Origin: Mucilaginibacter sp. UR6-1 | Lineage (GTDB): Bacteria; Bacteroidota; Bacteroidia; Sphingobacteriales; Sphingobacteriaceae | Length of the DNA: 64,000 bases | Assembly: GCF_020880975.1 (NCBI RefSeq) | Contig: NZ_JAJIWP010000004.1 | Location: 1 to 64,000 of the forward strand | Direction of reading: 5' to 3' | Shown here: positions 1 to 64,000 of the stretch, one piece after another | Numbering within the stretch: position 1 is the stretch's first letter | How the letters are laid out: every line of letters starts with the position of its first letter | The notes under the pieces: model-generated | Seen by the model: only the letters and a program-made list of their open reading frames with translations | Told to the model about the DNA's origin: nothing | Database searches by the model: none | Made by a program: the position numbers and the translations under genes

Positions 1-57
1 TTTTCAATCTTTTTATCCCCGGAATTCGCTTCCGGTTATTCCCTCGTTTTGGGTCTG

Positions 58-88
58 CAAAGGTAGAAAACCTTTTCTCTTTTCCAAA
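58..88 (-). promoter_or_regulatory. Bacteroidota-type promoter, downstream of a tandem pair
   Basis: Read on the minus strand, TTTG (85-88) is followed after 19 nt by TACCTTTG (58-65). This matches the Bacteroidota -33/-7 consensus TTTG-N19-TAnnTTTG exactly. It fires leftward out of the window. With the second promoter about 110 bp upstream and no open reading frame between, it looks like the P2 of a stable-RNA (perhaps rRNA) operon. That identity is inferred; the motif match is seen. Confidence 0.6.
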
Positions 89-169
89 ATAAAAAATTTA
101 TTTTTTTTACCCCGGTGCAAACTCTCAAAACTCTCTTACCTTTCGGAAAGCCCCCGCCGTTGCGGGCTG

Positions 170-199
170 CAAAGGTACGTGTTTTTATCGATCCTCAAA
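170..199 (-). promoter_or_regulatory. Bacteroidota-type promoter, upstream of a tandem pair
   Basis: On the minus strand TTTG (196-199) lies 18 nt before TACCTTTG (170-177). A GC-rich inverted repeat (GCCCGC / GCGGGGGC, about 151-168) follows directly in what would be the early transcript. Same orientation as the promoter at 58-88. Together they form a strong double promoter leaving the window at the left. The remainder of 1-400 holds no supportable gene. Confidence 0.6.
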
Positions 200-421
200 A
201 AAATATTTGAACTTTTTTTGAGAGAACTTGTTGTGACCTTTTGTTTCAAATAACTATCCGCCTTGCTTTCAAAGCGGTCACAAATGTAGGCAGAAATACC
301 GCTATCAACCAAACAATTTTTCACATTTTTAAAACAATTTCATAACGTATTGATAACGAACCAAAACAAACAATATTCAATCATCAAAATATAGCCTTCG
401 AGCGGTTAAATGATTGTTTTG

Positions 422-429
422 TATCTTTG
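422..429 (+). promoter_or_regulatory. -7 box for the RsmF-like gene
   Basis: TATCTTTG, a perfect TAnnTTTG, ends 7 nt before the ATG at 437. Transcription would begin at or very near the start codon. No clear -33 TTTG is present. The box lies inside the longer reading frame that could begin at 410, which argues against that earlier start. Confidence 0.5.
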
Positions 430-436
430 CTTGTAT

Positions 437-1813
437 ATGAACAATGTGTCTTTTCCGCCAAATTTTGTGGATTCGTTAAGATCAGAGCCAGGTTTTGATG
501 AGCAAAGTTTTGTTAATGCTCATCAAAATGATGCTCCTGTATCTGTAAGGGTAAACCCTTTTAAACCATCCAACATAAAAAAAGGCCCGCAGGTGCCCTG
601 GTGCAACGAGGGTTTTTACCTGAATAAAAGACCATCATTCACCTTTGATCCGCTGTTTCACGCGGGGGCATATTATGTACAGGAGGCATCGTCAATGTTC
701 ATCGGCCATATATTTAATTATATAAAGCCCGACGGTGAGCCTGTAAAAGTGCTTGATCTGTGCGCCGCGCCGGGCGGAAAAAGTACGCTGCTTAATTCGC
801 TCCTTAATAATACCGACCTTTTGGTGGCCAACGAGATCATTAAAACCCGTGTGCCTGTATTAACCGACAACCTTGCCCGCTGGGGCACGGCAAACAGCAT
901 CGTTACTAATAATGACCCGCGGGACTTTAGCCGACTGAAAGGCTTTTTTGATATTATACTGGTTGATGCCCCTTGTTCGGGGTCGGGCATGTTTCGTAAG
1001 GATAACGCCGCGATGGGCGAATGGAGCGAGGCCAATGTTGATCTTTGCCACCAGCGGCAGCAACGCATACTGGCCGACGTTTACCCGGCATTAAAGGAGG
1101 ATGGCTACCTTATATATTCTACCTGCTCGTATTCGCATCAGGAAAATGAGGATGTGCTGGATTGGCTATGTAGCGAATTTGAAATGGAAAGCGTGAATAT
1201 TCCGGTTGATACAGACTGGAACATCACCGTTAGCCAATCATCAAAACATGGCGCTTATGGTTATCGCTTTTATCCGGGTAAGATACAGGGCGAGGGATTG
1301 TTTGCTGCATGCCTCAAAAAAACTACCGATAGCGGGCAGTTATCAACCTATAAAAATAACGCGCAGCAAAAACTGCCCGCCGGTGAAATGGAACTGGTTA
1401 AACAGTATATTAATAATGCTGATGATTTTTATTATTTTAAAGTAGCTGATGATTGGCTTGCTATTGACAGGCATCACCACGAAAGCCTGAACATACTGCA
1501 TAAAAACCTCTACATCAAAAAATCGGGGGTAAGGATAGGCAAGATAGCGGGGCACGACCTGGTGCCCGATCATGAACTTGCCCTCAGCACTATTATTAAT
1601 AAGGATGTCGTGCTGCAAACCGAGCTTAACTACGATGAGGCTATTGCTTACTTACGTAAGGATAATTTAGTTTTAGATACACAGGATAAAGGCTGGAGCC
1701 TGATGAGTTATGAGGGATTGGCTTTAGGCTGGGCTAAATTATTGCCGAATAGGGTTAATAATTATTATCCGAAAGAGTTGAGGATATTGGCGAGCAGCCC
1801 CCCGACCCCCTAA
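437..1813 (+). CDS. rsmF: RsmF-like 16S rRNA m5C methyltransferase (NOL1/NOP2/sun family)
   Basis: Predicted SAM-dependent RNA cytosine-5 methyltransferase of 458 aa. Visible motifs are the SAM loop DLCAAPGGKS (about 107-116), DAPCSGSG with the release cysteine (about 177) and STCSYSHQENE with the catalytic cysteine (about 228). The two-cysteine arrangement is diagnostic for the RsmB/RsmF family. Length is near that of E. coli RsmF (479 aa), and the C-terminal third would hold the PUA-like region. I chose ATG 437 rather than 410 because a -7 box lies between them. The last codons (ASSPPTP, stop) come from an intergenic palindromic repeat that runs into the gene. The exact target base is inferred from the family only. 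Confidence 0.85.
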   Translation: MNNVSFPPNFVDSLRSEPGFDEQSFVNAHQNDAPVSVRVNPFKPSNIKKGPQVPWCNEGFYLNKRPSFTFDPLFHAGAYYVQEASSMFIGHIFNYIKPDGEPVKVLDLCAAPGGKSTLLNSLLNNTDLLVANEIIKTRVPVLTDNLARWGTANSIVTNNDPRDFSRLKGFFDIILVDAPCSGSGMFRKDNAAMGEWSEANVDLCHQRQQRILADVYPALKEDGYLIYSTCSYSHQENEDVLDWLCSEFEMESVNIPVDTDWNITVSQSSKHGAYGYRFYPGKIQGEGLFAACLKKTTDSGQLSTYKNNAQQKLPAGEMELVKQYINNADDFYYFKVADDWLAIDRHHHESLNILHKNLYIKKSGVRIGKIAGHDLVPDHELALSTIINKDVVLQTELNYDEAIAYLRKDNLVLDTQDKGWSLMSYEGLALGWAKLLPNRVNNYYPKELRILASSPPTP

Positions 1814-1919
1814 AGGGGGAGTTTGCCCCCAATACGTAAAGGGGAGTAGGATGGGTGAAGTATATATTATACGTAATTAAAAGATGCTATGAGTTTCCCC
1901 TTTAGGGGACGGAAGGGGC
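1795..1919. repeat. Inverted pair of G/C-run repeats filling a convergent gap
   Basis: Two related elements face each other. One has CCCCCTAAAGGGGGA at about 1805-1820. The other has CCCCTTTAGGGG at about 1897-1908. Each is itself a short palindrome, and as a pair they are inverted. The unit resembles the elements near 45.74, 52.70 and 58.85 kb. It supplies the stop codon of the RsmF-like gene and abuts the stop of the CoA-binding gene, so it may also act as a bidirectional terminator. Confidence 0.6.
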
Positions 1920-2285
1920 TTAATATTGCCCCGTTGATAACATGACCAGCGTGCAGGCGTAAATAGTTTCAATACCCTGCTCCTCGGCTTTACGGCGTAG
2001 CTCGCCGTTCTCGGTACCGGGGTTAAATATGATACGCTGCGGATGGGTTTCTAAAATATAATCGTACAGCGGCGGCAGGTTATTAGTACCTACATATAAG
2101 GTAATGGTATCAATATCGTGGTGTATCTGTTCAGGCTTTTCAATGGCTACACCGGCTACCTCTCCCTTTTTCAACCCTACGTTTACAATGCTGTGCCCAT
2201 GGCTTACCAACCTGTTGGCGGCCAGGTAAGCGTAGCGCCCGCTATCGGGTGTTGCGCCTAATATCAACGTTTTCTTATTTGCCAT
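1920..2285 (-). CDS. CoA-binding domain protein (Rossmann-like)
   Basis: Small 121-aa protein made up of a single CoA-binding domain (YccU-like, related to the succinyl-CoA synthetase alpha N-terminal fold). The N-terminal LILGATPDSGRYAYLAANRL carries the nucleotide-binding turn. LYVGTNNLPPLYDYIL and IIFNPGTENGEL match the conserved segments in which the domain contacts CoA. It is cytosolic and stands alone, convergent with the RsmF-like gene. The physiological role of the family is unclear, so only the fold is claimed. Confidence 0.8.
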   Translation of the reverse strand: MANKKTLILGATPDSGRYAYLAANRLVSHGHSIVNVGLKKGEVAGVAIEKPEQIHHDIDTITLYVGTNNLPPLYDYILETHPQRIIFNPGTENGELRRKAEEQGIETIYACTLVMLSTGQY

Positions 2286-2422
2286 AACATAAAAATAACC
2301 GCCTTTGTGGCTATATTGTTTCTGTTTAATGCAATGTTACAATAGCCGGTGCTTTACATCTAAATAAAAAATTAAAAAAGTTTAAAATGTTTTGAGGGCG
2401 CGCTCGTCTTCAACACTATATA

Positions 2423-3007
2423 ATGGATACACTGGCTACAAGCATAATGCCCCACGAGAAACAGAACAGCATCATACAAACTATGGCGTCGTATGGCAGC
2501 AAACTGTTTGGCTTTATCCGCAAGCGGGTTAAGAGCGAGGCCGATGCTGAAGACATACTGCAGGATGTTTGGTACCAGCTAAGCGCGGTGGTAAATGCCG
2601 AGCCTATTGAGCAAACCGGCGCCTGGCTGTTTAAGGTTGCCCGTAACAAGATAATCGACAAGCATAAAAAAAAATCAGAGAGTTTGCTGGATGACCTTGC
2701 ACCCGAGGGCGATGATGATGCCGATGACATGGGCTACTTTAAGGATTTTTTGCTGACCGAAAGCCGAACGCCGGAGAGTGAATATATTCGCGGCCTTTTT
2801 TGGGATGAGCTTTTTATAGCGCTTAATGAGCTGCCCGAGGAACAGCGGCAGGTATTTACCTGGCACGAACTGGATGCCATACCCTTTTCGCAAATAGCCG
2901 AAATGACGGGCGAGAAAGAGCAAACCCTCGTGTCGCGCAAGCGATATGCCGTGCTGCACCTGCGCAAACGCCTGTACCAGTTATATAAAGAGATTACAGA
3001 ATATTAA
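2423..3007 (+). CDS. ECF-type RNA polymerase sigma factor
   Basis: 194-aa sigma-70 family protein. Region 2 is visible as FIRKRVKSEADAEDILQDVW, in which the D/E-D-ILQD motif contacts core polymerase and -10 DNA. Region 4 follows as FIALNELPEEQRQVFTWHELDAIPFSQIAEMTGE, a helix-turn-helix for -35 recognition. The 13-nt gap to the next gene and the following small genes suggest an operon of three (2423-3670). No typical anti-sigma factor follows. The small membrane protein encoded next could fill that role, but this is inference. Confidence 0.88.
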   Translation: MDTLATSIMPHEKQNSIIQTMASYGSKLFGFIRKRVKSEADAEDILQDVWYQLSAVVNAEPIEQTGAWLFKVARNKIIDKHKKKSESLLDDLAPEGDDDADDMGYFKDFLLTESRTPESEYIRGLFWDELFIALNELPEEQRQVFTWHELDAIPFSQIAEMTGEKEQTLVSRKRYAVLHLRKRLYQLYKEITEY

Positions 3008-3020
3008 AAGACATACAACA

Positions 3021-3431
3021 ATGAAACAGTTTTTTTATAAGGGCCGGTTTATATTTATTCCTCTTGCTTTTGCCGCCTGTATTTCGGCCATAAGCTTGGT
3101 AGTGATGCAGTTATGGAACCATTTACTGCCCGATATATTACACGTTACCACCATTACATTTTGGCAGGCCATGGGCATATTTATTTTATGCAAGATATTG
3201 TTTGGCTTTGGCGGTAAGGGCGGCCCCGGCAATGCGCCATGGGCTCGCCGCCGTATGATGGAGCGCTGCAAAAACATGAGCCCCGAAGAGCGTGAAAAAT
3301 TCCGTACCGAACTGGAGAACCGCATGTGCGGCTGGGGCAAGCGCCCGTTCGGCAGGCGCGACAGCAAATTTGACGACAGGTTTAACACCGAAAGAAATTC
3401 GCAGCGACAGGATGACGCACCTACAGTTTAA
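3021..3431 (+). CDS. Small two-helix inner-membrane protein next to a sigma factor
   Basis: 136 aa from ATG 3021; an in-frame start at 2946 would overlap the sigma gene by about 60 bp and is unlikely. Two hydrophobic helices (about 10-32 and 46-63) precede a charged cytosolic-looking tail containing MSPEEREKFRTELENRMCGWG, rich in Arg and Glu with two cysteines. The tail resembles regions seen in small metal- or stress-responsive membrane proteins of Bacteroidota, but I cannot name the family. Its position directly behind the sigma gene suggests it may sense a signal or hold the sigma factor. Function unknown. Confidence 0.7.
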   Translation: MKQFFYKGRFIFIPLAFAACISAISLVVMQLWNHLLPDILHVTTITFWQAMGIFILCKILFGFGGKGGPGNAPWARRRMMERCKNMSPEEREKFRTELENRMCGWGKRPFGRRDSKFDDRFNTERNSQRQDDAPTV

Positions 3432-3451
3432 AAATTAATGCCGATAATTTT

Positions 3452-3670
3452 ATGGAAGTGCTTGTATTTGCAACAAACGTTACCAGCGAAGGACAGGTTA
3501 GCAGGGTACAGAACCTGCTAACCACTTTGCCTGCCATTACCGAGTGGAACTTTGACCTCGACGACTGTGATAACATATTACGTGTAGTGTCATCAGACAT
3601 TTCGCCGCGTTACATTGAAAACCTGCTGCATTCGGCCGGGGTAAACTGCCGGGAGCTGGGGGAGTATTAA
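3452..3670 (+). CDS. Small HMA-fold-like protein lacking the CxxC metal site
   Basis: 72-aa protein with a beta-alpha-beta pattern like heavy-metal-associated domains. The first strand is LVFATNV, the middle reads WNFDLDDCDNILRVVSS, and the end is ISPRYIENLLHSAGVNCREL. The usual metal-binding CxxC in the first loop is absent (TNVTSEGQV instead), so classic copper binding is not expected. It lies 20 nt behind the membrane-protein gene and probably shares its transcript with the sigma factor. The fold assignment is by pattern only. Confidence 0.6.
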   Translation: MEVLVFATNVTSEGQVSRVQNLLTTLPAITEWNFDLDDCDNILRVVSSDISPRYIENLLHSAGVNCRELGEY

Positions 3671-3687
3671 ATTCCTATTAGTTTATA

Positions 3688-3707
3688 ATAACCTATATTT
3701 AGGTTAT
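3688..3707 (+). promoter_or_regulatory. Inverted repeat overlapping a start codon
   Basis: ATAACCTA (3688-3695) and TAGGTTAT (3700-3707) are perfect 8-bp arms around a 4-nt loop. The right arm covers the first two bases of the ATG at 3706. In RNA this would fold the start codon into a stem. As DNA it could be an operator. Confidence 0.5.
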
Positions 3708-4113
3708 GAAACCTATACAAACAAAAATTCTGCTGGCATTTGCAGTAATGCTTTTCGCTATAAGCTTTAACTCATACGGTCAAACTCAGGCCAATATGAA
3801 TGCCGATGCCTATTCTACATGGAAAAATGCCGACAAAGAATTAAACGTAGTTTATAAGCAAATATTGAAAAAATATGTCGGCCAAACCACGTTTTTAAAT
3901 AACCTTAAAAAAGCACAACGTTTATGGATACAGTTGCGCGACGCCGAACTGGCTGTTAAATATCCGGATGGTAAGGATTTTGGCAGCGTTGGCCCTATGT
4001 GCAAATCCTCGTATCTTGAAAAGCTGACCCGCGACAGAACAAAATTACTTAGAGCATGGCTAACCAAAGCTCCGGAAGGTGATGTTTGTAACGGAACTAC
4101 AGGCGCTTTTTAA
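3706..4113 (+). CDS. LprI-like (DUF1311) periplasmic protein
   Basis: 135 aa with a Sec signal peptide (residues 1 to about 25, ending SYGQ). The mature part follows the LprI/DUF1311 pattern. It has WKNADKELNVVYKQIL, then LKKAQRLWIQLRDAELAVKYP, then MCKSSYLEKLTRDRTKLLRAWL. Members of this family include lysozyme inhibitors of the periplasm, although most are uncharacterised. Its 3' end overlaps the convergent DinB gene by 4 bp. An 8-bp inverted repeat overlaps its ATG, suggesting translational or repressor control. Confidence 0.78.
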   Translation: MKPIQTKILLAFAVMLFAISFNSYGQTQANMNADAYSTWKNADKELNVVYKQILKKYVGQTTFLNNLKKAQRLWIQLRDAELAVKYPDGKDFGSVGPMCKSSYLEKLTRDRTKLLRAWLTKAPEGDVCNGTTGAF

Positions 4114-4601
4114 ACACCACCTAATATTCTGTTCAAAATACCTATTTGCCCGGCATGGTAAACATGGTGCTGTATCAGCCCGTTTATTAATTGCTCATAG
4201 TTTACGCCGGTGCCTAAACCCGGCTCGATGCGGTCATCATTAGTAAGTTCTTCCCATTTTGGGTTCGGGAATTTTTGGATGAGGCCGATCAGGTTCACGT
4301 TGGCCAGTTTCAGGTCGTTGATCATGGTTTTCCATCTTTCCTCATCGGGCGCGCCGGGATCGGGCCAGTCGCCTGCCGCAGGGAAACCCGCTTTTTTGCC
4401 CTTCATCCGTTGGGTCACTTCAAGCGTCCAGCCGAGCATGTGTATCACAATTTCGGCAATGGTATGCGCGCCGTTGACCGGCCGTTCATAAGCGATCTCA
4501 AAGCTGATCTTGTCAATAGTTTCAAAAACCGGCGGGCCGTACCAGGCATCGCCGGTTAATATTTTTTCAAGCTCCTGCGAAAGTTTTTCAGCGGTTTTCA
4601 T
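4110..4601 (-). CDS. DinB-family four-helix protein
   Basis: 163-aa DinB/YfiT-like protein, a four-helix bundle that usually binds a divalent metal through three histidines. Candidate ligands are visible: His in AEIVIHMLGW (about residue 54) and the pair in LIQHHVYHAGQIGIL near the C-terminus. Many family members are bacillithiol- or other thiol-dependent transferases, but the substrate cannot be read from sequence. It follows the flavoprotein gene on the same strand with a 40-nt gap that contains a 7-bp inverted repeat. Confidence 0.82.
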   Translation of the reverse strand: MKTAEKLSQELEKILTGDAWYGPPVFETIDKISFEIAYERPVNGAHTIAEIVIHMLGWTLEVTQRMKGKKAGFPAAGDWPDPGAPDEERWKTMINDLKLANVNLIGLIQKFPNPKWEELTNDDRIEPGLGTGVNYEQLINGLIQHHVYHAGQIGILNRILGGV

Positions 4602-4603
4602 AT

Positions 4604-4623
4604 CCTGTTAAACCGCTAACAGG
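4604..4623 (-). promoter_or_regulatory. Inverted repeat just ahead of the DinB start codon
   Basis: CCTGTTA (4604-4610) and TAACAGG (4617-4623) form perfect 7-bp arms with a 6-nt loop, ending 2 nt before the start codon on the minus strand. A hairpin here could hide the ribosome site or act as an operator. There is no T tract, so a terminator for the upstream flavoprotein gene is less likely. Confidence 0.4.
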
Positions 4624-4641
4624 CAAATAGGTTATTTTTTA

Positions 4642-6189
4642 TTACAGATTTTTCGCTGCCGCCAGCGCGCAGTTAATACCGTCAATAGCTGCCGAGATTA
4701 TTCCACCCGCATAACCAGCACCCTCACCGCATGGATATAACCCTGCAATTTGCGGATGCTGAAAAGTTTCCCTGTCCCTCGGTATTTTCACCGGCGATGA
4801 GGTGCGCGACTCAACACCTACCAATATGGCTTCGTTGGTATAATAGCCCTTCATTTTTTTACCGAATACGGGCATGGCCTTGCGCAAGCGCTCGCTTATC
4901 CAGCCGGGTAATACCTCTTTTAGCTGCACGCTTTTTGTGCCGGGCAGGTAAGAGTTTTCGGGCAGATCAGTTGATGAACGCCCTTCAAAAAAATCGACCA
5001 TACGTTGTGCCGGGGCTACCAGCTTACCTCCACCGGCGCGAAAGGCCGCCTGCTCCACCTGTTGCTGAAAGCGCAGCATCTTGAACGGATCGGCGTCGCT
5101 GCCCTGCACATCTTCCAAATTTATTTGTACTACCGTACCCGAGTTAGCGTAAGGGTTGTTACGTTTTGAGGGGCTCCAGCCGTTAACCACAATCTCATCC
5201 ACATCGGTTGAGCATGGCGCAATAATACCGCCCGGGCACATACAGAACGAAAAAACACCACGGCTATCTACCTGCTCTACCAAACTATAGTATGATGGCG
5301 GCAGGTACGGCCCGCGAACATCACAATGGTATTGCGCCCGGTCAATAATCTCCTGCGGATGCTCAATACGCACACCCAGCGCGAATGGCTTGGCCTCTAT
5401 CAATATATTCTGCCGATGCAGCATCTCAAAAACATCACGCGCCGAGTGGCCCGTGGCTAATATCACTGCACCGGCTTCTATCTTCTCCCCGCTTTCAAGC
5501 CCTACGCCCTGAATTTTATCAAATGATACCAATAACGATGTTACCTTTTTATTAAAGAGCACCTCGCCACCGGCGTTCAAAATAGTTTCGCGCATGGTGG
5601 TGATTATTTGCGGCAGTTTATTGGTACCTATATGCGGGCGGGCATCCACCAAAATATCTTCGTCGGCACCGTGTGCCACAAAGGCTTTAAGTACCTGGTT
5701 AACATTACCGCGCTTGGTACTGCGGGTATACAGCTTACCATCCGAGTAGGTACCTGCCCCACCCTCGCCAAAGCAATAGTTTGATTCGGTATTTACCAAA
5801 CCCTGTTTGTTGATATTGGCCAGGTCGCGGCGGCGTTGTTTAACATCCTTACCCCGCTCAATGATGATCGGCTTCAAGCCCGATTCAATACATTGCAACG
5901 CGGCAAATATCCCGGCGGGGCCCGCACCAACTATAATAACGGGCTTAGCCGTGCTCACGTTAGGATAGTCAATCGTGTAATGATCGGTTTTGAATGCTTC
6001 GTCAATAAACACCTGTACCTGCATACGGTACACCACACGGCGGCCGCGCGCGTCAATAGAGCGTTTGATCGTCTTTACACCATTTATTCGCTTTACAGGA
6101 ATTTTTAAAGATGCGGATGCCAGTTCTTTAATTACCGTTTCATCCTCATGCTGCCCGGGAGGGCATACAATTTCAGTTTCTTTTACCAT
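4642..6189 (-). CDS. FAD-dependent dehydrogenase (COG2509-type oxidoreductase)
   Basis: 515-aa flavoprotein. A short N-terminal domain (1 to about 80) precedes the dinucleotide-binding motif IIVGAGPAGIFAAL (about 85-98). The family signature CFGEGGAGTYSDGKL is clear, as are VILATGHSARDVF and the C-terminal FAD contact YPCGEGAGYAGGIISAAIDGI. This matches the widespread uncharacterised FAD-dependent dehydrogenases of COG2509; the substrate is unknown. It has its own -7 box at 6220-6227, with a stem-loop at the start of the leader. Confidence 0.85.
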   Translation of the reverse strand: MVKETEIVCPPGQHEDETVIKELASASLKIPVKRINGVKTIKRSIDARGRRVVYRMQVQVFIDEAFKTDHYTIDYPNVSTAKPVIIVGAGPAGIFAALQCIESGLKPIIIERGKDVKQRRRDLANINKQGLVNTESNYCFGEGGAGTYSDGKLYTRSTKRGNVNQVLKAFVAHGADEDILVDARPHIGTNKLPQIITTMRETILNAGGEVLFNKKVTSLLVSFDKIQGVGLESGEKIEAGAVILATGHSARDVFEMLHRQNILIEAKPFALGVRIEHPQEIIDRAQYHCDVRGPYLPPSYYSLVEQVDSRGVFSFCMCPGGIIAPCSTDVDEIVVNGWSPSKRNNPYANSGTVVQINLEDVQGSDADPFKMLRFQQQVEQAAFRAGGGKLVAPAQRMVDFFEGRSSTDLPENSYLPGTKSVQLKEVLPGWISERLRKAMPVFGKKMKGYYTNEAILVGVESRTSSPVKIPRDRETFQHPQIAGLYPCGEGAGYAGGIISAAIDGINCALAAAKNL

Positions 6190-6197
6190 TGTGCTGC

Positions 6198-6227
6198 CGG
6201 GTTTTTATCCCGGATGGTACAAAGTTA
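6198..6227 (-). promoter_or_regulatory. Promoter and 5' leader hairpin of the flavoprotein gene
   Basis: On the minus strand TAACTTTG (6220-6227) is a perfect -7 box. About 6 nt downstream, at the expected transcript start, lies a hairpin with CCGGG/CCCGG arms (6198-6214). The mRNA would therefore begin with a stem. No -33 TTTG is found at 19 nt. Confidence 0.45.
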
Positions 6228-6257
6228 ATTATTCGGCATCAAAAAGCGTACGGTGGG

Positions 6258-6290
6258 GTACATTGAACGTCCGTTATCGTACAGTGAACG
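6258..6290 (+). promoter_or_regulatory. Paired 12-bp direct repeats, candidate operator
   Basis: GTACATTGAACG (6258-6269) and GTACAGTGAACG (6279-6290) differ at one base and are spaced exactly 21 bp apart, about two helical turns. They lie in the divergent gap between the flavoprotein gene and the sigma gene at 6378. The spacing suggests a dimeric regulator bound on one face of the DNA. Confidence 0.5.
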
Positions 6291-6377
6291 AGCATCATTT
6301 AAACACAAAATACTAATAATCAATTACTTAAAACAAAGGCATCCAATTTGGCATACCGGTATCAAATAAACATCACA

Positions 6378-6947
6378 ATGAAAACCGCCGAAAATCGCTT
6401 AAACCAGATATGGGAAGGATGCCTGAACAACAACCGTCGCGAACAGGAACTATTATATAAATTAATTGCCCCAAAAATGCTTGCCGTATGCCTGCGCTAC
6501 GCGCATGATAAAGATGAAGCACAGGACATTTTACAGGAAGGCTTTATCAAATTGTTTAAAAACATGCGCAACTTTAGGGGCGAGGGCAGTTTGGAGGGTT
6601 GGATCCGCCGTATTATGGTACACGCGGCCATATCACGCTACCGTAAATTAAAGCCTATGGTTTTGGTTGATGATTTTTCGACCGAAGGTAATTACCAGAT
6701 AGGCGGATCATACAGCAGCACCCGTTTAGAAACCGCCGAGCTGATGAACATGATACAGGAACTGCCTGCCAACTATCGCTCGGTATTTAATATGTATGCC
6801 ATTGAAGGTTACTCGCACCAGGAGATAGGCAATACCCTTGGCATGAGCGAACTATTATCACGCACTACCCTGCATCGCGCCCGCACTATATTGAAAAACA
6901 GAATCAGCCTGATGACAAAGGCAGAACAGCATTGCCTTGCAGGATAA
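6378..6947 (+). CDS. ECF-type RNA polymerase sigma factor
   Basis: 189-aa sigma-70 family factor. Region 2 is visible as LRYAHDKDEAQDILQEGFIKLFKNMRNF and EGWIRRIMVHAAISRYRK. Region 4 follows as IQELPANYRSVFNMYAIEGYSHQEIGNTLGMSE. I placed the start at ATG 6378 because the domain begins there; an in-frame upstream start at 6348 would add ten residues with no similarity. No anti-sigma gene is adjacent, since the next gene is convergent. Regulation may act through the 21-bp-spaced repeats upstream. Confidence 0.87.
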   Translation: MKTAENRLNQIWEGCLNNNRREQELLYKLIAPKMLAVCLRYAHDKDEAQDILQEGFIKLFKNMRNFRGEGSLEGWIRRIMVHAAISRYRKLKPMVLVDDFSTEGNYQIGGSYSSTRLETAELMNMIQELPANYRSVFNMYAIEGYSHQEIGNTLGMSELLSRTTLHRARTILKNRISLMTKAEQHCLAG

Positions 6948-6970
6948 TTCTCTGCCAGGCAATGCTGTTC
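6924..6970. terminator. Bidirectional hairpin between convergent genes
   Basis: Nineteen-base arms at 6924-6942 and 6952-6970 match at 18 positions around a 9-nt loop. The left arm overlaps the last codons of the sigma gene. There is no strong T run on the plus side. It sits between the sigma gene and the convergent GH92 gene and probably ends transcription or stabilises 3' ends in both directions. Confidence 0.6.
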
Positions 6971-7024
6971 AAATTGTCATAACAATACGGAGGATAATCA
7001 CAAACCTCCGCGCGCTGCTATCTG

Positions 7025-9313
7025 CTACTTGTGTTTGCTGCTCATGTAAAAGGTGATATTACCACCGTTCATGATGTCGGCATTTGAAAGCGACAAGCTG
7101 CTGTAAGGCTTACCGTTCAACTCTATTTTTTGTACATAAACATTTTTAGGTCCCTGGTTTTTCACCGTGATCTTAAAGGTTTTGCCTTTGCCTACTTTCA
7201 CTTCAGCACCATTCACTGCCGGGCTGCCAATAGCATACTGATCGCTACCGGGCGCTACCGGGTAAAAACCTAATGTAGTAAATATGTACCAGGCGCTCAT
7301 CTGGCCGGTATCATCATTACCACCCAAGCCATCAGGCGTTGGTTTGTACATCAGCGGCAATATCATACGTACACGTTCCTGGGTTTTCCATGGTTTGCTT
7401 GTCCAGTTATACAGGTACGCTACGTGGTGCGATGGCTCATTACCGTGCACGTAGTTACCGATGATGCCATCGCGGGTAATATCCTCCGTTTCGGCAAAGT
7501 ATTTATCAGGCAGGTGCATGGTAAATAACGAGTCGAGGTAACGCACAAAGCGGGTTTCGCCACCCATCAGTTTAATCAAACCTTCAGGGTCTTGCGGAGC
7601 GAACAAGCTGTAGTTCCATGAGTTGCCCTCAATAAAACCGGCGTTATGTGTGCTCAATGGGTCAAACTCCTTGCGAAAGGTACCGTCAATATTCTTAGGG
7701 CGCATAAAGCCGATGCTTGCATCATATACATTTTTATAGTTTTGCGAGCGTTTGATGAACTCCTCATATATATCATTGCGTCCTAACTTTTTCGCCATCT
7801 GCGCTATCGCCCAGTCATCATAAGCATACTCAACTGTTGATGACACGGAGATGCCCGAACGCTCGTTAGGAATATATCCCCTGTCAATATATTCGCCTAT
7901 GCCTTCATAGTCGCGTTTACGGGCGGTAGTTACGCAGGCATCCAATGCCTTGTTAGCATCAAACGGCGCATTGCCTTTTACCACGGCATCAGCAATTACT
8001 GATACGGAATGGTAGCCGCTCATGCACCAGTTCTCGTTAGCCGAGTTTGACCACACCGGCAGCATGTGCTCCGGGCTTTGATCAAAATGCGCCAGCATTG
8101 ATTTCACCATATCCGCATTACGTTCCGGGTGAATAATGTTGAACAGCGGGTGCAACGCGCGATAAGTATCCCACAGCGAAAAAGTAGTATAATTGGTAAA
8201 GCCTTCGGCCTTATGCACATTCTGATCCAAACCTTTGTACTGGCCATCCGCGTCCATATAAATGGTCGGGTTGATCATGGTATGGTACATCGAGGTATAA
8301 AAGTTTTGTTTGGTGGTCAGGTCGCCTTCAATGGTAATGCGGTGCAATTCATCTTCCCATTGCTTTTGGCCATCCTTTTTCACTTTATCAAAATCCCAGC
8401 CCGGTACTTCGGCCTTCATATTATTCAAAGCACCATCCATGCTAACAGGTGATAGCGCGAATTTAATCTTGATCTTTTCGCCCTCCTGGGTATCAAAGTC
8501 AAAATAAGCACGAAGTTGTTTGCCTGCTATCTCAGGGAAGTTTTTGCTTTGATTGAACTTACCCCAAAAACCGCCGTACACCTGGCGCTGATCGTACTTT
8601 TTAAAGCCGTGTTGTTTAAATGGTTTTGAAAAAGCCATGGCAAAATACAGCGTACGGGTACGCGCCCAGCCATTGGTTTGGCGGTAACCTACTATCAGGC
8701 TATCGTTAATTACTTTTACATACGTCCAAACCGGTTTGTCGGGATAATTGTATATACCTGCCATCAGGTCGAGGATGATGTGCGACTGATCAGACTTAGG
8801 GAAGGTATACTGATGGAAACCCACACGTGTGCTGGTGGTCATTTCGGCTGTGATGTTGCTGGCATCAAGCTTTACTTTATAGTAGTTGGCCTCGGCAGTT
8901 TCATTTTGGTGCGAAAAGGCCGAGCGGTAACCGCTGCCGGGTTTGTCGGCCGTACCCGGGTTCAATTTTAATTGACCTACTGTAGGCATTATTAAAAAGT
9001 CGCCCAGATCTGAGTGACCGGTACCGCTAAAATGTGTGTGGCTAAAGCCTACAATGGTTTTATCATCATACTGGTAACCGGCGCAGTATTTATAAACGTC
9101 GGGGTTATACTTCCCGTTCAGTTCGTAGCTCGCGGTATCGGTTTCAGGGCTTAGCTGAACCATACCGAAAGGCACTGTAGCACCCGGATAGGTGTGGCCC
9201 ATACGCTGGGTGCCAATTATTGGCTTAACATACTGCACCAATGAAGCATCTTTTTTTTGCGCGAATGCACCAAAAGAGGCCAGCATCAGCAAGATGGTAA
9301 ATCGTTTTTTCAT
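7025..9313 (-). CDS. GH92 family alpha-mannosidase, secreted
   Basis: 762-aa glycoside hydrolase of family 92, which in Bacteroidota comprises calcium-dependent exo-alpha-mannosidases acting mostly on alpha-1,2 linkages of N-glycans and yeast mannan. A signal peptide (residues 1 to about 18, ending AFAQ) is followed by the beta-sandwich domain with VKPIIGTQRMGHTYPGATVP. The (alpha/alpha)6 domain carries FSLWDTYRALHPLFNI. The family hallmark GGNDDTGQMSAWYIFTTLGFYPVAPG lies near residue 670. Length and domain order are normal. No SusCD pair or other glycan genes are adjacent, so it stands outside a polysaccharide utilisation locus in this window. Confidence 0.9.
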   Translation of the reverse strand: MKKRFTILLMLASFGAFAQKKDASLVQYVKPIIGTQRMGHTYPGATVPFGMVQLSPETDTASYELNGKYNPDVYKYCAGYQYDDKTIVGFSHTHFSGTGHSDLGDFLIMPTVGQLKLNPGTADKPGSGYRSAFSHQNETAEANYYKVKLDASNITAEMTTSTRVGFHQYTFPKSDQSHIILDLMAGIYNYPDKPVWTYVKVINDSLIVGYRQTNGWARTRTLYFAMAFSKPFKQHGFKKYDQRQVYGGFWGKFNQSKNFPEIAGKQLRAYFDFDTQEGEKIKIKFALSPVSMDGALNNMKAEVPGWDFDKVKKDGQKQWEDELHRITIEGDLTTKQNFYTSMYHTMINPTIYMDADGQYKGLDQNVHKAEGFTNYTTFSLWDTYRALHPLFNIIHPERNADMVKSMLAHFDQSPEHMLPVWSNSANENWCMSGYHSVSVIADAVVKGNAPFDANKALDACVTTARKRDYEGIGEYIDRGYIPNERSGISVSSTVEYAYDDWAIAQMAKKLGRNDIYEEFIKRSQNYKNVYDASIGFMRPKNIDGTFRKEFDPLSTHNAGFIEGNSWNYSLFAPQDPEGLIKLMGGETRFVRYLDSLFTMHLPDKYFAETEDITRDGIIGNYVHGNEPSHHVAYLYNWTSKPWKTQERVRMILPLMYKPTPDGLGGNDDTGQMSAWYIFTTLGFYPVAPGSDQYAIGSPAVNGAEVKVGKGKTFKITVKNQGPKNVYVQKIELNGKPYSSLSLSNADIMNGGNITFYMSSKHK

Positions 9314-9484
9314 TTAACTCGTAATTGTCCTAATATTCTGCTAATGTAATGGAAATAATGCAAACTCAATAAATTATGCAGCCATAAAAGGTTACTTTTT
9401 GCCAATGTGTCATTAAAAGGGCTTTTTGTAACATCGGTACGCGGTTTGCTATCTAATTTGTAAATTCACAACAAAAACTACACA

Positions 9485-10063
9485 ATGAAAAAGCTATTCT
9501 CTGTAATATTAGTTATCGTGGCGGCTATGTCATTAAGTTCATGCAGCTATAACAGCATGGTTAAGCTTGATGAGAATGTTAAAGGCAAGTGGGGTGCAGT
9601 GCAAAGCCAGTATCAGCGCCGCGCCGATCTGATCCCCAACCTGGTGAATACTGTAAAAGGTGCCGCCAACTTTGAAAAAGGCACACTTACCGCGGTTACT
9701 GAGGCACGCGCCAAAGCAACTTCAGTACAGGTTGACCCTACCAAACTTACCCCCGAATCAATAAAAGCTTACCAGGCAGCGCAAGGAGAACTAAGTTCAG
9801 CCCTGGGCAGATTACTTTCGGTAACTGAAAACTACCCGGACTTGAAAGCCAATGAAAACTTTAAAGACCTGCAGGTTCAGCTTGAAGGTACTGAAAACCG
9901 TATTAACGTTGCCCGCTTAGATTTTAACCAGGCTGTGCAGGAATACAATAGCAAGATCCGCTCATTCCCGGCTAACCTTACCGCCAAAATGTTCGGCTTT
10001 AGCCAAAAAGGATACTTTACCGCCGAGGCCGGTGCCGACAAAGCGCCTAAGGTTGAATTTTAA
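9485..10063 (+). CDS. LemA family lipoprotein
   Basis: 192 aa. The N-terminus ends in a lipobox, SLSSC (Cys 20), so it is probably a lipoprotein. The LemA domain follows: MVKLDENVKGKWGAVQSQYQRRADLIPNLVNTVKG, then the long helices with TEARAKATS and ENYPDLKANENFKDLQVQLEGTENRINVAR. This is a typical full-length member. LemA proteins are often encoded with TPM-domain proteins, as here (two follow downstream). The biological role of the pair is not settled, although envelope functions are likely. Confidence 0.9.
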   Translation: MKKLFSVILVIVAAMSLSSCSYNSMVKLDENVKGKWGAVQSQYQRRADLIPNLVNTVKGAANFEKGTLTAVTEARAKATSVQVDPTKLTPESIKAYQAAQGELSSALGRLLSVTENYPDLKANENFKDLQVQLEGTENRINVARLDFNQAVQEYNSKIRSFPANLTAKMFGFSQKGYFTAEAGADKAPKVEF

Positions 10064-10178
10064 TTTGAGATATTGATTTCACTGATTTTTTGAGTGATTT
10101 CACTGATGTGGGATTGAATTGCACAATAAGGTGACAAAATCAATCCCTCAATAATTCATTAAATCAATAATTACCTGC
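10064..10178. repeat. Intergenic repeat-like segment between lemA and the first TPM gene
   Basis: The motif GATTTCACTGAT occurs twice at 19-bp spacing (about 10075 and 10094). Arms GGGATTGA and TCAATCCC around 10111 and 10141 could form a stem. The AT-rich phrase resembles a repeat common between Bacteroidota genes. No gene is visible in it. Confidence 0.4.
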
Positions 10179-10613
10179 ATGAATTTATTTAACGACGAGG
10201 AACAGCAGCGCATACAAAAAGCCATTGAGGAGGCTGAGCGGTCTACCTCGGGAGAGATACGCATCTGCATTGAAAAGAAATGCAGCGAGGATGTGCTCGA
10301 CCGTGCTGCCAAATACTTTTACCAGTTAAATATGGATAAAACCAAGCTGCGTAACGGCGTACTTATTTACCTGGCCACGGTTGACCGCAAGTTTGCCATA
10401 ATTGGCGATGCCGGTATAAACCGCGTTGTTCCTGCTGATTTTTGGGACGGCACCAAAGAAAGCATGCTGGCCGAATTTAAATACGGCAACCTGGCCGAAG
10501 GCATTATTACCGGCATAGGCATGGCCGGGCAACAGCTAAAAAAATATTTTCCGGTTACGGATGATGACACAAACGAGCTGCCTAATGACATAGCCCACAT
10601 GGATGGCGATTAA
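10179..10613 (+). CDS. TPM-domain protein, cytosolic or membrane-associated short form
   Basis: 144-aa TPM_phosphatase domain protein without signal peptide. The domain is recognised from IQKAIEEAERSTSGEIRICIEKKC at the start, LRNGVLIYLATVDRKFAIIGDAGINRVV in the middle and LAEGIITGIGMAGQQLKKYFP at the end. It lies between lemA and a second, membrane-anchored TPM gene, with 9 nt to the latter. TPM domains occur in the photosystem II repair protein TLP18.3 and in bacterial YgcG proteins. The phosphatase label comes from TLP18.3 and need not apply here. Confidence 0.85.
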   Translation: MNLFNDEEQQRIQKAIEEAERSTSGEIRICIEKKCSEDVLDRAAKYFYQLNMDKTKLRNGVLIYLATVDRKFAIIGDAGINRVVPADFWDGTKESMLAEFKYGNLAEGIITGIGMAGQQLKKYFPVTDDDTNELPNDIAHMDGD

Positions 10614-10622
10614 ACCAATACG

Positions 10623-11420
10623 ATGTTTAAAAAATATATAATACTATTTTGTTTAAGCCTTACCGCGCTGTTAAGTTTTGGGCAGGAGATTCCGCCGAAA
10701 TCAAAAACACTGGTTACGGATTATACCAACACGCTAAGCGCTGAAGATAAACAACGCCTTGAGGATAAGCTGGTCGCTTTTAATGATTCCAGCTCGACAC
10801 AGGTAGCCGTAGTGATGATGCGCTCGGTGGGCGATTATGATATTGGCGAGTATGCTATTAAACTTGGCAGAGCCTGGGGCATTGGCCAAAAAGATAAAAA
10901 CAACGGTGTTTTAATACTGGTTGCCAAGGATGACCGAAAGCTTACCATACAAACGGGCTACGGCGTTGAAGGCGCATTGCCCGATGCCGTTACCCGGCAG
11001 ATACGTGAAAACGATATTAACCCACGCTTTCGTGAGGGTGATTTTTATGGCGGATTGAATGCTGGTGTCGACCAGATCATCAAATACACCAAGGGCGAGT
11101 ATAAAGCTGAGGCCAAACCGAAAAAGAAGAACGGCAGCAGCAACCCTTTACCCGGCATCGCAGTGATTGTGATCATTATCGTGGTGCTTATTTTTGTAAA
11201 AAGAGGTGGCGGCGGCGGTGGCGGCAGCATCATTGACCGCCGCGGCAGTGCAAGCCCGTTCTGGTGGTTTTTAGCCGGCAACATGCTTGGCGGCGGCGGC
11301 CGCAGCAACGGTGGCGACTGGGGTGGCTTCTCCGGCGGCGGGGGCGGCTCCGGCGGCGGTGGTTTTGGTGGCTTTGGCGGCGGCAGCTTTGGCGGCGGCG
11401 GCAGTAGCGGTAGCTGGTAA
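10623..11420 (+). CDS. TPM-domain protein with transmembrane anchor and Gly-rich tail (YgcG-like)
   Basis: 265 aa. A signal peptide (about 1-20, ending SFGQ) is followed by a TPM domain (about 30-150) with TDYTNTLSAEDKQRLEDKL, NNGVLILVAKDDRKLTIQTGYGVEGALPD and the exposed acidic loop. Next come a transmembrane helix (about 176-193) and a glycine/serine tail to the C-terminus encoded by GGC-rich DNA (11205-11417). This matches the YgcG type. Together with the LemA gene and the short TPM gene it forms a conserved three-gene operon, probably envelope-associated. Confidence 0.87.
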   Translation: MFKKYIILFCLSLTALLSFGQEIPPKSKTLVTDYTNTLSAEDKQRLEDKLVAFNDSSSTQVAVVMMRSVGDYDIGEYAIKLGRAWGIGQKDKNNGVLILVAKDDRKLTIQTGYGVEGALPDAVTRQIRENDINPRFREGDFYGGLNAGVDQIIKYTKGEYKAEAKPKKKNGSSNPLPGIAVIVIIIVVLIFVKRGGGGGGGSIIDRRGSASPFWWFLAGNMLGGGGRSNGGDWGGFSGGGGGSGGGGFGGFGGGSFGGGGSSGSW

Positions 11421-11484
11421 ACTCAAATTAAGGAGCCATAGCGCTCTGAACTTTAGCAATTTTTAACAACCCTTGCCATACTTA

Positions 11485-12033
11485 ATGTATTTACTAAAAG
11501 TCGATCTGATTAAACATTCCGTTTTCTCCGGATTTTTTCTTTTTATAATTAGTGCATTATTACTATATCTTAAGGCAGCAAGTGTACTTTTGTTTTTTGC
11601 TATTCTGTTGCCTGGTTTTTGCTATGGCATCATATTGAGCTTAAACGACAAAAGCGTTCACTCTCCTGGATTAATCATTTGGGCATCTACAATCATTTAT
11701 ATAGGCTGCTTCTTTATATTGTACTTAAAAGATGACTCGCTTTGGTTTATCTTAAGGTTAATGTTGGCAAGCACAATAGGATCAATGTTACTTTTTTCAT
11801 CTTATTATTTTATCATAAACCGCAATTATCATTTCAAAAGAACACTCTTATATATGATGCTATCAGGATTGAGCGCAAGTATTCCTTCGGCGATATGCCA
11901 TTATTTGTTTAGGACGACTCATTTCGAAATGTTTTTTCTCGCCATATTTATTATTTTCCCAGTTTGGCAAATAGCTTTTGCTGTATTATTACATAAATGT
12001 GTAACAAAATCGTTTGTACATGAACAATCTTAA
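11485..12033 (+). CDS. Low-GC polytopic membrane protein, unknown
   Basis: 182 aa from ATG 11485; the in-frame TTG at 11473 is a less likely start. Six hydrophobic segments span most of the protein, with few charged residues between them. I recognise no domain. The DNA is clearly more AT-rich than its neighbours, which suggests recent acquisition or weak codon selection. It ends 14 bp inside the following Nudix gene, so the two could be translationally coupled. No function is proposed. Confidence 0.6.
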   Translation: MYLLKVDLIKHSVFSGFFLFIISALLLYLKAASVLLFFAILLPGFCYGIILSLNDKSVHSPGLIIWASTIIYIGCFFILYLKDDSLWFILRLMLASTIGSMLLFSSYYFIINRNYHFKRTLLYMMLSGLSASIPSAICHYLFRTTHFEMFFLAIFIIFPVWQIAFAVLLHKCVTKSFVHEQS

Positions 12034-12571
12034 CTGGAAAGTTTGCGAATCAACTTATCTGCATAAAGGCCCATGGGCTACCCTGCGCAGCGATAAATGC
12101 GAAATGCCTGATGGCCGCGTAGTTGAACAATATTACGTACTTGAATATCCCGACTGGGCAAATGCCGTAGCCATTACCCAGGAAAATAAAGTATTGCTGG
12201 TAACTCAATATCGCCATGCGGCCAACATCATCTCATTAGAGATACCCGGAGGTGTAATTGACGAAGGCGAAGAACCTATAGAGGGTATGCGCCGCGAACT
12301 GCTTGAAGAAACCGGCTACCAGTTTGATGACATTGAACTGGTAACCACCACCTACCCTAACCCGGCCACATCAAACAACAAAACGTATTGCTACCTGGCC
12401 CGCGGCGGCAAAAAGGTGCAAGGCCAAAGCCTTGATGAGCACGAACAACTGGTAGTTACCGAACATACTATTGATGAGGTAAAAAAACTACTTACCGAAG
12501 GTAAGATAGCACAATCACTACACTGCACGGCGCTTTTTTATGCCTTGATAAAACTGGGCGAGTTAAAATAA
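12020..12571 (+). CDS. Nudix hydrolase (ADP-ribose pyrophosphatase-like)
   Basis: 183 aa. The Nudix box is complete at about 77-100: GGVIDEGEEP, then REL and EETGY, fitting GX5EX7REUXEEXGU. The preceding strand AVAITQENKVLLVTQYRHA and the IPGG start of the box are typical of the ADP-ribose/nucleoside-diphosphate-sugar subgroup. The reaction is expected to be hydrolysis of a nucleoside diphosphate linked to another moiety, with Mg2+. ATG 12020 is preferred over the TTG at 12014. It overlaps the upstream membrane-protein gene by 14 bp. Confidence 0.85.
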   Translation: MNNLNWKVCESTYLHKGPWATLRSDKCEMPDGRVVEQYYVLEYPDWANAVAITQENKVLLVTQYRHAANIISLEIPGGVIDEGEEPIEGMRRELLEETGYQFDDIELVTTTYPNPATSNNKTYCYLARGGKKVQGQSLDEHEQLVVTEHTIDEVKKLLTEGKIAQSLHCTALFYALIKLGELK

Positions 12572-12572
12572 A

Positions 12573-13031
12573 CTACTCCGGACAGTTATCCCTACGGCGG
12601 GTATCAACAATGTAGATCACCTTCCAGCCATCGGCGGTTTTCATTAATTGAAAAAAGTTAACGCCGCAGTGGCTGAATTTATCGCTCAAATAAAACTTAT
12701 ACGGCGTCCAAACGCTGGCCAGGTTATCATCAATTTTGATGTCTCCAAAGGTGATACGCTCATCCCATACCTCAGTATGCGGTGTACCTACGGCTTTTAA
12801 AAAACCTGCGGAACTATCAGCCGCAAGCACTTTGCTGCCATCCTTTTTACTGGATACGATATGCAGTACCATATCCTTATGAAAAACGGTGTGTAGTAAA
12901 GAGCTGTCACCTTTTTTCATGGCAGTAAATAAAATATTAATGGTTTTCTTAACAGCTTCGGTTTCTGTTTGCTGGCTAAAAGCATGCCCGGCCAAAACCA
13001 TCAGCAGGCACAGTGTTAAGGCTATACGCAT
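12573..13031 (-). CDS. NTF2-like (SnoaL-type) secreted protein
   Basis: 152 aa from ATG 13031, with a signal peptide ending at about residue 19 (GHAFSQ). The remainder fits the NTF2-like fold: a helical start (TETEAVKKTINILFTAMKKGDSSLLHTVF) followed by curved sheet segments ending FFQLMKTADGWKVIYIVDTRR. Such domains serve as binding pockets or small enzymes; no catalytic residues can be assigned. It begins 4 nt after the stop of the TlpA-like gene, so the two probably form an operon. The alternative start at 13049 would overlap that stop. Confidence 0.75.
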   Translation of the reverse strand: MRIALTLCLLMVLAGHAFSQQTETEAVKKTINILFTAMKKGDSSLLHTVFHKDMVLHIVSSKKDGSKVLAADSSAGFLKAVGTPHTEVWDERITFGDIKIDDNLASVWTPYKFYLSDKFSHCGVNFFQLMKTADGWKVIYIVDTRRRDNCPE

Positions 13032-13035
13032 ATAA

Positions 13036-15375
13036 TTAGTTTGATGCATAAAGCTGGTTAAACTTCTTTAAAATAGCAAGCCAGTCGGCACCAAAATTAA
13101 TGTTGATCATTTTGCCGTCAGGCGATATGAGGATTTTTGACGGATAGCCCCTGATCTTGTATGTTTTTTCCACTTTTTGATCTGACATCAATACCGGAAT
13201 GGTAAATTTATTTTCAGCTAAATAAGCTTTTACTTTGTCCTGCGTGTCATTACATGCTATACTCAAAAAGTTGACGCCTGCGTATTCGCCCCTGTTTATG
13301 CCATCATTAAAGGCATTTACCTTCGGCATTTCCTCGCGGCATGGGCCACACCAGGTTCCCCAAAAATCAAGCACCAGCCATTTATCACGGTATGCACTTA
13401 GGTTATGCTCTTTGCCCTCAATATCTTTCAAAACAAAGTCAGGCGCCCGCTGCCAGGTGGTTACAACGTTATTGGCAAAAAATGTTTTAAAGGCTTTATC
13501 AGGATATTTGGTGGCATATATCCTCTCCATTTCATCAAGCCGCTCCGGATTAACATTTACGTGTTCTGCAAAAATGGCCAGCGCTTGCTGCTTATCGCCG
13601 GTTTTAAACAGGCGATCAATAAATTCCTCGCGGTAGCTCTCCTGCGATTTTAGGAATACCCGGTCGTAAAAACTGGTGTAGGCCTTTTCCTTATTGCTTT
13701 TGGGCGAATACTGCGCAGCCTTTGCCAGGTATTGTAGTGCCTTAACCGAGTCGGCAGGTTTGGCCGCGGTGTATTTTAGGTAGTAAGCATGAGCCAAGAG
13801 GTTTTGATGGGCGTATCTGCCGCTGTTAAGCGTATCTGCCGTGTACTTTTCAAGCTTGGCGATGGTTTTATTCAATAAAGTATTCGCTGCCCCTTTTTCA
13901 TTTACCGCATACAACATATTATAAATAAGCATGGCATACCTGCCGCCATTGCTTGCCTTAGTGGTAGCATCGTCCATATTCTCAAGCAAATGAGCCGCAT
14001 ATAACAATCGCTTTTTGTTGTTTGGTTCTGCTTTCGCCTTAACCCAGATATACAAACCCTTGCTTTTTTGACGAACATCGGCAAGCTTGGATGTGTTCAT
14101 CATATCGATTAGTTGCAAGGCATTTACCACTTTATTTTTATGATCAGCGATCGCTTTATTTGTTTCGGCATCACTTACTTTCCGTTCGTGCATGGCTTTT
14201 CTAAAATCCTCTTCCGAAAAATCGTTAAGGTAACTTTGCGCCAAAGATTCCTGAATCCAACTGCCAAATGATGGATTGACGTGAAAATATTTAATGATGC
14301 TATAAGTTGAATCTGCAGCCTGCGTTAAAGAATTACCTAATTTATTAAAAAAATGCACCCCCATCGGGTCGATGATATGATTGGGACTGCGCATAAGCAC
14401 GCTATCGTAAAGCTCATAGTTGTTTTTTAAATCAAGCCTTTGTATCGCACTCAATTTTGCATTACAGTAATATGCATCATTTTTAAATGAGGGATCATAA
14501 ATTTTGAATAAGGCAAAGGTCTTGGCCGAATCATTTTTTGTACCTTTTTTTAAAGCCTCACTCCAGTAGCTCATTTTTACAGCCATGTTTATCCATGGGG
14601 TATCCAAATCAGCTATTTTGGCATTGTAAGTTATTTGCTGAGTGCAAATACCATCGTTTTTGTAAACCGGCCGGGCGTTTGAATCGATATACAGGAAACT
14701 TTGGGTTGATTTTTGAATCAGGTCCGTAACATCATTATACTCGATATGCTGATTGAACTTTTTATAAGCCTTACTATTTACAGGAGATACAGCAATATCT
14801 AACAAAACCCCCTTTATAGCAACTACTTTGTATTGATTATCACCGGCTGTCCATTCAGTTCCATAAGTTATTTTTTGATCAGGCAATTTTAAAAACAGCG
14901 CCTGAATACTGTTTTTCATTTCTTTATAGTTATTTAAAAATTGTTTGTGAATATCATCCCTTAAATACCATTTGCTTTTGGCTGATTGAGCAATTTCTTC
15001 AATACCGTCAAGCTCCTGTACAATGCCCTTTTTATCTACCGTAACCCTAAACGGCATATTCAATAGCGCCAATTTTTCAACCACACCAGAATTATTAAGC
15101 TCAGTTTCCCTGATATTATCTGTGTTTATATTAAAGTGCTTACCATCTTCCCGCTTTTTCATACCTATCAGCCTGCAATCATAAACCATGCTTCCGTCGG
15201 AATTTTTTTTAACTGGCGTAAAATGATAGGATAGCGTTTCACTCCCATTAAATGTACCGGTAAAATTATTGGTGTAAGTATAAGTGAATGGTTTTGCAAC
15301 CTGTGCTTCTGCAGGCCGTGAAAATACAAACAGGGATAGGGCCAGCAAACAGGCTTTAATTGGTTTAATTGACAT
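13036..15375 (-). CDS. TlpA-type thioredoxin with a large N-terminal domain
   Basis: 779 aa. After a signal peptide (about 1-24, ending AEAQ) comes a roughly 600-residue region of no recognised family: a beta-rich part followed by helical, TPR-like segments. The last 140 residues are a TlpA/AhpC-TSA thioredoxin domain with LVLDFWGTWCGPCREEMP (active site WCGPC near 675) and a cis-proline loop in KIRGYPSKILI. It is periplasmic or surface-exposed and probably reduces disulfides on a partner bound by the N-terminal region. The N-terminal part is noticeably more AT-rich. Confidence 0.82.
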   Translation of the reverse strand: MSIKPIKACLLALSLFVFSRPAEAQVAKPFTYTYTNNFTGTFNGSETLSYHFTPVKKNSDGSMVYDCRLIGMKKREDGKHFNINTDNIRETELNNSGVVEKLALLNMPFRVTVDKKGIVQELDGIEEIAQSAKSKWYLRDDIHKQFLNNYKEMKNSIQALFLKLPDQKITYGTEWTAGDNQYKVVAIKGVLLDIAVSPVNSKAYKKFNQHIEYNDVTDLIQKSTQSFLYIDSNARPVYKNDGICTQQITYNAKIADLDTPWINMAVKMSYWSEALKKGTKNDSAKTFALFKIYDPSFKNDAYYCNAKLSAIQRLDLKNNYELYDSVLMRSPNHIIDPMGVHFFNKLGNSLTQAADSTYSIIKYFHVNPSFGSWIQESLAQSYLNDFSEEDFRKAMHERKVSDAETNKAIADHKNKVVNALQLIDMMNTSKLADVRQKSKGLYIWVKAKAEPNNKKRLLYAAHLLENMDDATTKASNGGRYAMLIYNMLYAVNEKGAANTLLNKTIAKLEKYTADTLNSGRYAHQNLLAHAYYLKYTAAKPADSVKALQYLAKAAQYSPKSNKEKAYTSFYDRVFLKSQESYREEFIDRLFKTGDKQQALAIFAEHVNVNPERLDEMERIYATKYPDKAFKTFFANNVVTTWQRAPDFVLKDIEGKEHNLSAYRDKWLVLDFWGTWCGPCREEMPKVNAFNDGINRGEYAGVNFLSIACNDTQDKVKAYLAENKFTIPVLMSDQKVEKTYKIRGYPSKILISPDGKMININFGADWLAILKKFNQLYASN

Positions 15376-15434
15376 AGATAAAGGTTTTTGTAAATATATC
15401 GCTTTAATTTAAAACGATTTTTCTGTTAGAAAAT

Positions 15435-15470
15435 AAAAATGGCCGCATGTTACAACATACGGCCATTTTT
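15435..15470. terminator. Terminator downstream of dnaA
   Basis: Sixteen-base arms (15435-15450 and 15455-15470) with one mismatch around a 4-nt loop begin and end in A/T runs, so the hairpin can act in both directions. On the minus strand it follows the dnaA stop by about 20 nt and separates dnaA from the TlpA-like gene. Confidence 0.75.
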
Positions 15471-15491
15471 TATTTATCGCTTAAATGAGGA

Positions 15492-16919
15492 TTAGCTCAT
15501 TTTAAGTTTCTTTTGGATATCGGCAACGTAACCTTTAAACTTTTTGTCGGTATCTATCAAATCCTCCACGGTTTGGCAGGCATAAATAACTGTTGAGTGA
15601 TCGCGGCCGCCAAAAAAGTTACCGATTGATTTTAGTGAGCTTTTGGTATGCGCCTTAGCCAGGTACATGGATATTTGGCGGGCCTGTACAATTTCGCGTT
15701 TGCGGGTTTGTGATTTTACCATTTCGATAGGCACTTCAAAGTACTCGCAAACCAGGCTTTGTATATACTCCATCGAAATTTCTTTAGATGAATTCTTTAC
15801 AAAATTCTTCAGCATCTGCTTGGCCAGGTTCAGGTCAATCTCCTTACGGTTTAGGGTTGATTGCGCCAGTAATGATACCATAGCACCCTCCAGTTCACGT
15901 ACGTTATTATCAATGTTATGCGCCACGTACTCCAGCACATCGTTTGATATATCGATACCATCCTGGTATATTTTATTTTTAAGGATGGCCATACGGGTTT
16001 CCAGGTCAGGCACCTGCAGATCAGCAGAAAGGCCCCATTTGAAACGCGACAGCAAACGCTCCTCTAAACCGGCCAGATCCTTAGGCGCTTTATCTGAAGT
16101 GATGATCAGTTGCTTGCCTGATTGATGCAGGTGGTTAAATATATGGAAGAAGAAATCCTGTGTTTTTTCTTTACCGGCAAAGTTGTGCACATCATCCATA
16201 ATGAGTACATCAATGGCCTGGTAAAAGTTCACAAAATCATTAATATTATTATGCTTCAACGCGTCAACAAACTGTTGCGTAAACTTCTCGCACGATACAT
16301 AAAGCACCAACTTATCGGGCAGGGTCTTTTTTATCTCGTTGCCAATGGCCTGTGCCAGGTGTGTTTTACCCAAGCCAACGCCGCCATAAAGCATCAGCGG
16401 GTTAAATGAGGTGCCACCCGGTTTTGCGGCAACCGCGTAACCTGCCGAGCGGGCAAGACGGTTACAGTCACCTTCTACAAAGCTTTCAAAGGTATAGTTG
16501 CGGTTAAGCTGCGGGTCTACATTCAGTTTTTTCAATCCCGGTATAACAAAAGGGTTTTTAATATCCTTATTTATAGCGATAGGGATAGGCATCGATTGGT
16601 TTTTGGCCTCGGCACCATTGCCGTTTGATGGCATGTTGGTAGTATACGGCTTATTTGATGACGATTGCTCAACCACGATATTGTATTCTAAACGTCCTTC
16701 GTCGCCTAATTGTTTCTTTATCGTCTTACGCAGCAAGCCTACGTAATGTTCTTCAAGCCACTCGTAAAAAAATAAGCTGGGCACCTGTATTGTCAGAACA
16801 CTGCCTTCCATGCGCAAAGCTTTAATTGGCTCGAACCAAGTTTTGAAACTTTGGGCTGGTATGTTGTCCTTAATGATCTGAAGACAGCTATTCCAAACGC
16901 TTATACAAGTTTTTTCCAT
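15492..16919 (-). CDS. dnaA: Chromosomal replication initiator protein DnaA
   Basis: 475 aa with the full DnaA domain order. The N-terminal helicase-loading domain begins VWNSCLQIIKDNIPAQSFKTWFEPI. A variable linker (about 85-130) follows, then the AAA+ domain with Walker A GGVGLGKTH (about 179-187) and Walker B VLIMDDVHNF. The C-terminal DNA-binding domain carries the DnaA signature FGGRDHSTV. It opens the duplex at oriC by binding DnaA boxes. The AT-rich upstream gap contains a perfect TTATCCACA box and variants, which may serve both as origin and for autoregulation. Confidence 0.96.
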   Translation of the reverse strand: MEKTCISVWNSCLQIIKDNIPAQSFKTWFEPIKALRMEGSVLTIQVPSLFFYEWLEEHYVGLLRKTIKKQLGDEGRLEYNIVVEQSSSNKPYTTNMPSNGNGAEAKNQSMPIPIAINKDIKNPFVIPGLKKLNVDPQLNRNYTFESFVEGDCNRLARSAGYAVAAKPGGTSFNPLMLYGGVGLGKTHLAQAIGNEIKKTLPDKLVLYVSCEKFTQQFVDALKHNNINDFVNFYQAIDVLIMDDVHNFAGKEKTQDFFFHIFNHLHQSGKQLIITSDKAPKDLAGLEERLLSRFKWGLSADLQVPDLETRMAILKNKIYQDGIDISNDVLEYVAHNIDNNVRELEGAMVSLLAQSTLNRKEIDLNLAKQMLKNFVKNSSKEISMEYIQSLVCEYFEVPIEMVKSQTRKREIVQARQISMYLAKAHTKSSLKSIGNFFGGRDHSTVIYACQTVEDLIDTDKKFKGYVADIQKKLKMS

Positions 16920-17372
16920 ATATAGAATTTCAGTAATTTGTTGATTTACAATCCCCGAACTAATTAACCTATGTGCTCAGTACGGAACATCGAATATTCA
17001 AAAAAAAAGCCGATTAAAAAATTAAATTTTATCTTTTTAAATTTTATTCTTTTTTGAAATTTAGCTTCAAAATGTTGAAAATTTCATAATTATCCACAGC
17101 AAATCATTGCGATATTAACAATGTGGACTATTTAGTTTAAAATTAAAATTTTAACTAATTGTGTAACTTTTAAACCGGGAACCCGGCCTGTTTCGATGCC
17201 CTTTTTTAACGGCTCTTCAGGGTTGAATGTTTGTGGAAAAATTCAATTTTCTAACATTTTTCATAACCGGTTGAACAGCAAGCCAAAACACCACATCAAC
17301 CAAATAATTGGTTGAAAACTTTTGTCCCGGCACATCTTTTTTGTTAAAATTTCGGGGTGCGAAGATATCAAA
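16920..17372. other. Candidate oriC / DnaA-box region upstream of dnaA
   Basis: 453 bp without a gene. It holds a perfect DnaA box TTATCCACA at 17090-17098, a one-mismatch box on the other strand (TGTGGAAAA, 17232-17240) and a weaker TGTGGACTA (17122-17130). A very AT-rich stretch at about 17000-17060, suited to unwinding, lies beside them. An 8-bp perfect inverted repeat (TCAACCAA/TTGGTTGA, 17296-17315) is also present. Box density is modest, so this could instead be the dnaA regulatory region. Origin function is inferred. Confidence 0.5.
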
Positions 17373-17906
17373 TCAACCCATTAGTTTATGAGCCTCGGTA
17401 CGGATAATAGTGGCAGCAGCAGCATACGGATCGGGCTGCATAAGGCTTAACTGTTGTAATATAGTCTTAGCCAGATCAACACCACGGGCGCCCTCCGGCT
17501 GAAGCCGGACAGCTTCATTCATGATATTAATGGTATCGTTTTTTAGCTTGGTCAATATTTCCCATACGGCCTCGCTTACATAAACCTGCTGGGTAACATT
17601 ATGCTGGTATTCATTCCGTATCTCGGTTATTACCAGATGGTGCAGCTCATTAGCCTGAAAGCTTGCCGCGCCCAGCCTTACAAACATATTGGCCGGGTTT
17701 ATACGGTCAATAACCAATACTATACGCTCATAAGCCTGTAATTTAAGCATCAGCGACGGATCAATGGCGGGCTTTGCCTTTGATGCTGTAAGTATTTGCT
17801 CAAACCTATCCAGGTATGGTTTTAACAGGTAAAAAGCAACCCAAACAACGCCTGCTCCGGCAAGGGTGGTTTTTAAAACATCAATAAGCAGCGGATATAA
17901 ATTCAT
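17373..17906 (-). CDS. Conserved protein with one N-terminal membrane helix, unknown
   Basis: 177 aa. A single transmembrane helix (about 10-28) anchors a cytosolic helical domain. Segments such as LMLKLQAYERIVLVIDRINPANMFVRL and ELHHLVITEIRNEYQHNVTQQVYVSEAVWEIL suggest an amphipathic helical bundle. I believe this is a family conserved in Bacteroidota but cannot name its function. It is transcribed towards dnaA with the candidate origin in between. Confidence 0.7.
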   Translation of the reverse strand: MNLYPLLIDVLKTTLAGAGVVWVAFYLLKPYLDRFEQILTASKAKPAIDPSLMLKLQAYERIVLVIDRINPANMFVRLGAASFQANELHHLVITEIRNEYQHNVTQQVYVSEAVWEILTKLKNDTINIMNEAVRLQPEGARGVDLAKTILQQLSLMQPDPYAAAATIIRTEAHKLMG

Positions 17907-17970
17907 ATACAGGCAAATGTTAGGCGCCCGTCATAAATTAACGGCGCGAACAAAAATGTGTATTTTACCT

Positions 17971-17978
17971 TATATTTG
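17971..17978 (+). promoter_or_regulatory. -7 box for the A-type Fe-S carrier gene
   Basis: TATATTTG matches TAnnTTTG and lies 23 nt before ATG 18002. No strong -33 element is seen at the expected distance. Confidence 0.45.
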
Positions 17979-18001
17979 TATATTAACAATATAAAATAAA
18001 G

Positions 18002-18349
18002 ATGAGTATAGCTGTTGAAACCGCACCGGTAAGCTTTACACCGGGAGCAATAAAGGAGTTGTTAAAGCTGAAGGATCAGCAGGAGATTGGTGATGATTTT
18101 GGCTTGCGTGTTGGCGTTGAAGGCGGCGGCTGCTCGGGCATGAACTACGTTTTGGGCTTTGACCAAAAGAAAGACGGCGACCAGGAATTTTTTATTGACG
18201 GCGTAAAAGTATACATGCACAAAGCGCACGGCCTGTACCTTGCCGGGATGCAAATTGATTTTCAGGACGGCCTTAACGCACGTGGCTTTACTTTTAATAA
18301 TCCTAACGCGGCCAGCACCTGCGGATGCGGCACATCATTCTCGGTTTAA
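18002..18349 (+). CDS. A-type iron-sulfur carrier (IscA/ErpA/HesB family)
   Basis: 115 aa. The three conserved cysteines are present: Cys 44 in GGGCSGMNY, and Cys 107 and Cys 109 in the C-terminal CGCG. These bind Fe or a [2Fe-2S]/[4Fe-4S] cluster during transfer to apo-proteins. LKDQQEIGDDFGLRVGVEGGGCSG and NPNAASTCGCGTSF are typical. No suf or isc genes are adjacent. The -7 box at 17971 and the terminator directly downstream suggest a monocistronic unit. Confidence 0.92.
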   Translation: MSIAVETAPVSFTPGAIKELLKLKDQQEIGDDFGLRVGVEGGGCSGMNYVLGFDQKKDGDQEFFIDGVKVYMHKAHGLYLAGMQIDFQDGLNARGFTFNNPNAASTCGCGTSFSV

Positions 18350-18372
18350 CAATATTGCATTGATAAATATTT

Positions 18373-18398
18373 AAAGCAGCCCGGTGGCTGCTTTTTTT
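18373..18398 (+). terminator. Rho-independent terminator
   Basis: AAAGCAGCC (18373-18381) and GGCTGCTTT (18386-18394) form a stem with a 4-nt loop, followed by a T run. It closes the Fe-S carrier gene. Confidence 0.85.
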
Positions 18399-18473
18399 AT
18401 GCACTATATATTTATTATATATAACTATGTAACAAACAAAGCAGGTGCATAGTCTTAACGGCAAGTTTTAAAT

Positions 18474-19715
18474 ATGGCGGTAAAAACTACCCTTCGCGAA
18501 AATCTGTCTATTGCCCTGCAATCTATCAGCGGTAATAAGTTGCGTACATCACTCACGGCACTCATTATATCAATAGGTATAATGGCGCTGGTTGGTATAC
18601 TTACCGCCATTGAGGGCATTAAACAATATACCAATGATGCCTTTGCCGGCTTGGGTGCAAATTCCTTTACCATACAAAACATGGGGCAGGATCTTAATTT
18701 TGGCCCCGGTGGCAAACGTAAGGTATACCCCTCTATCCGGTACGATCAGGCCTATCGTTTTCGCAAAACCTTTAAACTGCCTTCATCCATCGCCATTAAC
18801 CTATCGGTAAGCGGCTCGGCTATTGCAAAATATGGCAACGAGAAAACCAACCCTAATATATCAGTAACCGGCACTAACGAAAATTACCTGCAAAACAGTG
18901 GTTACAAGCTGGCATCAGGCCGTAACTTCTCTGCCGCTGAGTTGGAACGGGGAGACAATGTGGTAATTATTGGTGATGAGATAAAGAAAACACTGTTTAA
19001 AAATACCGACGCGCTCAATAAACCGGTGTTCATCGGCAACAACCAGTTCCGCATTATTGGCATACTGGCATCAAAAGGCTCGGGTGCGCAATTTGGTGGC
19101 GATAAGTTTTGCCTGATCCCGGTATTTAAAGCCAAGCAAATTGTTACTACCCCAAATCCGTCTTTTGAGATAACTGTAGCCGTAACCAATAACGAGGCGC
19201 TTAATGCTACGGTTGATGAGGCTACGGCGCTCTTTCGCAACATACGCGGACTGAACGTTGGCCAGCCGCAAAATTTTGACATTAACCGCAGCGATGCCAT
19301 ACAGGAACAGCTTGACGGGCAAATGGCCGCTCTTACTGTGGCCGGCCTGGTAGTAAGCATTATCACACTGGTGGGCGCGGCAATAGGGCTGATGAACATT
19401 ATGCTGGTATCGGTTACCGAACGTACCCGCGAGATAGGCTTGCGAAAATCAATAGGCGCTACGCCTGCGGTAATACGTAAACAGTTTTTGCTTGAGGCCA
19501 TTGTGATATGCCTTATTGGCGGCGCAGGTGGCATCATATTAGGTATGGCCATAGGCAACCTTATAGCCATTAATATCAGCGGCTCATTCGCCGTGCCGTG
19601 GATGTGGCTTATCATCTCCCTGGTTATCTGTACCCTTATCGGTTTAATGTCAGGCTACTACCCTGCTAAAAAAGCGGCCAAGCTCGATCCGGTTGAAGCC
19701 CTGCGCTACGAATAA
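18474..19715 (+). CDS. MacB/FtsX-type ABC transporter permease
   Basis: 413 aa. The N-terminal helix (about 27-48, LTALIISIGIMALVGILTAI) is followed by a large periplasmic MacB-like domain (about 50-280) and then three helices of the FtsX domain. The second FtsX-type segment includes MNIMLVSVTERTREIGLRKSIGATPAVIRKQFLLEAI, a strong family marker. The C-terminal PAKKAAKLDPVEALRYE is also typical. Such permeases work with a separate ATPase, which is not adjacent here, and move lipoproteins, peptides or drugs by mechanotransmission. The substrate is unknown. Confidence 0.88.
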   Translation: MAVKTTLRENLSIALQSISGNKLRTSLTALIISIGIMALVGILTAIEGIKQYTNDAFAGLGANSFTIQNMGQDLNFGPGGKRKVYPSIRYDQAYRFRKTFKLPSSIAINLSVSGSAIAKYGNEKTNPNISVTGTNENYLQNSGYKLASGRNFSAAELERGDNVVIIGDEIKKTLFKNTDALNKPVFIGNNQFRIIGILASKGSGAQFGGDKFCLIPVFKAKQIVTTPNPSFEITVAVTNNEALNATVDEATALFRNIRGLNVGQPQNFDINRSDAIQEQLDGQMAALTVAGLVVSIITLVGAAIGLMNIMLVSVTERTREIGLRKSIGATPAVIRKQFLLEAIVICLIGGAGGIILGMAIGNLIAINISGSFAVPWMWLIISLVICTLIGLMSGYYPAKKAAKLDPVEALRYE

Positions 19716-19748
19716 TATTACCCTATCACAATTAAACACTAAAAAAAC

Positions 19749-19773
19749 AGCCCCGGCAAAAATTGCCGGGGCT
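19749..19773. terminator. Bidirectional terminator
   Basis: AGCCCCGGCAA (19749-19759) and TTGCCGGGGCT (19763-19773) are perfect 11-bp arms around AAA, with an A run on the left and T-rich DNA on the right. It separates the convergent permease and galE genes. Confidence 0.88.
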
Positions 19774-19802
19774 TGTTAATTTTATTAAGCTCGTGTTGGT
19801 AT

Positions 19803-20828
19803 TTATCCGATTGGGTTAGCGGCGATATATTTCTCCCATGCCCACGCTGATGACATCATTTCGTCCAAACCAAGTTCGGTTTTCCAGCCCAGCTTTTGGG
19901 TTGATTTGCTTACATCGCCCCAAACCTGCTCCACATCGCCTGGGCGGGGAGCACCTATCTGGTAATTTAGCTTTACACCTGTAGCTTTCTCAAACGCGGC
20001 AATAACCTCAAGCACTGAGCTGCCTTTACCTGTACCCAGGTTAAATACCTCGTAACCTTTAAAGCTTTCCTGCTCAGCAAACTTCAATGCTGATACGTGC
20101 GCCTTGGCCAGGTCAACCACATGTATATAATCGCGGATGCAGCTACCGTCGGGCGTATTGTAGGTATCGCCAAATACGGTGATCTTTTCGCGTTTGCCAA
20201 TGGCGGTTTGGGTGATGAACGGCACAAGGTTTTGCGGTACGCCTATCGGCAGTTCGCCTATCAGCGCGGTTTCGTGCGCGCCAACGGGGTTAAAGTAACG
20301 CAACGATATTACTTTGTATGGCGTATCTGATGCTACCATATCCTTCAATATCTCTTCGGCCACCTGTTTGGTGTTACCGTATGGCGATTGCGCTGGCTGC
20401 ACAGGCGCATCCTCTGTAACAGGTAAGTTTTCAGGCTGACCGTAAACCGTACAGCTTGATGAGAATACAAAGTTTAATGGCTTGCCATAGTAACCGTTAA
20501 GCAGGTTAATAAGCGAGTAAAAGTTATTACGGTAATATTTTAACGGATGGGCAACTGATTCGCCTACGGCCTTAAATGCCGCGAAGTGGATGATGCCCGC
20601 GATATCATTTTCAGTTGCTACCAGGTTAGCCACTTCCTTTTCATTGCAAAGATCTACCTGATGAAATACCGGTTTGTAGCCGATGATCTTTGTAAGCTGA
20701 TCGAGTATCTTAGGTTGAGAGTTTGACAGATCGTCAACGATCACGGGCTCATAACCTGAGTTTACAAGTTCAACAACCGTATGCGAGCCGATGTAACCCA
20801 GGCCGCCGGTAACTAATATTTTTGCCAT
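19803..20828 (-). CDS. galE: UDP-glucose 4-epimerase
   Basis: 341 aa, extended short-chain dehydrogenase. The NAD+ motif GGLGYIG lies at 8-14. The catalytic SSSCTVYG and YGNTK (Tyr 150, Lys 154) are in place, and RYFNPVGAH and NLGTGKGSSVLEVI are typical of GalE. It interconverts UDP-glucose and UDP-galactose for surface polysaccharides and galactose use. It lies 12 nt behind the UDP-xylose synthase gene, so both nucleotide-sugar enzymes are probably made from one mRNA. Confidence 0.93.
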   Translation of the reverse strand: MAKILVTGGLGYIGSHTVVELVNSGYEPVIVDDLSNSQPKILDQLTKIIGYKPVFHQVDLCNEKEVANLVATENDIAGIIHFAAFKAVGESVAHPLKYYRNNFYSLINLLNGYYGKPLNFVFSSSCTVYGQPENLPVTEDAPVQPAQSPYGNTKQVAEEILKDMVASDTPYKVISLRYFNPVGAHETALIGELPIGVPQNLVPFITQTAIGKREKITVFGDTYNTPDGSCIRDYIHVVDLAKAHVSALKFAEQESFKGYEVFNLGTGKGSSVLEVIAAFEKATGVKLNYQIGAPRPGDVEQVWGDVSKSTQKLGWKTELGLDEMMSSAWAWEKYIAANPIG

Positions 20829-20840
20829 TAATTAAGAGGT

Positions 20841-21821
20841 TTATTTATTATAGTTTGAAAAATCCTTATGCTGTATCTCATGCTCCGGCAACGATTTGAA
20901 ATAATCATACGTGATCTTCAAACCCTCGCTTCGCGATACTTTAGGCTCCCATCCTAATATCTCTTTAGCCTTGGTAATATCTGGGCGACGCTGTTTAGGG
21001 TCGTCAACCGGGAGCGGCAAACTTATTAATTTTTGGTCGGTTCCGGTAAGTTTTATTATTTCTTCGCCAAACTCGCGTATGGTTATCTCATCAGGGTTAC
21101 CAACGTTAACCGGTTGCGCGTAGTCGCTAAACAGCAGGCGGTAAATACCTTCAATCAGGTCATCAACATAACAAAACGAGCGGGTTTGTGAGCCATCGCC
21201 AAACATGGTGAGCGATTCGCCACGCAGGGCCTGGCCTATAAATGCCGGTAATACGCGGCCATCATTTAGGCGCATACGCGGGCCGTAAGTATTGAATATA
21301 CGTACAATGCGGGTTTCAACACCGTGAAAAGTATGGTAAGCCATGGTCATGGCTTCCTGAAAGCGCTTAGCCTCATCATATACACCGCGCGGCCCAACCG
21401 GGTTTACGTTACCCCAATACTCCTCGGGCTGCGGGTTCACGTTAGGGTCGCCGTATACTTCGGATGTTGAAGCGATCAGCATACGCGCGTTTTTAGCTTT
21501 AGCCAAACCCAACAGATTATGCGTACCTAATGAGCCTACTTTAAGGGTTTGGATAGGGATCTTTAAATAATCTATCGGGCTGGCAGGAGAGGCAAAGTGC
21601 AGAATGTAGTGCAAATCGCCCGGAACGAAAACAAAGCTTGAAACATCGTGATGATAGAACTCAAAATTTTCGAGTTTAAACAGATGTTCGATATTACGCA
21701 GATCGCCAGTGATAAGGTTATCCATGGCTATTACATGGTAATCCTCTTTAATAAACCTGTCGCAAAGGTGCGAGCCTAAAAACCCGGCAGCACCGGTGAT
21801 AAGTATGCGCTTTCTTGCCAT
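20841..21821 (-). CDS. UDP-glucuronate decarboxylase (UDP-xylose synthase)
   Basis: 326 aa, extended short-chain dehydrogenase. The NAD+ motif GAAGFLG is at 10-16 and the active site YDEAK at 148-152. [22 protein letters not shown] and [18 protein letters not shown] are hallmarks of the UXS family. It converts UDP-glucuronate to UDP-xylose for glycan synthesis. It is the first gene of a two-gene operon with galE. No UDP-glucose dehydrogenase, which would supply the substrate, is present in the window. Confidence 0.92.
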
Positions 21822-21898
21822 GCCTGTATGTTATTTGAAATTGATACGTTAGTATTTGTATTTTTAACCCCGACGAATATAATCATTCATCGCTCAAA

Positions 21899-23125
21899 AT
21901 GTTTGTGCTTTATAATATTGGAATACGTTTATACTATTTGATAATCTGGCTGGCTTCGTTTTTTAACCAAAAGGCAAAGCTTTGGATAAACGGACGTAAG
22001 CAGCAGGTATTTGTACGTTGTGACAATAGTATATGGTTTCATTTTGCATCATTAGGTGAGTTTGAGCAGGGCCGCCCGGTACTTGAGCAAATGAAACTGA
22101 CTTATCCTGACAGACCTATCGTGATCACTTTTTTTTCACCCTCGGGTTATGAAGTCCGCAAAAACACACCACTTGCCGATGCGGTATATTACCTGCCGCT
22201 GGATACACGCGGCAACGCGATCCGTTTTATTAAAGCCATTAACCCATCTATTGTAATATTTACCAAGTACGAGTACTGGTACCATTTCTTTGCGCAGTTA
22301 TACAAGCGCCGTGTACCGTTATATATTATATCAGGCATATTCAGGGATGGGCAGGTATTTTTTAATTGGTATGGTGGCATGCACCGCAAAATGCTTCGGT
22401 GCGTACGTCACTTTTTTTTGCAGGATGAACACTCCAAACAGCTACTGGCAGGCATCAACATAAATAACACAACCGTTAGCGGCGATACCCGGTTTGACCG
22501 TGTGTGGGCTAATGCCGCCAACCCTAAGCAACTGCCCGAAGTAAAACAGTTTATTGGCAGCCACAAAACCATGATATGCGGCAGTACCTGGCCGGATGAT
22601 GAAAAACTACTGACTGAACTGATATACCTTTACCCGGATTGGAAATTTATCTTCGCGCCGCACGAGCTGAGTATGGAAAAGATAAACCGGCTGGTTGAGT
22701 TATTACCTCCGGATAGTTGCATTAAATATTCAGATTTGGCATTAGCCGAGGACGGCAACAGCTACCAATGTCTTATTATTGATAATATGGGCATGCTGTC
22801 ATCATTATACCAATACGGGCACATGGCTTACATAGGCGGCGGCTTTGGCGTGGGTATACATAATACGCTGGAAGCGGCGGCATTTGGCATACCGGTAATA
22901 TTCGGGCCAAATTACCATAAGTTTAATGAGGCAAAGGCGCTTATTGAGCTTGAAGCAGGCTTTAGCATCAGTAACGAAGCTGAACTTAAAGCCATTGTTG
23001 AAAAGCTAAGTACCGATGAAGCATACTATACCGCCGGTTGCCAACAAGCAAAACAATATGTTGACACACAAAAGGGCGCTACCGAAAAGATAGTGAACTT
23101 TATTAAAGATTCGGCAAACGCCTGA
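21899..23125 (+). CDS. waaA: 3-deoxy-D-manno-octulosonic acid (Kdo) transferase
   Basis: 408-aa GT30 family enzyme that adds Kdo to lipid A precursors on the inner face of the cytoplasmic membrane. An N-terminal hydrophobic anchor is followed by WFHFASLGEFEQGRPVLEQM, with the catalytic-region Glu in GEF. Then come FSPSGYEVRKN, TKYEYWYHFFAQL and the C-terminal acceptor-sugar loop YIGGGFGVGIHNTLEAAAFGIPVIFGPNY. It shows that the organism makes a Kdo-containing lipooligosaccharide. It is divergent from the uxs/galE operon and ends exactly where the convergent hemH begins its stop codon, with no spacer. Confidence 0.92.
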   Translation: MFVLYNIGIRLYYLIIWLASFFNQKAKLWINGRKQQVFVRCDNSIWFHFASLGEFEQGRPVLEQMKLTYPDRPIVITFFSPSGYEVRKNTPLADAVYYLPLDTRGNAIRFIKAINPSIVIFTKYEYWYHFFAQLYKRRVPLYIISGIFRDGQVFFNWYGGMHRKMLRCVRHFFLQDEHSKQLLAGININNTTVSGDTRFDRVWANAANPKQLPEVKQFIGSHKTMICGSTWPDDEKLLTELIYLYPDWKFIFAPHELSMEKINRLVELLPPDSCIKYSDLALAEDGNSYQCLIIDNMGMLSSLYQYGHMAYIGGGFGVGIHNTLEAAAFGIPVIFGPNYHKFNEAKALIELEAGFSISNEAELKAIVEKLSTDEAYYTAGCQQAKQYVDTQKGATEKIVNFIKDSANA

Positions 23126-24145
23126 TTAGTTGTTGCGCACCATACGCTCAAGCGCGTCAATAAACACGGGCGAATCGTTAAGGCTTTCCACCAATTGCAC
23201 CTCCTGGCCGCCAAGGGCTTTAAACTCGGCACCGTACTCTTCGGTAACCTCGTAAACGGTTTCCAAACAATCGGCAACAAAGGCAGGGCAAAATACCAGC
23301 AGGCGCTTTTTACCCTCTTTAGCCAGCTTGTGTATAATTTCGCTGGTATAGGGCTGCACCCATGGGTCATTACCCAGGCGGGATTGAAAGCAAACGGTAT
23401 AATCTTCCTGAGCAATATTCAACTCAGCAGCTATCAGTTTAGCCGTATGGTATGATTGTGCCGAATAGCAGAATTTATTTTTATCGTTGATCGTCTGGCA
23501 GCAATCATTCACCTTTAAGCAATGGCTGTGGGTATGATCGGCCTTTATCAACTGGCGCTGCGGCAGGCCGTGAAAGCTGAACAGGATATGATCATACGAT
23601 GCCGGATCGTACTTGCGGGCATTATCGGCAAAGGTTTTGATCACCAGGTCATCATCATAAAACGAGTTGACGAATGATACAGGCGGCGGCGTAGGCCAAT
23701 CCTTCATCAAACGCATTACTTTTTCATATACCGAACCTGTACTTGCCGAGGCATACTGCGGAAATAGCGGAATTACCCGGATGCTATCAACCAAAGCGTT
23801 TTTTAAATTATCAAGCGCCAGCTCAATAGAAGGGTTTTGATAACGCATGGCCAGCTCAACCATATACTCATCGCCCAGGCGTTGCTGCAAGGCATCGCGC
23901 TGTAAAATGCTATAGTATTTTAATGGCGATCCGTTAACATCATCCCATATCTCCTTATATAATTTAGCTGATTTAGGTGCCCTGAACGGTACAATTACCG
24001 CCTTTACCAAAAAGGTGCGCAAGGCAGCGTTTACATCAATCACCCGAGGGTCCATCAAAAACTCATCCAGATAGCGGCGTACATCTGCGGTTGACGGACT
24101 ATCAGGCGTACCTAAATTCACTAATAATATTCCCTTTTTTGCCAT
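23126..24145 (-). CDS. hemH: Ferrochelatase
   Basis: 339 aa. It inserts ferrous iron into protoporphyrin IX (or coproporphyrin III) in the last steps of heme synthesis. Visible are ILLVNLGTPDSP at the N-terminus, the metal-site His 192 in FSFHGLPQRQ, and the C-terminal FCPAFVADCLETVYEV with the conserved Glu. The start at 24145 is chosen over 24187 because the domain begins MAKKGILLVN and a -7 box (24161-24168) lies between the two. The gene ends directly against waaA. Confidence 0.93.
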   Translation of the reverse strand: MAKKGILLVNLGTPDSPSTADVRRYLDEFLMDPRVIDVNAALRTFLVKAVIVPFRAPKSAKLYKEIWDDVNGSPLKYYSILQRDALQQRLGDEYMVELAMRYQNPSIELALDNLKNALVDSIRVIPLFPQYASASTGSVYEKVMRLMKDWPTPPPVSFVNSFYDDDLVIKTFADNARKYDPASYDHILFSFHGLPQRQLIKADHTHSHCLKVNDCCQTINDKNKFCYSAQSYHTAKLIAAELNIAQEDYTVCFQSRLGNDPWVQPYTSEIIHKLAKEGKKRLLVFCPAFVADCLETVYEVTEEYGAEFKALGGQEVQLVESLNDSPVFIDALERMVRNN

Positions 24146-24160
24146 AATAATTTGAGGCTC

Positions 24161-24168
24161 CAAAAATA
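24161..24168 (-). promoter_or_regulatory. -7 box for hemH
   Basis: On the minus strand TATTTTTG matches TAnnTTTG, 15 nt before ATG 24145. It lies inside the longer frame from 24187 and so supports the shorter start. Confidence 0.45.
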
Positions 24169-24300
24169 CTATAAATACCTTGTACACTGCTAAACCAAGG
24201 GCTATATATTACAAAATAATGATTAGCATCATGTTTGTTGCCACCGTGCAATTACATGCAGCAGTAAACTTTTTAGCGGGTATTTGTTAATATTGCCGTA

Positions 24301-25119
24301 ATGGGCTTTTTACACATCCCGCAGTTGGGGCAGGTACACTATCACGAATACGGCACGGGCAGCAAGCCGCTGCTGGCCTTTCATGGTTACGGCATGACGG
24401 GCAGGCAATTCCATGTGCTGGAGCAATCGGTGCTGCCTGAATATCATGTTTACGGGTTCGATCACTTTTTTCATGGCGGCAGCGCGCTAAAGGACTGGAG
24501 CGAGCAACAGATCATCCGGGGCATGCCCAAGGCCCTGGTGCGCAGCTATGTGGAAGAGTGGTTTAAACTGCATGGCAGGCAACGCTTTTCGGTACTGGGT
24601 TACTCCATTGGCGCTAACCTGGCGCTGATTTTAGTTGAGGAGTATGCCGACCTTATTGACGAGGTGATACTGATGGCGCCCGACGGACTGTTTGTATATA
24701 AGGGCTTCCATATACTAACGCATAAAACACTGGGGCGGTATCTTTTCCGCACGGTTACTAAAAGCAAATGGATAGCGCCATCGCTGTTAAAAACACTTAA
24801 ACGCGTGGGCTTTATTGATGACAGCCTGTACAAAATTGCCTGGAGCGAAATGGATACCGAACAAAAACGGCTTGATGTTTATTATACACTCAACTTGATA
24901 CGCTTATTAAAACCCGATACGCAAAAGGTGGCGCAACTCATCAATCAGCATAACATTAAATGCCGGCTGATATTTGGCCGGCACGATAACCTGTTCCCAA
25001 AAAAGGAGGCGCAACCCTTCATCAATACCTTGACTAACCCTGAGGTACACGAGGTGGACCTGGGGCACTGGCTGGTTACTGCCGATCTGGATAAATATTT
25101 AGTTAAATTTAAAGTATGA
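24301..25119 (+). CDS. Alpha/beta hydrolase, first gene of the carotenoid-glycoside operon
   Basis: 272 aa. The alpha/beta hydrolase triad is readable: Ser 102 in the nucleophile elbow GYSIGA, Asp in FGRHDNLFP (about 229) and His 256 in LGHWLV. HGYGMTGRQFH forms the oxyanion region. No signal peptide is present. It overlaps the next gene by 4 bp (ATGA), so it is co-translated with two acyltransferases, a glycosyltransferase and CruF. Its role might be acyl hydrolysis or transfer on the lipid product; this is inferred from context. The substrate is unknown. Confidence 0.8.
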   Translation: MGFLHIPQLGQVHYHEYGTGSKPLLAFHGYGMTGRQFHVLEQSVLPEYHVYGFDHFFHGGSALKDWSEQQIIRGMPKALVRSYVEEWFKLHGRQRFSVLGYSIGANLALILVEEYADLIDEVILMAPDGLFVYKGFHILTHKTLGRYLFRTVTKSKWIAPSLLKTLKRVGFIDDSLYKIAWSEMDTEQKRLDVYYTLNLIRLLKPDTQKVAQLINQHNIKCRLIFGRHDNLFPKKEAQPFINTLTNPEVHEVDLGHWLVTADLDKYLVKFKV

Positions 25120-25739
25120 TACCCGCCCGCAGAGTAAGCCTCTTTAGTAACTGGTTTGCCCGGTATATGCGCTACCGCATACACAAGGCCTTTAACCGCG
25201 TGGTGGTAATGCCCTTTGAGCCAAAACCCGGCCACTCGGTACTGCTGCTTTGCAACCATTTTAGCTGGTGGGATGGCTTTTTTGGCAACTATTTGGCTTA
25301 CTGGCACCTTAAACGGAAACTCTACATCATGATGCAGGAAGACCATTTGCGTAAGCGAATGTTGTTCAACCTGTTCGGTGGTTTTTCTATCGAAAAAGGT
25401 TCGCGCGAGATGATCAGATCATTGCAATACGCGGCCGGTTTGCTGAACGATCCGGAGAATTTGGTGGTGGTTTTTCCGCAAGGTGAGCTGATATCAAACC
25501 ATGCCACCGAAATTGAGATTGGAAATGGCATCGAACGATTGATAAAAAACATTAAAGGCCCCTGCCAGGTAGTGTACTCCTGTGTGCTTATCGATTACTT
25601 TGAGAGCCTCAAGCCTTCGGCATTCATCCATCTGTTTGATTGCGGCGTAGCGGGCGAAGTACCCTTCGGGCAGTTGGTAAGCAATATTAACGCCCACCAC
25701 AAACAAGCCCTGGCCAACCAGGTACATGCTGACCATTAA
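25116..25739 (+). CDS. PlsC/LPLAT-like acyltransferase 1
   Basis: 207 aa with the acyltransferase HX4D motif in NHFSWWDG (His 48, Asp 53). The later block is VVVFPQGE (about 117-124), equivalent to the EGT/PEGT region of 1-acyl-glycerol-3-phosphate acyltransferases. It is short compared with PlsC (about 240 aa). It aligns without gaps to the next gene's product through residue 125. Its position between an alpha/beta hydrolase and a glycosyltransferase/CruF pair suggests that it acylates a carotenoid glycoside, as in salinixanthin-type pigments; glycerolipid acylation remains possible. Confidence 0.75.
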   Translation: MIPARRVSLFSNWFARYMRYRIHKAFNRVVVMPFEPKPGHSVLLLCNHFSWWDGFFGNYLAYWHLKRKLYIMMQEDHLRKRMLFNLFGGFSIEKGSREMIRSLQYAAGLLNDPENLVVVFPQGELISNHATEIEIGNGIERLIKNIKGPCQVVYSCVLIDYFESLKPSAFIHLFDCGVAGEVPFGQLVSNINAHHKQALANQVHADH

Positions 25740-25754
25740 ACATCAGGATTAAAA

Positions 25755-26378
25755 ATGATCACCCCGAAAAATAATAAAGTGATACACTGGTTCTTCCACC
25801 GGTATATTTTGCGGCTGATCGATAAAAATTTCCGCTCGTTCAACTTGAACAGCATGAAGGTTGAAGAGGATAAGTCTGTACTCCTTATCCCTAATCATTT
25901 TAGCTGGTGGGATGGTTTTATACTTTATTACCTTAATCACAAGCTTTTTAAAAAGCGTTTTCACATCATGATACTGGAGGAAACCGTGAGCAAGGTTTTC
26001 TTTTTAAAATACATGGGCGCCTTCTCAATCAGTAAGAACTCCAAGGGGTTGATCGAATCGCTTAACTATGCGGCAGAGCTATTGAAAGACCCGCAGAACC
26101 TGGTGGTGATATTTCCGCAGGGTAAATTATACTCCAACTTTGTGCAGCAGGTGGTGTTTGATAAGGGTATACTCCGCGTAATGGATAAAGCCAGACAAAC
26201 AGCTCAACTGGTGTTTTGCGCTACATTTATTGAGTACTTCGAGTACAAAAAACCCGGTGTAAACGTTTATGTAAACAAAAGCCCTGTTAACAGCTTTAAT
26301 AATATACATCAATTTACCGATGCCTACCAGCAGCATTATGAGGCGGCACGGCATCAGCAAACACAAATAGTTATATAA
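25755..26378 (+). CDS. PlsC/LPLAT-like acyltransferase 2 (paralog of the preceding gene)
   Basis: 207 aa, the same length as acyltransferase 1 and with key motifs at the same residue numbers: NHFSWWDG (His 48, Asp 53) and VVIFPQGK (about 117-124). The two clearly arose by tandem duplication and have diverged in the C-terminal third. The second block ends in Lys rather than Glu, which may alter specificity. It is followed after 2 nt by the GTG start of the glycosyltransferase. The pair may add different acyl chains or work on different acceptors. Confidence 0.75.
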   Translation: MITPKNNKVIHWFFHRYILRLIDKNFRSFNLNSMKVEEDKSVLLIPNHFSWWDGFILYYLNHKLFKKRFHIMILEETVSKVFFLKYMGAFSISKNSKGLIESLNYAAELLKDPQNLVVIFPQGKLYSNFVQQVVFDKGILRVMDKARQTAQLVFCATFIEYFEYKKPGVNVYVNKSPVNSFNNIHQFTDAYQQHYEAARHQQTQIVI

Positions 26379-26380
26379 CA

Positions 26381-27469
26381 GTGATCATTGCCATATCGGT
26401 AACCTTGTTTTTTATTGTACTGCGCTTTGTGGTTACGCTGTTCAACTTTATGTCGAACCCAAAACTACAACGCATAGCCAAGCCTTATGATGATATGGTA
26501 TCCATACTGATACCTGCCCGTAACGAACAGCAAAATATTGACAACCTGCTGCGCTCCATAACTGAACAGGATTACCGCGATTATGAGGTAATTGTGCTGG
26601 ATGATGGCTCTACCGATGAAACCTATAATATTTGCGCCCGTTACGCCGCCGCACATACCAACTTTAAAGTAATAAAAGGCAAAACACTGCCCGATGGATG
26701 GCTGGGTAAAAACTATGCCTGCTACCAGTTAGCGCAACAGGCTAAAGGTAAATACCTGATGTTTGTTGATGCCGACGAAGAGGTTGAACGCGGCCTGATT
26801 AACAGCGCGGTACACCGTATGCACCTGCGGCAGGTGGCCCTGCTAAGCCTGTTCACCAATCAGCGTATGTTTACCCTGGGCGAAAAACTCGTGGTACCGC
26901 TGATGCATTTTTTGCTGCTCAATTTATTGCCTTTACGCCTGGTATACCTTACCCGGCATTACGCGGTAGCGGCAGCCAGCGGGCAGTTTATGTTTTTTAA
27001 TGCCGAAGCTTACCATGCCAACCAGTGGCACAAACAGGTGCGCAATGAGGTGGTGGAGGATATTGAGATCATGAAACTGGTAAAGGCCGCCCGTTACCGG
27101 GGAGAAAGCCTGCTGGCCAACGGACTTATATATTGCCGCATGTACACCGGTTTTAACGAGGCCATAAATGGGTTCAGCAAAAATTTTCTGGCTATATTTA
27201 ATTACAGCGTACCGGGCTTTCTGGTATATATTACGCTGCTTATTGGCGGGCCTTTACTGGTGATCTCCACCTTAAATTTACCGCTCATTGTTTTTATGGC
27301 CGGGCTTATTATGCTTACCCGTATCATGATCTCATTAGCTGCCGGGCAAAACGCTTTGCTTAACGTACTGCTGCACCCGCTGCAAATGGCGAGTATGGTG
27401 ATCATCGCTTTTTTTGCCATACAGCAGCACCTTACTAAAAACACGGTATGGAAAGGCCGCAGGGTATGA
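26381..27469 (+). CDS. Family 2 glycosyltransferase, membrane-bound (carotenoid glycosyltransferase candidate)
   Basis: 362 aa from a GTG start. An N-terminal helix (about 2-22) precedes a GT-A domain with SILIPARNEQQNIDNLLRSI, the nucleotide Asp in VLDDGST (74-77), the metal-binding DADE (130-133) and the catalytic-region VEDIEIM (about 221). Two or three C-terminal helices follow. This architecture resembles the carotenoid glycosyltransferases CrtQ and CruG. It overlaps the CruF-like gene by 4 bp, which supports a role in glycosylating a carotenoid hydroxyl. The donor sugar is unknown. Confidence 0.8.
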   Translation: MIIAISVTLFFIVLRFVVTLFNFMSNPKLQRIAKPYDDMVSILIPARNEQQNIDNLLRSITEQDYRDYEVIVLDDGSTDETYNICARYAAAHTNFKVIKGKTLPDGWLGKNYACYQLAQQAKGKYLMFVDADEEVERGLINSAVHRMHLRQVALLSLFTNQRMFTLGEKLVVPLMHFLLLNLLPLRLVYLTRHYAVAAASGQFMFFNAEAYHANQWHKQVRNEVVEDIEIMKLVKAARYRGESLLANGLIYCRMYTGFNEAINGFSKNFLAIFNYSVPGFLVYITLLIGGPLLVISTLNLPLIVFMAGLIMLTRIMISLAAGQNALLNVLLHPLQMASMVIIAFFAIQQHLTKNTVWKGRRV

Positions 27470-28110
27470 CAGGCATCCTAAAAAAACCGCCGGTACTTAT
27501 CGGCATAATCATTCTGTTTCATGTTGTAGGATATATTGGTTTTACGCTGCCTGCCACGCGCGATCTGTTTCAGGATATAGTACCTTTTCACCTGCTGCTG
27601 ATGCTGGGCATAGTTATTTTTAGTCACCGGCAGGTTGATAACCATTTCTGGAGCTTTTACCTCATTATCTATTTCGCGGGCTACATAGCCGAGTGGATAG
27701 GCGTACATACCGGCGCATTGTTTGGCTATTATGCCTATGGCAGTACCCTGGGTGCAAAGGTGCTCAATATCCCGCTTATGATTGGTGTTAACTGGTTTTT
27801 ACTGGTATACTCAACCGGGGTATTGATGCAGCGCTCGGGGCTAAATAACCGCCTGCTTCGCGTAATATATGGTGCCGTGATGCTTGTGGTGCTTGATGCG
27901 CTTATAGAACCCGTAGCCATTAGGTTTGATTACTGGCACTGGCGCTTTGAGGCCGTGCCGGCTTACAATTACGTATGCTGGTTTTTTGTGAGCCTTTTTA
28001 TGCTGTATATTTTTGAAAGTTTCAACTTTAAAAAGCAAAGTTGGGTTGGCCCGGCATTACTGATAACACAATTAATATTTTTCGCAGCGTTGAATATTTA
28101 TCCGCTATAA
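27466..28110 (+). CDS. cruF: CruF-like carotenoid 1,2-hydratase (DUF422 family)
   Basis: 214 aa, about six transmembrane helices. The CruF/DUF422 marks are visible: IYFAGYIAEWIGVHTGALFGYYAYGSTLG, PLMIGVNWFLLVYSTG, and DALIEPVAIRFDYWHW in the middle of the membrane domain. The family adds water across the 1,2 double bond of an acyclic carotenoid end group, creating the hydroxyl that can later be desaturated by CrtD and glycosylated. ATG 27466 overlaps the glycosyltransferase stop as ATGA and is preferred over the in-frame ATG 27448. This gene is the strongest evidence that the operon makes carotenoids. Confidence 0.85.
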   Translation: MTGILKKPPVLIGIIILFHVVGYIGFTLPATRDLFQDIVPFHLLLMLGIVIFSHRQVDNHFWSFYLIIYFAGYIAEWIGVHTGALFGYYAYGSTLGAKVLNIPLMIGVNWFLLVYSTGVLMQRSGLNNRLLRVIYGAVMLVVLDALIEPVAIRFDYWHWRFEAVPAYNYVCWFFVSLFMLYIFESFNFKKQSWVGPALLITQLIFFAALNIYPL

Positions 28111-28160
28111 AATGAAAACCGCAAGTATCCGGGCATCGTTATTTATAATATAATTTAGCG

Positions 28161-28168
28161 TAAATTTG
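28161..28168 (+). promoter_or_regulatory. -7 box for ispH
   Basis: TAAATTTG, a perfect TAnnTTTG, ends 7 nt before ATG 28176, the same spacing as for the RsmF-like gene. The ispH message from this promoter would be leaderless or nearly so. Confidence 0.5.
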
Positions 28169-28175
28169 TATCATC

Positions 28176-29027
28176 ATGGGTGAGTATAATTTAAAGGTGA
28201 CCATTGACCAGGATTCGGGCTTTTGCTTCGGGGTAGTTTTTGCCATTGATATGGCCGAGGAAATACTGGAGCAGGATGGTTACCTGTATTGCCTGGGCGA
28301 TATTGTGCATAACGACGAGGAAGTTGCCCGGCTGAAGGCCAAAGGCCTCCGCATTATTGACCACTCGCAACTGCATGACCTGCATAACGAGAAGGTGCTG
28401 ATCCGCGCGCATGGCGAGGCTCCTGAAACTTATAAAACAGCACTTCAGAATAACATCACCCTGATTGATGCCTCGTGCCCTGTAGTGCTTAAATTGCAAA
28501 ACCGCATTAAAACATCACACGATAATAAGGAGCAGATACTCATTTTCGGCAAGCATGGCCATGCCGAAGTGATCGGCCTGCAAGGCCAAACCAACAACGA
28601 GGCTTTGGTATTTCAGGATATTGCCGAGCTGGACAACGCCGAACTGCCCGAACGCTTTACCTTATACAGCCAAACCACCAAAAGCACCGATAAGTTTTAT
28701 GCCATTAAGGAGGAACTGCTTAACCGTGGTTACGAAGTAAAAGCCAATGATACCATTTGCCGCCAGGTATCAAACCGTGATAAGGATCTGCCTGAGTTTG
28801 CGGTAAAGTTTGATAAGGTGGTGTTTGTATCGGGCAAAAAATCGTCAAACGGCAAGGTACTGTTCGAGGTTTGCAAGAGGCACAACCCCAATACTTACTT
28901 TATTTCATCTGTTGAAGAGCTGGATAAGGCGCTCTTCGCGCCCGGCGACACCGTAGGCATCGCCGGGGCTACATCAACCCCTATGTGGCTGATGCAGGAT
29001 GTAAAGAACGCCCTTGAGGCTTTTTAA
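28176..29027 (+). CDS. ispH: 4-hydroxy-3-methylbut-2-enyl diphosphate reductase
   Basis: 283 aa. It is the last enzyme of the MEP pathway, reducing HMBPP to IPP and DMAPP with a [4Fe-4S] cluster. The three cluster cysteines are Cys 17 (GFCFGV), Cys 101 (ASCPVV) and Cys 195 (DTICRQV). LGDIVHNDEEV with its histidine and IRAHGE are also conserved. It lies 65 bp behind the carotenoid operon and would feed it with precursors, although it also serves quinones and undecaprenyl phosphate. It has its own -7 box. Confidence 0.95.
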   Translation: MGEYNLKVTIDQDSGFCFGVVFAIDMAEEILEQDGYLYCLGDIVHNDEEVARLKAKGLRIIDHSQLHDLHNEKVLIRAHGEAPETYKTALQNNITLIDASCPVVLKLQNRIKTSHDNKEQILIFGKHGHAEVIGLQGQTNNEALVFQDIAELDNAELPERFTLYSQTTKSTDKFYAIKEELLNRGYEVKANDTICRQVSNRDKDLPEFAVKFDKVVFVSGKKSSNGKVLFEVCKRHNPNTYFISSVEELDKALFAPGDTVGIAGATSTPMWLMQDVKNALEAF

Positions 29028-29061
29028 TTCCGCCCAGGGATCTATCAGGTTTAGGTAAGGT

Positions 29062-31017
29062 TTATTTCGAGTCGGCCAACTGCTCTTCTTTAGCTAACAG
29101 GCGTGCGCTTTCAGCCAGTTTTATAAACTCGGCACGGTATCCCTCATCATCATTACCTTTACCGGCACGTGCGGTTTTTATGGCATGCGCATAGCTGGCC
29201 TGCTGCTTGTAAGGCGAATCACGCAGCAACATACCAAACTCGGCCACAGCACTGGCAAACTTCATATCAGTACTGGTTTTAGCAAACTCAACAGGCACAT
29301 CATTCACCACGGCCTGGCTCAAGGCGCTTTTGCCGGAGTTAGGTTGCTTGTACCTGAACTTGATGGTCAGCATTTCGCCGCTGCCGGTATTCACCATCCC
29401 TTTCGGGGCAGATGCCGGTTTTTGGTATTTCAAAGGATCAACCGAGCCGGCGTAATCATCCTTCACCCCTACCGGTACAATCTCATACAAAGCGGTAACG
29501 GTGTGCCCGCTGCCCATATCGCCTGCATCCTTTTTATCATTGTTAAAATCTTCTTTGTTCAACAGGCGGTTCTCATAACCTATCAGGCGGTAAGCCTGCA
29601 CTTTGGCCGGGTTAAATTCCAGTTGCAGCTTTACATCCTTGGCAACGGTAAACAGCGTACCGCCAAACTCACTTACCAGGGTTTTGCGGGCCTCGGTAAT
29701 ATTATCAATGTAAGCATAGTTGCCATTGCCCTTATCGGCCAGGGGTTCCATTTTACTGTCTTTATAGTTACCCATACCATAACCTAAAACCGACAGGAAC
29801 ACCCCACCCTCACGCTGTTTGGTGATCAGTTTTTCCATATCATCATCGCTTGACGCGCCTACGTTAAAGTCGCCATCGGTAGCCAGGATCACGCGGTTAT
29901 TACCCTCCTTCATTAAATTTTCGTGCGCTACTCTGTAGGCCAGTTTTATGCCCTCGCCACCTGCTGTTGAGCCGCCTGCCTCCAGGTTATCAATGGCGTT
30001 ATTGATCGTAGTCTTTTTATCGCCCGATGTTGGCTGCAACACAATACCCGCCGCACCGGCGTACACTACAATGGATACCTTATCCTTAACGCGCAACTGG
30101 TTCACCAGCATCTTCATGGATGATTTTACCAGCGGCAACTTATTTTCCGCGCTCATGGAACCCGATACATCGATGAGGAACACCAGGTTTGACGCCGGCA
30201 GGTTTTCGGTCGGAATAGTGCGTGCCTTTAAGCCGATACGCAGCAGGCGGTGCTTAGTATTCCATGGCGCTGAGGTAAGTTCGGTGTGTATGGCCACCGG
30301 GTCGTTATTGGTTGGGCCGGACAGGTTGTAGTTAAAGTAGTTGATCATCTCCTCAATGCGCACCGCATCCACCGGAGGAATTTGCCCGCCATTAATAAAG
30401 CGGCGCACATTGCTGTACGATGCCGCGTCAACATCAACCGAGAAAGTGGAAAGCGGGGCGTTCGAAGCTACATGAAAACCATTTTCTGTGATGCCTTTGT
30501 AGCTTTCGGTGTTGGCATCAAATGCTGAATTAGCATAATAACCTACCGGAGCTTTAATTTCATTTATCTTTGCTCTACGACTACCTCTTACATACAAGCC
30601 AGCTACCTTACCCTGAAGCTGAGTCGCTATCCGCGGGGATTGCACGGCAACTACCTCATTCAACTGAACTTTATCCTTTTCTTCCCTTGGTTTTTCTACT
30701 GCAACAGGCACAGGTATATTTATCTTTAATCTGTTCAATACTACATTTATTACACCACTCTTGCCTATTGCTACTTTTTTACTTTCAAATCCGTCGGCAC
30801 TAAATAACAGGCGCACGGTATTAGCAGGCACTTTTATATTATACCTGCCCTGTTTATTTGATGTTGATGATATTGTTGTGCCTTCGGCAACAACCTTGGC
30901 CTCCGCTATTATGCCGTCGCGACTGCTTACTGTTCCGCTTACAGTGCGGGTTTTGTTTGCCTGGCTATAACCTGCAAGCCCGGCAAACATTAATGCGATA
31001 AATAAGATATGTTTCAT
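29062..31017 (-). CDS. Secreted VWA-domain protein (YfbK-like) with a SusC-like N-terminal module
   Basis: 651 aa from ATG 31017. After a signal peptide (1 to about 20) comes a carboxypeptidase-regulatory-like domain (about 25-95) and then LNEVVAV (119-125) and LQGKVAGL (134-141), signatures normally found at the plug region of SusC-type TonB-dependent receptors. A YfbK N-terminal region (about 170-260) leads to the VWA domain with the MIDAS motif DVSGS (283-287) and a DUF3520 C-terminus (about 480-645). It is divergent from an ECF sigma/anti-sigma pair whose membrane protein bears the same signatures. The role is probably envelope signalling or assembly; the exact function is unknown. Confidence 0.85.
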   Translation of the reverse strand: MKHILFIALMFAGLAGYSQANKTRTVSGTVSSRDGIIAEAKVVAEGTTISSTSNKQGRYNIKVPANTVRLLFSADGFESKKVAIGKSGVINVVLNRLKINIPVPVAVEKPREEKDKVQLNEVVAVQSPRIATQLQGKVAGLYVRGSRRAKINEIKAPVGYYANSAFDANTESYKGITENGFHVASNAPLSTFSVDVDAASYSNVRRFINGGQIPPVDAVRIEEMINYFNYNLSGPTNNDPVAIHTELTSAPWNTKHRLLRIGLKARTIPTENLPASNLVFLIDVSGSMSAENKLPLVKSSMKMLVNQLRVKDKVSIVVYAGAAGIVLQPTSGDKKTTINNAIDNLEAGGSTAGGEGIKLAYRVAHENLMKEGNNRVILATDGDFNVGASSDDDMEKLITKQREGGVFLSVLGYGMGNYKDSKMEPLADKGNGNYAYIDNITEARKTLVSEFGGTLFTVAKDVKLQLEFNPAKVQAYRLIGYENRLLNKEDFNNDKKDAGDMGSGHTVTALYEIVPVGVKDDYAGSVDPLKYQKPASAPKGMVNTGSGEMLTIKFRYKQPNSGKSALSQAVVNDVPVEFAKTSTDMKFASAVAEFGMLLRDSPYKQQASYAHAIKTARAGKGNDDEGYRAEFIKLAESARLLAKEEQLADSK

Positions 31018-31101
31018 GATCTGTTGGTTTTTATACCGGCAGGATGCAGCGGAATACATATTTCCATAAGCCATTTAAAAAATTTATTTTGCGGCACCAT
31101 A

Positions 31102-31674
31102 ATGAACCTCTTTAGCCGAACGATACATCCTGATGAAGCAGATGACGAGATTTTGCTTGAGCGCTATCGAAGAGATGGCGACTTGCAGGTGCTGGGGCGT
31201 TTGTATGAAAAATACGTTCAACTGGTTTATGGCGTGTGCCTGAAGTATCTTAATGATGAGGATGATGCCAAGGATGCCGTGATGGGCATTTTTGAGGAAC
31301 TGGTGAACAAAGCCAAAGCACATGAGGTTAAACAGTTTCGCGGCTGGTTGTATGTGCTGGCGCGTAATTACTGCCTAATGCAGTTACGCAGCAATAAAAA
31401 GATGCCTACAACTGCTATTGATGATAACGTTATGGAATTTACCGCCGATGTGCATCCTGATAACAAATACAATGAGGAGTACATGGCCGTTTTACAAAAG
31501 TGTATGGAAAAGCTGCCGGGCGGACAACGCCAGAGTGTTGATCTGTTTTACCTGCAGCAAAAATGCTATAAGGAAATTGCCGACGATACCGGCCTTACCC
31601 TGAATGAAGTAAAAAGCCATATACAGAACGGAAAACGTAACCTTAAAATTTGCATAGAAAAGAACCGTGAGTAA
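31102..31674 (+). CDS. ECF-type RNA polymerase sigma factor
   Basis: 190 aa from ATG 31102. Region 2 reads LYEKYVQLVYGVCLKYLNDEDDAKDAVMGIFEELVNKAK and region 4 reads CMEKLPGGQRQSVDLFYLQQKCYKEIADDTGLTLNEVKSHIQNGKRNLK. This is a Bacteroidota ECF type. Its stop overlaps the GTG start of the next gene by 8 bp, so it is translationally coupled to a membrane protein that is probably its anti-sigma factor. An alternative start at 31009 would cover the divergent VWA gene's start and is rejected. Confidence 0.88.
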   Translation: MNLFSRTIHPDEADDEILLERYRRDGDLQVLGRLYEKYVQLVYGVCLKYLNDEDDAKDAVMGIFEELVNKAKAHEVKQFRGWLYVLARNYCLMQLRSNKKMPTTAIDDNVMEFTADVHPDNKYNEEYMAVLQKCMEKLPGGQRQSVDLFYLQQKCYKEIADDTGLTLNEVKSHIQNGKRNLKICIEKNRE

Positions 31675-32917
31675 GCCTGCAGACATAGCGAAGCAAATTG
31701 AAAAGTACCTGAACGGGGAGCTTGATGCCCGCGCCATGCACCAACTGGAGCGCGAGGCACAGAACGACCCATTGCTGATGGATGCTTTGGAAGGCTACGG
31801 CAAAACGGATACTAACCAGCAAGCTAACCTTAACGATATTGCCGGACGGCTACAACAACGTACCGCCAAGGGCATGGTACGGAGTATGCTGATATGGCGG
31901 TTAACAGCAGCGGCATCAATAGTTGTTATACTTGGTATAGGCGGTTTACTATTTTTTAAGGAGCAGCCGAAAAAAAAGGAAATTGCTTTAGCCGAGATCA
32001 AACCACAACCACCTGTTGCTGATCATAAAAATTTGTATGCACCGCCCGCGGCTGATCTGTCAGATAGTGCTGAAAAAGTTTTTGATAGTAATAAACCGGC
32101 AAATTCGCCTTATATAGCAAGTGTAAAACCAAAACAACAATTGGTACGCAGAAGAAAGCAGCCAACTGAATTAATACTTGATGCAGAACCTGTTGCAAAC
32201 GAAACAATAGCGGACAAACAGTTGGGTGCTTTGCAGGAGAAAATAGCAGTTGACTTTTTTGCGCAAAAAGCCAAGCCTGTTGCTGACACTATAAAAGAGG
32301 TAAAACAACATACTATAGCAAACGCCTTAGCTGGCAGGGTTGCAGGCTTATCTATTACCAAAAATAGTCCTCGATACAAAACCATTACCGGCAAAGTCAC
32401 AGATGGCGTTGCTCCATTACCAGGTGTTACAGTACAAGGAATTAATAACACTACGGTAACAGATGTTGATGGAGAATTTTCATTAACAGTCCCCGAGAAA
32501 TCAACCCTGAACTTTGGCTACATCGGCTTTGAGAACCAAAAAGTAAAGGTCAGGAATCAGGATTCCCTGATGATTGCCATGGAACCCTCACAAGGCTCGC
32601 TGAACGAAGTAGTCGTGGTGTCAGATTATGGCAGCAAACGCAAGATCAAAGAAGCGCATCCATTAAACGGTTGGGATGAGTTTAACGAATATCTGAAAGA
32701 GAACGCCATATCTTCGGACGGTAAAAAAGGCACTGTAAAACTATCGTTCACCGTTAATACTGATGGCTCGTTAACCGATTTTGAGATCACCAAAAACCTG
32801 AGCGACGAAACCGACCAGCAGGCCATCGCCCTGATTAAGGATGGGCCTAAATGGGTGGGAGATAGTAGCGGACAACCCAAAAAGATTAAACTGAGCATTA
32901 AATTCAGGGCCGAATAA
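31667..32917 (+). CDS. Anti-sigma-like membrane protein with SusC-like motifs and a C-terminal TonB domain
   Basis: 416 aa from a GTG start. It has a cytosolic N-terminus (1-74) with the helical pattern of anti-sigma factors and one transmembrane helix (75-97). The periplasmic part carries LAGRVAGLSI (221-230), a carboxypeptidase-regulatory-like domain (about 240-306), LNEVVVV (312-318) and a TonB C-terminal domain (about 335-415). Signatures otherwise seen in SusC receptors thus sit in a protein coupled to a sigma gene. This could link TonB-type periplasmic contacts to sigma release. The domain order is seen; the mechanism is inferred. Confidence 0.8.
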   Translation: MSKPADIAKQIEKYLNGELDARAMHQLEREAQNDPLLMDALEGYGKTDTNQQANLNDIAGRLQQRTAKGMVRSMLIWRLTAAASIVVILGIGGLLFFKEQPKKKEIALAEIKPQPPVADHKNLYAPPAADLSDSAEKVFDSNKPANSPYIASVKPKQQLVRRRKQPTELILDAEPVANETIADKQLGALQEKIAVDFFAQKAKPVADTIKEVKQHTIANALAGRVAGLSITKNSPRYKTITGKVTDGVAPLPGVTVQGINNTTVTDVDGEFSLTVPEKSTLNFGYIGFENQKVKVRNQDSLMIAMEPSQGSLNEVVVVSDYGSKRKIKEAHPLNGWDEFNEYLKENAISSDGKKGTVKLSFTVNTDGSLTDFEITKNLSDETDQQAIALIKDGPKWVGDSSGQPKKIKLSIKFRAE

Positions 32918-32976
32918 GCTTTGCTTTTGTAATTACTTTTTTGTTAGCTTTAGTGCTTAGCTAACCTCCTGAAACA

Positions 32977-34767
32977 ATGAAAAAAACTTTAATGGCATTG
33001 TGCCTTGCAGGCACTATCGCCGCGTGCAATCAACCGGGCAGTAAAAACTCCGGCTCGTTATCCGCAGACAAGAACACGAAGCTTAACCAAATTTTTGATA
33101 ACTATTACGAGGCGTACCTGAAGCTCGACCCGCTTACGGCAACCTATATCGGCGATCCGCGATATAACGGCGAGCTGCCTAATACTTTGTCTACAGATTA
33201 TCTCAAAAAATCAGAAAGCTTTTACAAAGCCTACCTCGACAGTGTAAAAACCTTTAACCGCGATGAATTAAGCGATAATGATAAATTATCCTACGATATT
33301 TTTGTGTATGAGGCGCAAACCGCGCTGGATGGTTTTAAGCATCATCTGGAATATCTGCCTTTTAACCAAATGTTCGCACTGCCGCTAACTATCGGTCAGT
33401 TTGGCTCGGGTGGCGCGGCACAGCCATTTAAAACCGTTAAGGATTATAACGACTGGCTAAAAAGGCTCGGCGCGTTTTCGGTTTGGGCTGATACCGCCAT
33501 CGCTAATTTTGACAAGGGTATTAAAACCGGTGTGGTATTACCCAAATCACTGGTGGTAAAAATGATACCGCAAATGGAGAGCTTCGTGGTAACATCGCCC
33601 GAAAAAAGCTTGTTTTATGACCCGATAAAAAACCTTCCTAAAGATATAGCCAAAGGCGACGCCGACAAACTTACTGCCGATTACAAGAAAACCATTATGG
33701 AAGTGGCCGTACCTGCTTATAAAAAGCTGGCTGTGTATCTTAAAAACAACTACCTGCCGCATACCCGCAGCACCTCGGGCCTTTCGGCAGTAACGGATGG
33801 CGCGGCCAAATACGCCTACCTGGTAAAGCAGCAAACATCAACCAACAGAACGCCGGAGCAGATCTATCAAACAGGCCTTAGTGAAGTGGCACGTATAAAA
33901 GGACAGATGGACAGTATTAAAACACTGGTTGGTTTTAAGGGCAACATGCAGGCGTTTTTTGATTATATGAGAAACGATAAAAAATTTATGCCGTACAAAA
34001 CGCCGAAGGAAGTGCTCGACGCATTTGAGAACATCCACCAGCGCATGAAGCCTAACCTGAAAAAGATGTTTAGCCACGAGCCTAAAACACCGTTCGTGAT
34101 CAAGCAGACCGAGGCTTTCCGTGCGGCATCAGCCAGTGCCGAATACAACCCCGGATCGGCAGATGGTAAACGCCCCGGCATTTTCTATGTACCGATACTG
34201 GATGCCAAAACATTCAACGTAACATCGGGCATGGAATCGCTGTTTTTACACGAGGCCATACCGGGCCACCATTACCAGATATCGCTCACTTTTGAAAATA
34301 ACGACCTGCCAAAGTTCCGCCGCTTTTTGGTGTTTGAAAACGCTTATGCCGAAGGATGGGCGCTGTATTGCGAATCATTAGGTAAGGAATTAGGCCTGTA
34401 TACCGACCCTTACCAGCACATGGGTGCTTTGGGTGATGAGATGCACCGCGCCATCAGGCTGGTGGTTGATGTGGCCATACACACCAAGGGCATGACCCGC
34501 GAGCAGGCCATCAAATATATGATGGATAACGAGGCCATCAGCGAGCAGGGTGCTACTGCCGAAATTGAGCGCTACATGGGCATACCCGCACAGGCATTAG
34601 GCTACAAAACCGGCGCGCTTAAAATACGCGAACTGCGTACCCGGTATGAAAAGCAATTGGGCAGCAAATTCAATATTTCGGAATTTCATAACCAGGTACT
34701 CAAGGATGGCGGCATGCCCCTCAGCGTACTCGAAACTAAAATGGATGCCTGGGCTGCCAAACAATAA
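32977..34767 (+). CDS. DUF885 family lipoprotein, putative metallopeptidase
   Basis: 596 aa. A lipoprotein signal ends at Cys 17 (TIAACNQPG). The DUF885 family markers are clear: LFLHEAIPGHHYQ (about 422-434), a zinc-binding helix like HExxxH, and the downstream AYAEGWALYCESLGKELG with a likely third ligand Glu. LDPLTATYIGDPRYN near the start is also conserved. Members are predicted envelope peptidases; the substrate is unknown. It follows the anti-sigma/TonB gene by about 60 bp and may be part of the same regulon. A terminator follows directly. Confidence 0.87.
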   Translation: MKKTLMALCLAGTIAACNQPGSKNSGSLSADKNTKLNQIFDNYYEAYLKLDPLTATYIGDPRYNGELPNTLSTDYLKKSESFYKAYLDSVKTFNRDELSDNDKLSYDIFVYEAQTALDGFKHHLEYLPFNQMFALPLTIGQFGSGGAAQPFKTVKDYNDWLKRLGAFSVWADTAIANFDKGIKTGVVLPKSLVVKMIPQMESFVVTSPEKSLFYDPIKNLPKDIAKGDADKLTADYKKTIMEVAVPAYKKLAVYLKNNYLPHTRSTSGLSAVTDGAAKYAYLVKQQTSTNRTPEQIYQTGLSEVARIKGQMDSIKTLVGFKGNMQAFFDYMRNDKKFMPYKTPKEVLDAFENIHQRMKPNLKKMFSHEPKTPFVIKQTEAFRAASASAEYNPGSADGKRPGIFYVPILDAKTFNVTSGMESLFLHEAIPGHHYQISLTFENNDLPKFRRFLVFENAYAEGWALYCESLGKELGLYTDPYQHMGALGDEMHRAIRLVVDVAIHTKGMTREQAIKYMMDNEAISEQGATAEIERYMGIPAQALGYKTGALKIRELRTRYEKQLGSKFNISEFHNQVLKDGGMPLSVLETKMDAWAAKQ

Positions 34768-34773
34768 AAGCAG

Positions 34774-34803
34774 AAAGCCACCTTTACCGGGTGGCTTTTT
34801 TGT
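34774..34803 (+). terminator. Rho-independent terminator
   Basis: AAAGCCACC (34774-34782) pairs with GGTGGCTTT (34790-34798) across a 7-nt loop, followed by a T run. It ends the DUF885 gene and lies just before the 3' end of the convergent DUF5009-like gene. Confidence 0.88.
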
Positions 34804-34805
34804 TT

Positions 34806-35891
34806 TTATACTTTGATGATGATCTTACGCTTATAAAGCACCCACATTATTACCCATATCAGCAGCACCCAAAACAGGGCCATAGCCAGCGAGGCATTTA
34901 ATGGCGACAGATAAGGGTCGAACAATATTTTATTCAGGTTAAGCTTGCCCATGTAGTGCGGTATATACATGGATAGCACATAGGCCGTAATAGCATTCAC
35001 CCCGAACGGAATAAAAAAGCCGGTAAAACGGGTACGGCCATTCACATCTATCAGCCAGTAACTTATGCCGAGGGCAATGGTGGCCAGCCCGCCGGTATAC
35101 AGCACGAATGAGCTTGTCCATAATGATTTATTGATCGGAAAAAACAGATCCCATATCAGCGCCAGCACTACGGCCGCTACGCCATAGGTAAGCATCCAGG
35201 TTACCTTAACGCTATCGTCGGTATTTTTTTGTTTAAGCCACGAGCCTACCCTGATGCCGAACAAGCCGGTAGCAATGGCGGGCAGGGTCCCTAACAATCC
35301 CTCCGGGTCCCAGGTGCGCGATTGGCTCCACAAGTGATTTTCAGTAAATACCAAACGATCTATCCAGGCACCAAAATTGGTTTCGGGCTCCAGGTTGGCC
35401 GGGCCGTGGCCAGGTACCGGTATAAAACACATAATGATGTAATAACCGATTAATGACAGCGCGAAAACCCAATCGCGCGTACGCTGCGAAGTTTTAATAT
35501 ACAGCACCGTACAGATAAAAAACACTACTGCTATGCGCTGCAACACGCCAGGTATACGCATGGTAGCCAAACCCGGATGAAACAGCAGGTGCGTACCTAA
35601 ACTGATGATGATGAGTACAGCCATGCGGCGCAATGCCGTCAGTATCATTTTGCCATGATTGGCCGGATCAGCCTTTTTACTTTCCATCGCGAAAACAATA
35701 GACACCCCTACAATGAACAAAAAGAATGGAAAGATCAGATCGGTTGGCGTGCACCCATTCCATTTGGAATGTTCAAGCGGGGGGTAAATGTACTCCCAGC
35801 TACCGGGATTGTTTACCAGTATCATGGCGGCAACGGTAGCACCACGAAACACATCGAGCGATAAAAGGCGTTTTGGAATGGGCTGGCTCAT
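34806..35891 (-). CDS. Polytopic acyltransferase-like protein (DUF5009 / NagX family)
   Basis: 361 aa with about ten membrane helices. The start RLLSLDVFRGATVAAMILVNNPGSWEYIYPPLEHSKWNGCTPTDLIFPFFLFIVGVSI is the signature of COG4299 proteins related to heparan-alpha-glucosaminide N-acetyltransferase; the conserved histidine in LEHSKW is in place. Bacterial members (NagX) are linked to amino-sugar handling. It is divergent from anmK, an enzyme of anhydro-MurNAc recycling, so a role in acetylated amino-sugar metabolism is plausible. A -7 box lies at 35908-35915. Confidence 0.82.
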   Translation of the reverse strand: MSQPIPKRLLSLDVFRGATVAAMILVNNPGSWEYIYPPLEHSKWNGCTPTDLIFPFFLFIVGVSIVFAMESKKADPANHGKMILTALRRMAVLIIISLGTHLLFHPGLATMRIPGVLQRIAVVFFICTVLYIKTSQRTRDWVFALSLIGYYIIMCFIPVPGHGPANLEPETNFGAWIDRLVFTENHLWSQSRTWDPEGLLGTLPAIATGLFGIRVGSWLKQKNTDDSVKVTWMLTYGVAAVVLALIWDLFFPINKSLWTSSFVLYTGGLATIALGISYWLIDVNGRTRFTGFFIPFGVNAITAYVLSMYIPHYMGKLNLNKILFDPYLSPLNASLAMALFWVLLIWVIMWVLYKRKIIIKV

Positions 35892-35907
35892 CTGAATAGT
35901 TTATGCT

Positions 35908-35954
35908 CAAACATAAAAAAATAGCGCTTAAAAACACCGATTATAATAACTTTG
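35908..35954. promoter_or_regulatory. Divergent -7 boxes for the DUF5009-like gene and anmK
   Basis: On the minus strand TATGTTTG (35908-35915) serves the DUF5009-like gene, 16 nt before its ATG. On the plus strand TAACTTTG (35947-35954) ends 5 nt before ATG 35960 of anmK. Both match TAnnTTTG. The anmK message would be leaderless. Confidence 0.5.
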
Positions 35955-35959
35955 ATAAC

Positions 35960-37147
35960 ATGGCACTTAACCGCAATATGCAGCAATTACTCCGCATCGC
36001 CCAAAAGGATGAACGGCTGGGCATCGGCCTCATGTCGGGTACCTCGCTTGATGGGCTGGACATTGCCCTGTGCCGCTTTACCGGGCATGGTATGCAAACA
36101 CAGTTTGAGTTGCTGAACTTTATAACCATCCCTTACAATGATTATTTTAAGGGCGAGGTAAGGCAGGTATTTGCCAAACGCAATGCCGACCTGGAAAAGC
36201 TCGCCTTACTTAACGCTTACATTGGTAATTACCATGCCGCCCTTATATTACAGGCACTTGAGGAGTGGCAAATTAAACCTGTGGAGGTGGATTACATTGC
36301 CAGCCATGGCCAAACCGTGTATCATGCCCCGGCAAGGCAACACCGGCAGCCCGGTTACCCTAATGCTACCCTGCAAATTGGCGACGGCGACCATATCGCG
36401 ATAAAAACAGGCATCATTACCATCAGCGATTTCAGGCAGAAACACATTGCCGGCGGCGGTGAAGGTGCACCTTTGGCTTTATATGGCGATGTTTTATTAG
36501 GCAGCAAACCGGGTGAAAACCGCCTGCTGCTGAATATAGGCGGTATAGCCAATGCTACATGGCTGCCGGCATCCCAAAACTTAAATGAGGTTTTCAGTAC
36601 CGATATAGGGCCCGGCAATACCATTATTGATGCCGCCTGCAAAAAGTATTTTGATATGCCTTTTGACAGGGATGGGGAGATAGCGCAGGCGGGCACTGTG
36701 GACAAGGCTTTGCTGGATATCTTATTGGAACATCCTTTCTTTAATCAGCAGCTCCCTAAAACTACCGGCCCGGAGGTGTTTAATCTCGCCCTGGCAGAAA
36801 ATATAATGGCCGGGCAAGGAACACCGTACATTCGCCCGGCCGACCTTATCGCGACCTTAACGGCATTTACTGGCGAAAGCATTGTTAGATTTGTAAACAC
36901 TTACGTAAGTACTTACGTAAACATCTACACAAGTGGCGGCGGGGCAAGTAACCCGGCAATAACTGCTTATCTGCAAAAGCACCTCAAACAAGCCGCTATA
37001 TTAAACACAATGGCATTAGGCATTAACCCTGATGCGAAGGAAGCCATATTATTCGCCATGTTAGGTAATGAGGCTTTGGCCGGTGAGCTTGTGGCAATAG
37101 GTAATAATCCGGCTGTGTTGATGGGTAAATTCAGCCTGCCTTATTGA
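35960..37147 (+). CDS. anmK: Anhydro-N-acetylmuramic acid kinase
   Basis: 395 aa from ATG 35960. It phosphorylates and opens 1,6-anhydro-MurNAc to MurNAc-6-phosphate in cell-wall recycling. The ASKHA ATP-binding motif GLMSGTSLDGLDIALC lies near the N-terminus. ASHGQTVYHAP, RQKHIAGGGEGAPLALYGD, NIGGIANAT and YTSGGGASNPAI follow. The start is set by the -7 box at 35947-35954; an upstream in-frame ATG at 35903 would precede the promoter. A perfect 20-bp palindrome at 36901-36920 encodes a TYV-STYV duplication just before the GGGA motif. The 3' end overlaps the convergent gene by 7 bp. Confidence 0.93.
   Translation: MALNRNMQQLLRIAQKDERLGIGLMSGTSLDGLDIALCRFTGHGMQTQFELLNFITIPYNDYFKGEVRQVFAKRNADLEKLALLNAYIGNYHAALILQALEEWQIKPVEVDYIASHGQTVYHAPARQHRQPGYPNATLQIGDGDHIAIKTGIITISDFRQKHIAGGGEGAPLALYGDVLLGSKPGENRLLLNIGGIANATWLPASQNLNEVFSTDIGPGNTIIDAACKKYFDMPFDRDGEIAQAGTVDKALLDILLEHPFFNQQLPKTTGPEVFNLALAENIMAGQGTPYIRPADLIATLTAFTGESIVRFVNTYVSTYVNIYTSGGGASNPAITAYLQKHLKQAAILNTMALGINPDAKEAILFAMLGNEALAGELVAIGNNPAVLMGKFSLPY
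36901..36920. repeat. Perfect 20-bp palindrome inside anmK
   Basis: The segment from 36901 to 36920 equals its own reverse complement and consists of two TTACGTAA units joined by GTAC. In protein it encodes a repeated Thr-Tyr-Val. It could be a binding site or a small local duplication. Confidence 0.6.
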
Positions 37148-37707
37148 GTATAGCTGTAAAGCCGTTCAAACAGGCCCGGATAATTGGTTACTATACCGTC
37201 GGCATCAATAACCAGTTCGGCACTAAAGCTACCATCTGCATTTTCAAACTTGTAAGTACGCTCATCAATACAAGTATAAACCTGTTTTTCGGCTGTAAAA
37301 TTTCGTTCCAGCACATCAAAATACAACACTTCAATTTGAGTTGTTTGGCCGGGTTGCAGCTTTAAGCGGTTTATGGGCAAACTGTTGGTAAAAGGTGTCA
37401 TGGTAATATCTACATCAACACAATCACAATGCACCGGTTCGGGCGAATTACCGCCCAGCCAGCCTACTGGCATTTTTACAAAATGCCAGCTAAGCGGCAT
37501 ATTATCAGTAACACATTCAATATAAACCTCTTTGGCATTCCAACCACTATCAAGCAATAGCGAATAGTTAACTTCAAACGGCAGATCGTTCACCATACCG
37601 CCAATTGTTGATGACACGGCTATATCAGCCGTGGTAGCGGTAACCAGGCAATGCTCAACCGAGCTATAGTCTGCAATGCGTTTCCATATAACTACTTTCT
37701 CTTCCAT
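37141..37707 (-). CDS. Putative glycolipid-binding protein (DUF1089-like)
   Basis: 188 aa from ATG 37707. Patterns such as VVIWKRIADYSSVEHCLVTA, then PFEVNYSLLLDSGWNAKEVYIEC, then TPFTNSLPINRLKL and FENADGSFSAELVIDADGIVTNYPGLFERL match the putative glycolipid-binding family PF06475. The family forms a beta-barrel-like pocket; ligand data are limited to structural hints. No signal peptide is seen, so it is cytosolic. It overlaps the end of anmK by 7 bp (convergent) and follows the protease gene's terminator. Confidence 0.78.
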   Translation of the reverse strand: MEEKVVIWKRIADYSSVEHCLVTATTADIAVSSTIGGMVNDLPFEVNYSLLLDSGWNAKEVYIECVTDNMPLSWHFVKMPVGWLGGNSPEPVHCDCVDVDITMTPFTNSLPINRLKLQPGQTTQIEVLYFDVLERNFTAEKQVYTCIDERTYKFENADGSFSAELVIDADGIVTNYPGLFERLYSYTQ

Positions 37708-37728
37708 TACACATTTATAAACGCAAAC

Positions 37729-37757
37729 AGCCCGAACTTGTTTATGGTTCGGGCTGC
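37729..37757 (-). terminator. Terminator of the tail-specific protease gene
   Basis: CAGCCCGAAC and GTTCGGGCTG form perfect 10-bp arms (37729-37757 overall). On the minus strand the stem follows the protease stop and is followed by T-rich DNA, in the 75-bp gap before the glycolipid-binding-like gene. Confidence 0.75.
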
Positions 37758-37781
37758 TAATCAATAATTTATAACAAGCGT

Positions 37782-39911
37782 TTATTTAAACACGGTAGTA
37801 AGCTTGTTGTCCATGTTTATATAGTCGATCAGTATTTGTCCGGCTTCAGCCTTAATAAAATCCAGATCCTCGTTGCGCGGCTTGGTTTGGCCTTTCTTCA
37901 AAGCCGGTAAACCAAGGGCTACACGGCGCTGGTTGTTACGGGTAAAGCTTTTTTGCTCGTCGGTTTCACGCTCTTTTTTAAGCTTTTCTTCGTTCAGCGT
38001 TACTGTGGTTTCGGCATCGGCTTTTTTAAAGTCGGCAATATCTTCAAGCAGGTATTTATAACTCGCGCTTTGTGCCATACGCTGCTCGTGTTGTTTTTTA
38101 AGCTGTGGTATCACGGTAGCAAAATCGCCAACCTTAGCGTATGTACTTTTTGCAATCACATCATAAGGCAGGGCCGATGGCTCGGTATCCTCACCATATT
38201 TATCCATCGGTATAACCGAAGGGAAGCTGATATCAGGCATTACCCCTTTGTGCTGGGTTGATGCGCCGCTGATACGGTAAAACTTAGCAACCGTAAGGTT
38301 AAGCTGACCGTATTTATTTTGGCTGCCCGTACCCTGCGTTTTGGTTTTACCGGCAATTGATGATATTTTTTCGCTCAATGTGGTTGTGATCACCTTATCC
38401 AGATTAATGGCGCTTTGTACAGTACCCTTACCATAAGTTTGTGTACCGGCTATCAGGCCACGGCCATAATCCTGTATGGCACCCGCAAATATCTCTGATG
38501 CCGACGCGCTGAAACGGTCAACCGCTACCAGTAACGGGCCGCTGTAAGTAATATCCGGATCTTCATCCTTATCAACCTCGATCTGGTTACGGGCATCTTT
38601 AACCTGTACTACCGGACCATCTTTAATAAATAGGCCTGTAAGCTCAATAGCTTCGGTTAACGAGCCGCCACCGTTTTGGCGAAGGTCAATAACCACACCG
38701 TCCACTTTTTGCTGTTTCAGAGTATCTAAAATCAGCTTAACATCGCGGGTGGTGCTTTTGTAGTTGGGATTGCCTGAACGGTAATCATCAAAATCCAGGT
38801 AAAATGCCGGGATAGAAATAATGCCTATCTTAAAGGTTTTACCATTTTGGTTATATGTTTTTATTTCCTTTTTGGCCGATTGATCTTTCAGGATGATCTT
38901 TTCGCGTACCATCTCCACAATTTTTGGCTTGCTGCCTGTTGCGGCACCCGCAGGTAATATTTCCAGGCGTACAACGGTACCTTTAGTGCCGCGTATAATA
39001 GCTATGGCATTTTCAATACGCCAGCCTATTATATTTTGAAACTCGCCTGTTTTACCTTGCGCTACGCCAACAATACGGTCGTCAACACTTATCTGCTTGC
39101 TTTTATCAGCCGGCCCACCGGGTACAATGGTTTTAATGGTAACGTACTCATTCTCTGATTGCAGCGAAGCACCGATACCCTGTACCGAGCGCGACATTTC
39201 GATATTGAAGTTAGCCGCGTTTGATGGGGTGAAGTAATTGGTATGCGGATCTACAGCCTCGGTAAATGAATCCATAAATATCTGGAACACATCCGAGTTT
39301 GATAGTTTGTTTGATTGCGACAGCAGGTTTTGATAACGCTTGCGCAGTGTTTCCTTATTTTTGGCCATATCCTTATTAGCCAGTTTAAGGTTAAGCAGAT
39401 CATACTTTACACGGCCGCTCCAAAGCTTGTCAAGCTCATCCTCTGATGCTATCCAGGGCAGGCTGTCGCGCTCGTAAGTAAAGCTCTCATTCTTGGTATA
39501 ATCAAAGTTGGTATTGATCTGTTTGATAGAATAGTTGATGCGCTCGTTGTACCGTTTTTGGTATACATTAAAAATATAGAATACGTTATTAAGGTTACCC
39601 GCCTTCATGTCATCATCAAGCATCAGCCTGAATTTTTCAAATTCCTTAACATCCGTTGCCAGCAGGTAATTGTGGTTGCCATCAAGCGCTTTTATGTAAC
39701 GGTCAAATATCACCCCTGAGATCGAATCATTCAGGTCGATCTTCTTGTAATTGTATTTGGTAACCATTTCGGTTACATTTTGCAGCACGATTGATTGCTG
39801 TTCATCAGGCTGCAGATCATTAGAGCCAGCTACTTTTATTGGTTTTGATGGAGAGGCCTGGCAAGCGAGCGCAGCGCTGATCACCAACACAGCATATAAT
39901 TTCTTAAACAT
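37782..39911 (-). CDS. Carboxy-terminal processing (tail-specific) protease Prc/Tsp
   Basis: 709 aa from ATG 39911, exported by an N-terminal signal (about 1-18). An N-terminal helical Prc region is followed by a PDZ domain (about 245-330; VQGIGASLQSENEYVTIKTIVPGGPADKS). The S41 protease core has VVIDLRQNGGGSLTEAIELTGLF, the nucleophile Ser in FSASASEIFAGA (about 470) and the catalytic Lys in TYGKGTVQ (about 494). The C-terminal DUF3340-like helical domain is present. It degrades or trims misfolded and tagged periplasmic proteins. Length and domain order match E. coli Prc (682 aa). Confidence 0.92.
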   Translation of the reverse strand: MFKKLYAVLVISAALACQASPSKPIKVAGSNDLQPDEQQSIVLQNVTEMVTKYNYKKIDLNDSISGVIFDRYIKALDGNHNYLLATDVKEFEKFRLMLDDDMKAGNLNNVFYIFNVYQKRYNERINYSIKQINTNFDYTKNESFTYERDSLPWIASEDELDKLWSGRVKYDLLNLKLANKDMAKNKETLRKRYQNLLSQSNKLSNSDVFQIFMDSFTEAVDPHTNYFTPSNAANFNIEMSRSVQGIGASLQSENEYVTIKTIVPGGPADKSKQISVDDRIVGVAQGKTGEFQNIIGWRIENAIAIIRGTKGTVVRLEILPAGAATGSKPKIVEMVREKIILKDQSAKKEIKTYNQNGKTFKIGIISIPAFYLDFDDYRSGNPNYKSTTRDVKLILDTLKQQKVDGVVIDLRQNGGGSLTEAIELTGLFIKDGPVVQVKDARNQIEVDKDEDPDITYSGPLLVAVDRFSASASEIFAGAIQDYGRGLIAGTQTYGKGTVQSAINLDKVITTTLSEKISSIAGKTKTQGTGSQNKYGQLNLTVAKFYRISGASTQHKGVMPDISFPSVIPMDKYGEDTEPSALPYDVIAKSTYAKVGDFATVIPQLKKQHEQRMAQSASYKYLLEDIADFKKADAETTVTLNEEKLKKERETDEQKSFTRNNQRRVALGLPALKKGQTKPRNEDLDFIKAEAGQILIDYINMDNKLTTVFK

Positions 39912-39983
39912 ATCTTTTACCGTTTTTAGGTCGGGGTTTTTAACCAACATCAATACTTGTGCCTTTTTATAAATTACTAATGT

Positions 39984-40009
39984 AAAAAAAGACAGCCATT
40001 CAGGCTGTC
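39984..40009 (-). terminator. Rho-independent terminator
   Basis: On the minus strand GACAGCC and GGCTGTC form a stem (39991-40009) with a 5-nt loop followed by seven Ts (39984-39990). It ends the transcript of the TPR-like gene about 100 bp upstream and isolates the protease gene. Confidence 0.85.
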
Positions 40010-40105
40010 CTATTTCATAAACTATTGAATAACAATAATACGATATTGTTTGATTTCTATTGTAATTGATGCCTGAAATTACCCTTTTGTTACAAAGCGC
40101 TTAAA

Positions 40106-40729
40106 CTATTTCGATTTGTTTTCAGGCTCAGGCAGTTCGGCGTATTTAAGTTCAGCCTTGGGTGCCGAGTTGCTTACATCTTTTATGGATAGTATCTTTT
40201 TATCAACCTCAACACTCTCGCTGCGCCAGCCGCGGGCGTTGGCAATGCCGCGTGCCTCAATCAAATCCTCGCGGGCAAGACTTACTTCGCCCATATCAAT
40301 TTTTACGGCAGCTAATGACAGCAGGTTTAAAAAGGTATGCCTGTCATCATTTTGGCGGCGGGCAATCAGGTTGCTCTGCAATAAAAACCATTTGGCTTCT
40401 GACAGGCGGTTGAGCTCCATATACACCCTTGCCAGGTCGCTAAAGTTATAGCTGGCAATATTGTACTCGCGAAAGCGCATGTTGTGCTGAGCCGTTTTCA
40501 TGAAACGCATTTCGGCCTGCGTTAAATCGTAATAACTACGCAGCTTAAAAGCCTTAACAGGTCTGGCCGCCACCTGCGCCGAGCCTAATATGTAATTTTT
40601 ATTAAATGAGTAGTTTTTTACATGCGCCAACTGCGGGTAACGCTTATGTTTTAACGGGCCGATACGCCACCACTGTGCCGAGGCCGAGAGGCCGGTAAAA
40701 CATAAAAAAACAAATAAAAAATATTTCAT
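40106..40729 (-). CDS. Secreted TPR-like protein, unknown
   Basis: 207 aa from ATG 40729. The signal peptide (about 1-19) ends SASAQ. The remainder is helical with tetratricopeptide-like periodicity (ASYNFSDLARVYMELNRLSEAKWFLLQSNLIARRQ, then TFLNLLSLAAVKIDMGEVSLAREDLIEARGIANA). Such repeats usually mediate protein contacts. No enzymatic motif is present. It ends in a charged Pro/Glu/Lys tail. It lies behind the isoaspartyl peptidase gene on the same strand with an 80-bp gap. Function unknown. Confidence 0.75.
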   Translation of the reverse strand: MKYFLFVFLCFTGLSASAQWWRIGPLKHKRYPQLAHVKNYSFNKNYILGSAQVAARPVKAFKLRSYYDLTQAEMRFMKTAQHNMRFREYNIASYNFSDLARVYMELNRLSEAKWFLLQSNLIARRQNDDRHTFLNLLSLAAVKIDMGEVSLAREDLIEARGIANARGWRSESVEVDKKILSIKDVSNSAPKAELKYAELPEPENKSK

Positions 40730-40811
40730 GCAATGCTTTGTAGCGGATTTACAATGGTTTAAACAAATCAAATATAAAACTAATTAGCAGATAAACAATA
40801 GCTTGCGCCTT

Positions 40812-41654
40812 TTACTCAAACACTTCAACATCACCATCATGCAGGGCCCAAACCATATAAGGGTGGGTATCATCGTGGTAAATATCGCCATTGGCTGCAA
40901 TGGCTATTATACCCGCGAAACCATTATACGGCTCCAGCTCGTTCAAGGTTTTGTCTGACGCGGCGTGCAGTGTAAAACCATCCGTTACACGGGTAACTAT
41001 TTTGGCGGCTATGGCCCCGCTCACAATATCCTCGCCCACACCGGTGCATGATACACCCGCGTAGGCATTGGCATAATTGCCCGCCGCGGTTGCTGAATCA
41101 CTAACCCGGCCGGGTATTTCAAAGCCCTTGCCCCCGGTTGAGGTGGCCGCGGCAATATTGCCATAAACATCAAGCGCTACGCAACCTACCGTACCCAGGC
41201 GAATGGAATCGCTCAGCTTTTTCTCATATTCTTTACGGCGCTGAGGTATCTCGGGGTTATGGTATTTAACACCGTTCTCACGGGCAAAATCAAGCGCGCC
41301 CTTACCGCTCAGCACACGGTCATCATAAGCCATCAGTTTTTCGGCAATGCAGATAGGATTTTTAACATCCTCAATGTTGATTACGCCCGAAAATCGCTGG
41401 GTTTTACCATCCATCAGCGAGGCGCTGAGGCGTATTTTACCGTCGCTTTGTATCTGTGAGCCGGTGCCTGCATTAAAAAGGTCGCAATCCTCCAGCAAAC
41501 TAACGGTATATACTACGGTTTCTAACGAGGTATGTGTTTCAAGGTACCTGTACCCTGCCTGCACAATCTCCCTTAAAGCATTTTGCTTGGCCTGCTTAAC
41601 CTCCTGGTTGGTTTGCGATTCGCTAAAGAAGCCGCCGTGAATGATCAGTTTCAT
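40812..41654 (-). CDS. iaaA: Isoaspartyl peptidase / L-asparaginase (Ntn hydrolase)
   Basis: 280 aa from ATG 41654. Plant-type asparaginase family, autocatalytically cleaved before Thr 155 in GTVGCVALD, which becomes the nucleophile. NAGTGSQIQSDGKIRLSASLMDG and STGGKGFEIPGRVSDSA are typical. It would split beta-Asp-Arg dipeptides, the product of cyanophycinase, to Asp and Arg. Its neighbours cphB and cphA make this role very likely. It is somewhat short for the family (about 310-320 aa). No signal peptide, so cytosolic. An array of palindromic repeats separates it from cphB. Confidence 0.88.
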   Translation of the reverse strand: MKLIIHGGFFSESQTNQEVKQAKQNALREIVQAGYRYLETHTSLETVVYTVSLLEDCDLFNAGTGSQIQSDGKIRLSASLMDGKTQRFSGVINIEDVKNPICIAEKLMAYDDRVLSGKGALDFARENGVKYHNPEIPQRRKEYEKKLSDSIRLGTVGCVALDVYGNIAAATSTGGKGFEIPGRVSDSATAAGNYANAYAGVSCTGVGEDIVSGAIAAKIVTRVTDGFTLHAASDKTLNELEPYNGFAGIIAIAANGDIYHDDTHPYMVWALHDGDVEVFE

Positions 41655-41754
41655 TGTTAGATGTTTAATTGAATGGTTTACTAAGTGAATATTTGGCCAC
41701 CTTTCAATCATTCAGGCATTTAACGCAAATATGTTTGGTTTATGATTAGGTACT

Positions 41755-42020
41755 CGCACCCTTTGACATGCTCAGGGCGACAAGCCTTATTTTTGTTCTC
41801 TCTTTCATGCTGAGCCTGTCGAACCATTGGCAAAGCGATAATCATTGCGTTCAATCCTTCGACAGGCTCAGGATGACAGGGTTGTTTCCTTATTTTATCT
41901 GCACATCTTCATATCCGCACATTTGCACATTCACTTGTCATGGTGAGCTTGTCGAACCTTAGCAAAGCGATGAACAAAGCGTTCAATCCTTCGACAGGCT
42001 CAGGATGACAGGGCTATTCA
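41755..42020. repeat. Two copies of a roughly 133-bp palindromic repeat between iaaA and cphB
   Basis: Two head-to-tail units carry GACAGGCTCAGGATGACAGG at 41861 and 41993 and GAGC(C/T)TGTCGAACC about 45 bp before each. Between the copies lies a spacer with TCTGCACATCTTCATATCCG. This is the same element as the array at 47.25-47.75 kb in the opposite orientation. An in-frame stretch at 41768-41962 is repeat-encoded and not a gene. Confidence 0.8.
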
Positions 42021-42032
42021 CCAATCACCGCC

Positions 42033-42953
42033 CTACTGCAGATCGTCATTATCCGGAATGTTCAAAAACACACCTTCTTCTATCTTCACTGCTTTTTTAA
42101 TCAGCATACGGTGCTGGTGCAACTCATATTTATCAAATATCGACATCACGTGCACCTTTAGGTTCTCGATAGATACCGGGTCACCTATCTCCACATCGTA
42201 AATATTGGTTTCAACAATATTTTTGCCATCCACCAAAATAATAAGGCCTGAGCCGATGGCTTCCATTACGTTACCTTCGCTTACCAGCAGGCCGGCATCC
42301 TCGCCTAAACCAATACCCAGTATGCCCGGGTTGCTGGCCACGGCATAAAATAACCTGCCTATGCGGCCGCGTTGTACAAAGTGGGTATCAACAATAACGC
42401 CGTCAATAAAACCCAATCCGGCGGTTATCTGCACTTCGCCTTTTATTAGCGCCTCATTGCTTTGGCCGCGGTAGATCATGTGCGTTGATGCCGCCGCCGC
42501 GCCTGCCGATGTACCGGCAATAACAAAATGCTCCTTATGATAACGTTGTTTCAGTATCTGCAAAAATTGGGTTCCGCCAAAAATAGCGGTTAGCCTTAGC
42601 TGGTCGCCGCCGCTAAACATCACCACATCGGCTTTGCGTATACGGTCGAGATAGTCCGGATTAGCGGCATCCTCCCGGCTTTTAATATGCAGCACGTTAA
42701 CATGCTCAACATTTAATTGTCCGAAAGCCTTAATGTACTCCTCGCCTACCAGCTCGGGTATTTGCGAGGCTGTAGTAATTACCTCCACTACCGAGGCCTC
42801 GTGCTTGGCCGATTCGGTAATGATACGCCTGAGAATGCCCTTTTCAAAAAACTTGATATAATCAGGCTGTAATATATGTTCCTGGGCGCTTACGTTACTG
42901 CCCATATCAACCGCTCCGCCTATTATTACTAATTTTCCTTTCGGGACATCCAT
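42033..42953 (-). CDS. cphB: Cyanophycinase
   Basis: 306 aa, peptidase family S51. It cleaves cyanophycin (multi-L-arginyl-poly-L-aspartate) to beta-Asp-Arg dipeptides. The catalytic Ser 149 lies in AGTSAGAAAAS. FSGGDQLRL (113-121), VDTHFVQRGRIGRL and GIGLGEDAGL are conserved in cyanophycinases. No signal peptide, hence the intracellular CphB type rather than the secreted CphE. A clear Shine-Dalgarno-like GGAGG precedes the ATG, which is unusual for this phylum. It is divergent from cphA with 153 bp between starts. Confidence 0.93.
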   Translation of the reverse strand: MDVPKGKLVIIGGAVDMGSNVSAQEHILQPDYIKFFEKGILRRIITESAKHEASVVEVITTASQIPELVGEEYIKAFGQLNVEHVNVLHIKSREDAANPDYLDRIRKADVVMFSGGDQLRLTAIFGGTQFLQILKQRYHKEHFVIAGTSAGAAAASTHMIYRGQSNEALIKGEVQITAGLGFIDGVIVDTHFVQRGRIGRLFYAVASNPGILGIGLGEDAGLLVSEGNVMEAIGSGLIILVDGKNIVETNIYDVEIGDPVSIENLKVHVMSIFDKYELHQHRMLIKKAVKIEEGVFLNIPDNDDLQ

Positions 42954-43106
42954 ACTAATTTACCTCCGTTTTATACAAATTAAGATAAAATAGCGCTAAA
43001 TCAAGTAGTTTAATTAAAAATTGTGTGCTAATAAACATTAAAAATTTTATTGCGTTGTTAGGTTTCAGTAGCTTTAAACACAAATATATCACCCGGCATT
43101 TACTAT
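42954..43106. promoter_or_regulatory. Divergent control region of cphB and cphA
   Basis: A 153-bp AT-rich gap between the two divergent starts. Near matches to the -7 box are TAGCTTTA at about 43069 (one mismatch, towards cphA) and TAATTTG on the minus strand near 42978 (one base short, towards cphB). GGAGG stands 10-14 nt before the cphB ATG. A shared regulator site is plausible, but no clear palindrome is seen. Confidence 0.4.
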
Positions 43107-45734
43107 ATGAAAATTGAGAATATACAGGTTTTACGCGGCCCTAACATCTGGAGCATCAGCCGTAAAAAATTAATTCAAATGCGGCTCGACCTTGAAGACC
43201 TGGAACACCGCCCCACCAATAAAATAGATGGCTTTTATGAGCGCATTAAGGCGCTGCTACCCTCCATGTACGATCACCGCTGCTCGCCGGGTGTACCGGG
43301 CGGTTTTTTTGAGCGGGTAATAGCGGGCACCTGGATGGGGCACGTTATTGAGCACATCGCCCTTGAATTACAAACACTTGCCGGCATGGATACAGGGTTT
43401 GGCCGTACCCGCCAAACCAAAACACCGGGCGTATATAACGTAGTATTTAATTACATTGAAGAAAAAGTAGGCATTTACGCTGCCGAAGCTGCCGTACGCA
43501 TTGCCGAAGCACTTATTGCCGGGCATGAGTACAACCTGGAAGCCGACATTCAGAAACTGCGCGAGATACGCGAGCAAACCCGCCTTGGGCCAAGCACCGG
43601 GTCAATAGTTGAAGAAGCCATCAGCAGGGATATACCATGGATCAGGCTCAACAACCAATCGCTGGTGCAGTTGGGTTATGGTAAAAACCAAGTACGCATA
43701 CGTGCCACCATGACCGAGCAAACCAGCAGCATTGCCGTTGACATTGCCAGTAATAAAGAGGAAACCAAGCGCCTGTTGCAGGAGCAGGCCATCCCCGTTG
43801 CCAAAGGCATGACCATCTCCTCAACCGACCAGATTGATGAAGTGATAAAACGTGTGGGCTTTCCGCTGGTGTTTAAACCGCTGGATGGCAACCACGGCCG
43901 GGGCATCAGCATTAATATAAAAACCCGTGAGGATGCCGTAGCCGCTTATGAACACGCCGCCCGCATTTCGCGCAGGGTTATTGTGGAGCGCTACATTACC
44001 GGTTATGATTTTCGTGTGCTGGTTATTGATAACAAAATGGTGGCTGCCGCGCTGCGCGTACCCGCCCATGTTAAAGGCGACGGTACATTAACCATACAAC
44101 AGCTTATTGATAAAGAGAACAGCGACCCGCGCCGCGGCTACGGGCACGAAAATGTGCTGACTGAAATTACCGTTGACCGCGATACGCTCGATCTGCTCGA
44201 AAAAAAGAATTATACGTTAGACAGCATACCGGCCGAGGGTGAACAGGTTTTCCTGAAATCAACCGCTAATTTGAGCACCGGCGGTACATCTATTGATGTT
44301 ACCGACCACGTACACCCGCAAAACATATTTTATGCCGAGCGTATAAGTAAAATTATCGGCCTGGATATTTGCGGTATCGATATTATGGCCGAAAACCTGA
44401 CCGAGCCCCTGCCCCATACCGGTGGCGTGGTGCTGGAGGTAAACGCCGCGCCGGGTTTCAGGATGCACGTTGCCCCAAGCGAGGGCTTGCCGCGCAACGT
44501 GGCCGGCCATGTGCTGGATATGCTTTATCCGCCGGGTAAATCGGCACGTATACCTATTATTGCAGTTACCGGCACCAATGGTAAAACCACTACAACACGC
44601 CTCATAGCGCATGTTGTAAAAAACAATCGCCGCCGCGTGGGTTATACCACCAGCGATGGCATTTACGTGCAAAATACCATGCTGATGAAGGGCGATACCA
44701 CCGGCCCTGTAAGCACCGAATTTATACTGAAAGACCCTACCGTTGATTTTGCCGTACTTGAAACCGCGCGCGGCGGCATATTACGCTCGGGCCTGGGTTT
44801 TAGCCGTTGCGATATCGGCGTGATCACCAACATACAGGAGGATCATTTGGGCTTGGCCGATATTCATAACCTCGACGACCTTACCCGTGTAAAAAGCGTT
44901 ATTATCGATTCGGTAAAAAAAGACGGATGGGGTGTGCTTAATGCCGATAATCCTTACTGCGTGCGTATTGGTAAAAAAGCCCGCTGCAACATTGCCTACT
45001 TTAGCCGCAATGAGGATAACCCTGTTATTAAAGAACATTGCAAACGCGGCGGCATTGCCTGCGTGCACGAGAACGGCTTTATCACCATTATAAAAGGCGA
45101 CTGGAAGATACGTGTTGAACGTACCATTGCCATACCGCTAACCTTTGGCGGCACCGTGCCTTTTATGATAGATAATGTGATGGCCGCCACGCTGGCTACC
45201 TTTTTATGGGGCTTTAAAACGGAGGATATTCGTATATCACTAAGCACGTTCATCCCGTCGGCAGCGCAAACACCGGGGCGTATGAATGTTTTTGATTTTA
45301 AGGATTTCCGTTTTATGGTTGATTTTGCGCATAACCCGGATGGCTACAATGGTGTACGTGAGTTTTTAAGCCATGTTGATTCACCTTACAAGATAGGCCT
45401 CATCTCCGGCACGGGCGACCGCCGCGATGATGACCTGCGCGAGCTTGGCCGCATTGCCGCTACCATGTTTGACCATGTGGTACTGCGCCAGGAAAATCAC
45501 CTCCGCGGCCGAACCAAAGAAAACATCATCGGTTTAATGACTGAGGGAATGCTGGAAGTAAAACCCGATATATCATACGAAGTGATTACGCATAGCAATG
45601 TTAAATCGGTTGAGTATGTAATAGGCCTTGCAAAACCCGGCGCCTTTATAACCACCCTGAGCGATGCTGTTGACGGTGCTATAGAGATTGTGCAAACATT
45701 CCAGGAAAAGGAAAGGGATCAGGGGATAAATTGA
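43107..45734 (+). CDS. cphA: Cyanophycin synthetase
   Basis: 875 aa, full length for CphA1. The N-terminal domain (about 1-160, with ERVIAGTWMGHVIEHIALELQTLAG) is followed by an ATP-grasp domain that adds Asp to the backbone (GFPLVFKPLDGNHGRGISI, VLEVNAAPGFRMH). A Mur-ligase-like domain adds Arg; its ATP loop is AVTGTNGKTTTTR near residue 485. MVDFAHNPDGYNGVREFL is also typical. It polymerises aspartate and arginine into an insoluble nitrogen reserve. Breakdown enzymes are encoded divergently alongside. Confidence 0.96.
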   Translation: MKIENIQVLRGPNIWSISRKKLIQMRLDLEDLEHRPTNKIDGFYERIKALLPSMYDHRCSPGVPGGFFERVIAGTWMGHVIEHIALELQTLAGMDTGFGRTRQTKTPGVYNVVFNYIEEKVGIYAAEAAVRIAEALIAGHEYNLEADIQKLREIREQTRLGPSTGSIVEEAISRDIPWIRLNNQSLVQLGYGKNQVRIRATMTEQTSSIAVDIASNKEETKRLLQEQAIPVAKGMTISSTDQIDEVIKRVGFPLVFKPLDGNHGRGISINIKTREDAVAAYEHAARISRRVIVERYITGYDFRVLVIDNKMVAAALRVPAHVKGDGTLTIQQLIDKENSDPRRGYGHENVLTEITVDRDTLDLLEKKNYTLDSIPAEGEQVFLKSTANLSTGGTSIDVTDHVHPQNIFYAERISKIIGLDICGIDIMAENLTEPLPHTGGVVLEVNAAPGFRMHVAPSEGLPRNVAGHVLDMLYPPGKSARIPIIAVTGTNGKTTTTRLIAHVVKNNRRRVGYTTSDGIYVQNTMLMKGDTTGPVSTEFILKDPTVDFAVLETARGGILRSGLGFSRCDIGVITNIQEDHLGLADIHNLDDLTRVKSVIIDSVKKDGWGVLNADNPYCVRIGKKARCNIAYFSRNEDNPVIKEHCKRGGIACVHENGFITIIKGDWKIRVERTIAIPLTFGGTVPFMIDNVMAATLATFLWGFKTEDIRISLSTFIPSAAQTPGRMNVFDFKDFRFMVDFAHNPDGYNGVREFLSHVDSPYKIGLISGTGDRRDDDLRELGRIAATMFDHVVLRQENHLRGRTKENIIGLMTEGMLEVKPDISYEVITHSNVKSVEYVIGLAKPGAFITTLSDAVDGAIEIVQTFQEKERDQGIN

Positions 45735-45934
45735 TTCCCCCTTTTAATCCTCCCCGAGCGGGAGGACTAAAAAATTGTAATTTAGAACGAGGTGTGAGGA
45801 GAAATCTGTCGCTTGGCAATCAATGCGTGCAGATTCTTGATCAACATACAAATGCAAACCCTTTAATGCCTAAGTAATTTATTTGTAACAACTTAAAGAT
45901 ACTATATCAGATATTAAAGGAACATATTTGCATA
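45735..45934. repeat. Intergenic repeat remnants downstream of cphA
   Basis: About 45736-45770 has a G/C-run palindromic element (CCTCCCCGAGCGGGAGG). About 45784-45812 has a second element (GAACGAGGTGTGAGGAGAAA) related to the one near 52.64 kb. No gene is visible before 45935. The first hairpin may terminate cphA. Confidence 0.45.
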
Positions 45935-46237
45935 ATGATAATTACTGTAGAAGAAGGAGAGATAGGCAGCATTTACAACAAGGCCATTAAAAGCTATAAG
46001 GCCTGTATATATAATGATGAGAATTCTTATTTACGGGATGAAGTTTCAATTCCACTTGAACTGATTGAATTGAAGCGGGATAACATAAGCATCAGGTTTT
46101 ATGAACAGGAAACTGAAACTTATAACCTTGAAGTTAACCTGAAACTGTACGATTTATCGAAAAATGAGATCGGTAAATATGTTTATATACAAGATGAAGC
46201 CGGAGATTTTGTAGATGAGTTTTTAATATTCAAGTAA
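45935..46237 (+). CDS. Small low-GC protein, unknown
   Basis: 100 aa, acidic and hydrophilic, with alternating strand-like segments (MIITVEEGEIGSIYNKAIK, VSIPLELIELKRDNISIRFYE, YNLEVNLKLYDL). No domain recognised and no signal peptide. The DNA is much more AT-rich than the flanking genes, and it lies between repeat remnants and a pseudogene, in a patch that looks recombination-prone. It may be a real but recently acquired gene. Confidence 0.5.
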   Translation: MIITVEEGEIGSIYNKAIKSYKACIYNDENSYLRDEVSIPLELIELKRDNISIRFYEQETETYNLEVNLKLYDLSKNEIGKYVYIQDEAGDFVDEFLIFK

Positions 46238-46350
46238 ACGTTCCATCTAAATTATCGCAATCGTCCCCCAAATGTCAAATATTTATTTCCTGTAATACTA
46301 TCAGTTAATTTTACGTTATTTTTAGTAAAATCAACAAATACCTATAAAAT

Positions 46351-46565
46351 TTGAAACAGGGAGCGGTTTTACTCTTCGTGCTGGCATGTGCATGTGTCGA
46401 TTATGATGCGGCTACCGCGCAAGATAAAAAACGATCGTGGTTGGGCGGCAGGTTCATCGTTTGCTTAATGATACCACATTGGCCGAGCAGGCCAGCTTTA
46501 CCGTATACCCTGCCATTGGCTACGCTTCTGAAACCGGTTTTCTGCCAGGCCTACAAGTTTTTTAA
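46351..46565 (+). pseudogene. Truncated, frameshifted outer-membrane protein gene (surface-antigen/BamA-TamA-like start)
   Basis: The first frame encodes a signal peptide (KQGAVLLFVLACACV, then TAQDKKRSWLGGRF). At about 46455 the sense shifts to the -1 frame, which reads RLLNDTTLAEQASFTVYPAIGYASETGFLPGLQVF, then stop at 46563. That text resembles the beginning of surface-antigen-type beta-barrel proteins (DTT, VYP.IGY..ETG). The rest of the barrel is missing and a convergent gene starts 22 bp later. The start codon is TTG where ATG would be expected. It is a remnant and not functional. Confidence 0.6.
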
Positions 46566-46587
46566 GTTTTGGTTGGCTGATATAAAA

Positions 46588-47217
46588 TCACTTTACTTTC
46601 TTAGGGCACGACAAATACCAATGCCACAACATCATAGTAGCTACGGTGCGGTGAGGCTTCCATTGTTCGGCAATAAGCATTACAGCCTCTTTGACGGCTT
46701 CGGGTGGGAGTTGTTTTACCCGTTTGAGGGCGTTAACCGCGGCCAGATCACCTGCCGGAAAAATATCGGCACGCTGTAACACGAACATCAGGTAAACATC
46801 CACCGTCCAGTTACCGATGCCTTTCAAGGTGGTAAGGCAGTTGCGTACGGCATCATCAGGCATGGCGGCAATATGTTTCAGGTTGATCTCGCCGGTAAGC
46901 ATCGCCTCGGCCAGGTAACGTACATAGATGGTTTTTTGGCGGCTAAAGTAACAGGCCTTTAACTCTTCGTCCGTTAACAATAAAACCCTTGCCGGCGTAA
47001 TTTCCTGTACACGATCACGCAGTTTATTCAACGCTGAAAGCGCCGAAGCCAGCGATACTTGCTGCTCCAATATAATGTGTACCAGGGTTTCAAACGTATT
47101 CGGCCTGCTCCACATGGGTGGGTAGCCGTAGGTATCGATCACCATCTTCAGATCGGCATCCTTACTGGCAAGCTCGTCGCAAATAGTATGAAAGTTGGAT
47201 TGATCAAAGGTGTTCAT
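46588..47217 (-). CDS. HhH-GPD DNA glycosylase (AlkA / 3-methyladenine type)
   Basis: 209 aa, base-excision repair glycosylase. The helix-hairpin-helix and catalytic loop read LKGIGNWTVDVYLMFVLQRADIFPAGDLA, with the catalytic Asp of the GPD signature. ETLVHIILEQQVSLASA and EQWKPHRTVATMMLWHWY are typical of DNA-3-methyladenine glycosylase II. It removes alkylated bases. Its 3' end lies against the pseudogene, while upstream is the 135-bp repeat array, so it sits between two disturbed regions. Confidence 0.88.
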   Translation of the reverse strand: MNTFDQSNFHTICDELASKDADLKMVIDTYGYPPMWSRPNTFETLVHIILEQQVSLASALSALNKLRDRVQEITPARVLLLTDEELKACYFSRQKTIYVRYLAEAMLTGEINLKHIAAMPDDAVRNCLTTLKGIGNWTVDVYLMFVLQRADIFPAGDLAAVNALKRVKQLPPEAVKEAVMLIAEQWKPHRTVATMMLWHWYLSCPKKVK

Positions 47218-47253
47218 CGGGATGCAATCTACCTAATTATTTCGATTGGCCCA

Positions 47254-47755
47254 TCGTTTTGTTAATGGTTTGACAGGCTCACCATTACAAATAAATGTGC
47301 AGATGTGCGGATATGAAGATGTGCAGATAAAATAAGGGAATAGCCTCTGTCATCCTGAGCTTGTCGAAGGACTGTACGCTTTAGCCTGTCGCTTTGCTAA
47401 TGGTTCGACAAGCTCACCATGACAAATAAATGTGCAGATGTGCGGATATGAAGATGTGCAGATAAAATAAGGAAATAGCCTCTGTCATCCTGAGCCTGTC
47501 GAAGGACTGTACGCTTTAGCCTGTCGCTTTGCTAATGGTTCGACAAGCTCACCATGACAAATAAATGTGCAGATGTGCGGATATGAAGATGTGCAGATAA
47601 AATAAGGGAATAGCCTCTGTCATCCTGAGCCTGTCGAAGGACTGTACGCTTTAGCCTGTCGCTTTGCTAATGGTTCGACAGGCTCACCATTACAAAACAG
47701 TTTATTACTCATCCATCAACACTGTCATCCTGAGCTTGTCGAAGGATTGAATATC
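47254..47755. repeat. Tandem array of a 135-bp palindromic repeat (about 3.5 copies)
   Basis: ATAAATGTGC recurs at 47291, 47426 and 47561, exactly 135 bp apart. Each unit holds an imperfect inverted repeat, GTCATCCTGAGCTTGTCGAA against TTCGACAAGCTCACCATGAC, about 30 nt apart. A spacer follows with ATGTGCAGATGTGCGGATAT and GAAGATGTGCAG. Copies are nearly identical. The same unit occurs inverted at 41.76-42.02 kb. This fits a REP/BIME-like element. No transposase is nearby, and there are no CRISPR features. Confidence 0.88.
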
Positions 47756-47816
47756 AATCATGGTAATATTACTAACTTTTTTAGGATATACCCGGCAGTT
47801 TTCTGATTTTTACAGT

Positions 47817-49097
47817 ATGAACAATCTGCCGCCGCTGGCCGAGCGTATGCGCCCGGCAATTCTGGATGATTATGTGGGTCAAAAACACCTGGTTGGCCCG
47901 GGTGCCGTGCTGCGCAAGGCTATCGAAAGCGGCTCGCTGCCCTCCATGATATTCTGGGGGCCGCCGGGGGTGGGTAAAACTACGCTGGCCTATATCATTT
48001 CGCAATCGCTGTACCGGCCATTTTTCTCATTGAGCGCCATTAATTCGGGGGTTAAAGATGTTCGTGAGGTGATCGAAAAGGCATCATTATTAAAAGAGCA
48101 GGGCGAAATACTGCCGGTACTGTTTATTGATGAGATACACCGTTTCTCCAAATCGCAGCAGGACTCGCTGCTGGGTGCCGTGGAGCGTGGTATTGTTACG
48201 CTGATAGGCGCTACTACCGAGAATCCATCCTTTGAGGTGATCTCCGCTTTGCTATCACGCTGCCAGGTATATATTTTACAGCATTTGGCCGAGGCGGATC
48301 TGGTGAACCTGCTCGAAAAAGCCATGCGTGAGGATGTGATCTTAAAAGACAAGCACATCACCATAAAAGAACATGAAGCCCTGCTGCGCCTTAGCGGCGG
48401 TGATGCCCGCAAACTGCTCAATATTTTTGAACTGCTGGTAAACGCCTTTGATAGTGACCATATTGAGCTGGATAACGATGTGGTGCTTGAACACGTACAG
48501 CAAAACATGGCGCTGTATGATAAAACCGGCGAGCAGCATTATGATATCATTTCGGCATTCATTAAATCCATGCGCGGCAGCGACCCTAACGGCGCGGTGT
48601 ATTGGCTGGCCCGCATGATTGTTGGTGGTGAAGACCCTTTGTTTATTGCCCGGCGTATGCTCATCCTGGCATCAGAGGATATTGGCAATGCCAACCCCAA
48701 TGCCCTGCTGCTGGCGCAAAGCTGCTTTGAGGCGGTGAACAAGATCGGGATGCCCGAGTCGCAACTGATCCTCTCGCAAACGGCTATTTACCTGGCTACA
48801 TCGCCCAAAAGCAATTCGGCCACAACAGCTATTGCCGAGGCCATCGCCCTGGTTAAACAAACCGGCGACCTGCCCGTACCCCTGCACCTGCGCAACGCGC
48901 CAACCAAGCTGATGAAGAACATTGGCTACGGCAAGGATTATAAGTACGCGCATAATTATGAGGGGAATTTTGCTGACCTGGATTTTTTACCGGATGCCAT
49001 TAAAGGCCGCAAAATATACCAACCGGGAGCCAACGCCAAGGAGCATGAGATAAAAGAAAAACTTAAAAAACTTTGGGGCGACCGGTATAAGTATTAA
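47817..49097 (+). CDS. rarA: Replication-associated recombination protein A (RarA/MgsA)
   Basis: 426-aa AAA+ ATPase from ATG 47817. Walker A is GPPGVGKTT (48-56) and Walker B is VLFIDEIHRFSKSQQDSLL (about 101-119). It continues with LIGATTENPSFEVISALLSRC, a sensor region, and the tetramerisation domain with RGSDPNGAVYWLARMIVGGEDPLFIARRM. It acts at stalled replication forks. An in-frame ATG at 47760 lies next to the repeat array and would add 19 residues without similarity, so 47817 is preferred. Confidence 0.93.
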   Translation: MNNLPPLAERMRPAILDDYVGQKHLVGPGAVLRKAIESGSLPSMIFWGPPGVGKTTLAYIISQSLYRPFFSLSAINSGVKDVREVIEKASLLKEQGEILPVLFIDEIHRFSKSQQDSLLGAVERGIVTLIGATTENPSFEVISALLSRCQVYILQHLAEADLVNLLEKAMREDVILKDKHITIKEHEALLRLSGGDARKLLNIFELLVNAFDSDHIELDNDVVLEHVQQNMALYDKTGEQHYDIISAFIKSMRGSDPNGAVYWLARMIVGGEDPLFIARRMLILASEDIGNANPNALLLAQSCFEAVNKIGMPESQLILSQTAIYLATSPKSNSATTAIAEAIALVKQTGDLPVPLHLRNAPTKLMKNIGYGKDYKYAHNYEGNFADLDFLPDAIKGRKIYQPGANAKEHEIKEKLKKLWGDRYKY

Positions 49098-49234
49098 CCG
49101 TTAGGTAATTTTTGCTATTTTAACAACGGATTCCCCTAATGCCTGCGCCGCCAATTTTTAGGGCTGTGTAATTTGTGTTAAAGCTGGTGTAACAACAGGG
49201 TAGTTCTGTTATCTTAATTAAAACCTATTAACGC

Positions 49235-50713
49235 ATGACTTCTACTTTTATCAGCCACGAGTTAAAATCCTTTTGGCGATCAAAAAACACAGGCAAAAAC
49301 ATTGCCGTACGGGTAGTGATGGGCCTGTTGATTCTGTATCTGCTGGGTAGTCTCCTTGTAATAGGCTTCGCGCTCGACAAAATCCTGGAAGAAGTATATA
49401 AAAATCAGGATATTGTTGCGCCTTTTTGTGGCATACTGCTCCTTTACTATTTGTTTGACCTGCTACTGCGCCTGCAACTACAGGAGCTGCCTACGCTAAA
49501 AGTTCAGCCATACCTGCATCTCCCAGTTAAGCGCAACACGCTGGTAAAGTACCTCTCGGCGGTTTCTATGTTGTCGTTTTTTAACCTGTGGCCGTATGTG
49601 CTGTTCTCATTCTTTATTTTCAAGATTATTGCACCCGATAGCGGGCTTGCCGCGCTGGCTTTTTTTGTGGCGATAACCGGCTTAATGGTTTTTAATAACT
49701 ATCTGGCGCTGTATATTAAGCGCCGCTCAAACCTTAACGGCTGGATATTCCTGGCGGTTTCAGCAGTGCTGATCCTTGTTAACGCGGGCGATTTTTTGTG
49801 GCACCTTTATTCTATAAAAGATATTTCATACAGCTTTTTTGGCAGGATGATGACCACACCCGCACTGGCACTTATTCCGGTTGCTTTGGCTGCGGTAATG
49901 TTTTATATCAACTTCCTGTTCCTGAAAGCTAACCTTTACCTTGAGGACTTGAATGCCAACAAGGCATCATCATACAAAAACAGTACGGATTACCCGCTGC
50001 TTAACCGCTTTGGCAGCGTGGGCGACCTGGTGGCTAACGAGATCAAGCTGATATTGCGCAACAAACGCCCACGCTCGGCACTGATCATGGGCTTGTTCTT
50101 TATGCTTTATGGTCTGTTCTTCTACCCTAACCCTGCATTTAAAAACAACGAGGGGTTCAAGGTATTTGTAGGCATGTTCATGACAGGTATCTTCATCATC
50201 AATTACGGGCAGTTTATGTTTAGCTGGCAGGCCTCGCATTTTGATGGCATACTGGTGAGCAAGGTTAAATTTACCGATTTTTTAAAGGCCAAATACATGC
50301 TGTTCACAGGCGTATCAACCGTGGCATTCATCCTTACCATACCATACATATATTTTGGCTGGCGCGTGGTGCTGATACATTTTGTAATGTACTTATGGAA
50401 CCTGGGTGTTAACACCACTATTATCCTGTTTTTTGCCAACCGTAACCACAGGCGTATCGATCTGAGCAAAGGCGCATCCTTTAACTGGGAGGGCGTAGGC
50501 GCTACGCAACTGCTGATATCCATACCCTTACTGGTAACCCCGTTTGTGCTTTACGCGCCGCTTAAATACCTGGTGAACAGCAACGTGGCATTAGGTGTAC
50601 TGGCCGCTGTAGGCGTTATATGTATTGCATTGCGCCCCTTTTGGATCAAAAAACTGGAACAGGATTTTATAACAAAGAAATTTAAACTGGCCGAAGGCTT
50701 CAGAGCTAAATAA
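49235..50713 (+). CDS. ABC transporter permease, DUF5687 family
   Basis: 492 aa with about twelve transmembrane helices in two halves separated by a soluble loop (about 235-285, LNRFGSVGDLVANEIKLILRNKRPRSALIMG). The loop phrase and the opening ISHELKSFWRSKNTGKNIAVRVVMG are typical of DUF5687 permeases in Bacteroidota. It lies 5 bp before the ATPase gene, so they form one transporter. The direction is probably export; the substrate is unknown. Confidence 0.85.
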   Translation: MTSTFISHELKSFWRSKNTGKNIAVRVVMGLLILYLLGSLLVIGFALDKILEEVYKNQDIVAPFCGILLLYYLFDLLLRLQLQELPTLKVQPYLHLPVKRNTLVKYLSAVSMLSFFNLWPYVLFSFFIFKIIAPDSGLAALAFFVAITGLMVFNNYLALYIKRRSNLNGWIFLAVSAVLILVNAGDFLWHLYSIKDISYSFFGRMMTTPALALIPVALAAVMFYINFLFLKANLYLEDLNANKASSYKNSTDYPLLNRFGSVGDLVANEIKLILRNKRPRSALIMGLFFMLYGLFFYPNPAFKNNEGFKVFVGMFMTGIFIINYGQFMFSWQASHFDGILVSKVKFTDFLKAKYMLFTGVSTVAFILTIPYIYFGWRVVLIHFVMYLWNLGVNTTIILFFANRNHRRIDLSKGASFNWEGVGATQLLISIPLLVTPFVLYAPLKYLVNSNVALGVLAAVGVICIALRPFWIKKLEQDFITKKFKLAEGFRAK

Positions 50714-50718
50714 ACCCC

Positions 50719-51426
50719 ATGATCGAAGTTAAAGATATTGTAAAGGTATATGCCGGCAAGGCCGTTGTAAATGTACCTCAGCTTGAAATTAAAGCAGGCG
50801 AAAGCATTGGCCTGGTAGGCAATAACGGCGCGGGCAAAACTACCCTATTCCGCATGGTGCTTGATCTGATCCGTGCCGATAAGGGCGAGATCCTGTCAAA
50901 AGGCGAAGCCGTTGCCGGTAACGAGCATTGGAAAAATTACACCGCCGCTTACCTTGACGAAGGCTTTTTGATAGACTACCTTACCCCCGAAGAATACCTC
51001 TACTTCATCGGCGGACTGAATGGTGAAAGCAAGGCGAATGTGGATGATTTTTTAACCACCCTTGCCGAGTTTTTTAACGGCGAGATACTGAAACGCGGCA
51101 AATACATCCGCGACCTTTCAAAAGGTAACCAGGCCAAGGTGGGTATTGCGGCCTGCCTGCTGCAAAAACCCGAACTGCTGATGCTTGATGAGCCTTTTGC
51201 CAATATCGACCCATCAACACAGATCAGGCTGAAGAATATCTTGAAGGAGCTGAGCAGCCAGCGTGGCGTTACTACCATTGTATCCAGCCATGACCTTAAC
51301 CATATTACCGATGTTAGCGATCGTATAATTTTGATGGAAAAAGGCGTTATTATAAAAGACATCGCAACCAGTTCATCAACACTGGCTGAACTGGAAGACT
51401 ATTTTGCGGTGGGGCAAAGTTTTTAA
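50719..51426 (+). CDS. ABC transporter ATP-binding protein
   Basis: 235 aa. Walker A is GNNGAGKTT (34-42), the signature is LSKGNQAKV (about 133; the common SGGQ is replaced by SKGN, normal for this export subclass), Walker B is LLMLDEP (153-159), and the switch histidine is in SSHDL. It powers the DUF5687 permease encoded 5 bp upstream. The following GNAT gene starts 6 bp later and may be in the same operon. Confidence 0.92.
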   Translation: MIEVKDIVKVYAGKAVVNVPQLEIKAGESIGLVGNNGAGKTTLFRMVLDLIRADKGEILSKGEAVAGNEHWKNYTAAYLDEGFLIDYLTPEEYLYFIGGLNGESKANVDDFLTTLAEFFNGEILKRGKYIRDLSKGNQAKVGIAACLLQKPELLMLDEPFANIDPSTQIRLKNILKELSSQRGVTTIVSSHDLNHITDVSDRIILMEKGVIIKDIATSSSTLAELEDYFAVGQSF

Positions 51427-51432
51427 TAATAT

Positions 51433-51927
51433 ATGCATACCACACGTAAGGCCACATTTAATGATGTGGATACCATTGTACAATTAGCTAAAGATATTTG
51501 GTGGCCAACTTATTCGCCGATACTGGAAAAGGAACAGATTGAATACATGCTTGGCACTATTTACGCTACTGAGGTAGTTGAACGGCAGGTTGAAACCGCC
51601 GAACAAACTTTCTTGCTTTTACTGGAAGATGATCAGCCCGTAGGTTTTGCTGCTTATTCGCAACGGGAGGATAACCCGGATGTATACAAACTGCATAAGC
51701 TGTACTGCCTGCCCGCCATGCAGGGCAAAGGCTACGGTAAGGCACTTATAAACGAGGTAATTAAACAGGTTAAGGATGCCGGAGCAAGTAATCTCGACCT
51801 CAACGTTAACCGTTACAACAAAGCCAAAGGCATGTACCAGAAAATGGGTTTTGAGGTGATCTATGAAGAGGATATACCCATTGGCCCGTATTTTATGAAT
51901 GATTATGTGATGCGGAAAAGCCTTTGA
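51433..51927 (+). CDS. GNAT family N-acetyltransferase
   Basis: 164 aa. The acetyl-CoA binding motif A is LHKLYCLPAMQGKGYGKALINEVIKQ (pattern Q/RxxGxG/A), followed by LDLNVNRYNKAKGMYQKMGFEVIYEED, the usual motif B. HTTRKATFNDVDTIVQLAKDIW is the opening strand and helix. The acceptor is unknown. It is closely spaced with the ABC genes upstream, perhaps only by operon growth. Confidence 0.9.
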   Translation: MHTTRKATFNDVDTIVQLAKDIWWPTYSPILEKEQIEYMLGTIYATEVVERQVETAEQTFLLLLEDDQPVGFAAYSQREDNPDVYKLHKLYCLPAMQGKGYGKALINEVIKQVKDAGASNLDLNVNRYNKAKGMYQKMGFEVIYEEDIPIGPYFMNDYVMRKSL

Positions 51928-51990
51928 TAATATAAATTCAGTATTTACGGTTGATTTATTATCTTCGGGCTTTATCACAATTAATTTCTA

Positions 51991-52284
51991 ATGAAAAAAC
52001 TTATCACATTGTCATTAGGCTTCGCGTTCATGAGCCTTACATTTACCTCTTGCTATGTAAACACGTTTAATGTGGGTAAAGGTGCCCAGTCAAACGTTAA
52101 AGTATCAAAGTGGAACCACTACATTTTTTGGGGATTGGCACCTGCAGGTGTAAGTAACCCTAAAGAATTGGCCGGTGACGCTACCGATTACACCGTTACT
52201 ATTAAACACAGTTTTGTTAATGGATTATTGAATGCCATTACCCTTGGTATTTATTCACCAACTACAACTGAAGTAACCAAGTAA
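51991..52284 (+). CDS. Bor family lipoprotein
   Basis: 97 aa. The lipobox ends at Cys 21 (LTFTSCYVNTF). The mature part fits the Bor family PF06291: VGKGAQSNVKVSKWNHYIFWGLAPAG, VTIKHSFVNGLLNAITLGIYSPTTTEVTK. Bor of phage lambda gives serum resistance, but chromosomal members in Bacteroidota are common and uncharacterised. A hairpin terminator (52291-52320) follows. Confidence 0.82.
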   Translation: MKKLITLSLGFAFMSLTFTSCYVNTFNVGKGAQSNVKVSKWNHYIFWGLAPAGVSNPKELAGDATDYTVTIKHSFVNGLLNAITLGIYSPTTTEVTK

Positions 52285-52290
52285 GACTTT

Positions 52291-52320
52291 AATAAGGCAG
52301 GGCAAATGCTCTGCCTTATT
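52291..52320 (+). terminator. Hairpin downstream of the Bor-like gene
   Basis: AATAAGGCAG (52291-52300) and CTGCCTTATT (52311-52320) form a 10-bp stem with a 10-nt loop. The downstream T run is short. Confidence 0.6.
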
Positions 52321-52334
52321 CATTCCTCAGTAAA

Positions 52335-52550
52335 ATGAAATACGCTATTTTTTTTATCAGCATTATATTTTTAATAGGCACCATTATTAAGATCACCAAC
52401 CTTGAGCTGGGCGATAATTATGAAAAGCTTACTAATTACGGCTATGGTTACATAGCGGGCAATGCACTGCTGATACTATTCTTCGCAACACTTACCTACT
52501 TCTCGGGCCGCAATATCATCAGGGCCAATTTTTCTGATATCGAAGTATAA
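52335..52550 (+). CDS. Small two-helix membrane protein, unknown
   Basis: 71 aa. Two hydrophobic segments (about 3-20 and 39-56) flank a short polar loop (KITNLELGDNYEKLTNYGYGY). This is a hairpin membrane protein of a kind frequent in this phylum (gliding-motility GldL-like short N-terminal pattern, but too short to claim). It starts 15 nt after the terminator hairpin. Function unknown. Confidence 0.6.
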   Translation: MKYAIFFISIIFLIGTIIKITNLELGDNYEKLTNYGYGYIAGNALLILFFATLTYFSGRNIIRANFSDIEV

Positions 52551-52839
52551 TCCTCGTAATATATACCTATTGAAGTGAGTCTGTCCTAAAGACATTGCTT
52601 CACTATCGTTCGCAATGACGTTTTAGAAATAAAAAATTTCATATCGAGCGAGGCAAGAGAGAAATGACAGTTTTTTATAAATTCCTTATTAAATCCCTCT
52701 CCTTTGGGGAGGATTTAGGAGGGGTAAAAAAGCCCTGCAAGCTTAACGCCGGCAGGGCTTTGGTGTAATTAACTATTATAGAGGGCTGAAAGCCTGGGCC
52801 GGAGGCTTTTGCTTTCAGCATTGTCTATTGCTTTGTCGC
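52551..52839. repeat. Repeat mosaic and nrdJ terminators
   Basis: Three short repeat types follow each other. At 52594-52620 there is ATTGCTTCACTATCGTTCGC with its inverted tail CGCAATGACG. At about 52641-52670 there is TCGAGCGAGGCAAGAGAGAA. At 52693-52725 there is a G/C-run element (CCCTCTCCTTTGGGGAGG). Next are two hairpins at the end of nrdJ: AAAGCCCTGC/GCAGGGCTTT (52729-52761), with a T run on the minus strand, and GCTGAAAGC/GCTTTCAGC (52785-52819). No gene is present. Confidence 0.65.
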
Positions 52840-55800
52840 TTATGAGCAACCCATTGAGTTACCGCAGTTTAAACACTTGTAGCAAGTGCCCGAACGTACC
52901 GTAGTATGGCCGCACACATTACAGCTTGGGGCATCGCTTTGTACACCCATGCTTAGGTCAACTGATAGCTGGTGCTTAGCGCCGCCTTTGCTTTCTGTAG
53001 CAGTTACGGGTTTAGCTGGCTCGGGTGTGTAAACGTTGGTTTCGTCGGTATTGTAATCACTGTCGTCAAAACCATGGCCAACTACCGCTTTATCTTCGGT
53101 AATTACGTGCACCAAGTCGGTACGGTTAAGGTACTCGTAACCCAGCATCCTGAAGATATAGTCGATAATAGAGGTGGCGCTCTTGATGTTAGCGTGGCCC
53201 ATCACCATACCTGCCGGCTCAAAGCGGGTAAAGGTAAATTTCTCCACATACTCCTCAAGCGGCACACCGTACTGTAAACCAACCGATACGGCAATGGCAA
53301 AACAGTTCATCAGCGAGCGGAAGGTTGCACCCTCTTTGTGCATATCCACAAATATCTCCCCTAATGTACCATCCTCGTACTCACCTGTGCGCACGAAAAC
53401 CGTTTGCCCGTCAACACTGGCTTTTTGGGTATAGCCCCGGCGCTTAAACGGCAGGTTCTTTTTTTGCACCACGCGCGATAGCTGGCGCATAAAGCGGGTA
53501 TCTTTTGATTTTTCGATGATGGCCATCGCGGCTTCCAGTACCTGGTCAGCAGTAAGGTCGCTCAGCTTAACGTTAGCGGCCTCGCCCAATACTTCCTCTA
53601 CAGATTCAAGAGATTCTTCAGCTTCCTCCTTAACGTCAGATTTGGTTGAAAGCGGTTGAGATAATTTACAACCATCACGGTAAAGGGCATTGGCTTTCAG
53701 TCCAAGTTTCCATGATAGCTCGTAGCAATCCTTTATCTCATCAACCTTAGCCTCGTTTGGCAGGTTAATGGTTTTTGATATCGCACCGGATAAGAAAGGC
53801 TGTGCAGCCGCCATCATTTTAATGTGGCCATGCGCGTGAATGTAGCGCTCGCCTTTAGCGCCGCATTTATTAGCGCAATCAAATATAGGGTAGTTTTCTT
53901 TTTTCAAATAAGGAGCGCCCTCAATGGTCATGGTACCGCAAACGTACTCGTTAGCCTCGGCAATTTGTTTTTTGCTGAAACCTAAAGCACGCAGCAGGTT
54001 AAAGTCAGGCGCATTATATTGCTCGGCAGTAAAACCAAGGCGTTTAACAGCTTCTTCACCCAGCGTCCAGATGTTGAACGCGAACGATATCTCGAATGCC
54101 GATACCACTGCTTTATCCAGTTTCTCCAGTTCGGTATCGGTAAGGCCTTTGGCTTTCAGGCTTTCAAGGTTAACGTTCGGCGCGCCTTTTAAAGTAGCGG
54201 CACCTTTAGCATAGTTTACAATGGCAGTAATTTCATGCTCTTTATAACCCAGGTTTTGCAATGCCTCGGGCACGGCCTGGTTAATAATTTTGAAGTAACC
54301 GCCGCCTGATAGTTTTTTGAATTTAACCAGTGCGAAGTCAGGCTCGATACCGGTAGTATCGCAATCCATCACTAAACCGATGGTGCCTGTTGGGGCTATA
54401 ACGGTAGTTTGCGCGTTGCGGTAACCGTATTTCTCGCCCATTTCAACAGCCTTATCCCAGGCGTTGCAAGCGGCTGACAGCAGATAATCCGGACAAACCT
54501 TTTGGTCAATTCCCGGAGGCAGTATCTCCAGGCCTTCGTAATTTTCGGTTGAGTTGTATGCCGCGTAGCGGTGGTTGCGCATTACACGCAGCATGTGTTG
54601 CTTATTATCCTCGTAACGGCGGAAGGTACCCAGCTCGCGGGCCAGCTCGGCCGATGTAGCGTAGGCAGTACCCGTCATGATAGCGGTAATTGCGCCGCCA
54701 ATAGCACGGGCTTTATCACTATCGTAAGGGATGCCGTTAACCATTAATGCCGAACCCAGGTTAGCATAACCTAAACCAAGTGTACGGTAATCGTATGATA
54801 GTTCGGCAACTTCTTTTGACGGAAATTGCGCCATCAGTACTGATATTTCCAATACTACTGTCCAGATACGGCAGGCGTGCTCGTAGCCTTTAACATCAAA
54901 CACACGGGTTTCTTTGTTAAAAAAGTGCGCCAGGTTGATGGATGCCAGGTTACATGCGGTGTTATCCAAAAACATGTACTCTGAGCATGGGTTTGAAGCG
55001 TTGATACGGCCACCTTCAGGACAGGTATGCCACTCGTTAATGGTGGTATCATACTGTACACCCGGGTCGGCACAGGCCCATGCCGCGAAAGCGATATCAT
55101 CCCACAGTTTTTGTGATGATATTGATTTTACGGTTTTGCCGTTCATGCGGCCAACCAGATCCCAGTTCTTACCCTCATTAAGGGCATGGAAAAAGCTGTT
55201 TGGTATACGTACCGAGTTATTTGAGTTTTGGCCTGATACGGTACGATAAGCCTCGCCCTCATAATCTGACGAGTAACCGGCGGCAATAAGCGCGGCTACT
55301 TTTTTCTCCTCCTCAACTTTCCAGTTTACAAAGCCTTCAATTTCCGGGTGATCCAGATCAAGGCAAACCATTTTGGCCGCGCGGCGCGTAGTACCGCCGG
55401 ATTTGATGGCACCTGCCGCCCTGTCGCCTATTTTAAGGAACGACATAAGGCCTGATGAATAACCACCGCCTGATAGTTTTTCGTTCTCGCCACGGATCTT
55501 AGAAAAGTTGGTACCTACACCTGATCCATATTTGAAAATACGGGCCTCACGTACCCACAGATCCATGATGCCGCCCTCGTTAACCAGGTCATCATCTACA
55601 GAAAGGATGAAACACGCGTGCGGCTGCGGGCGCTCATAAGCTGATGTTGATTTGGTAAGCGTTTCGGTAACCGGGTCAATATAGTAATGGCCCTGTGGTT
55701 TGCCGGTAATGCCGTATGAGGTATGTAAACCCGTGTTAAACCATTGCGGTGAGTTTGGCGCTGCCAACTGGCCGGTAATGGTGTAAACTATCTCGTCGTA

Positions 55801-56172
55801 AAACACCTGTGCATCCTGCGGGCTGGCGAAGTAACCGTAGCGGCTGCCCCATTCCTTCCAGCAATTGGCCATACGGTGTGCCACTTGTTTTATGCTTTTC
55901 TCTGATCCGGTGCTGCCATCAGGTTGCGGCACACCGGCCTTACGGAAATATTTTTGAGCCAAAATATCAGTTGCCACCTGCGACCATGATGCCGGTACTT
56001 CAACATCATTCATCTCGAACACCGCATCGCCCGATGGGTTGCGGATAACGGATGAGCGTTTTTCGTATTTAAACAGGTCAAACACCGGGGTACCCTCGGT
56101 GGTAAAATACCTGCTAAACTTCAGTCCTTTGCCTGCTGAAGCTGCTGATTTTTTTGGAATGCTTTTGCCCAT
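52840..56172 (-). CDS. nrdJ: Adenosylcobalamin-dependent (class II) ribonucleotide reductase
   Basis: 1110 aa. It reduces ribonucleotides to deoxyribonucleotides with a thiyl radical made from coenzyme B12, independent of oxygen. The active-site phrase [24 protein letters not shown] lies near residue 395. [23 protein letters not shown] is also conserved. A TSCPD domain (about 880-1020) is followed by a cysteine-rich C-terminus ([23 protein letters not shown]) that probably carries the redox thiols or zinc. No class I (nrdAB) gene is in view. The promoter is at 56254-56284, with DnaA-box-like repeats further upstream. Confidence 0.95.
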
Positions 56173-56202
56173 AGCTACTTAATATTATTATTTAACGTGT
56201 CA

Positions 56203-56284
56203 GTTCTTTTACGATTAATTGTGTCAGTCAAAAAATCTATAAGAGTTTTTAATCAAATTTACCTTCGGCAGCGGTACAGTACAA
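56203..56284 (-). promoter_or_regulatory. nrdJ promoter and leader
   Basis: On the minus strand TTGT (56281-56284) is followed after 19 nt by TAAATTTG (56254-56261), a good -33/-7 pair. The roughly 75-nt leader contains ACTGACAC twice, 18 bp apart (plus-strand GTGTCAGT at 56203 and 56221), a possible operator. No cobalamin riboswitch fold is recognised. Confidence 0.6.
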
Positions 56285-56288
56285 TTTG

Positions 56289-56379
56289 AGTTTTCCACAT
56301 ACCAACATATCAAAACCCGCCTTTAGGCATGGCGTAGCATGAGAAGATAAAATATCCGCTTTTTGCGGTGTGGAAAACT
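56289..56379. promoter_or_regulatory. Inverted 11-bp DnaA-box-like repeats upstream of nrdJ
   Basis: AGTTTTCCACA (56289-56299) and TGTGGAAAACT (56369-56379) are perfect inverse complements 69 bp apart. Each contains TTTTCCACA, one base from the DnaA box TTATCCACA and identical to a box near dnaA (17232-17240). They lie between the nrdJ promoter and the divergent thioredoxin gene. Confidence 0.5.
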
Positions 56380-56481
56380 AAAAATTCACGATTTTTTAAG
56401 GTGGTATTAACAAATTTTGCTATATAAAAATGATTGCCTTTTGTTTTAAAAAACTACATTTATTTTTTTAAAACTTTTAGC

Positions 56482-56979
56482 ATGAAAAAGACCCTCTTTA
56501 TATTGTTATTCATGGTATCTGCCTTTATAGTAAACGCCCAGGATACCGCCAAATTGTATAACCCCAATGCCGATGCCAAACTGCAGATAAGCCAGGCCGT
56601 TAAGCAAGCCGCTAAAGAACATAAAAACGTGCTGCTGCAAATAGGCGGCAACTGGTGCGTTTGGTGCCTGCGGTTTAACAGCCTGGTAACTACTGATCTG
56701 GACCTGAGCAAATACCTTAATGAGAATTATGTAACCGTACACCTTAATTACAGCAAGGAGAACATGAACGAGGCTACACTGGCATCATTAGGCTATCCGC
56801 AGCGTTTTGGTTTCCCGGTTTTTGTGGTGTTGGATGGTAAAGGCAACCGCCTGCATACTCAAAACTCAGGTTATCTGGAAGAAGGTAAAGGCCACAGCAA
56901 GGCCAAGGTAATGGAGTTTTTACAGGGATGGGCGCCGGCCGCGCTTGACCCTAAAAGCTACAGCAAAAAGGCTAAATAA
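56482..56979 (+). CDS. Secreted thioredoxin-family protein (WCxxC)
   Basis: 165 aa from ATG 56482. The signal peptide (about 1-19) ends VNAQ. The thioredoxin-like active site is NWCVWC (Cys 59, Cys 62), preceded by KEHKNVLLQIGG, and the cis-proline is in RFGFPVFVVLDGKG. This resembles DUF255/thiol:disulfide proteins with a WC-x-WC pair. It probably acts in periplasmic redox. It is divergent from nrdJ; a link to ribonucleotide reductase reduction is unlikely because of export. Confidence 0.85.
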   Translation: MKKTLFILLFMVSAFIVNAQDTAKLYNPNADAKLQISQAVKQAAKEHKNVLLQIGGNWCVWCLRFNSLVTTDLDLSKYLNENYVTVHLNYSKENMNEATLASLGYPQRFGFPVFVVLDGKGNRLHTQNSGYLEEGKGHSKAKVMEFLQGWAPAALDPKSYSKKAK

Positions 56980-57032
56980 TACAGGCCCTATCCTGTAACA
57001 ACATTGTTAAAACGCTTCAACCTAAAATTGAA

Positions 57033-57040
57033 TAGTTTTG
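57033..57040 (+). promoter_or_regulatory. -7 box for the M28 peptidase gene
   Basis: TAGTTTTG matches TAnnTTTG, 21 nt before ATG 57062. No clear -33 TTTG at the usual distance. Confidence 0.4.
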
Positions 57041-57061
57041 GTATCAAACTGACTAACATAT

Positions 57062-58624
57062 ATGAAACGAAAACTACTCATTTCGGGCTTGTTTTTAACA
57101 GGCCTTGCCTCCGGCGCATTCGCTCAGGAGAAGGTTGACGCGGCCATGGTGCAAAAAATACGCGAAGAAGGCCTGCAGCGCTCCAAAGTAATGGAAACGG
57201 CTTTTTACCTTACGGATGTATCGGGCCCTCGTTTGGCCGCGTCGCCAGGGTTAAAGCGCGCGCAAAACTGGGCGGTAAGCCAATTTACCAAATGGGGTTT
57301 AGCTAATGCTAAACGCGAACCCTGGGGTAAGTTTGGTAAAGGCTGGGAAGTGCAAAAAAACTACGCCGCCATCACCGTGCCTTACTACCATGCCATCATC
57401 GCTATACCCAAAGCATGGACACCCGGCACCAACGGCGCTATTAAAAGCGAGGTTATCCTGATCAAGGCTGATACGACTACCGACCTTGATAAATACAAAG
57501 GCAAGCTGCAAGGCAAAGTAGTGATATTTGATGTAGCCACTACCCTTAAGCCCGGCTTTACCGCCGATGCCGAACGTTATGCCGACAGCACCTTAACCAA
57601 AATGGCCGAGGCTAAGCCACAGGCGCGCCAACAACGCCCTGCAAACTTTGCCACATCGCCGCAATTTGCCGCTATGCGCCGTGCAAGGGCCATGCGTACC
57701 GCCATCAACGAGTTTTTAAAAGCCGAAAACGTAGGCCTGATATTAAGCATGGCACGCGGTACTGATGGCACGGTATTTACCACCAACGGCGCATCATACG
57801 CTGATACGGCCAAAGCCGTTGCGCCTGAACTGGAAACCAGCGGCGAGGATTACCTGCGCATTCTGCGCCTGATAAAAGGCGGACAGAAAGTTGAGCTGGA
57901 AGCTGACATCAAGACCCAGTTTTTTACCGAGGATATGCAGGAATACAATGTTGTTGCCGAAATTCCGGGTACTGATAAAAAACTGAAGGACCAGGTAGTG
58001 ATGATAGGCGGTCACCTTGACTCATGGCATGCCGCTACCGGTGCTACCGATAATGCCGCGGGCAGCGCCGTAATGATGGAGGCCATGCGCATATTAAAGG
58101 CTGTTGGCTTTAAACCAAAACGTACCATCCGCATTGCTTTATGGAGTGCCGAGGAGCAGGGCTTACATGGCTCGCGCAATTACGTGCTTAACCACCTGGG
58201 CGACCCTAAAACAATGGAGCTAAAGCCTGATCAAAAGAAAATATCAGCTTACTATAACCTGGATAACGGTACCGGTAAAATACGCGGTATATACCTGCAG
58301 GGCGACAGCGCCGCAGGCCCGATATTCCAGGCGTGGCTTGATCCGTTTAAAGATCTGGGTGCCGGCACAGTTACCGTTGGCAACACCGGTGGTACCGACC
58401 ACCTGGCGTTTGACGCGGTGGGCATCCCGGGCTTCCAGTTCATCCAGGACCCAATGGATTACGGCAGCCGTACCCATCACAGTAATCAGGATACTTATGA
58501 CCGCCTGGTTGAAGATGACCTGAAACAAGCCGCTACCATAGTAGCATCGTTTGTTTACCACACTGCCCAGCGTACCGATATGATACCACGCAAGGAGCAG
58601 CCAAAACCGCAACCGGCAAATTAA
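57062..58624 (+). CDS. M28 family zinc aminopeptidase, secreted
   Basis: 520 aa. The signal peptide (about 1-21) ends GAFAQ. A PA domain is inserted (about 120-260). The M28 metal site is readable as VMIGGHLDSWHAATGATDNAAGS (His and Asp near 317 and 328), SAEEQGLHGSRNY (catalytic Glu near 363) and the C-terminal HHSNQDTYDRL. It would remove N-terminal residues or process peptides outside the cytoplasm. It ends in a Pro/Lys-rich tail and is followed by a perfect 15-bp terminator stem. Confidence 0.9.
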   Translation: MKRKLLISGLFLTGLASGAFAQEKVDAAMVQKIREEGLQRSKVMETAFYLTDVSGPRLAASPGLKRAQNWAVSQFTKWGLANAKREPWGKFGKGWEVQKNYAAITVPYYHAIIAIPKAWTPGTNGAIKSEVILIKADTTTDLDKYKGKLQGKVVIFDVATTLKPGFTADAERYADSTLTKMAEAKPQARQQRPANFATSPQFAAMRRARAMRTAINEFLKAENVGLILSMARGTDGTVFTTNGASYADTAKAVAPELETSGEDYLRILRLIKGGQKVELEADIKTQFFTEDMQEYNVVAEIPGTDKKLKDQVVMIGGHLDSWHAATGATDNAAGSAVMMEAMRILKAVGFKPKRTIRIALWSAEEQGLHGSRNYVLNHLGDPKTMELKPDQKKISAYYNLDNGTGKIRGIYLQGDSAAGPIFQAWLDPFKDLGAGTVTVGNTGGTDHLAFDAVGIPGFQFIQDPMDYGSRTHHSNQDTYDRLVEDDLKQAATIVASFVYHTAQRTDMIPRKEQPKPQPAN

Positions 58625-58636
58625 CTTCTGTATAAA

Positions 58637-58670
58637 ACATAAAGAGCTGCAATTATGCAGCTCTTTATGT
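58637..58670. terminator. Strong hairpin downstream of the M28 gene
   Basis: Arms at 58637-58651 and 58656-58670 are perfect 15-bp inverse complements with a 4-nt loop, containing GAGCTGCA/TGCAGCTC. The ends are A/T-rich, so it can act in both directions. Confidence 0.82.
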
Positions 58671-58772
58671 TTATAGCTATCAGATAAAGAACAAAGCACT
58701 GTGAATAATTCGCCGGCTGTTTAAATTTTACTTTAAAGGCAGTGCTTCAACCTGCTATTCAATGTTTTCATC

Positions 58773-58873
58773 ACGTAATTGCAAGGCACGAAGCAATCTC
58801 TTCAGGACATTGTTACCCACAATAATGCAAAATCCTTAAAGCTCCCTCTCCTATAGTTGGGGCGAGGGTGTAA
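58773..58873. repeat. Repeat elements at the 3' end of the CrtD-like gene
   Basis: At 58773-58799 there is an element with TTGCAAGGCACGAAGCAATC, the reverse of the type at 52.59 kb. At about 58838-58873 there is a G/C-run element (CCCTCTCC ... GGGGCGAGGG). The second runs into the desaturase gene and encodes its last residues LTPSPQL. No other gene in 58671-58850. Confidence 0.55.
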
Positions 58874-60335
58874 GGTCACTCACAATTTTAGCCGATAGCA
58901 AACACAAAGGTATGCCCCCGCCCGGGTGCACGCTGCCTCCGCAGAAATACAGGTTTTTTATTTTTGACGACCGGTTGGCATGTCGTAAAAATGCCGCGAA
59001 CTGGTTGTTGGAGCTTGTGCCGTACAGCGACCCCTGGTAGGATGAGGTGCGGCTTTCAATTGTGCGAGGGTCGAGTATGCTTTCGCATTGTATAAGAGGA
59101 GATATATCTTCACCTAATAAACGGCTTAGCTTTTCAACAATGCTGGCGCGGGCGGAGTTAATAAGCGCGTCCCAATCCTGCCCTTTGTTGGCTGGTACGT
59201 TGATCATTACAAACCAGTTTTCATGGCCTTCCGGAGCATCATCCGGTTTTAGCTTTGAGCTGATGTTGAGGTAAACGGTCGGGTCGGGCCCGATGGTTTG
59301 ACTATTCCAGATGCTGTTAAACTCCGCCTCGTAATCGGCACTAAAAAATATATTATGCAGATCGAGCTGCGCAAAATGCTTGCTGATGCCCCAGTAAAAT
59401 ATCAATGCCGAACTGCTACGCTCCTGTTGTAGTATTTTTTGGGGGTGGATGCCGGGTAAATGATTAAGCAGCTTTTTGTAGGTGAACCACACATCCATGT
59501 TTGATACAACTATATCGCCATTAATTACATCTCCGTTTACCTTTATACCGCTGGCTTTATTATCCTCAATTACTATTTGTTCAACCGGACTATTGTAATG
59601 GAATTTTATACCCAATTCATCCGCAAGTTTAACCAGCGATGATGTGATGCTGTACATACCACCCTCCGGAAAGTAAGCACCGAAGTGCTGCTCAAAATAA
59701 GGGATAACGTTTAGTGTAGCGGGGGCCTTATAAGGGTTTGAGCCATTGTAGGTGGCATAGCGGTCATGAAACTGCACCAGGCGTTTATCTTTAAAAAAGG
59801 TTGCGTTGGCTTTGTGCATGTTTCGCATCGAATCGATACCCGGCAAGCGCAGAATTGATTTCAGCGTAGGCCAGCGCAGGTAAGTGCTCAGCCGGTGTAA
59901 CGACCGCTCTAAAAAAACATGGTTGGTAATATCATAAATGCGGCGGCTGTTTGCAGCATACTTGCGGATGTTTGCCGCTTGTTCGCCTGTTCTGGCAGAT
60001 AGCTCGTCAACGAATTTCCCGCTATCAGCATAAGCCGATAAGCGGGTGCCATCCTCATAAAAATAGTTACAAACGGTATCGAGTTGCTGATAATTAAAAT
60101 ACCGGCGCGGATCTTTACCGGCCAGTACAAAAAGCTCATCAATATACTGCGGCATGGTAAACAGGCTTGGCCCGGCATCAAAGCGGTAGCCCTGCTGTTC
60201 AAATTCAGCTAATTTGCCACCCGGATAGGCGTTTGCCTCATAAATAGCCACCGCATAGCCTTTTATTGCCAAACGGATAGCCGTAGCAATACCTGCAATA
60301 CCGGCACCTATAATTATTGCTTTTGGCTGAGGCAT
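58851..60335 (-). CDS. CrtD/CrtI-type carotenoid desaturase
   Basis: 494 aa. The FAD motif IIIGAGIAGIATAIRLA (6-22) and the substrate-side phrase GGKLAEFEQQGYRFDAGPSLFTMP are hallmarks of phytoene-desaturase-like enzymes. The C-terminal NLYFCGGSVHPGGGIPLCLLSAKIV is the carotenoid signature. Because CruF is encoded at 27.5 kb, a 1-hydroxycarotenoid 3,4-desaturase (CrtD) role is attractive. A CrtI-type phytoene desaturase cannot be excluded by eye. The last few residues are encoded by an intergenic repeat. It is divergent from a rhomboid gene. Confidence 0.82.
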   Translation of the reverse strand: MPQPKAIIIGAGIAGIATAIRLAIKGYAVAIYEANAYPGGKLAEFEQQGYRFDAGPSLFTMPQYIDELFVLAGKDPRRYFNYQQLDTVCNYFYEDGTRLSAYADSGKFVDELSARTGEQAANIRKYAANSRRIYDITNHVFLERSLHRLSTYLRWPTLKSILRLPGIDSMRNMHKANATFFKDKRLVQFHDRYATYNGSNPYKAPATLNVIPYFEQHFGAYFPEGGMYSITSSLVKLADELGIKFHYNSPVEQIVIEDNKASGIKVNGDVINGDIVVSNMDVWFTYKKLLNHLPGIHPQKILQQERSSSALIFYWGISKHFAQLDLHNIFFSADYEAEFNSIWNSQTIGPDPTVYLNISSKLKPDDAPEGHENWFVMINVPANKGQDWDALINSARASIVEKLSRLLGEDISPLIQCESILDPRTIESRTSSYQGSLYGTSSNNQFAAFLRHANRSSKIKNLYFCGGSVHPGGGIPLCLLSAKIVSDLTPSPQL

Positions 60336-60409
60336 GTGGGCAAAAGTAGTATTAAAAACATATCTTCGTTCACGTGCCGATAACCCGCGGCATTAATATT
60401 TGTTTTGAA

Positions 60410-61027
60410 ATGAAGGAATATATTGAGATGGCCCCCGTGGCCAGTATGATATTTATAATTACGCTGGTAACCTCGCTTTACGCATTCTCTAACGAAACCG
60501 TTTACCGAAAATTCACCCTGCATCCGTACAGTGTTTCAAGAGGACGGGAACTGTACACCCTCATCACCAGCGGATTGATCCATAAGGATTGGGGCCACCT
60601 GTTCTTCAATATGCTGTCGTTCTTTTTCTTCGCGTTTACGTTAGAAGCTACAGTAGGGCACTGGCAGTTCGGGTTAATTTACCTGGTAAGTTTGGTACTG
60701 AGCGACCTGCCAACCGTAGCAAAACACCGCCATAACCAGTGGTATTACAGTCTTGGCGCATCAGGTGCTATAAGCGCCGTGGTATTTAGCTTTATATTAT
60801 TTTACCCCAAGGCCGGTATGTACTTAATGATGATCCCCATCAGTATCCCCGCCTATATTTTTGGTATACTATACCTGGTGTATTGTACTTATTCATCGCG
60901 CTACGCGCAGGATGGCATTAACCACGATGCGCACTTTTATGGCGCGTTAAGCGGCATATTGCTCACCATTATGGTCTATCCGCAGGTGATAAAACTGTTT
61001 TTAGCAGCGTTTGGGATAAGCGTTTAA
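60410..61027 (+). CDS. Rhomboid family intramembrane serine protease
   Basis: 205 aa from ATG 60410; the ATG at 60428 is also possible. Six transmembrane helices. LIHKDWGHLFFNML precedes the catalytic GASG (116-119, Ser 118), and the partner His 175 lies in HDAHFYGALSG. It cleaves transmembrane proteins within the membrane; the substrate is unknown. The gene overlaps the convergent next gene by 4 bp. Confidence 0.9.
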   Translation: MKEYIEMAPVASMIFIITLVTSLYAFSNETVYRKFTLHPYSVSRGRELYTLITSGLIHKDWGHLFFNMLSFFFFAFTLEATVGHWQFGLIYLVSLVLSDLPTVAKHRHNQWYYSLGASGAISAVVFSFILFYPKAGMYLMMIPISIPAYIFGILYLVYCTYSSRYAQDGINHDAHFYGALSGILLTIMVYPQVIKLFLAAFGISV

Positions 61028-62013
61028 GCCGGTAGCTCTATGCTGTCCGCCGGTACAAAGTTACCGTCGGCATCAAACAAAAAGCTCATGGGCTCCTCCG
61101 GGTTCCTGATGATCTCGAACAACAGGAAACCCCAGTTTTTCCAGAAGTTTTCCAGTACCTGGCCATAGGTTTTAACCACCCAATGGTCAAACAACGGCTT
61201 ACTGCTCATACCGCGTAGGGGCATGGCTTCCAGATAAATGGCATCGTTAACAGGTAAAATGTTATACTCGGGCAAACGGTTAAATAGGTAAGCTGAGTAA
61301 AAAAAGCGTGCGTTTAACTCCTCAAACTGTACAGGGTGCAACGGCTGCCCGGCTATTTTATCCAATACCTCCTTGTGGTAGTTGGCATTGGTGCCGTTAT
61401 CCTGCAGGCAAATAATGATGCCAAAATCCTTTATCCGCAAAGAAAAGGTGAGCGTATTGATCTCATCCCGATAACCAAATACATCATCAGCATTATTTAC
61501 CTTAAAAAGCATCAAACTGAATGGCTTAAACTCATCAAACTCCAGCGGCAAATTGATGCTTTGCAGCATCATGTGTAACTGGGTAAATTTATGGATGATA
61601 GCGTGCGACATGCTGAACTCCTCGCCCTGCGCGTGTTGCTGCCTGATGCCTGCCTGTATCTCATTAAAAATAATGCCATACAGTAACTTGCCCGCCCATT
61701 GAAAAAGCTTTACATCATCTAACCGGCTAACCCCTTCGTAACCCTGCTCAAAAGCGGCGGCAATTTCGCTCTCCAATGGTTCCAGGTAATTCTCGTTCAC
61801 GGTAGCTGAGCAAGGTAGTTTCAAATCCTTGTAAGTGGCCATGCTTTCATCAAGCAGCTTAAATGGCTTGTCTTCCAGCATGTAAGCGCTCATTAGCCAT
61901 TGGGGGAACACCTGTATCTTTTCTTCGGTGGTGCTTAACGCCTCGCCGGTTAAAAAACAATTGCGGTTGCTAAAGTTAAATTTGCTGAACGGGTTATAAA
62001 GTTGTTGCGGCAT
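61024..62013 (-). CDS. Conserved protein with an N-terminal cysteine motif, unknown
   Basis: 329 aa from ATG 62013. The start YNPFSKFNFSNRNCFLTGE recalls the CFLxGE cysteine turns of HNH-like or zinc-ribbon proteins, but a complete zinc site is not visible. The rest is mixed, with long helices (ATVNENYLEPLESEIAAAFEQG) and strand pairs, and ends VPADSIELPA. I cannot name the family. The -7 box TATCTTTG ends 5 nt before the ATG. It is divergent from the dipeptide epimerase gene with 55 bp between starts. Confidence 0.72.
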   Translation of the reverse strand: MPQQLYNPFSKFNFSNRNCFLTGEALSTTEEKIQVFPQWLMSAYMLEDKPFKLLDESMATYKDLKLPCSATVNENYLEPLESEIAAAFEQGYEGVSRLDDVKLFQWAGKLLYGIIFNEIQAGIRQQHAQGEEFSMSHAIIHKFTQLHMMLQSINLPLEFDEFKPFSLMLFKVNNADDVFGYRDEINTLTFSLRIKDFGIIICLQDNGTNANYHKEVLDKIAGQPLHPVQFEELNARFFYSAYLFNRLPEYNILPVNDAIYLEAMPLRGMSSKPLFDHWVVKTYGQVLENFWKNWGFLLFEIIRNPEEPMSFLFDADGNFVPADSIELPA

Positions 62014-62018
62014 AACGG

Positions 62019-62058
62019 CAAAGATAAGCACGTTTTTGATTGCAAAACTTTAGCTTTG
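62019..62058. promoter_or_regulatory. Overlapping divergent promoters in a 55-bp gap
   Basis: The minus-strand box TATCTTTG (62019-62026) ends 5 nt before ATG 62013. The plus-strand box TAGCTTTG (62051-62058) ends 10 nt before ATG 62069. The core elements of one promoter must lie within the region of the other, so the two genes probably compete for polymerase. Confidence 0.55.
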
Positions 62059-62068
62059 ATTTTATAAC

Positions 62069-63076
62069 ATGCAACTGACTTACCGCCCATACCATCTGCA
62101 ATTAAAGCACCCGTTCACCATTGCTAAATTTACCCGTACGGCCACGCCCGTTATGCTGGTTACAATTGAGCATGAGGGTTATACCGGCCACGGCGAAGCA
62201 TCAATGGTGCCTTATATGGGCGAGAGCCACGAAACCGCGGCCGCTTTTTTAAGTAAGGTTGATGTAAGCCGATTGATTTATCCGTTTGATTTCGGGGCGA
62301 TCATTAATTACCTTGATGATATTGCTCCCGGCAACCCGGCCATTAAAGCCGCTATTGATATTGCCCTGCACGATCTGGATGGCAAACTGCGCCAAACGCC
62401 ATGCTGGCAGTTATTAGGCAGCGAGCCTGCGTTGATGCCGCCTACCAGCTACACCATTGGCATTGATACGCCCGATGTGGTGCGCCAAAAAGTACTTACC
62501 GCGCCTGATGTTAAAGTATTAAAAGTAAAATTAGGGCGGGAGAATGACAGGGAACTGATCGAAGCCATACGCTCGGTAAGTAATTTACCTTTGTATGCCG
62601 ATGCCAACCAGGGCTGGACGGACAGACAACAGGCTTTGGATATGATACTTTGGCTGCATGGCCAGGGCGTACAACTGATTGAGCAACCCATGAACAAACT
62701 TGATGTGGACGGCAACGCCTGGCTTACCGAACAAAGCCCCATCCCCGTTATTGGCGACGAGGCCGTGCAGCGCCTCCCCGATGTAGCTTTGGCTGCGGGT
62801 ATTTATCATGGCATCAACATCAAATTAATGAAATCAGCAGGGATGTATGAAAGCTTGCAGATCATAAAAAAAGCCCGATCACTCGGGCTCAAAATTTTGA
62901 TAGGCAGTATGAGCGAAACAAGCTGTGCCACTTTAGCTGCCGCCGCCCTCGCTCCGCAATGTGACTGGGCCGATCTGGATGGGCCTTTGTTAACTACCAA
63001 CAATCCGTATGTCATGCCCGGTTTAAATAACGGGCGATGGCAATTAAGCAGCCAACCGGGCCTGGGAGTAATATAG
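62069..63076 (+). CDS. L-Ala-D/L-Glu (dipeptide) epimerase
   Basis: 335-aa enolase-superfamily enzyme (muconate-lactonizing subgroup). The catalytic lysines are in LKVKLG (about 153-155, KxK) and IKLMKSAG (about 252). Metal ligands lie in LYADANQGW (about 177), LIEQP (about 204) and VIGDEA (about 228). The N-terminal cap HPFTIAKFTRTATPVMLVTIEHEG is typical of AE epimerases. It equilibrates L-Ala-L-Glu and L-Ala-D-Glu during murein peptide recycling, fitting the anmK gene elsewhere in the window. Confidence 0.88.
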   Translation: MQLTYRPYHLQLKHPFTIAKFTRTATPVMLVTIEHEGYTGHGEASMVPYMGESHETAAAFLSKVDVSRLIYPFDFGAIINYLDDIAPGNPAIKAAIDIALHDLDGKLRQTPCWQLLGSEPALMPPTSYTIGIDTPDVVRQKVLTAPDVKVLKVKLGRENDRELIEAIRSVSNLPLYADANQGWTDRQQALDMILWLHGQGVQLIEQPMNKLDVDGNAWLTEQSPIPVIGDEAVQRLPDVALAAGIYHGINIKLMKSAGMYESLQIIKKARSLGLKILIGSMSETSCATLAAAALAPQCDWADLDGPLLTTNNPYVMPGLNNGRWQLSSQPGLGVI

Positions 63077-63078
63077 TT

Positions 63079-63267
63079 TTACGGCTTTTTGGTAAGCTGG
63101 CGTACCTCCTTTATCAGGCGTACCTTTAAAACAATCAGCATTACGGCTACAAATACGGCACCCAGCACCCAGCTCCAATGCTTTTGCAAATACCCCTCGT
63201 AGGCAATAAAAAGGCATACTATAATGCCTACATTGTAAAGCACGTTAAGTGCTACCTTTTTGCCCAT
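63079..63267 (-). CDS. Small membrane protein (DUF6358-like)
   Basis: 62 aa with two membrane helices (about 8-24 and 32-50) and a basic tail (KVRLIKEVRQLTKK). I think this matches the small DUF6358 proteins of Sphingobacteriaceae, though the match is from memory. It follows the rhodanese gene by 2 bp on the same strand and ends 2 bp after the convergent epimerase stop. Function unknown. Confidence 0.65.
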   Translation of the reverse strand: MGKKVALNVLYNVGIIVCLFIAYEGYLQKHWSWVLGAVFVAVMLIVLKVRLIKEVRQLTKKP

Positions 63268-63269
63268 AA

Positions 63270-63584
63270 TTAATACACCTCAATGGTTGGGTCAATTTCG
63301 GCCTGCCATGCCAGTATACCGCCTTGCAGGTTATACAGGTTGGTAAAGCCCTGCTGCTCCAATTGCATAATGGCTGCCGCGCTGCGTTTGCCGCTGCGGC
63401 ACATTACCACAACCGGTTTATCTGTATATAATTTATCAGTTTCAATTAAAATGCCGCCCAGCGGAATATGCTGCCCGCCAATGTTTGAGGTTTGATATTC
63501 AAAATCTTCCCTCACATCAATCAGTTGAAAGTCCTCGCCGCGGTCAATTTTTTCTTTTAGCTCCTGTACGGTTATCTCGTTCAT
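63270..63584 (-). CDS. Rhodanese-like sulfurtransferase
   Basis: 104-aa single rhodanese domain. The active-site loop VVVMCRSGKRSAAA has Cys 62, and IDVREDFEYQTSNIGGQHIPLG is the usual N-terminal motif. It would carry a persulfide on the cysteine; the physiological acceptor is unknown. It is the first gene of an operon with the small membrane protein, under the promoter at 63604-63633. GlpE is of similar size. Confidence 0.92.
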   Translation of the reverse strand: MNEITVQELKEKIDRGEDFQLIDVREDFEYQTSNIGGQHIPLGGILIETDKLYTDKPVVVMCRSGKRSAAAIMQLEQQGFTNLYNLQGGILAWQAEIDPTIEVY

Positions 63585-63603
63585 GATATTTAAAATATGT
63601 TTT

Positions 63604-63633
63604 CAAATGTATGACTTTTCTGTAAACAGCAAC
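63604..63633 (-). promoter_or_regulatory. Promoter of the rhodanese operon
   Basis: On the minus strand GTTG (63630-63633) is followed after 18 nt by TACATTTG (63604-63611), 19 nt before ATG 63584. This is a good -33/-7 pair. The remaining gap to 63839 shows no gene. Confidence 0.6.
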
Positions 63634-63839
63634 CGTTTGCCCGGCCATGGGCACTTAATTCTTTACAATATGCTGTCATTATAACTAATAACTTCGCTAA
63701 ACTATTGATGGTTAAACGCATCTGATGGTTTTATGCCTGCTGTTAATAATTGCTGCCGTTGCATAAATGTTTTACCGGTAACTGTAACAATAGCAACCCA
63801 CGGGCGTTTTATATAAAGTTTACGTAGACACTCACATTC

Positions 63840-64000
63840 ATGAAAAAAGTTACACGCTTCTTTTGGTTCTGTTCAGGAGCGCATATAGATACGCTTAAAA
63901 AATATCCTATTGAGCATAATAAGTATATAGGCATTGGTGCAACCATATTTTTTACCGCGCTGTTTGCCGCCCTCTCCGGCGGTTATGCCATGTATTTTGT
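63840..64000 (+). CDS. DUF4407 domain protein, N-terminal fragment cut by the window end
   Basis: The first 53 residues are visible. FFWFCSGAHIDTLKKYP is followed by EHNKYIGIGATIFFTALFAALSGGYAMYFV. This is the typical start of DUF4407 membrane proteins, where GIGATIFFTALFAALSGGYA is the first helix. The gene runs off the right edge. Function of the family is unknown. Confidence 0.75.
   Translation, partial: MKKVTRFFWFCSGAHIDTLKKYPIEHNKYIGIGATIFFTALFAALSGGYAMYF

Follow-up and report, generated by a model that had tools for sequence, protein, structure and literature searches.

Does the compact operon at 24301..28110 in Mucilaginibacter sp. UR6-1 encode an acylated carotenoid glycoside pathway, and do all five of its genes belong to it? 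A preliminary description had proposed as much, with a hydratase providing a hydroxyl group, a glycosyltransferase adding a sugar and two acyltransferases adding an acyl chain. Our analysis of the window, i.e., the whole stretch of 64,000 nucleotides, indicates that the operon probably encodes the end steps of acylated carotenoid glycoside synthesis.

Organization of the operon

The genes considered here, with their best supporting family matches, are the following.

24301..25119, plus strand: HYD, an alpha/beta hydrolase of 272 aa (PF00561, 47.6 bits, cut-off 25.8)
25116..25739, plus strand: AT1, a PlsC-like acyltransferase of 207 aa (PF01553, 38.1 bits, cut-off 23)
25755..26378, plus strand: AT2, a PlsC-like acyltransferase of 207 aa (PF01553, 45.9 bits, cut-off 23)
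26381..27469, plus strand: GT, a family 2 membrane glycosyltransferase of 362 aa, CruC/CruG/HpnB-like (PF00535, 90.5 bits, cut-off 23.3)
27448..28110, plus strand: a CruF-type carotenoid 1',2'-hydratase of 220 aa (PF04240, 86.3 bits, cut-off 25)
28176..29027, plus strand: ispH, for the final step of the MEP route to isoprenoids (PF02401, 282.1 bits, cut-off 24.5; NF002187, 360 bits, cut-off 276)
58851..60335, minus strand: CrtD, a 1-hydroxycarotenoid 3,4-desaturase (NF042421, 639.2 bits, cut-off 500)

The five operon reading frames and ispH are all open at these positions. HYD and AT1 overlap by 4 bp (ATGA), AT1 and AT2 are 15 bp apart, and AT2 is separated by 2 bp from GT, which starts with GTG. 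CruF overlaps GT by 22 bp from its listed start at 27448, or by 4 bp (ATGA) from an in-frame ATG at 27466. The compactness first noted therefore holds, with all five genes overlapping or at most 15 bp apart, but the ATGA junction is certain only for HYD-AT1 and applies to GT-CruF only with the start at 27466; ispH does follow, as part of a conserved block, though 65 bp downstream. The five-gene operon is real and not a chance arrangement, since an acyltransferase and a glycosyltransferase adjoin CruF in relatives and dN/dS is low for each operon gene (0.02-0.12 against the relative L048, with HYD at 0.033). Against L048, L055 and L064, none of the other first five genes is as constrained as HYD and AT1. 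That they are so generally is ruled out by L159 against L205, where HYD (0.122) and AT1 (0.098) are looser than AT2 (0.079) and GT (0.057).

A conserved cassette and its carotenoid gene set

CruF is the only PF04240 match in the genome and, by family, a carotenoid hydratase predicted to hydrate the C-1',2' position of a psi end group. It falls below three NCBIfam equivalog cut-offs (65.1 of 154.7, 40.7 of 300 and 27.8 of 400 bits), two of these models carrying bisanhydrobacterioruberin in their names and the third gamma-carotene, which speaks against either equivalog. The family name of CrtD implies a 1-hydroxylated substrate and so fits CruF; in many relatives the gene immediately before AT2 or HYD is CrtD. 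Elsewhere in the genome, crtB and crtI are adjacent on contig C8 together with a CrtYcd-type lycopene cyclase (TIGR03462, 97.6 bits, cut-off 39.4), L150 has CrtW as its best NCBIfam match (241 bits, below the cut-off of 350), and a CrtZ-like gene, which has no NCBIfam match, is also present. A CrtW-like gene, judged by eye, directly follows ispH in the relatives L049, L052 and L160.

Of 114 genomes with CruF we read our own, 30 short loci, 40 loci at 13-18 kb and three around HYD; a further set of 107 genomes contributed 60 new ones, including 20 of the 26 from the class. Six named loci (L166, L167, L174, L189, L196 and L220) repeat L045, L056, L077, L072, L074 and L113 and are not independent. 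Over the 13-18 kb read, an acyltransferase and a glycosyltransferase accompany CruF in all 23 loci of the genus and, among the other genera of the family, in 16 of 17 loci; the search of other Sphingobacteriaceae that the preliminary description had suggested thus recovers the association of these three genes. Likewise, ispH lies within 5 kb of CruF in 20/23 and 16/17 of these loci, respectively. The full order HYD-AT1-AT2-GT-CruF, earlier thought unfamiliar from named operons, is common within Mucilaginibacter, and natural variants of the locus in Mucilaginibacter and Sphingobacteriaceae carry both acyltransferases, one of them, or GT alone. Among named species, M. rigui, M. aurantiaciroseus and M. 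lappiensis have HYD-AT1-AT2-GT-CruF, M. straminoryzae has AT2-GT-CruF, and M. frigoritolerans has just GT.

The association extends to other classes, where seven loci (L107, L109, L113, L126, L144, L145 and L146) place the acyltransferase and glycosyltransferase between crtD and cruF, with crtB and a cyclase. The named loci L203 and L228 show the same placement in a carotenoid cluster, and L213 and L219 have the same core, crtB or the cyclase not being seen in the stretch. In a control of 20 loci of the class that lie outside this family, neither a glycosyltransferase nor an acyltransferase lay by CruF (0/20), this control being a sample, since CruF-AT-GT is present in named Bacteroidales-type MAGs and in a Draconibacterium (class Bacteroidia by NCBI). 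A CrtD/CrtI-type gene was found in 17/20 of the control loci, a pattern to be expected of bacteria that, like Algoriphagus, produce flexixanthin in free form, as described in the available part of PMC10784355. AT2-GT-CruF is thus a conserved tailoring cassette. This part of the proposed pathway stands, with the cassette found in whole carotenoid clusters and the core genes present in the genome; the membership of HYD and AT1 does not follow from it. We hold with good confidence that GT and AT2 make a carotenoid glycoside ester in Mucilaginibacter sp. UR6-1.

The HYD-AT1 module

The presumed Ser-Asp-His triad of HYD is intact, with S, D and H kept in 20/20 rows, and a fold search with its model (pLDDT 77.4) returned general alpha/beta hydrolases. 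AT1 and AT2 are 34% identical. In acyltransferase trees AT1 forms a clade apart from AT2 (9 rows, support 100/100) and joins acyltransferases of a fatty-acid-synthase-like operon (support 99/97), while the AT2 sequences of the genus cluster with those of the wider family (support 96/97); the separate clades and the 34% identity rule out a recent tandem duplication of AT2 as the origin of AT1. Outside the operon type, the closest relatives of AT1 and HYD occur as pairs, in the fatty-acid-synthase-like operon or alone. Non-operon HYD homologues in the family adjoin an acyltransferase in 15 of 16 cases read, 10 of them in the fatty-acid-synthase-like operon, and CruF was absent from the stretches read around these 16. 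A distant form of HYD is found in 54 of the 83 HYD-bearing genomes of the family. Within the genus, HYD and AT1 occur together in 19/19 of the loci read that have either gene; strict co-occurrence is ruled out by L160, L163 and L263, which have HYD without AT1. HYD-AT1 is a separately inherited module, and for these reasons of kinship the first description of hydrolase and AT1 as pigment pathway genes was not upheld.

Such a history raises the real possibility, if one short of probable, that HYD-AT1 serves lipids that have nothing to do with the pigment and entered the operon merely to be expressed with it. The related pairs in other family members speak for this explanation, and the module also occurs as HYD-AT1-GT without CruF or crtB in G159, with HYD-GT lacking CruF in G126. 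Against it, 26 of 29 operon-type HYD genes, in two genera, have CruF no more than some 3 kb away, and in G146 (L265) the HYD-AT1 pair, 115 kb from CruF, directly follows crtD, which ties it to carotenoids. AT1 further shares the motif FPQG with the cassette acyltransferases, but so do the acyltransferases of L239 and L240. We therefore tentatively favor an accessory role, quite possible on this evidence, in which AT1 would add a second or different chain and HYD would edit.

Persistence of the glycosyltransferase without a phytoene synthase gene

GT scores below the cut-offs for HpnB (TIGR03469, 120.2 bits against 379.25) and for the CruG 2'-O-glycosyltransferase (NF045692, 92.1 bits against 600). 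Three Mucilaginibacter genomes in which a search for PF00494 (phytoene synthase) gave no match (L165, L169 and L171) retain GT between kdtA and ispH, and G159 is a fourth Mucilaginibacter with no PF00494 match. Between L169 and L171 the dN/dS of GT is 0.085, indicating purifying selection. GT thus has a use without carotenoids, at least there, and the operon enzymes may also serve another lipid. The assignment of GT to the pigment pathway accordingly keeps the support of its cassette context but has to accommodate a gene that persists without phytoene synthase, once together with HYD-AT1. Hopanoid glycosylation was considered from the HpnB-like score; the HpnCDE hopanoid route needs PF00494 enzymes, so that those GT carriers with no PF00494 match would not make hopanoids by this route either.

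One explanation is that GT works together with AT and HYD to make an acylated glycolipid from a lipid other than a carotenoid, such as ceramide, diacylglycerol or another hydroxylated isoprenoid, while CruF and CrtD merely share the operon. Besides the persistence of GT, this draws on Pedobacter deserti (L200), Solitalea agri (L201) and Sphingobacterium deserti (L208), where GT stands with neither CruF nor AT beside it, and on the match of the GT profile to a ceramide glucosyltransferase (residues 8-252, E 1.5e-05), although the catalytic domain taken by itself gives better scores with other solved glycosyltransferases. We consider it unlikely, given the carotenoid clusters with AT-GT pairs that occur across many families outside the class and the 20 control loci; moreover, the locus lacks an acyltransferase in L169 and L171, so that the function retained by GT need not be the original one. 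Another view, also doubtful, treats GT-AT-HYD as a lipid acyl-glycosylation toolkit not confined to pigment. Here GT would act on a non-carotenoid lipid as well, this second substrate keeping it alive after carotenoid loss, and HYD-AT1, whose kin stand beside a dedicated acyl synthase, would have been recruited in Mucilaginibacter and one more genus for a doubly acylated carotenoid glycoside.

The acyltransferases

PlsC phospholipid acyltransferases are marked by the motifs HX4D and FPEG. In alignment, AT1 and AT2 keep HX4D and carry FPQG in place of FPEG, with F/Y-P-Q at this position in 20/20 rows of AT1, 24/24 of AT2 from the genus and 16/16 of AT2 from other genera. Two further PlsC-like genes of the genome have FPEGT, the third other PF01553 gene being L086. 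This difference makes a housekeeping PlsC function unlikely for AT1 and AT2. The AT1 model (pLDDT 91.8) matches PDB entries including PatA and PlsC; PatA, which acylates the sugar of a glycolipid, is best by E-value (6.0e-06) at a low TM-score of 0.43, with PatA values spanning 0.40-0.46, and TM-scores are 0.62 for PlsC and 0.66 for GPAT1. By sequence, Thermotoga PlsC is the sole solved relative, a weak one (E 0.0062). Membership of PF01553, this relative and the higher TM-score of PlsC would suit ordinary phospholipid acyltransferases riding along with a GT that glycosylates the carotenoid, but the FPQG motif, the presence of the FPEGT genes and the constant place of AT in unrelated lineages, between crtD and GT or adjoining GT, make this very improbable.

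Comparison with known systems

Salinibacter ruber and Thermomicrobium roseum have CruF/CruC/CruD genes for carotenoid glycoside esters (PMC2615216), and Rhodothermus marinus, according to the available part of PMC5822342, has CruC and CruD with the CruF homologue absent. As in CruF/CruC/CruD systems, a PF04240 hydratase, a family 2 glycosyltransferase and a PF01553-type acyltransferase lie in or near a carotenoid cluster, and the product, here predicted from genes, would be a 1'-O-acyl-hexoside. The present operon differs in its AT-GT-cruF order, its FPQG acyltransferase and the extra HYD-AT1, and in having the cassette split from crtB-crtI with ispH attached. The likeness to salinixanthin first proposed is borne out by locus L122, from a genome that we take to be Salinibacter-type, where cruF, AT and GT homologues cluster as cruF-crtB-AT-(unknown)-GT and homologues of the CruC/CruD pair thus stand beside cruF. 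The L122 glycosyltransferase is 33% identical to GT (E 3e-47) and its acyltransferase matches the AT profile (A3) with 96.7% probability; CruF is 304 aa there and 220 aa here. The Salinibacter-type acyltransferase has YPAG, not FPQG, scores 22.8 against PF01553, just below the cut-off of 23, and the tree contains a six-row Salinibacter-like clade. The salinixanthin/xanthorhodopsin system differs in its rhodopsin: a PF01036 search gave no match in this genome (G000) and 4 in G342, which rules out an antenna role as in xanthorhodopsin.

In Chlorobaculum tepidum, CruC and CruD reportedly produce chlorobactene glucoside laurate (Maresca and Bryant 2006), presumably by glucosylation and then acylation of a 1'-hydroxyl carotenoid, as proposed here; hydration there is said to be by CrtC, from genes that, unlike these, are not clustered. 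The cyanobacterial CruF-CruG system for myxol glycoside shares the PF04240 hydratase and family 2 glycosyltransferase, GT being far below the CruG model cut-off, and to our knowledge has no acyltransferase. Staphyloxanthin, made with CrtQ/CrtO, is also a glycosylated and acylated carotenoid, but is the glucose ester of a C30 acid and involves a different acyltransferase family. The Algoriphagus pathway comprises eight genes, with a cruF of 221 aa, and yields free flexixanthin; seven of the eight are matched here (crtB, crtI, cruF, crtD, crtYcd, crtW and crtZ-like), and, unlike the operon, it has no glycosyltransferase or acyltransferase named in the available part of PMC10784355.

Proposed pathway and implications

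The sequence data show the family to which each gene belongs, the conservation of gene order, the catalytic motifs and the action of purifying selection, and from these we infer all substrates and the product. CrtB and CrtI would form lycopene, one end of which the CrtYcd-type cyclase would close to give gamma-carotene. CruF would then hydrate the open end at C-1', CrtD would add the 3',4' double bond, and CrtW with the CrtZ-like enzyme would modify the ring, leading to deoxyflexixanthin or flexixanthin. GT would transfer a hexose onto the 1'-hydroxyl and AT2 would esterify a fatty acid to the sugar, for a predicted acylated flexixanthin-type 1'-glycoside, a red pigment. With a single iso-C15:0 chain its calculated formula would be C61H92O8 (952.679) for the 4-keto form lacking a 3-OH, or C61H92O9 (968.674) if the 3-OH is present, and another such chain would add C15H28O (224.214); the variant with a C13 chain, C59H88O8, coincides with a salinixanthin peak in PMC5822342. 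In the accessory acyl module, AT1 would most likely transfer the second or different chain, with HYD as a putative editing esterase or thioesterase for AT1.

This kind of chemistry is already known from CruF/CruC/CruD and salinixanthin; the HYD-AT1 module and a GT that outlives crtB go beyond the preliminary description. Searches of a partial collection, including the available parts of PMC6767994 and PMC5435697, found no literature on carotenoid glycosides of Mucilaginibacter or Sphingobacteriaceae, and those of PMC2889829 and PMC6669644 contain no acyltransferase for this lineage. Gene assignments for acyl glycosides of the salinixanthin type are poor: as far as the available parts of these sources go, knock-outs are described as vital for validation (PMC5822342), and the pathway and its mechanism as poorly defined (PMC6508672). 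With a short operon in culturable Sphingobacteriaceae and natural locus variants, glycosylation and acylation can be put to direct test, and the HYD-AT pair, which occurs in two different settings, offers a handle on an uncharacterized acyl-transfer module.

Gene content and constraint of the operon

The operon at 24301-28110 on the forward strand bears out the preliminary description of five genes, encoding an alpha/beta hydrolase (HYD), two PlsC-like acyltransferases (AT1 and AT2), a family 2 glycosyltransferase (GT) and CruF, with ispH following. HYD has a complete Ser-Asp-His triad that is kept in 20/20 alignment rows, the HX4D motif is present in both acyltransferases, and 39 residues of GT are invariant across 15 rows drawn from several classes. 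Low dN/dS values against L048, a locus from a relative, indicate that every gene is under constraint (HYD 0.033, AT1 0.022, AT2 0.059, GT 0.069, CruF 0.123, IspH 0.023). Among the first five genes, constraint is strongest on HYD and AT1 against this locus and against L055 and L064; this does not apply when L159 is compared with L205 (0.122 for HYD and 0.098 for AT1). Median identity to the window within Mucilaginibacter, computed without the three nearest relatives, is 74% for HYD, 78% for AT1, 53% for AT2, 66% for GT and 55% for CruF.

Of the genome's five matches to the acyltransferase family PF01553, two are AT1 and AT2, two more are PlsC-like genes that contain FPEGT, and the last is a 586 aa frame. 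Acyltransferases of this type of cassette (acyltransferase, GT and CruF) carry F/Y-P-Q in all 60 rows from Sphingobacteriaceae and in 14/20 from other classes, the six lacking it forming a Salinibacter-like clade. For the predicted model of AT1 (pLDDT 91.8), the first match by E-value is PatA, though by TM-score PlsC (0.62) is better than PatA (0.43).

CruF is the single match to its family, PF04240, in the genome. On another contig, crtI and crtB lie back to back; next comes a small gene that is conserved, and then a lycopene cyclase containing two cyclase domains. At locus L011, a 179 aa gene (11713-12252) overlaps both crtB and the lycopene cyclase, and homologues of it occupy the corresponding position in L107, L109, L113, L126, L144 and L146. 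The second strong CrtI-family match of the genome is CrtD (window 58851-60335, above the curated cut-off). A CrtW-type ketolase (L150) and a 145 aa gene (L238) lie elsewhere; the latter shows CrtZ-like motifs by eye and scores above the PF04116 cut-off, with no NCBIfam match. No rhodopsin match was found in the genome.

A cassette of a known kind with an added putative acyl module

PF04240 is present in 114/201 Sphingobacteriaceae genomes. GT lies by CruF in 26 of 30 short loci and an acyltransferase does so in 22; the four loci without GT all carry a CrtD-type gene. At 13-18 kb, GT and an acyltransferase accompany CruF in 23/23 Mucilaginibacter loci and 16/17 from other genera, and HYD occurs in 19/23 and 0/17, respectively. 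Named Pedobacter, Daejeonella and Arcticibacter records read AT2-GT-CruF-ispH-hemH. The full HYD-AT1-AT2-GT-CruF order, sought in other Sphingobacteriaceae, recurs in 3/3 loci read from another genus, g3.

Across the phylum, PF04240 occurs in 107/395 genomes. In 20 loci sampled from other families of Bacteroidia, none has GT or an acyltransferase by CruF and 17 have a CrtD/CrtI-type gene; this control is a sample, and CruF-AT-GT is present in named Bacteroidales-type MAGs and one Draconibacterium (class Bacteroidia by NCBI). Within 5 kb of CruF in 40 loci from other classes, GT was found in 20, an acyltransferase in 19 (a count that omits the L122 acyltransferase, found by eye and profile comparison) and both in 16. 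Seven of these loci hold crtB, cyclase, crtD, AT, GT and cruF in one row, and the same is true of two named records, L203 (Ignavibacteriales) and L228 (Ignavibacterium). The Salinibacter-type locus L122 reads cruF-crtB-AT-unknown-GT, the gene between AT and GT encoding 220 aa.

Several further arrangements were observed. A protein of ~185 aa, matched by none of the models applied, lies between GT and cruF in L115 (7547-8101), L130 (7432-7986) and L132 (9070-9639). L108 (7314-9074) and L117 (7993-9981) encode PF04240 hydratase-PF00494 phytoene synthase fusions of 586 and 662 aa. In L219, from a MAG labelled Deltaproteobacteria, the cluster reads crtI-crtB-crtD-AT-GT-cruF; its acyltransferase groups with that of L113, perhaps through transfer or mis-binning.

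In PMC2615216, separate cruF and cruD are named for S. ruber, with orthologues of the other end-group enzymes also present, and in T. roseum the hydratase and acyltransferase are fused in one protein; PMC5822342 describes R. marinus as a salinixanthin producer with acyl chains of C11-C17. Together with the Salinibacter-type locus, these published systems mean that the kind of system the cassette resembles in its working is already known. Homology and context would place the window cassette in the CruF-CruC-CruD kind. The operon would be a variant of that kind with an added acyl module.

Distribution and origin of HYD-AT1

A HYD profile matched 83/201 Sphingobacteriaceae genomes, with at least 350 bits in 29 (26 Mucilaginibacter, 3 g3). 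From a comparison of positions, 26 of these 29 genes lie within ~3 kb of CruF; in G146 HYD is 115 kb from CruF, yet directly after crtD, and G126 (HYD-GT-ispH) and G159 (HYD-AT1-GT) are without CruF. The remaining 54 genomes carry a more distant HYD form, of which 16 loci were read. Ten have the order KR-dehydratase-like-KS-FabI-phosphopantetheinyl transferase-HYD-AT:

L239, 2850-7741: fatty-acid-synthase-like operon ending in HYD-AT
L240, 2503-7340: fatty-acid-synthase-like operon ending in HYD-AT
L273-L276, L278, L279, L281, L282: the same type of operon

This small type II fatty-acid-synthase-like operon occurs in several genera of the family. Its dehydratase-like protein has no Pfam match, and only in L239 was an ACP recognised, lying between the dehydratase and KS. 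Five loci have HYD-AT alone (L269, L270, L272, L277, L280), with an AT2-like acyltransferase in L272, L277 and L280 and HYD split into two frames in L280; in L271 the contig end was reached. The L239-L240 pair is sister to the operon pair in the trees of both HYD (100/99) and AT (99/97), so HYD and AT1 were probably inherited together. In the surroundings of 18 HYD homologues taken from the class's other families, no acyltransferase was matched. The module may transfer acyl groups, with the hydrolase in an editing or releasing role.

GT in genomes without a phytoene synthase match

GT lies between kdtA and ispH, with no CruF by it, in L165, L169 (M. frigoritolerans) and L171; L165 also retains AT2. 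The phytoene synthase family PF00494, present in 7 and absent in 9 of 16 genomes tested, has no match in the genomes of these three loci or in G159 (L264), where GT is also kept. Of the 39 invariant GT residues, L165, L169 and L171 keep 39, 38 and 38, and G159 keeps 36. Between L169 and L171, dN/dS is 0.085 for GT, 0.114 for kdtA and 0.029 for ispH. That GT is kept and constrained in genomes without PF00494 counts against a pigment-only role. If crtB loss predates their split, GT in L169 and L171 works without carotenoids, though independent late losses in the two would weaken this reading. A possible second acceptor poses a real puzzle.
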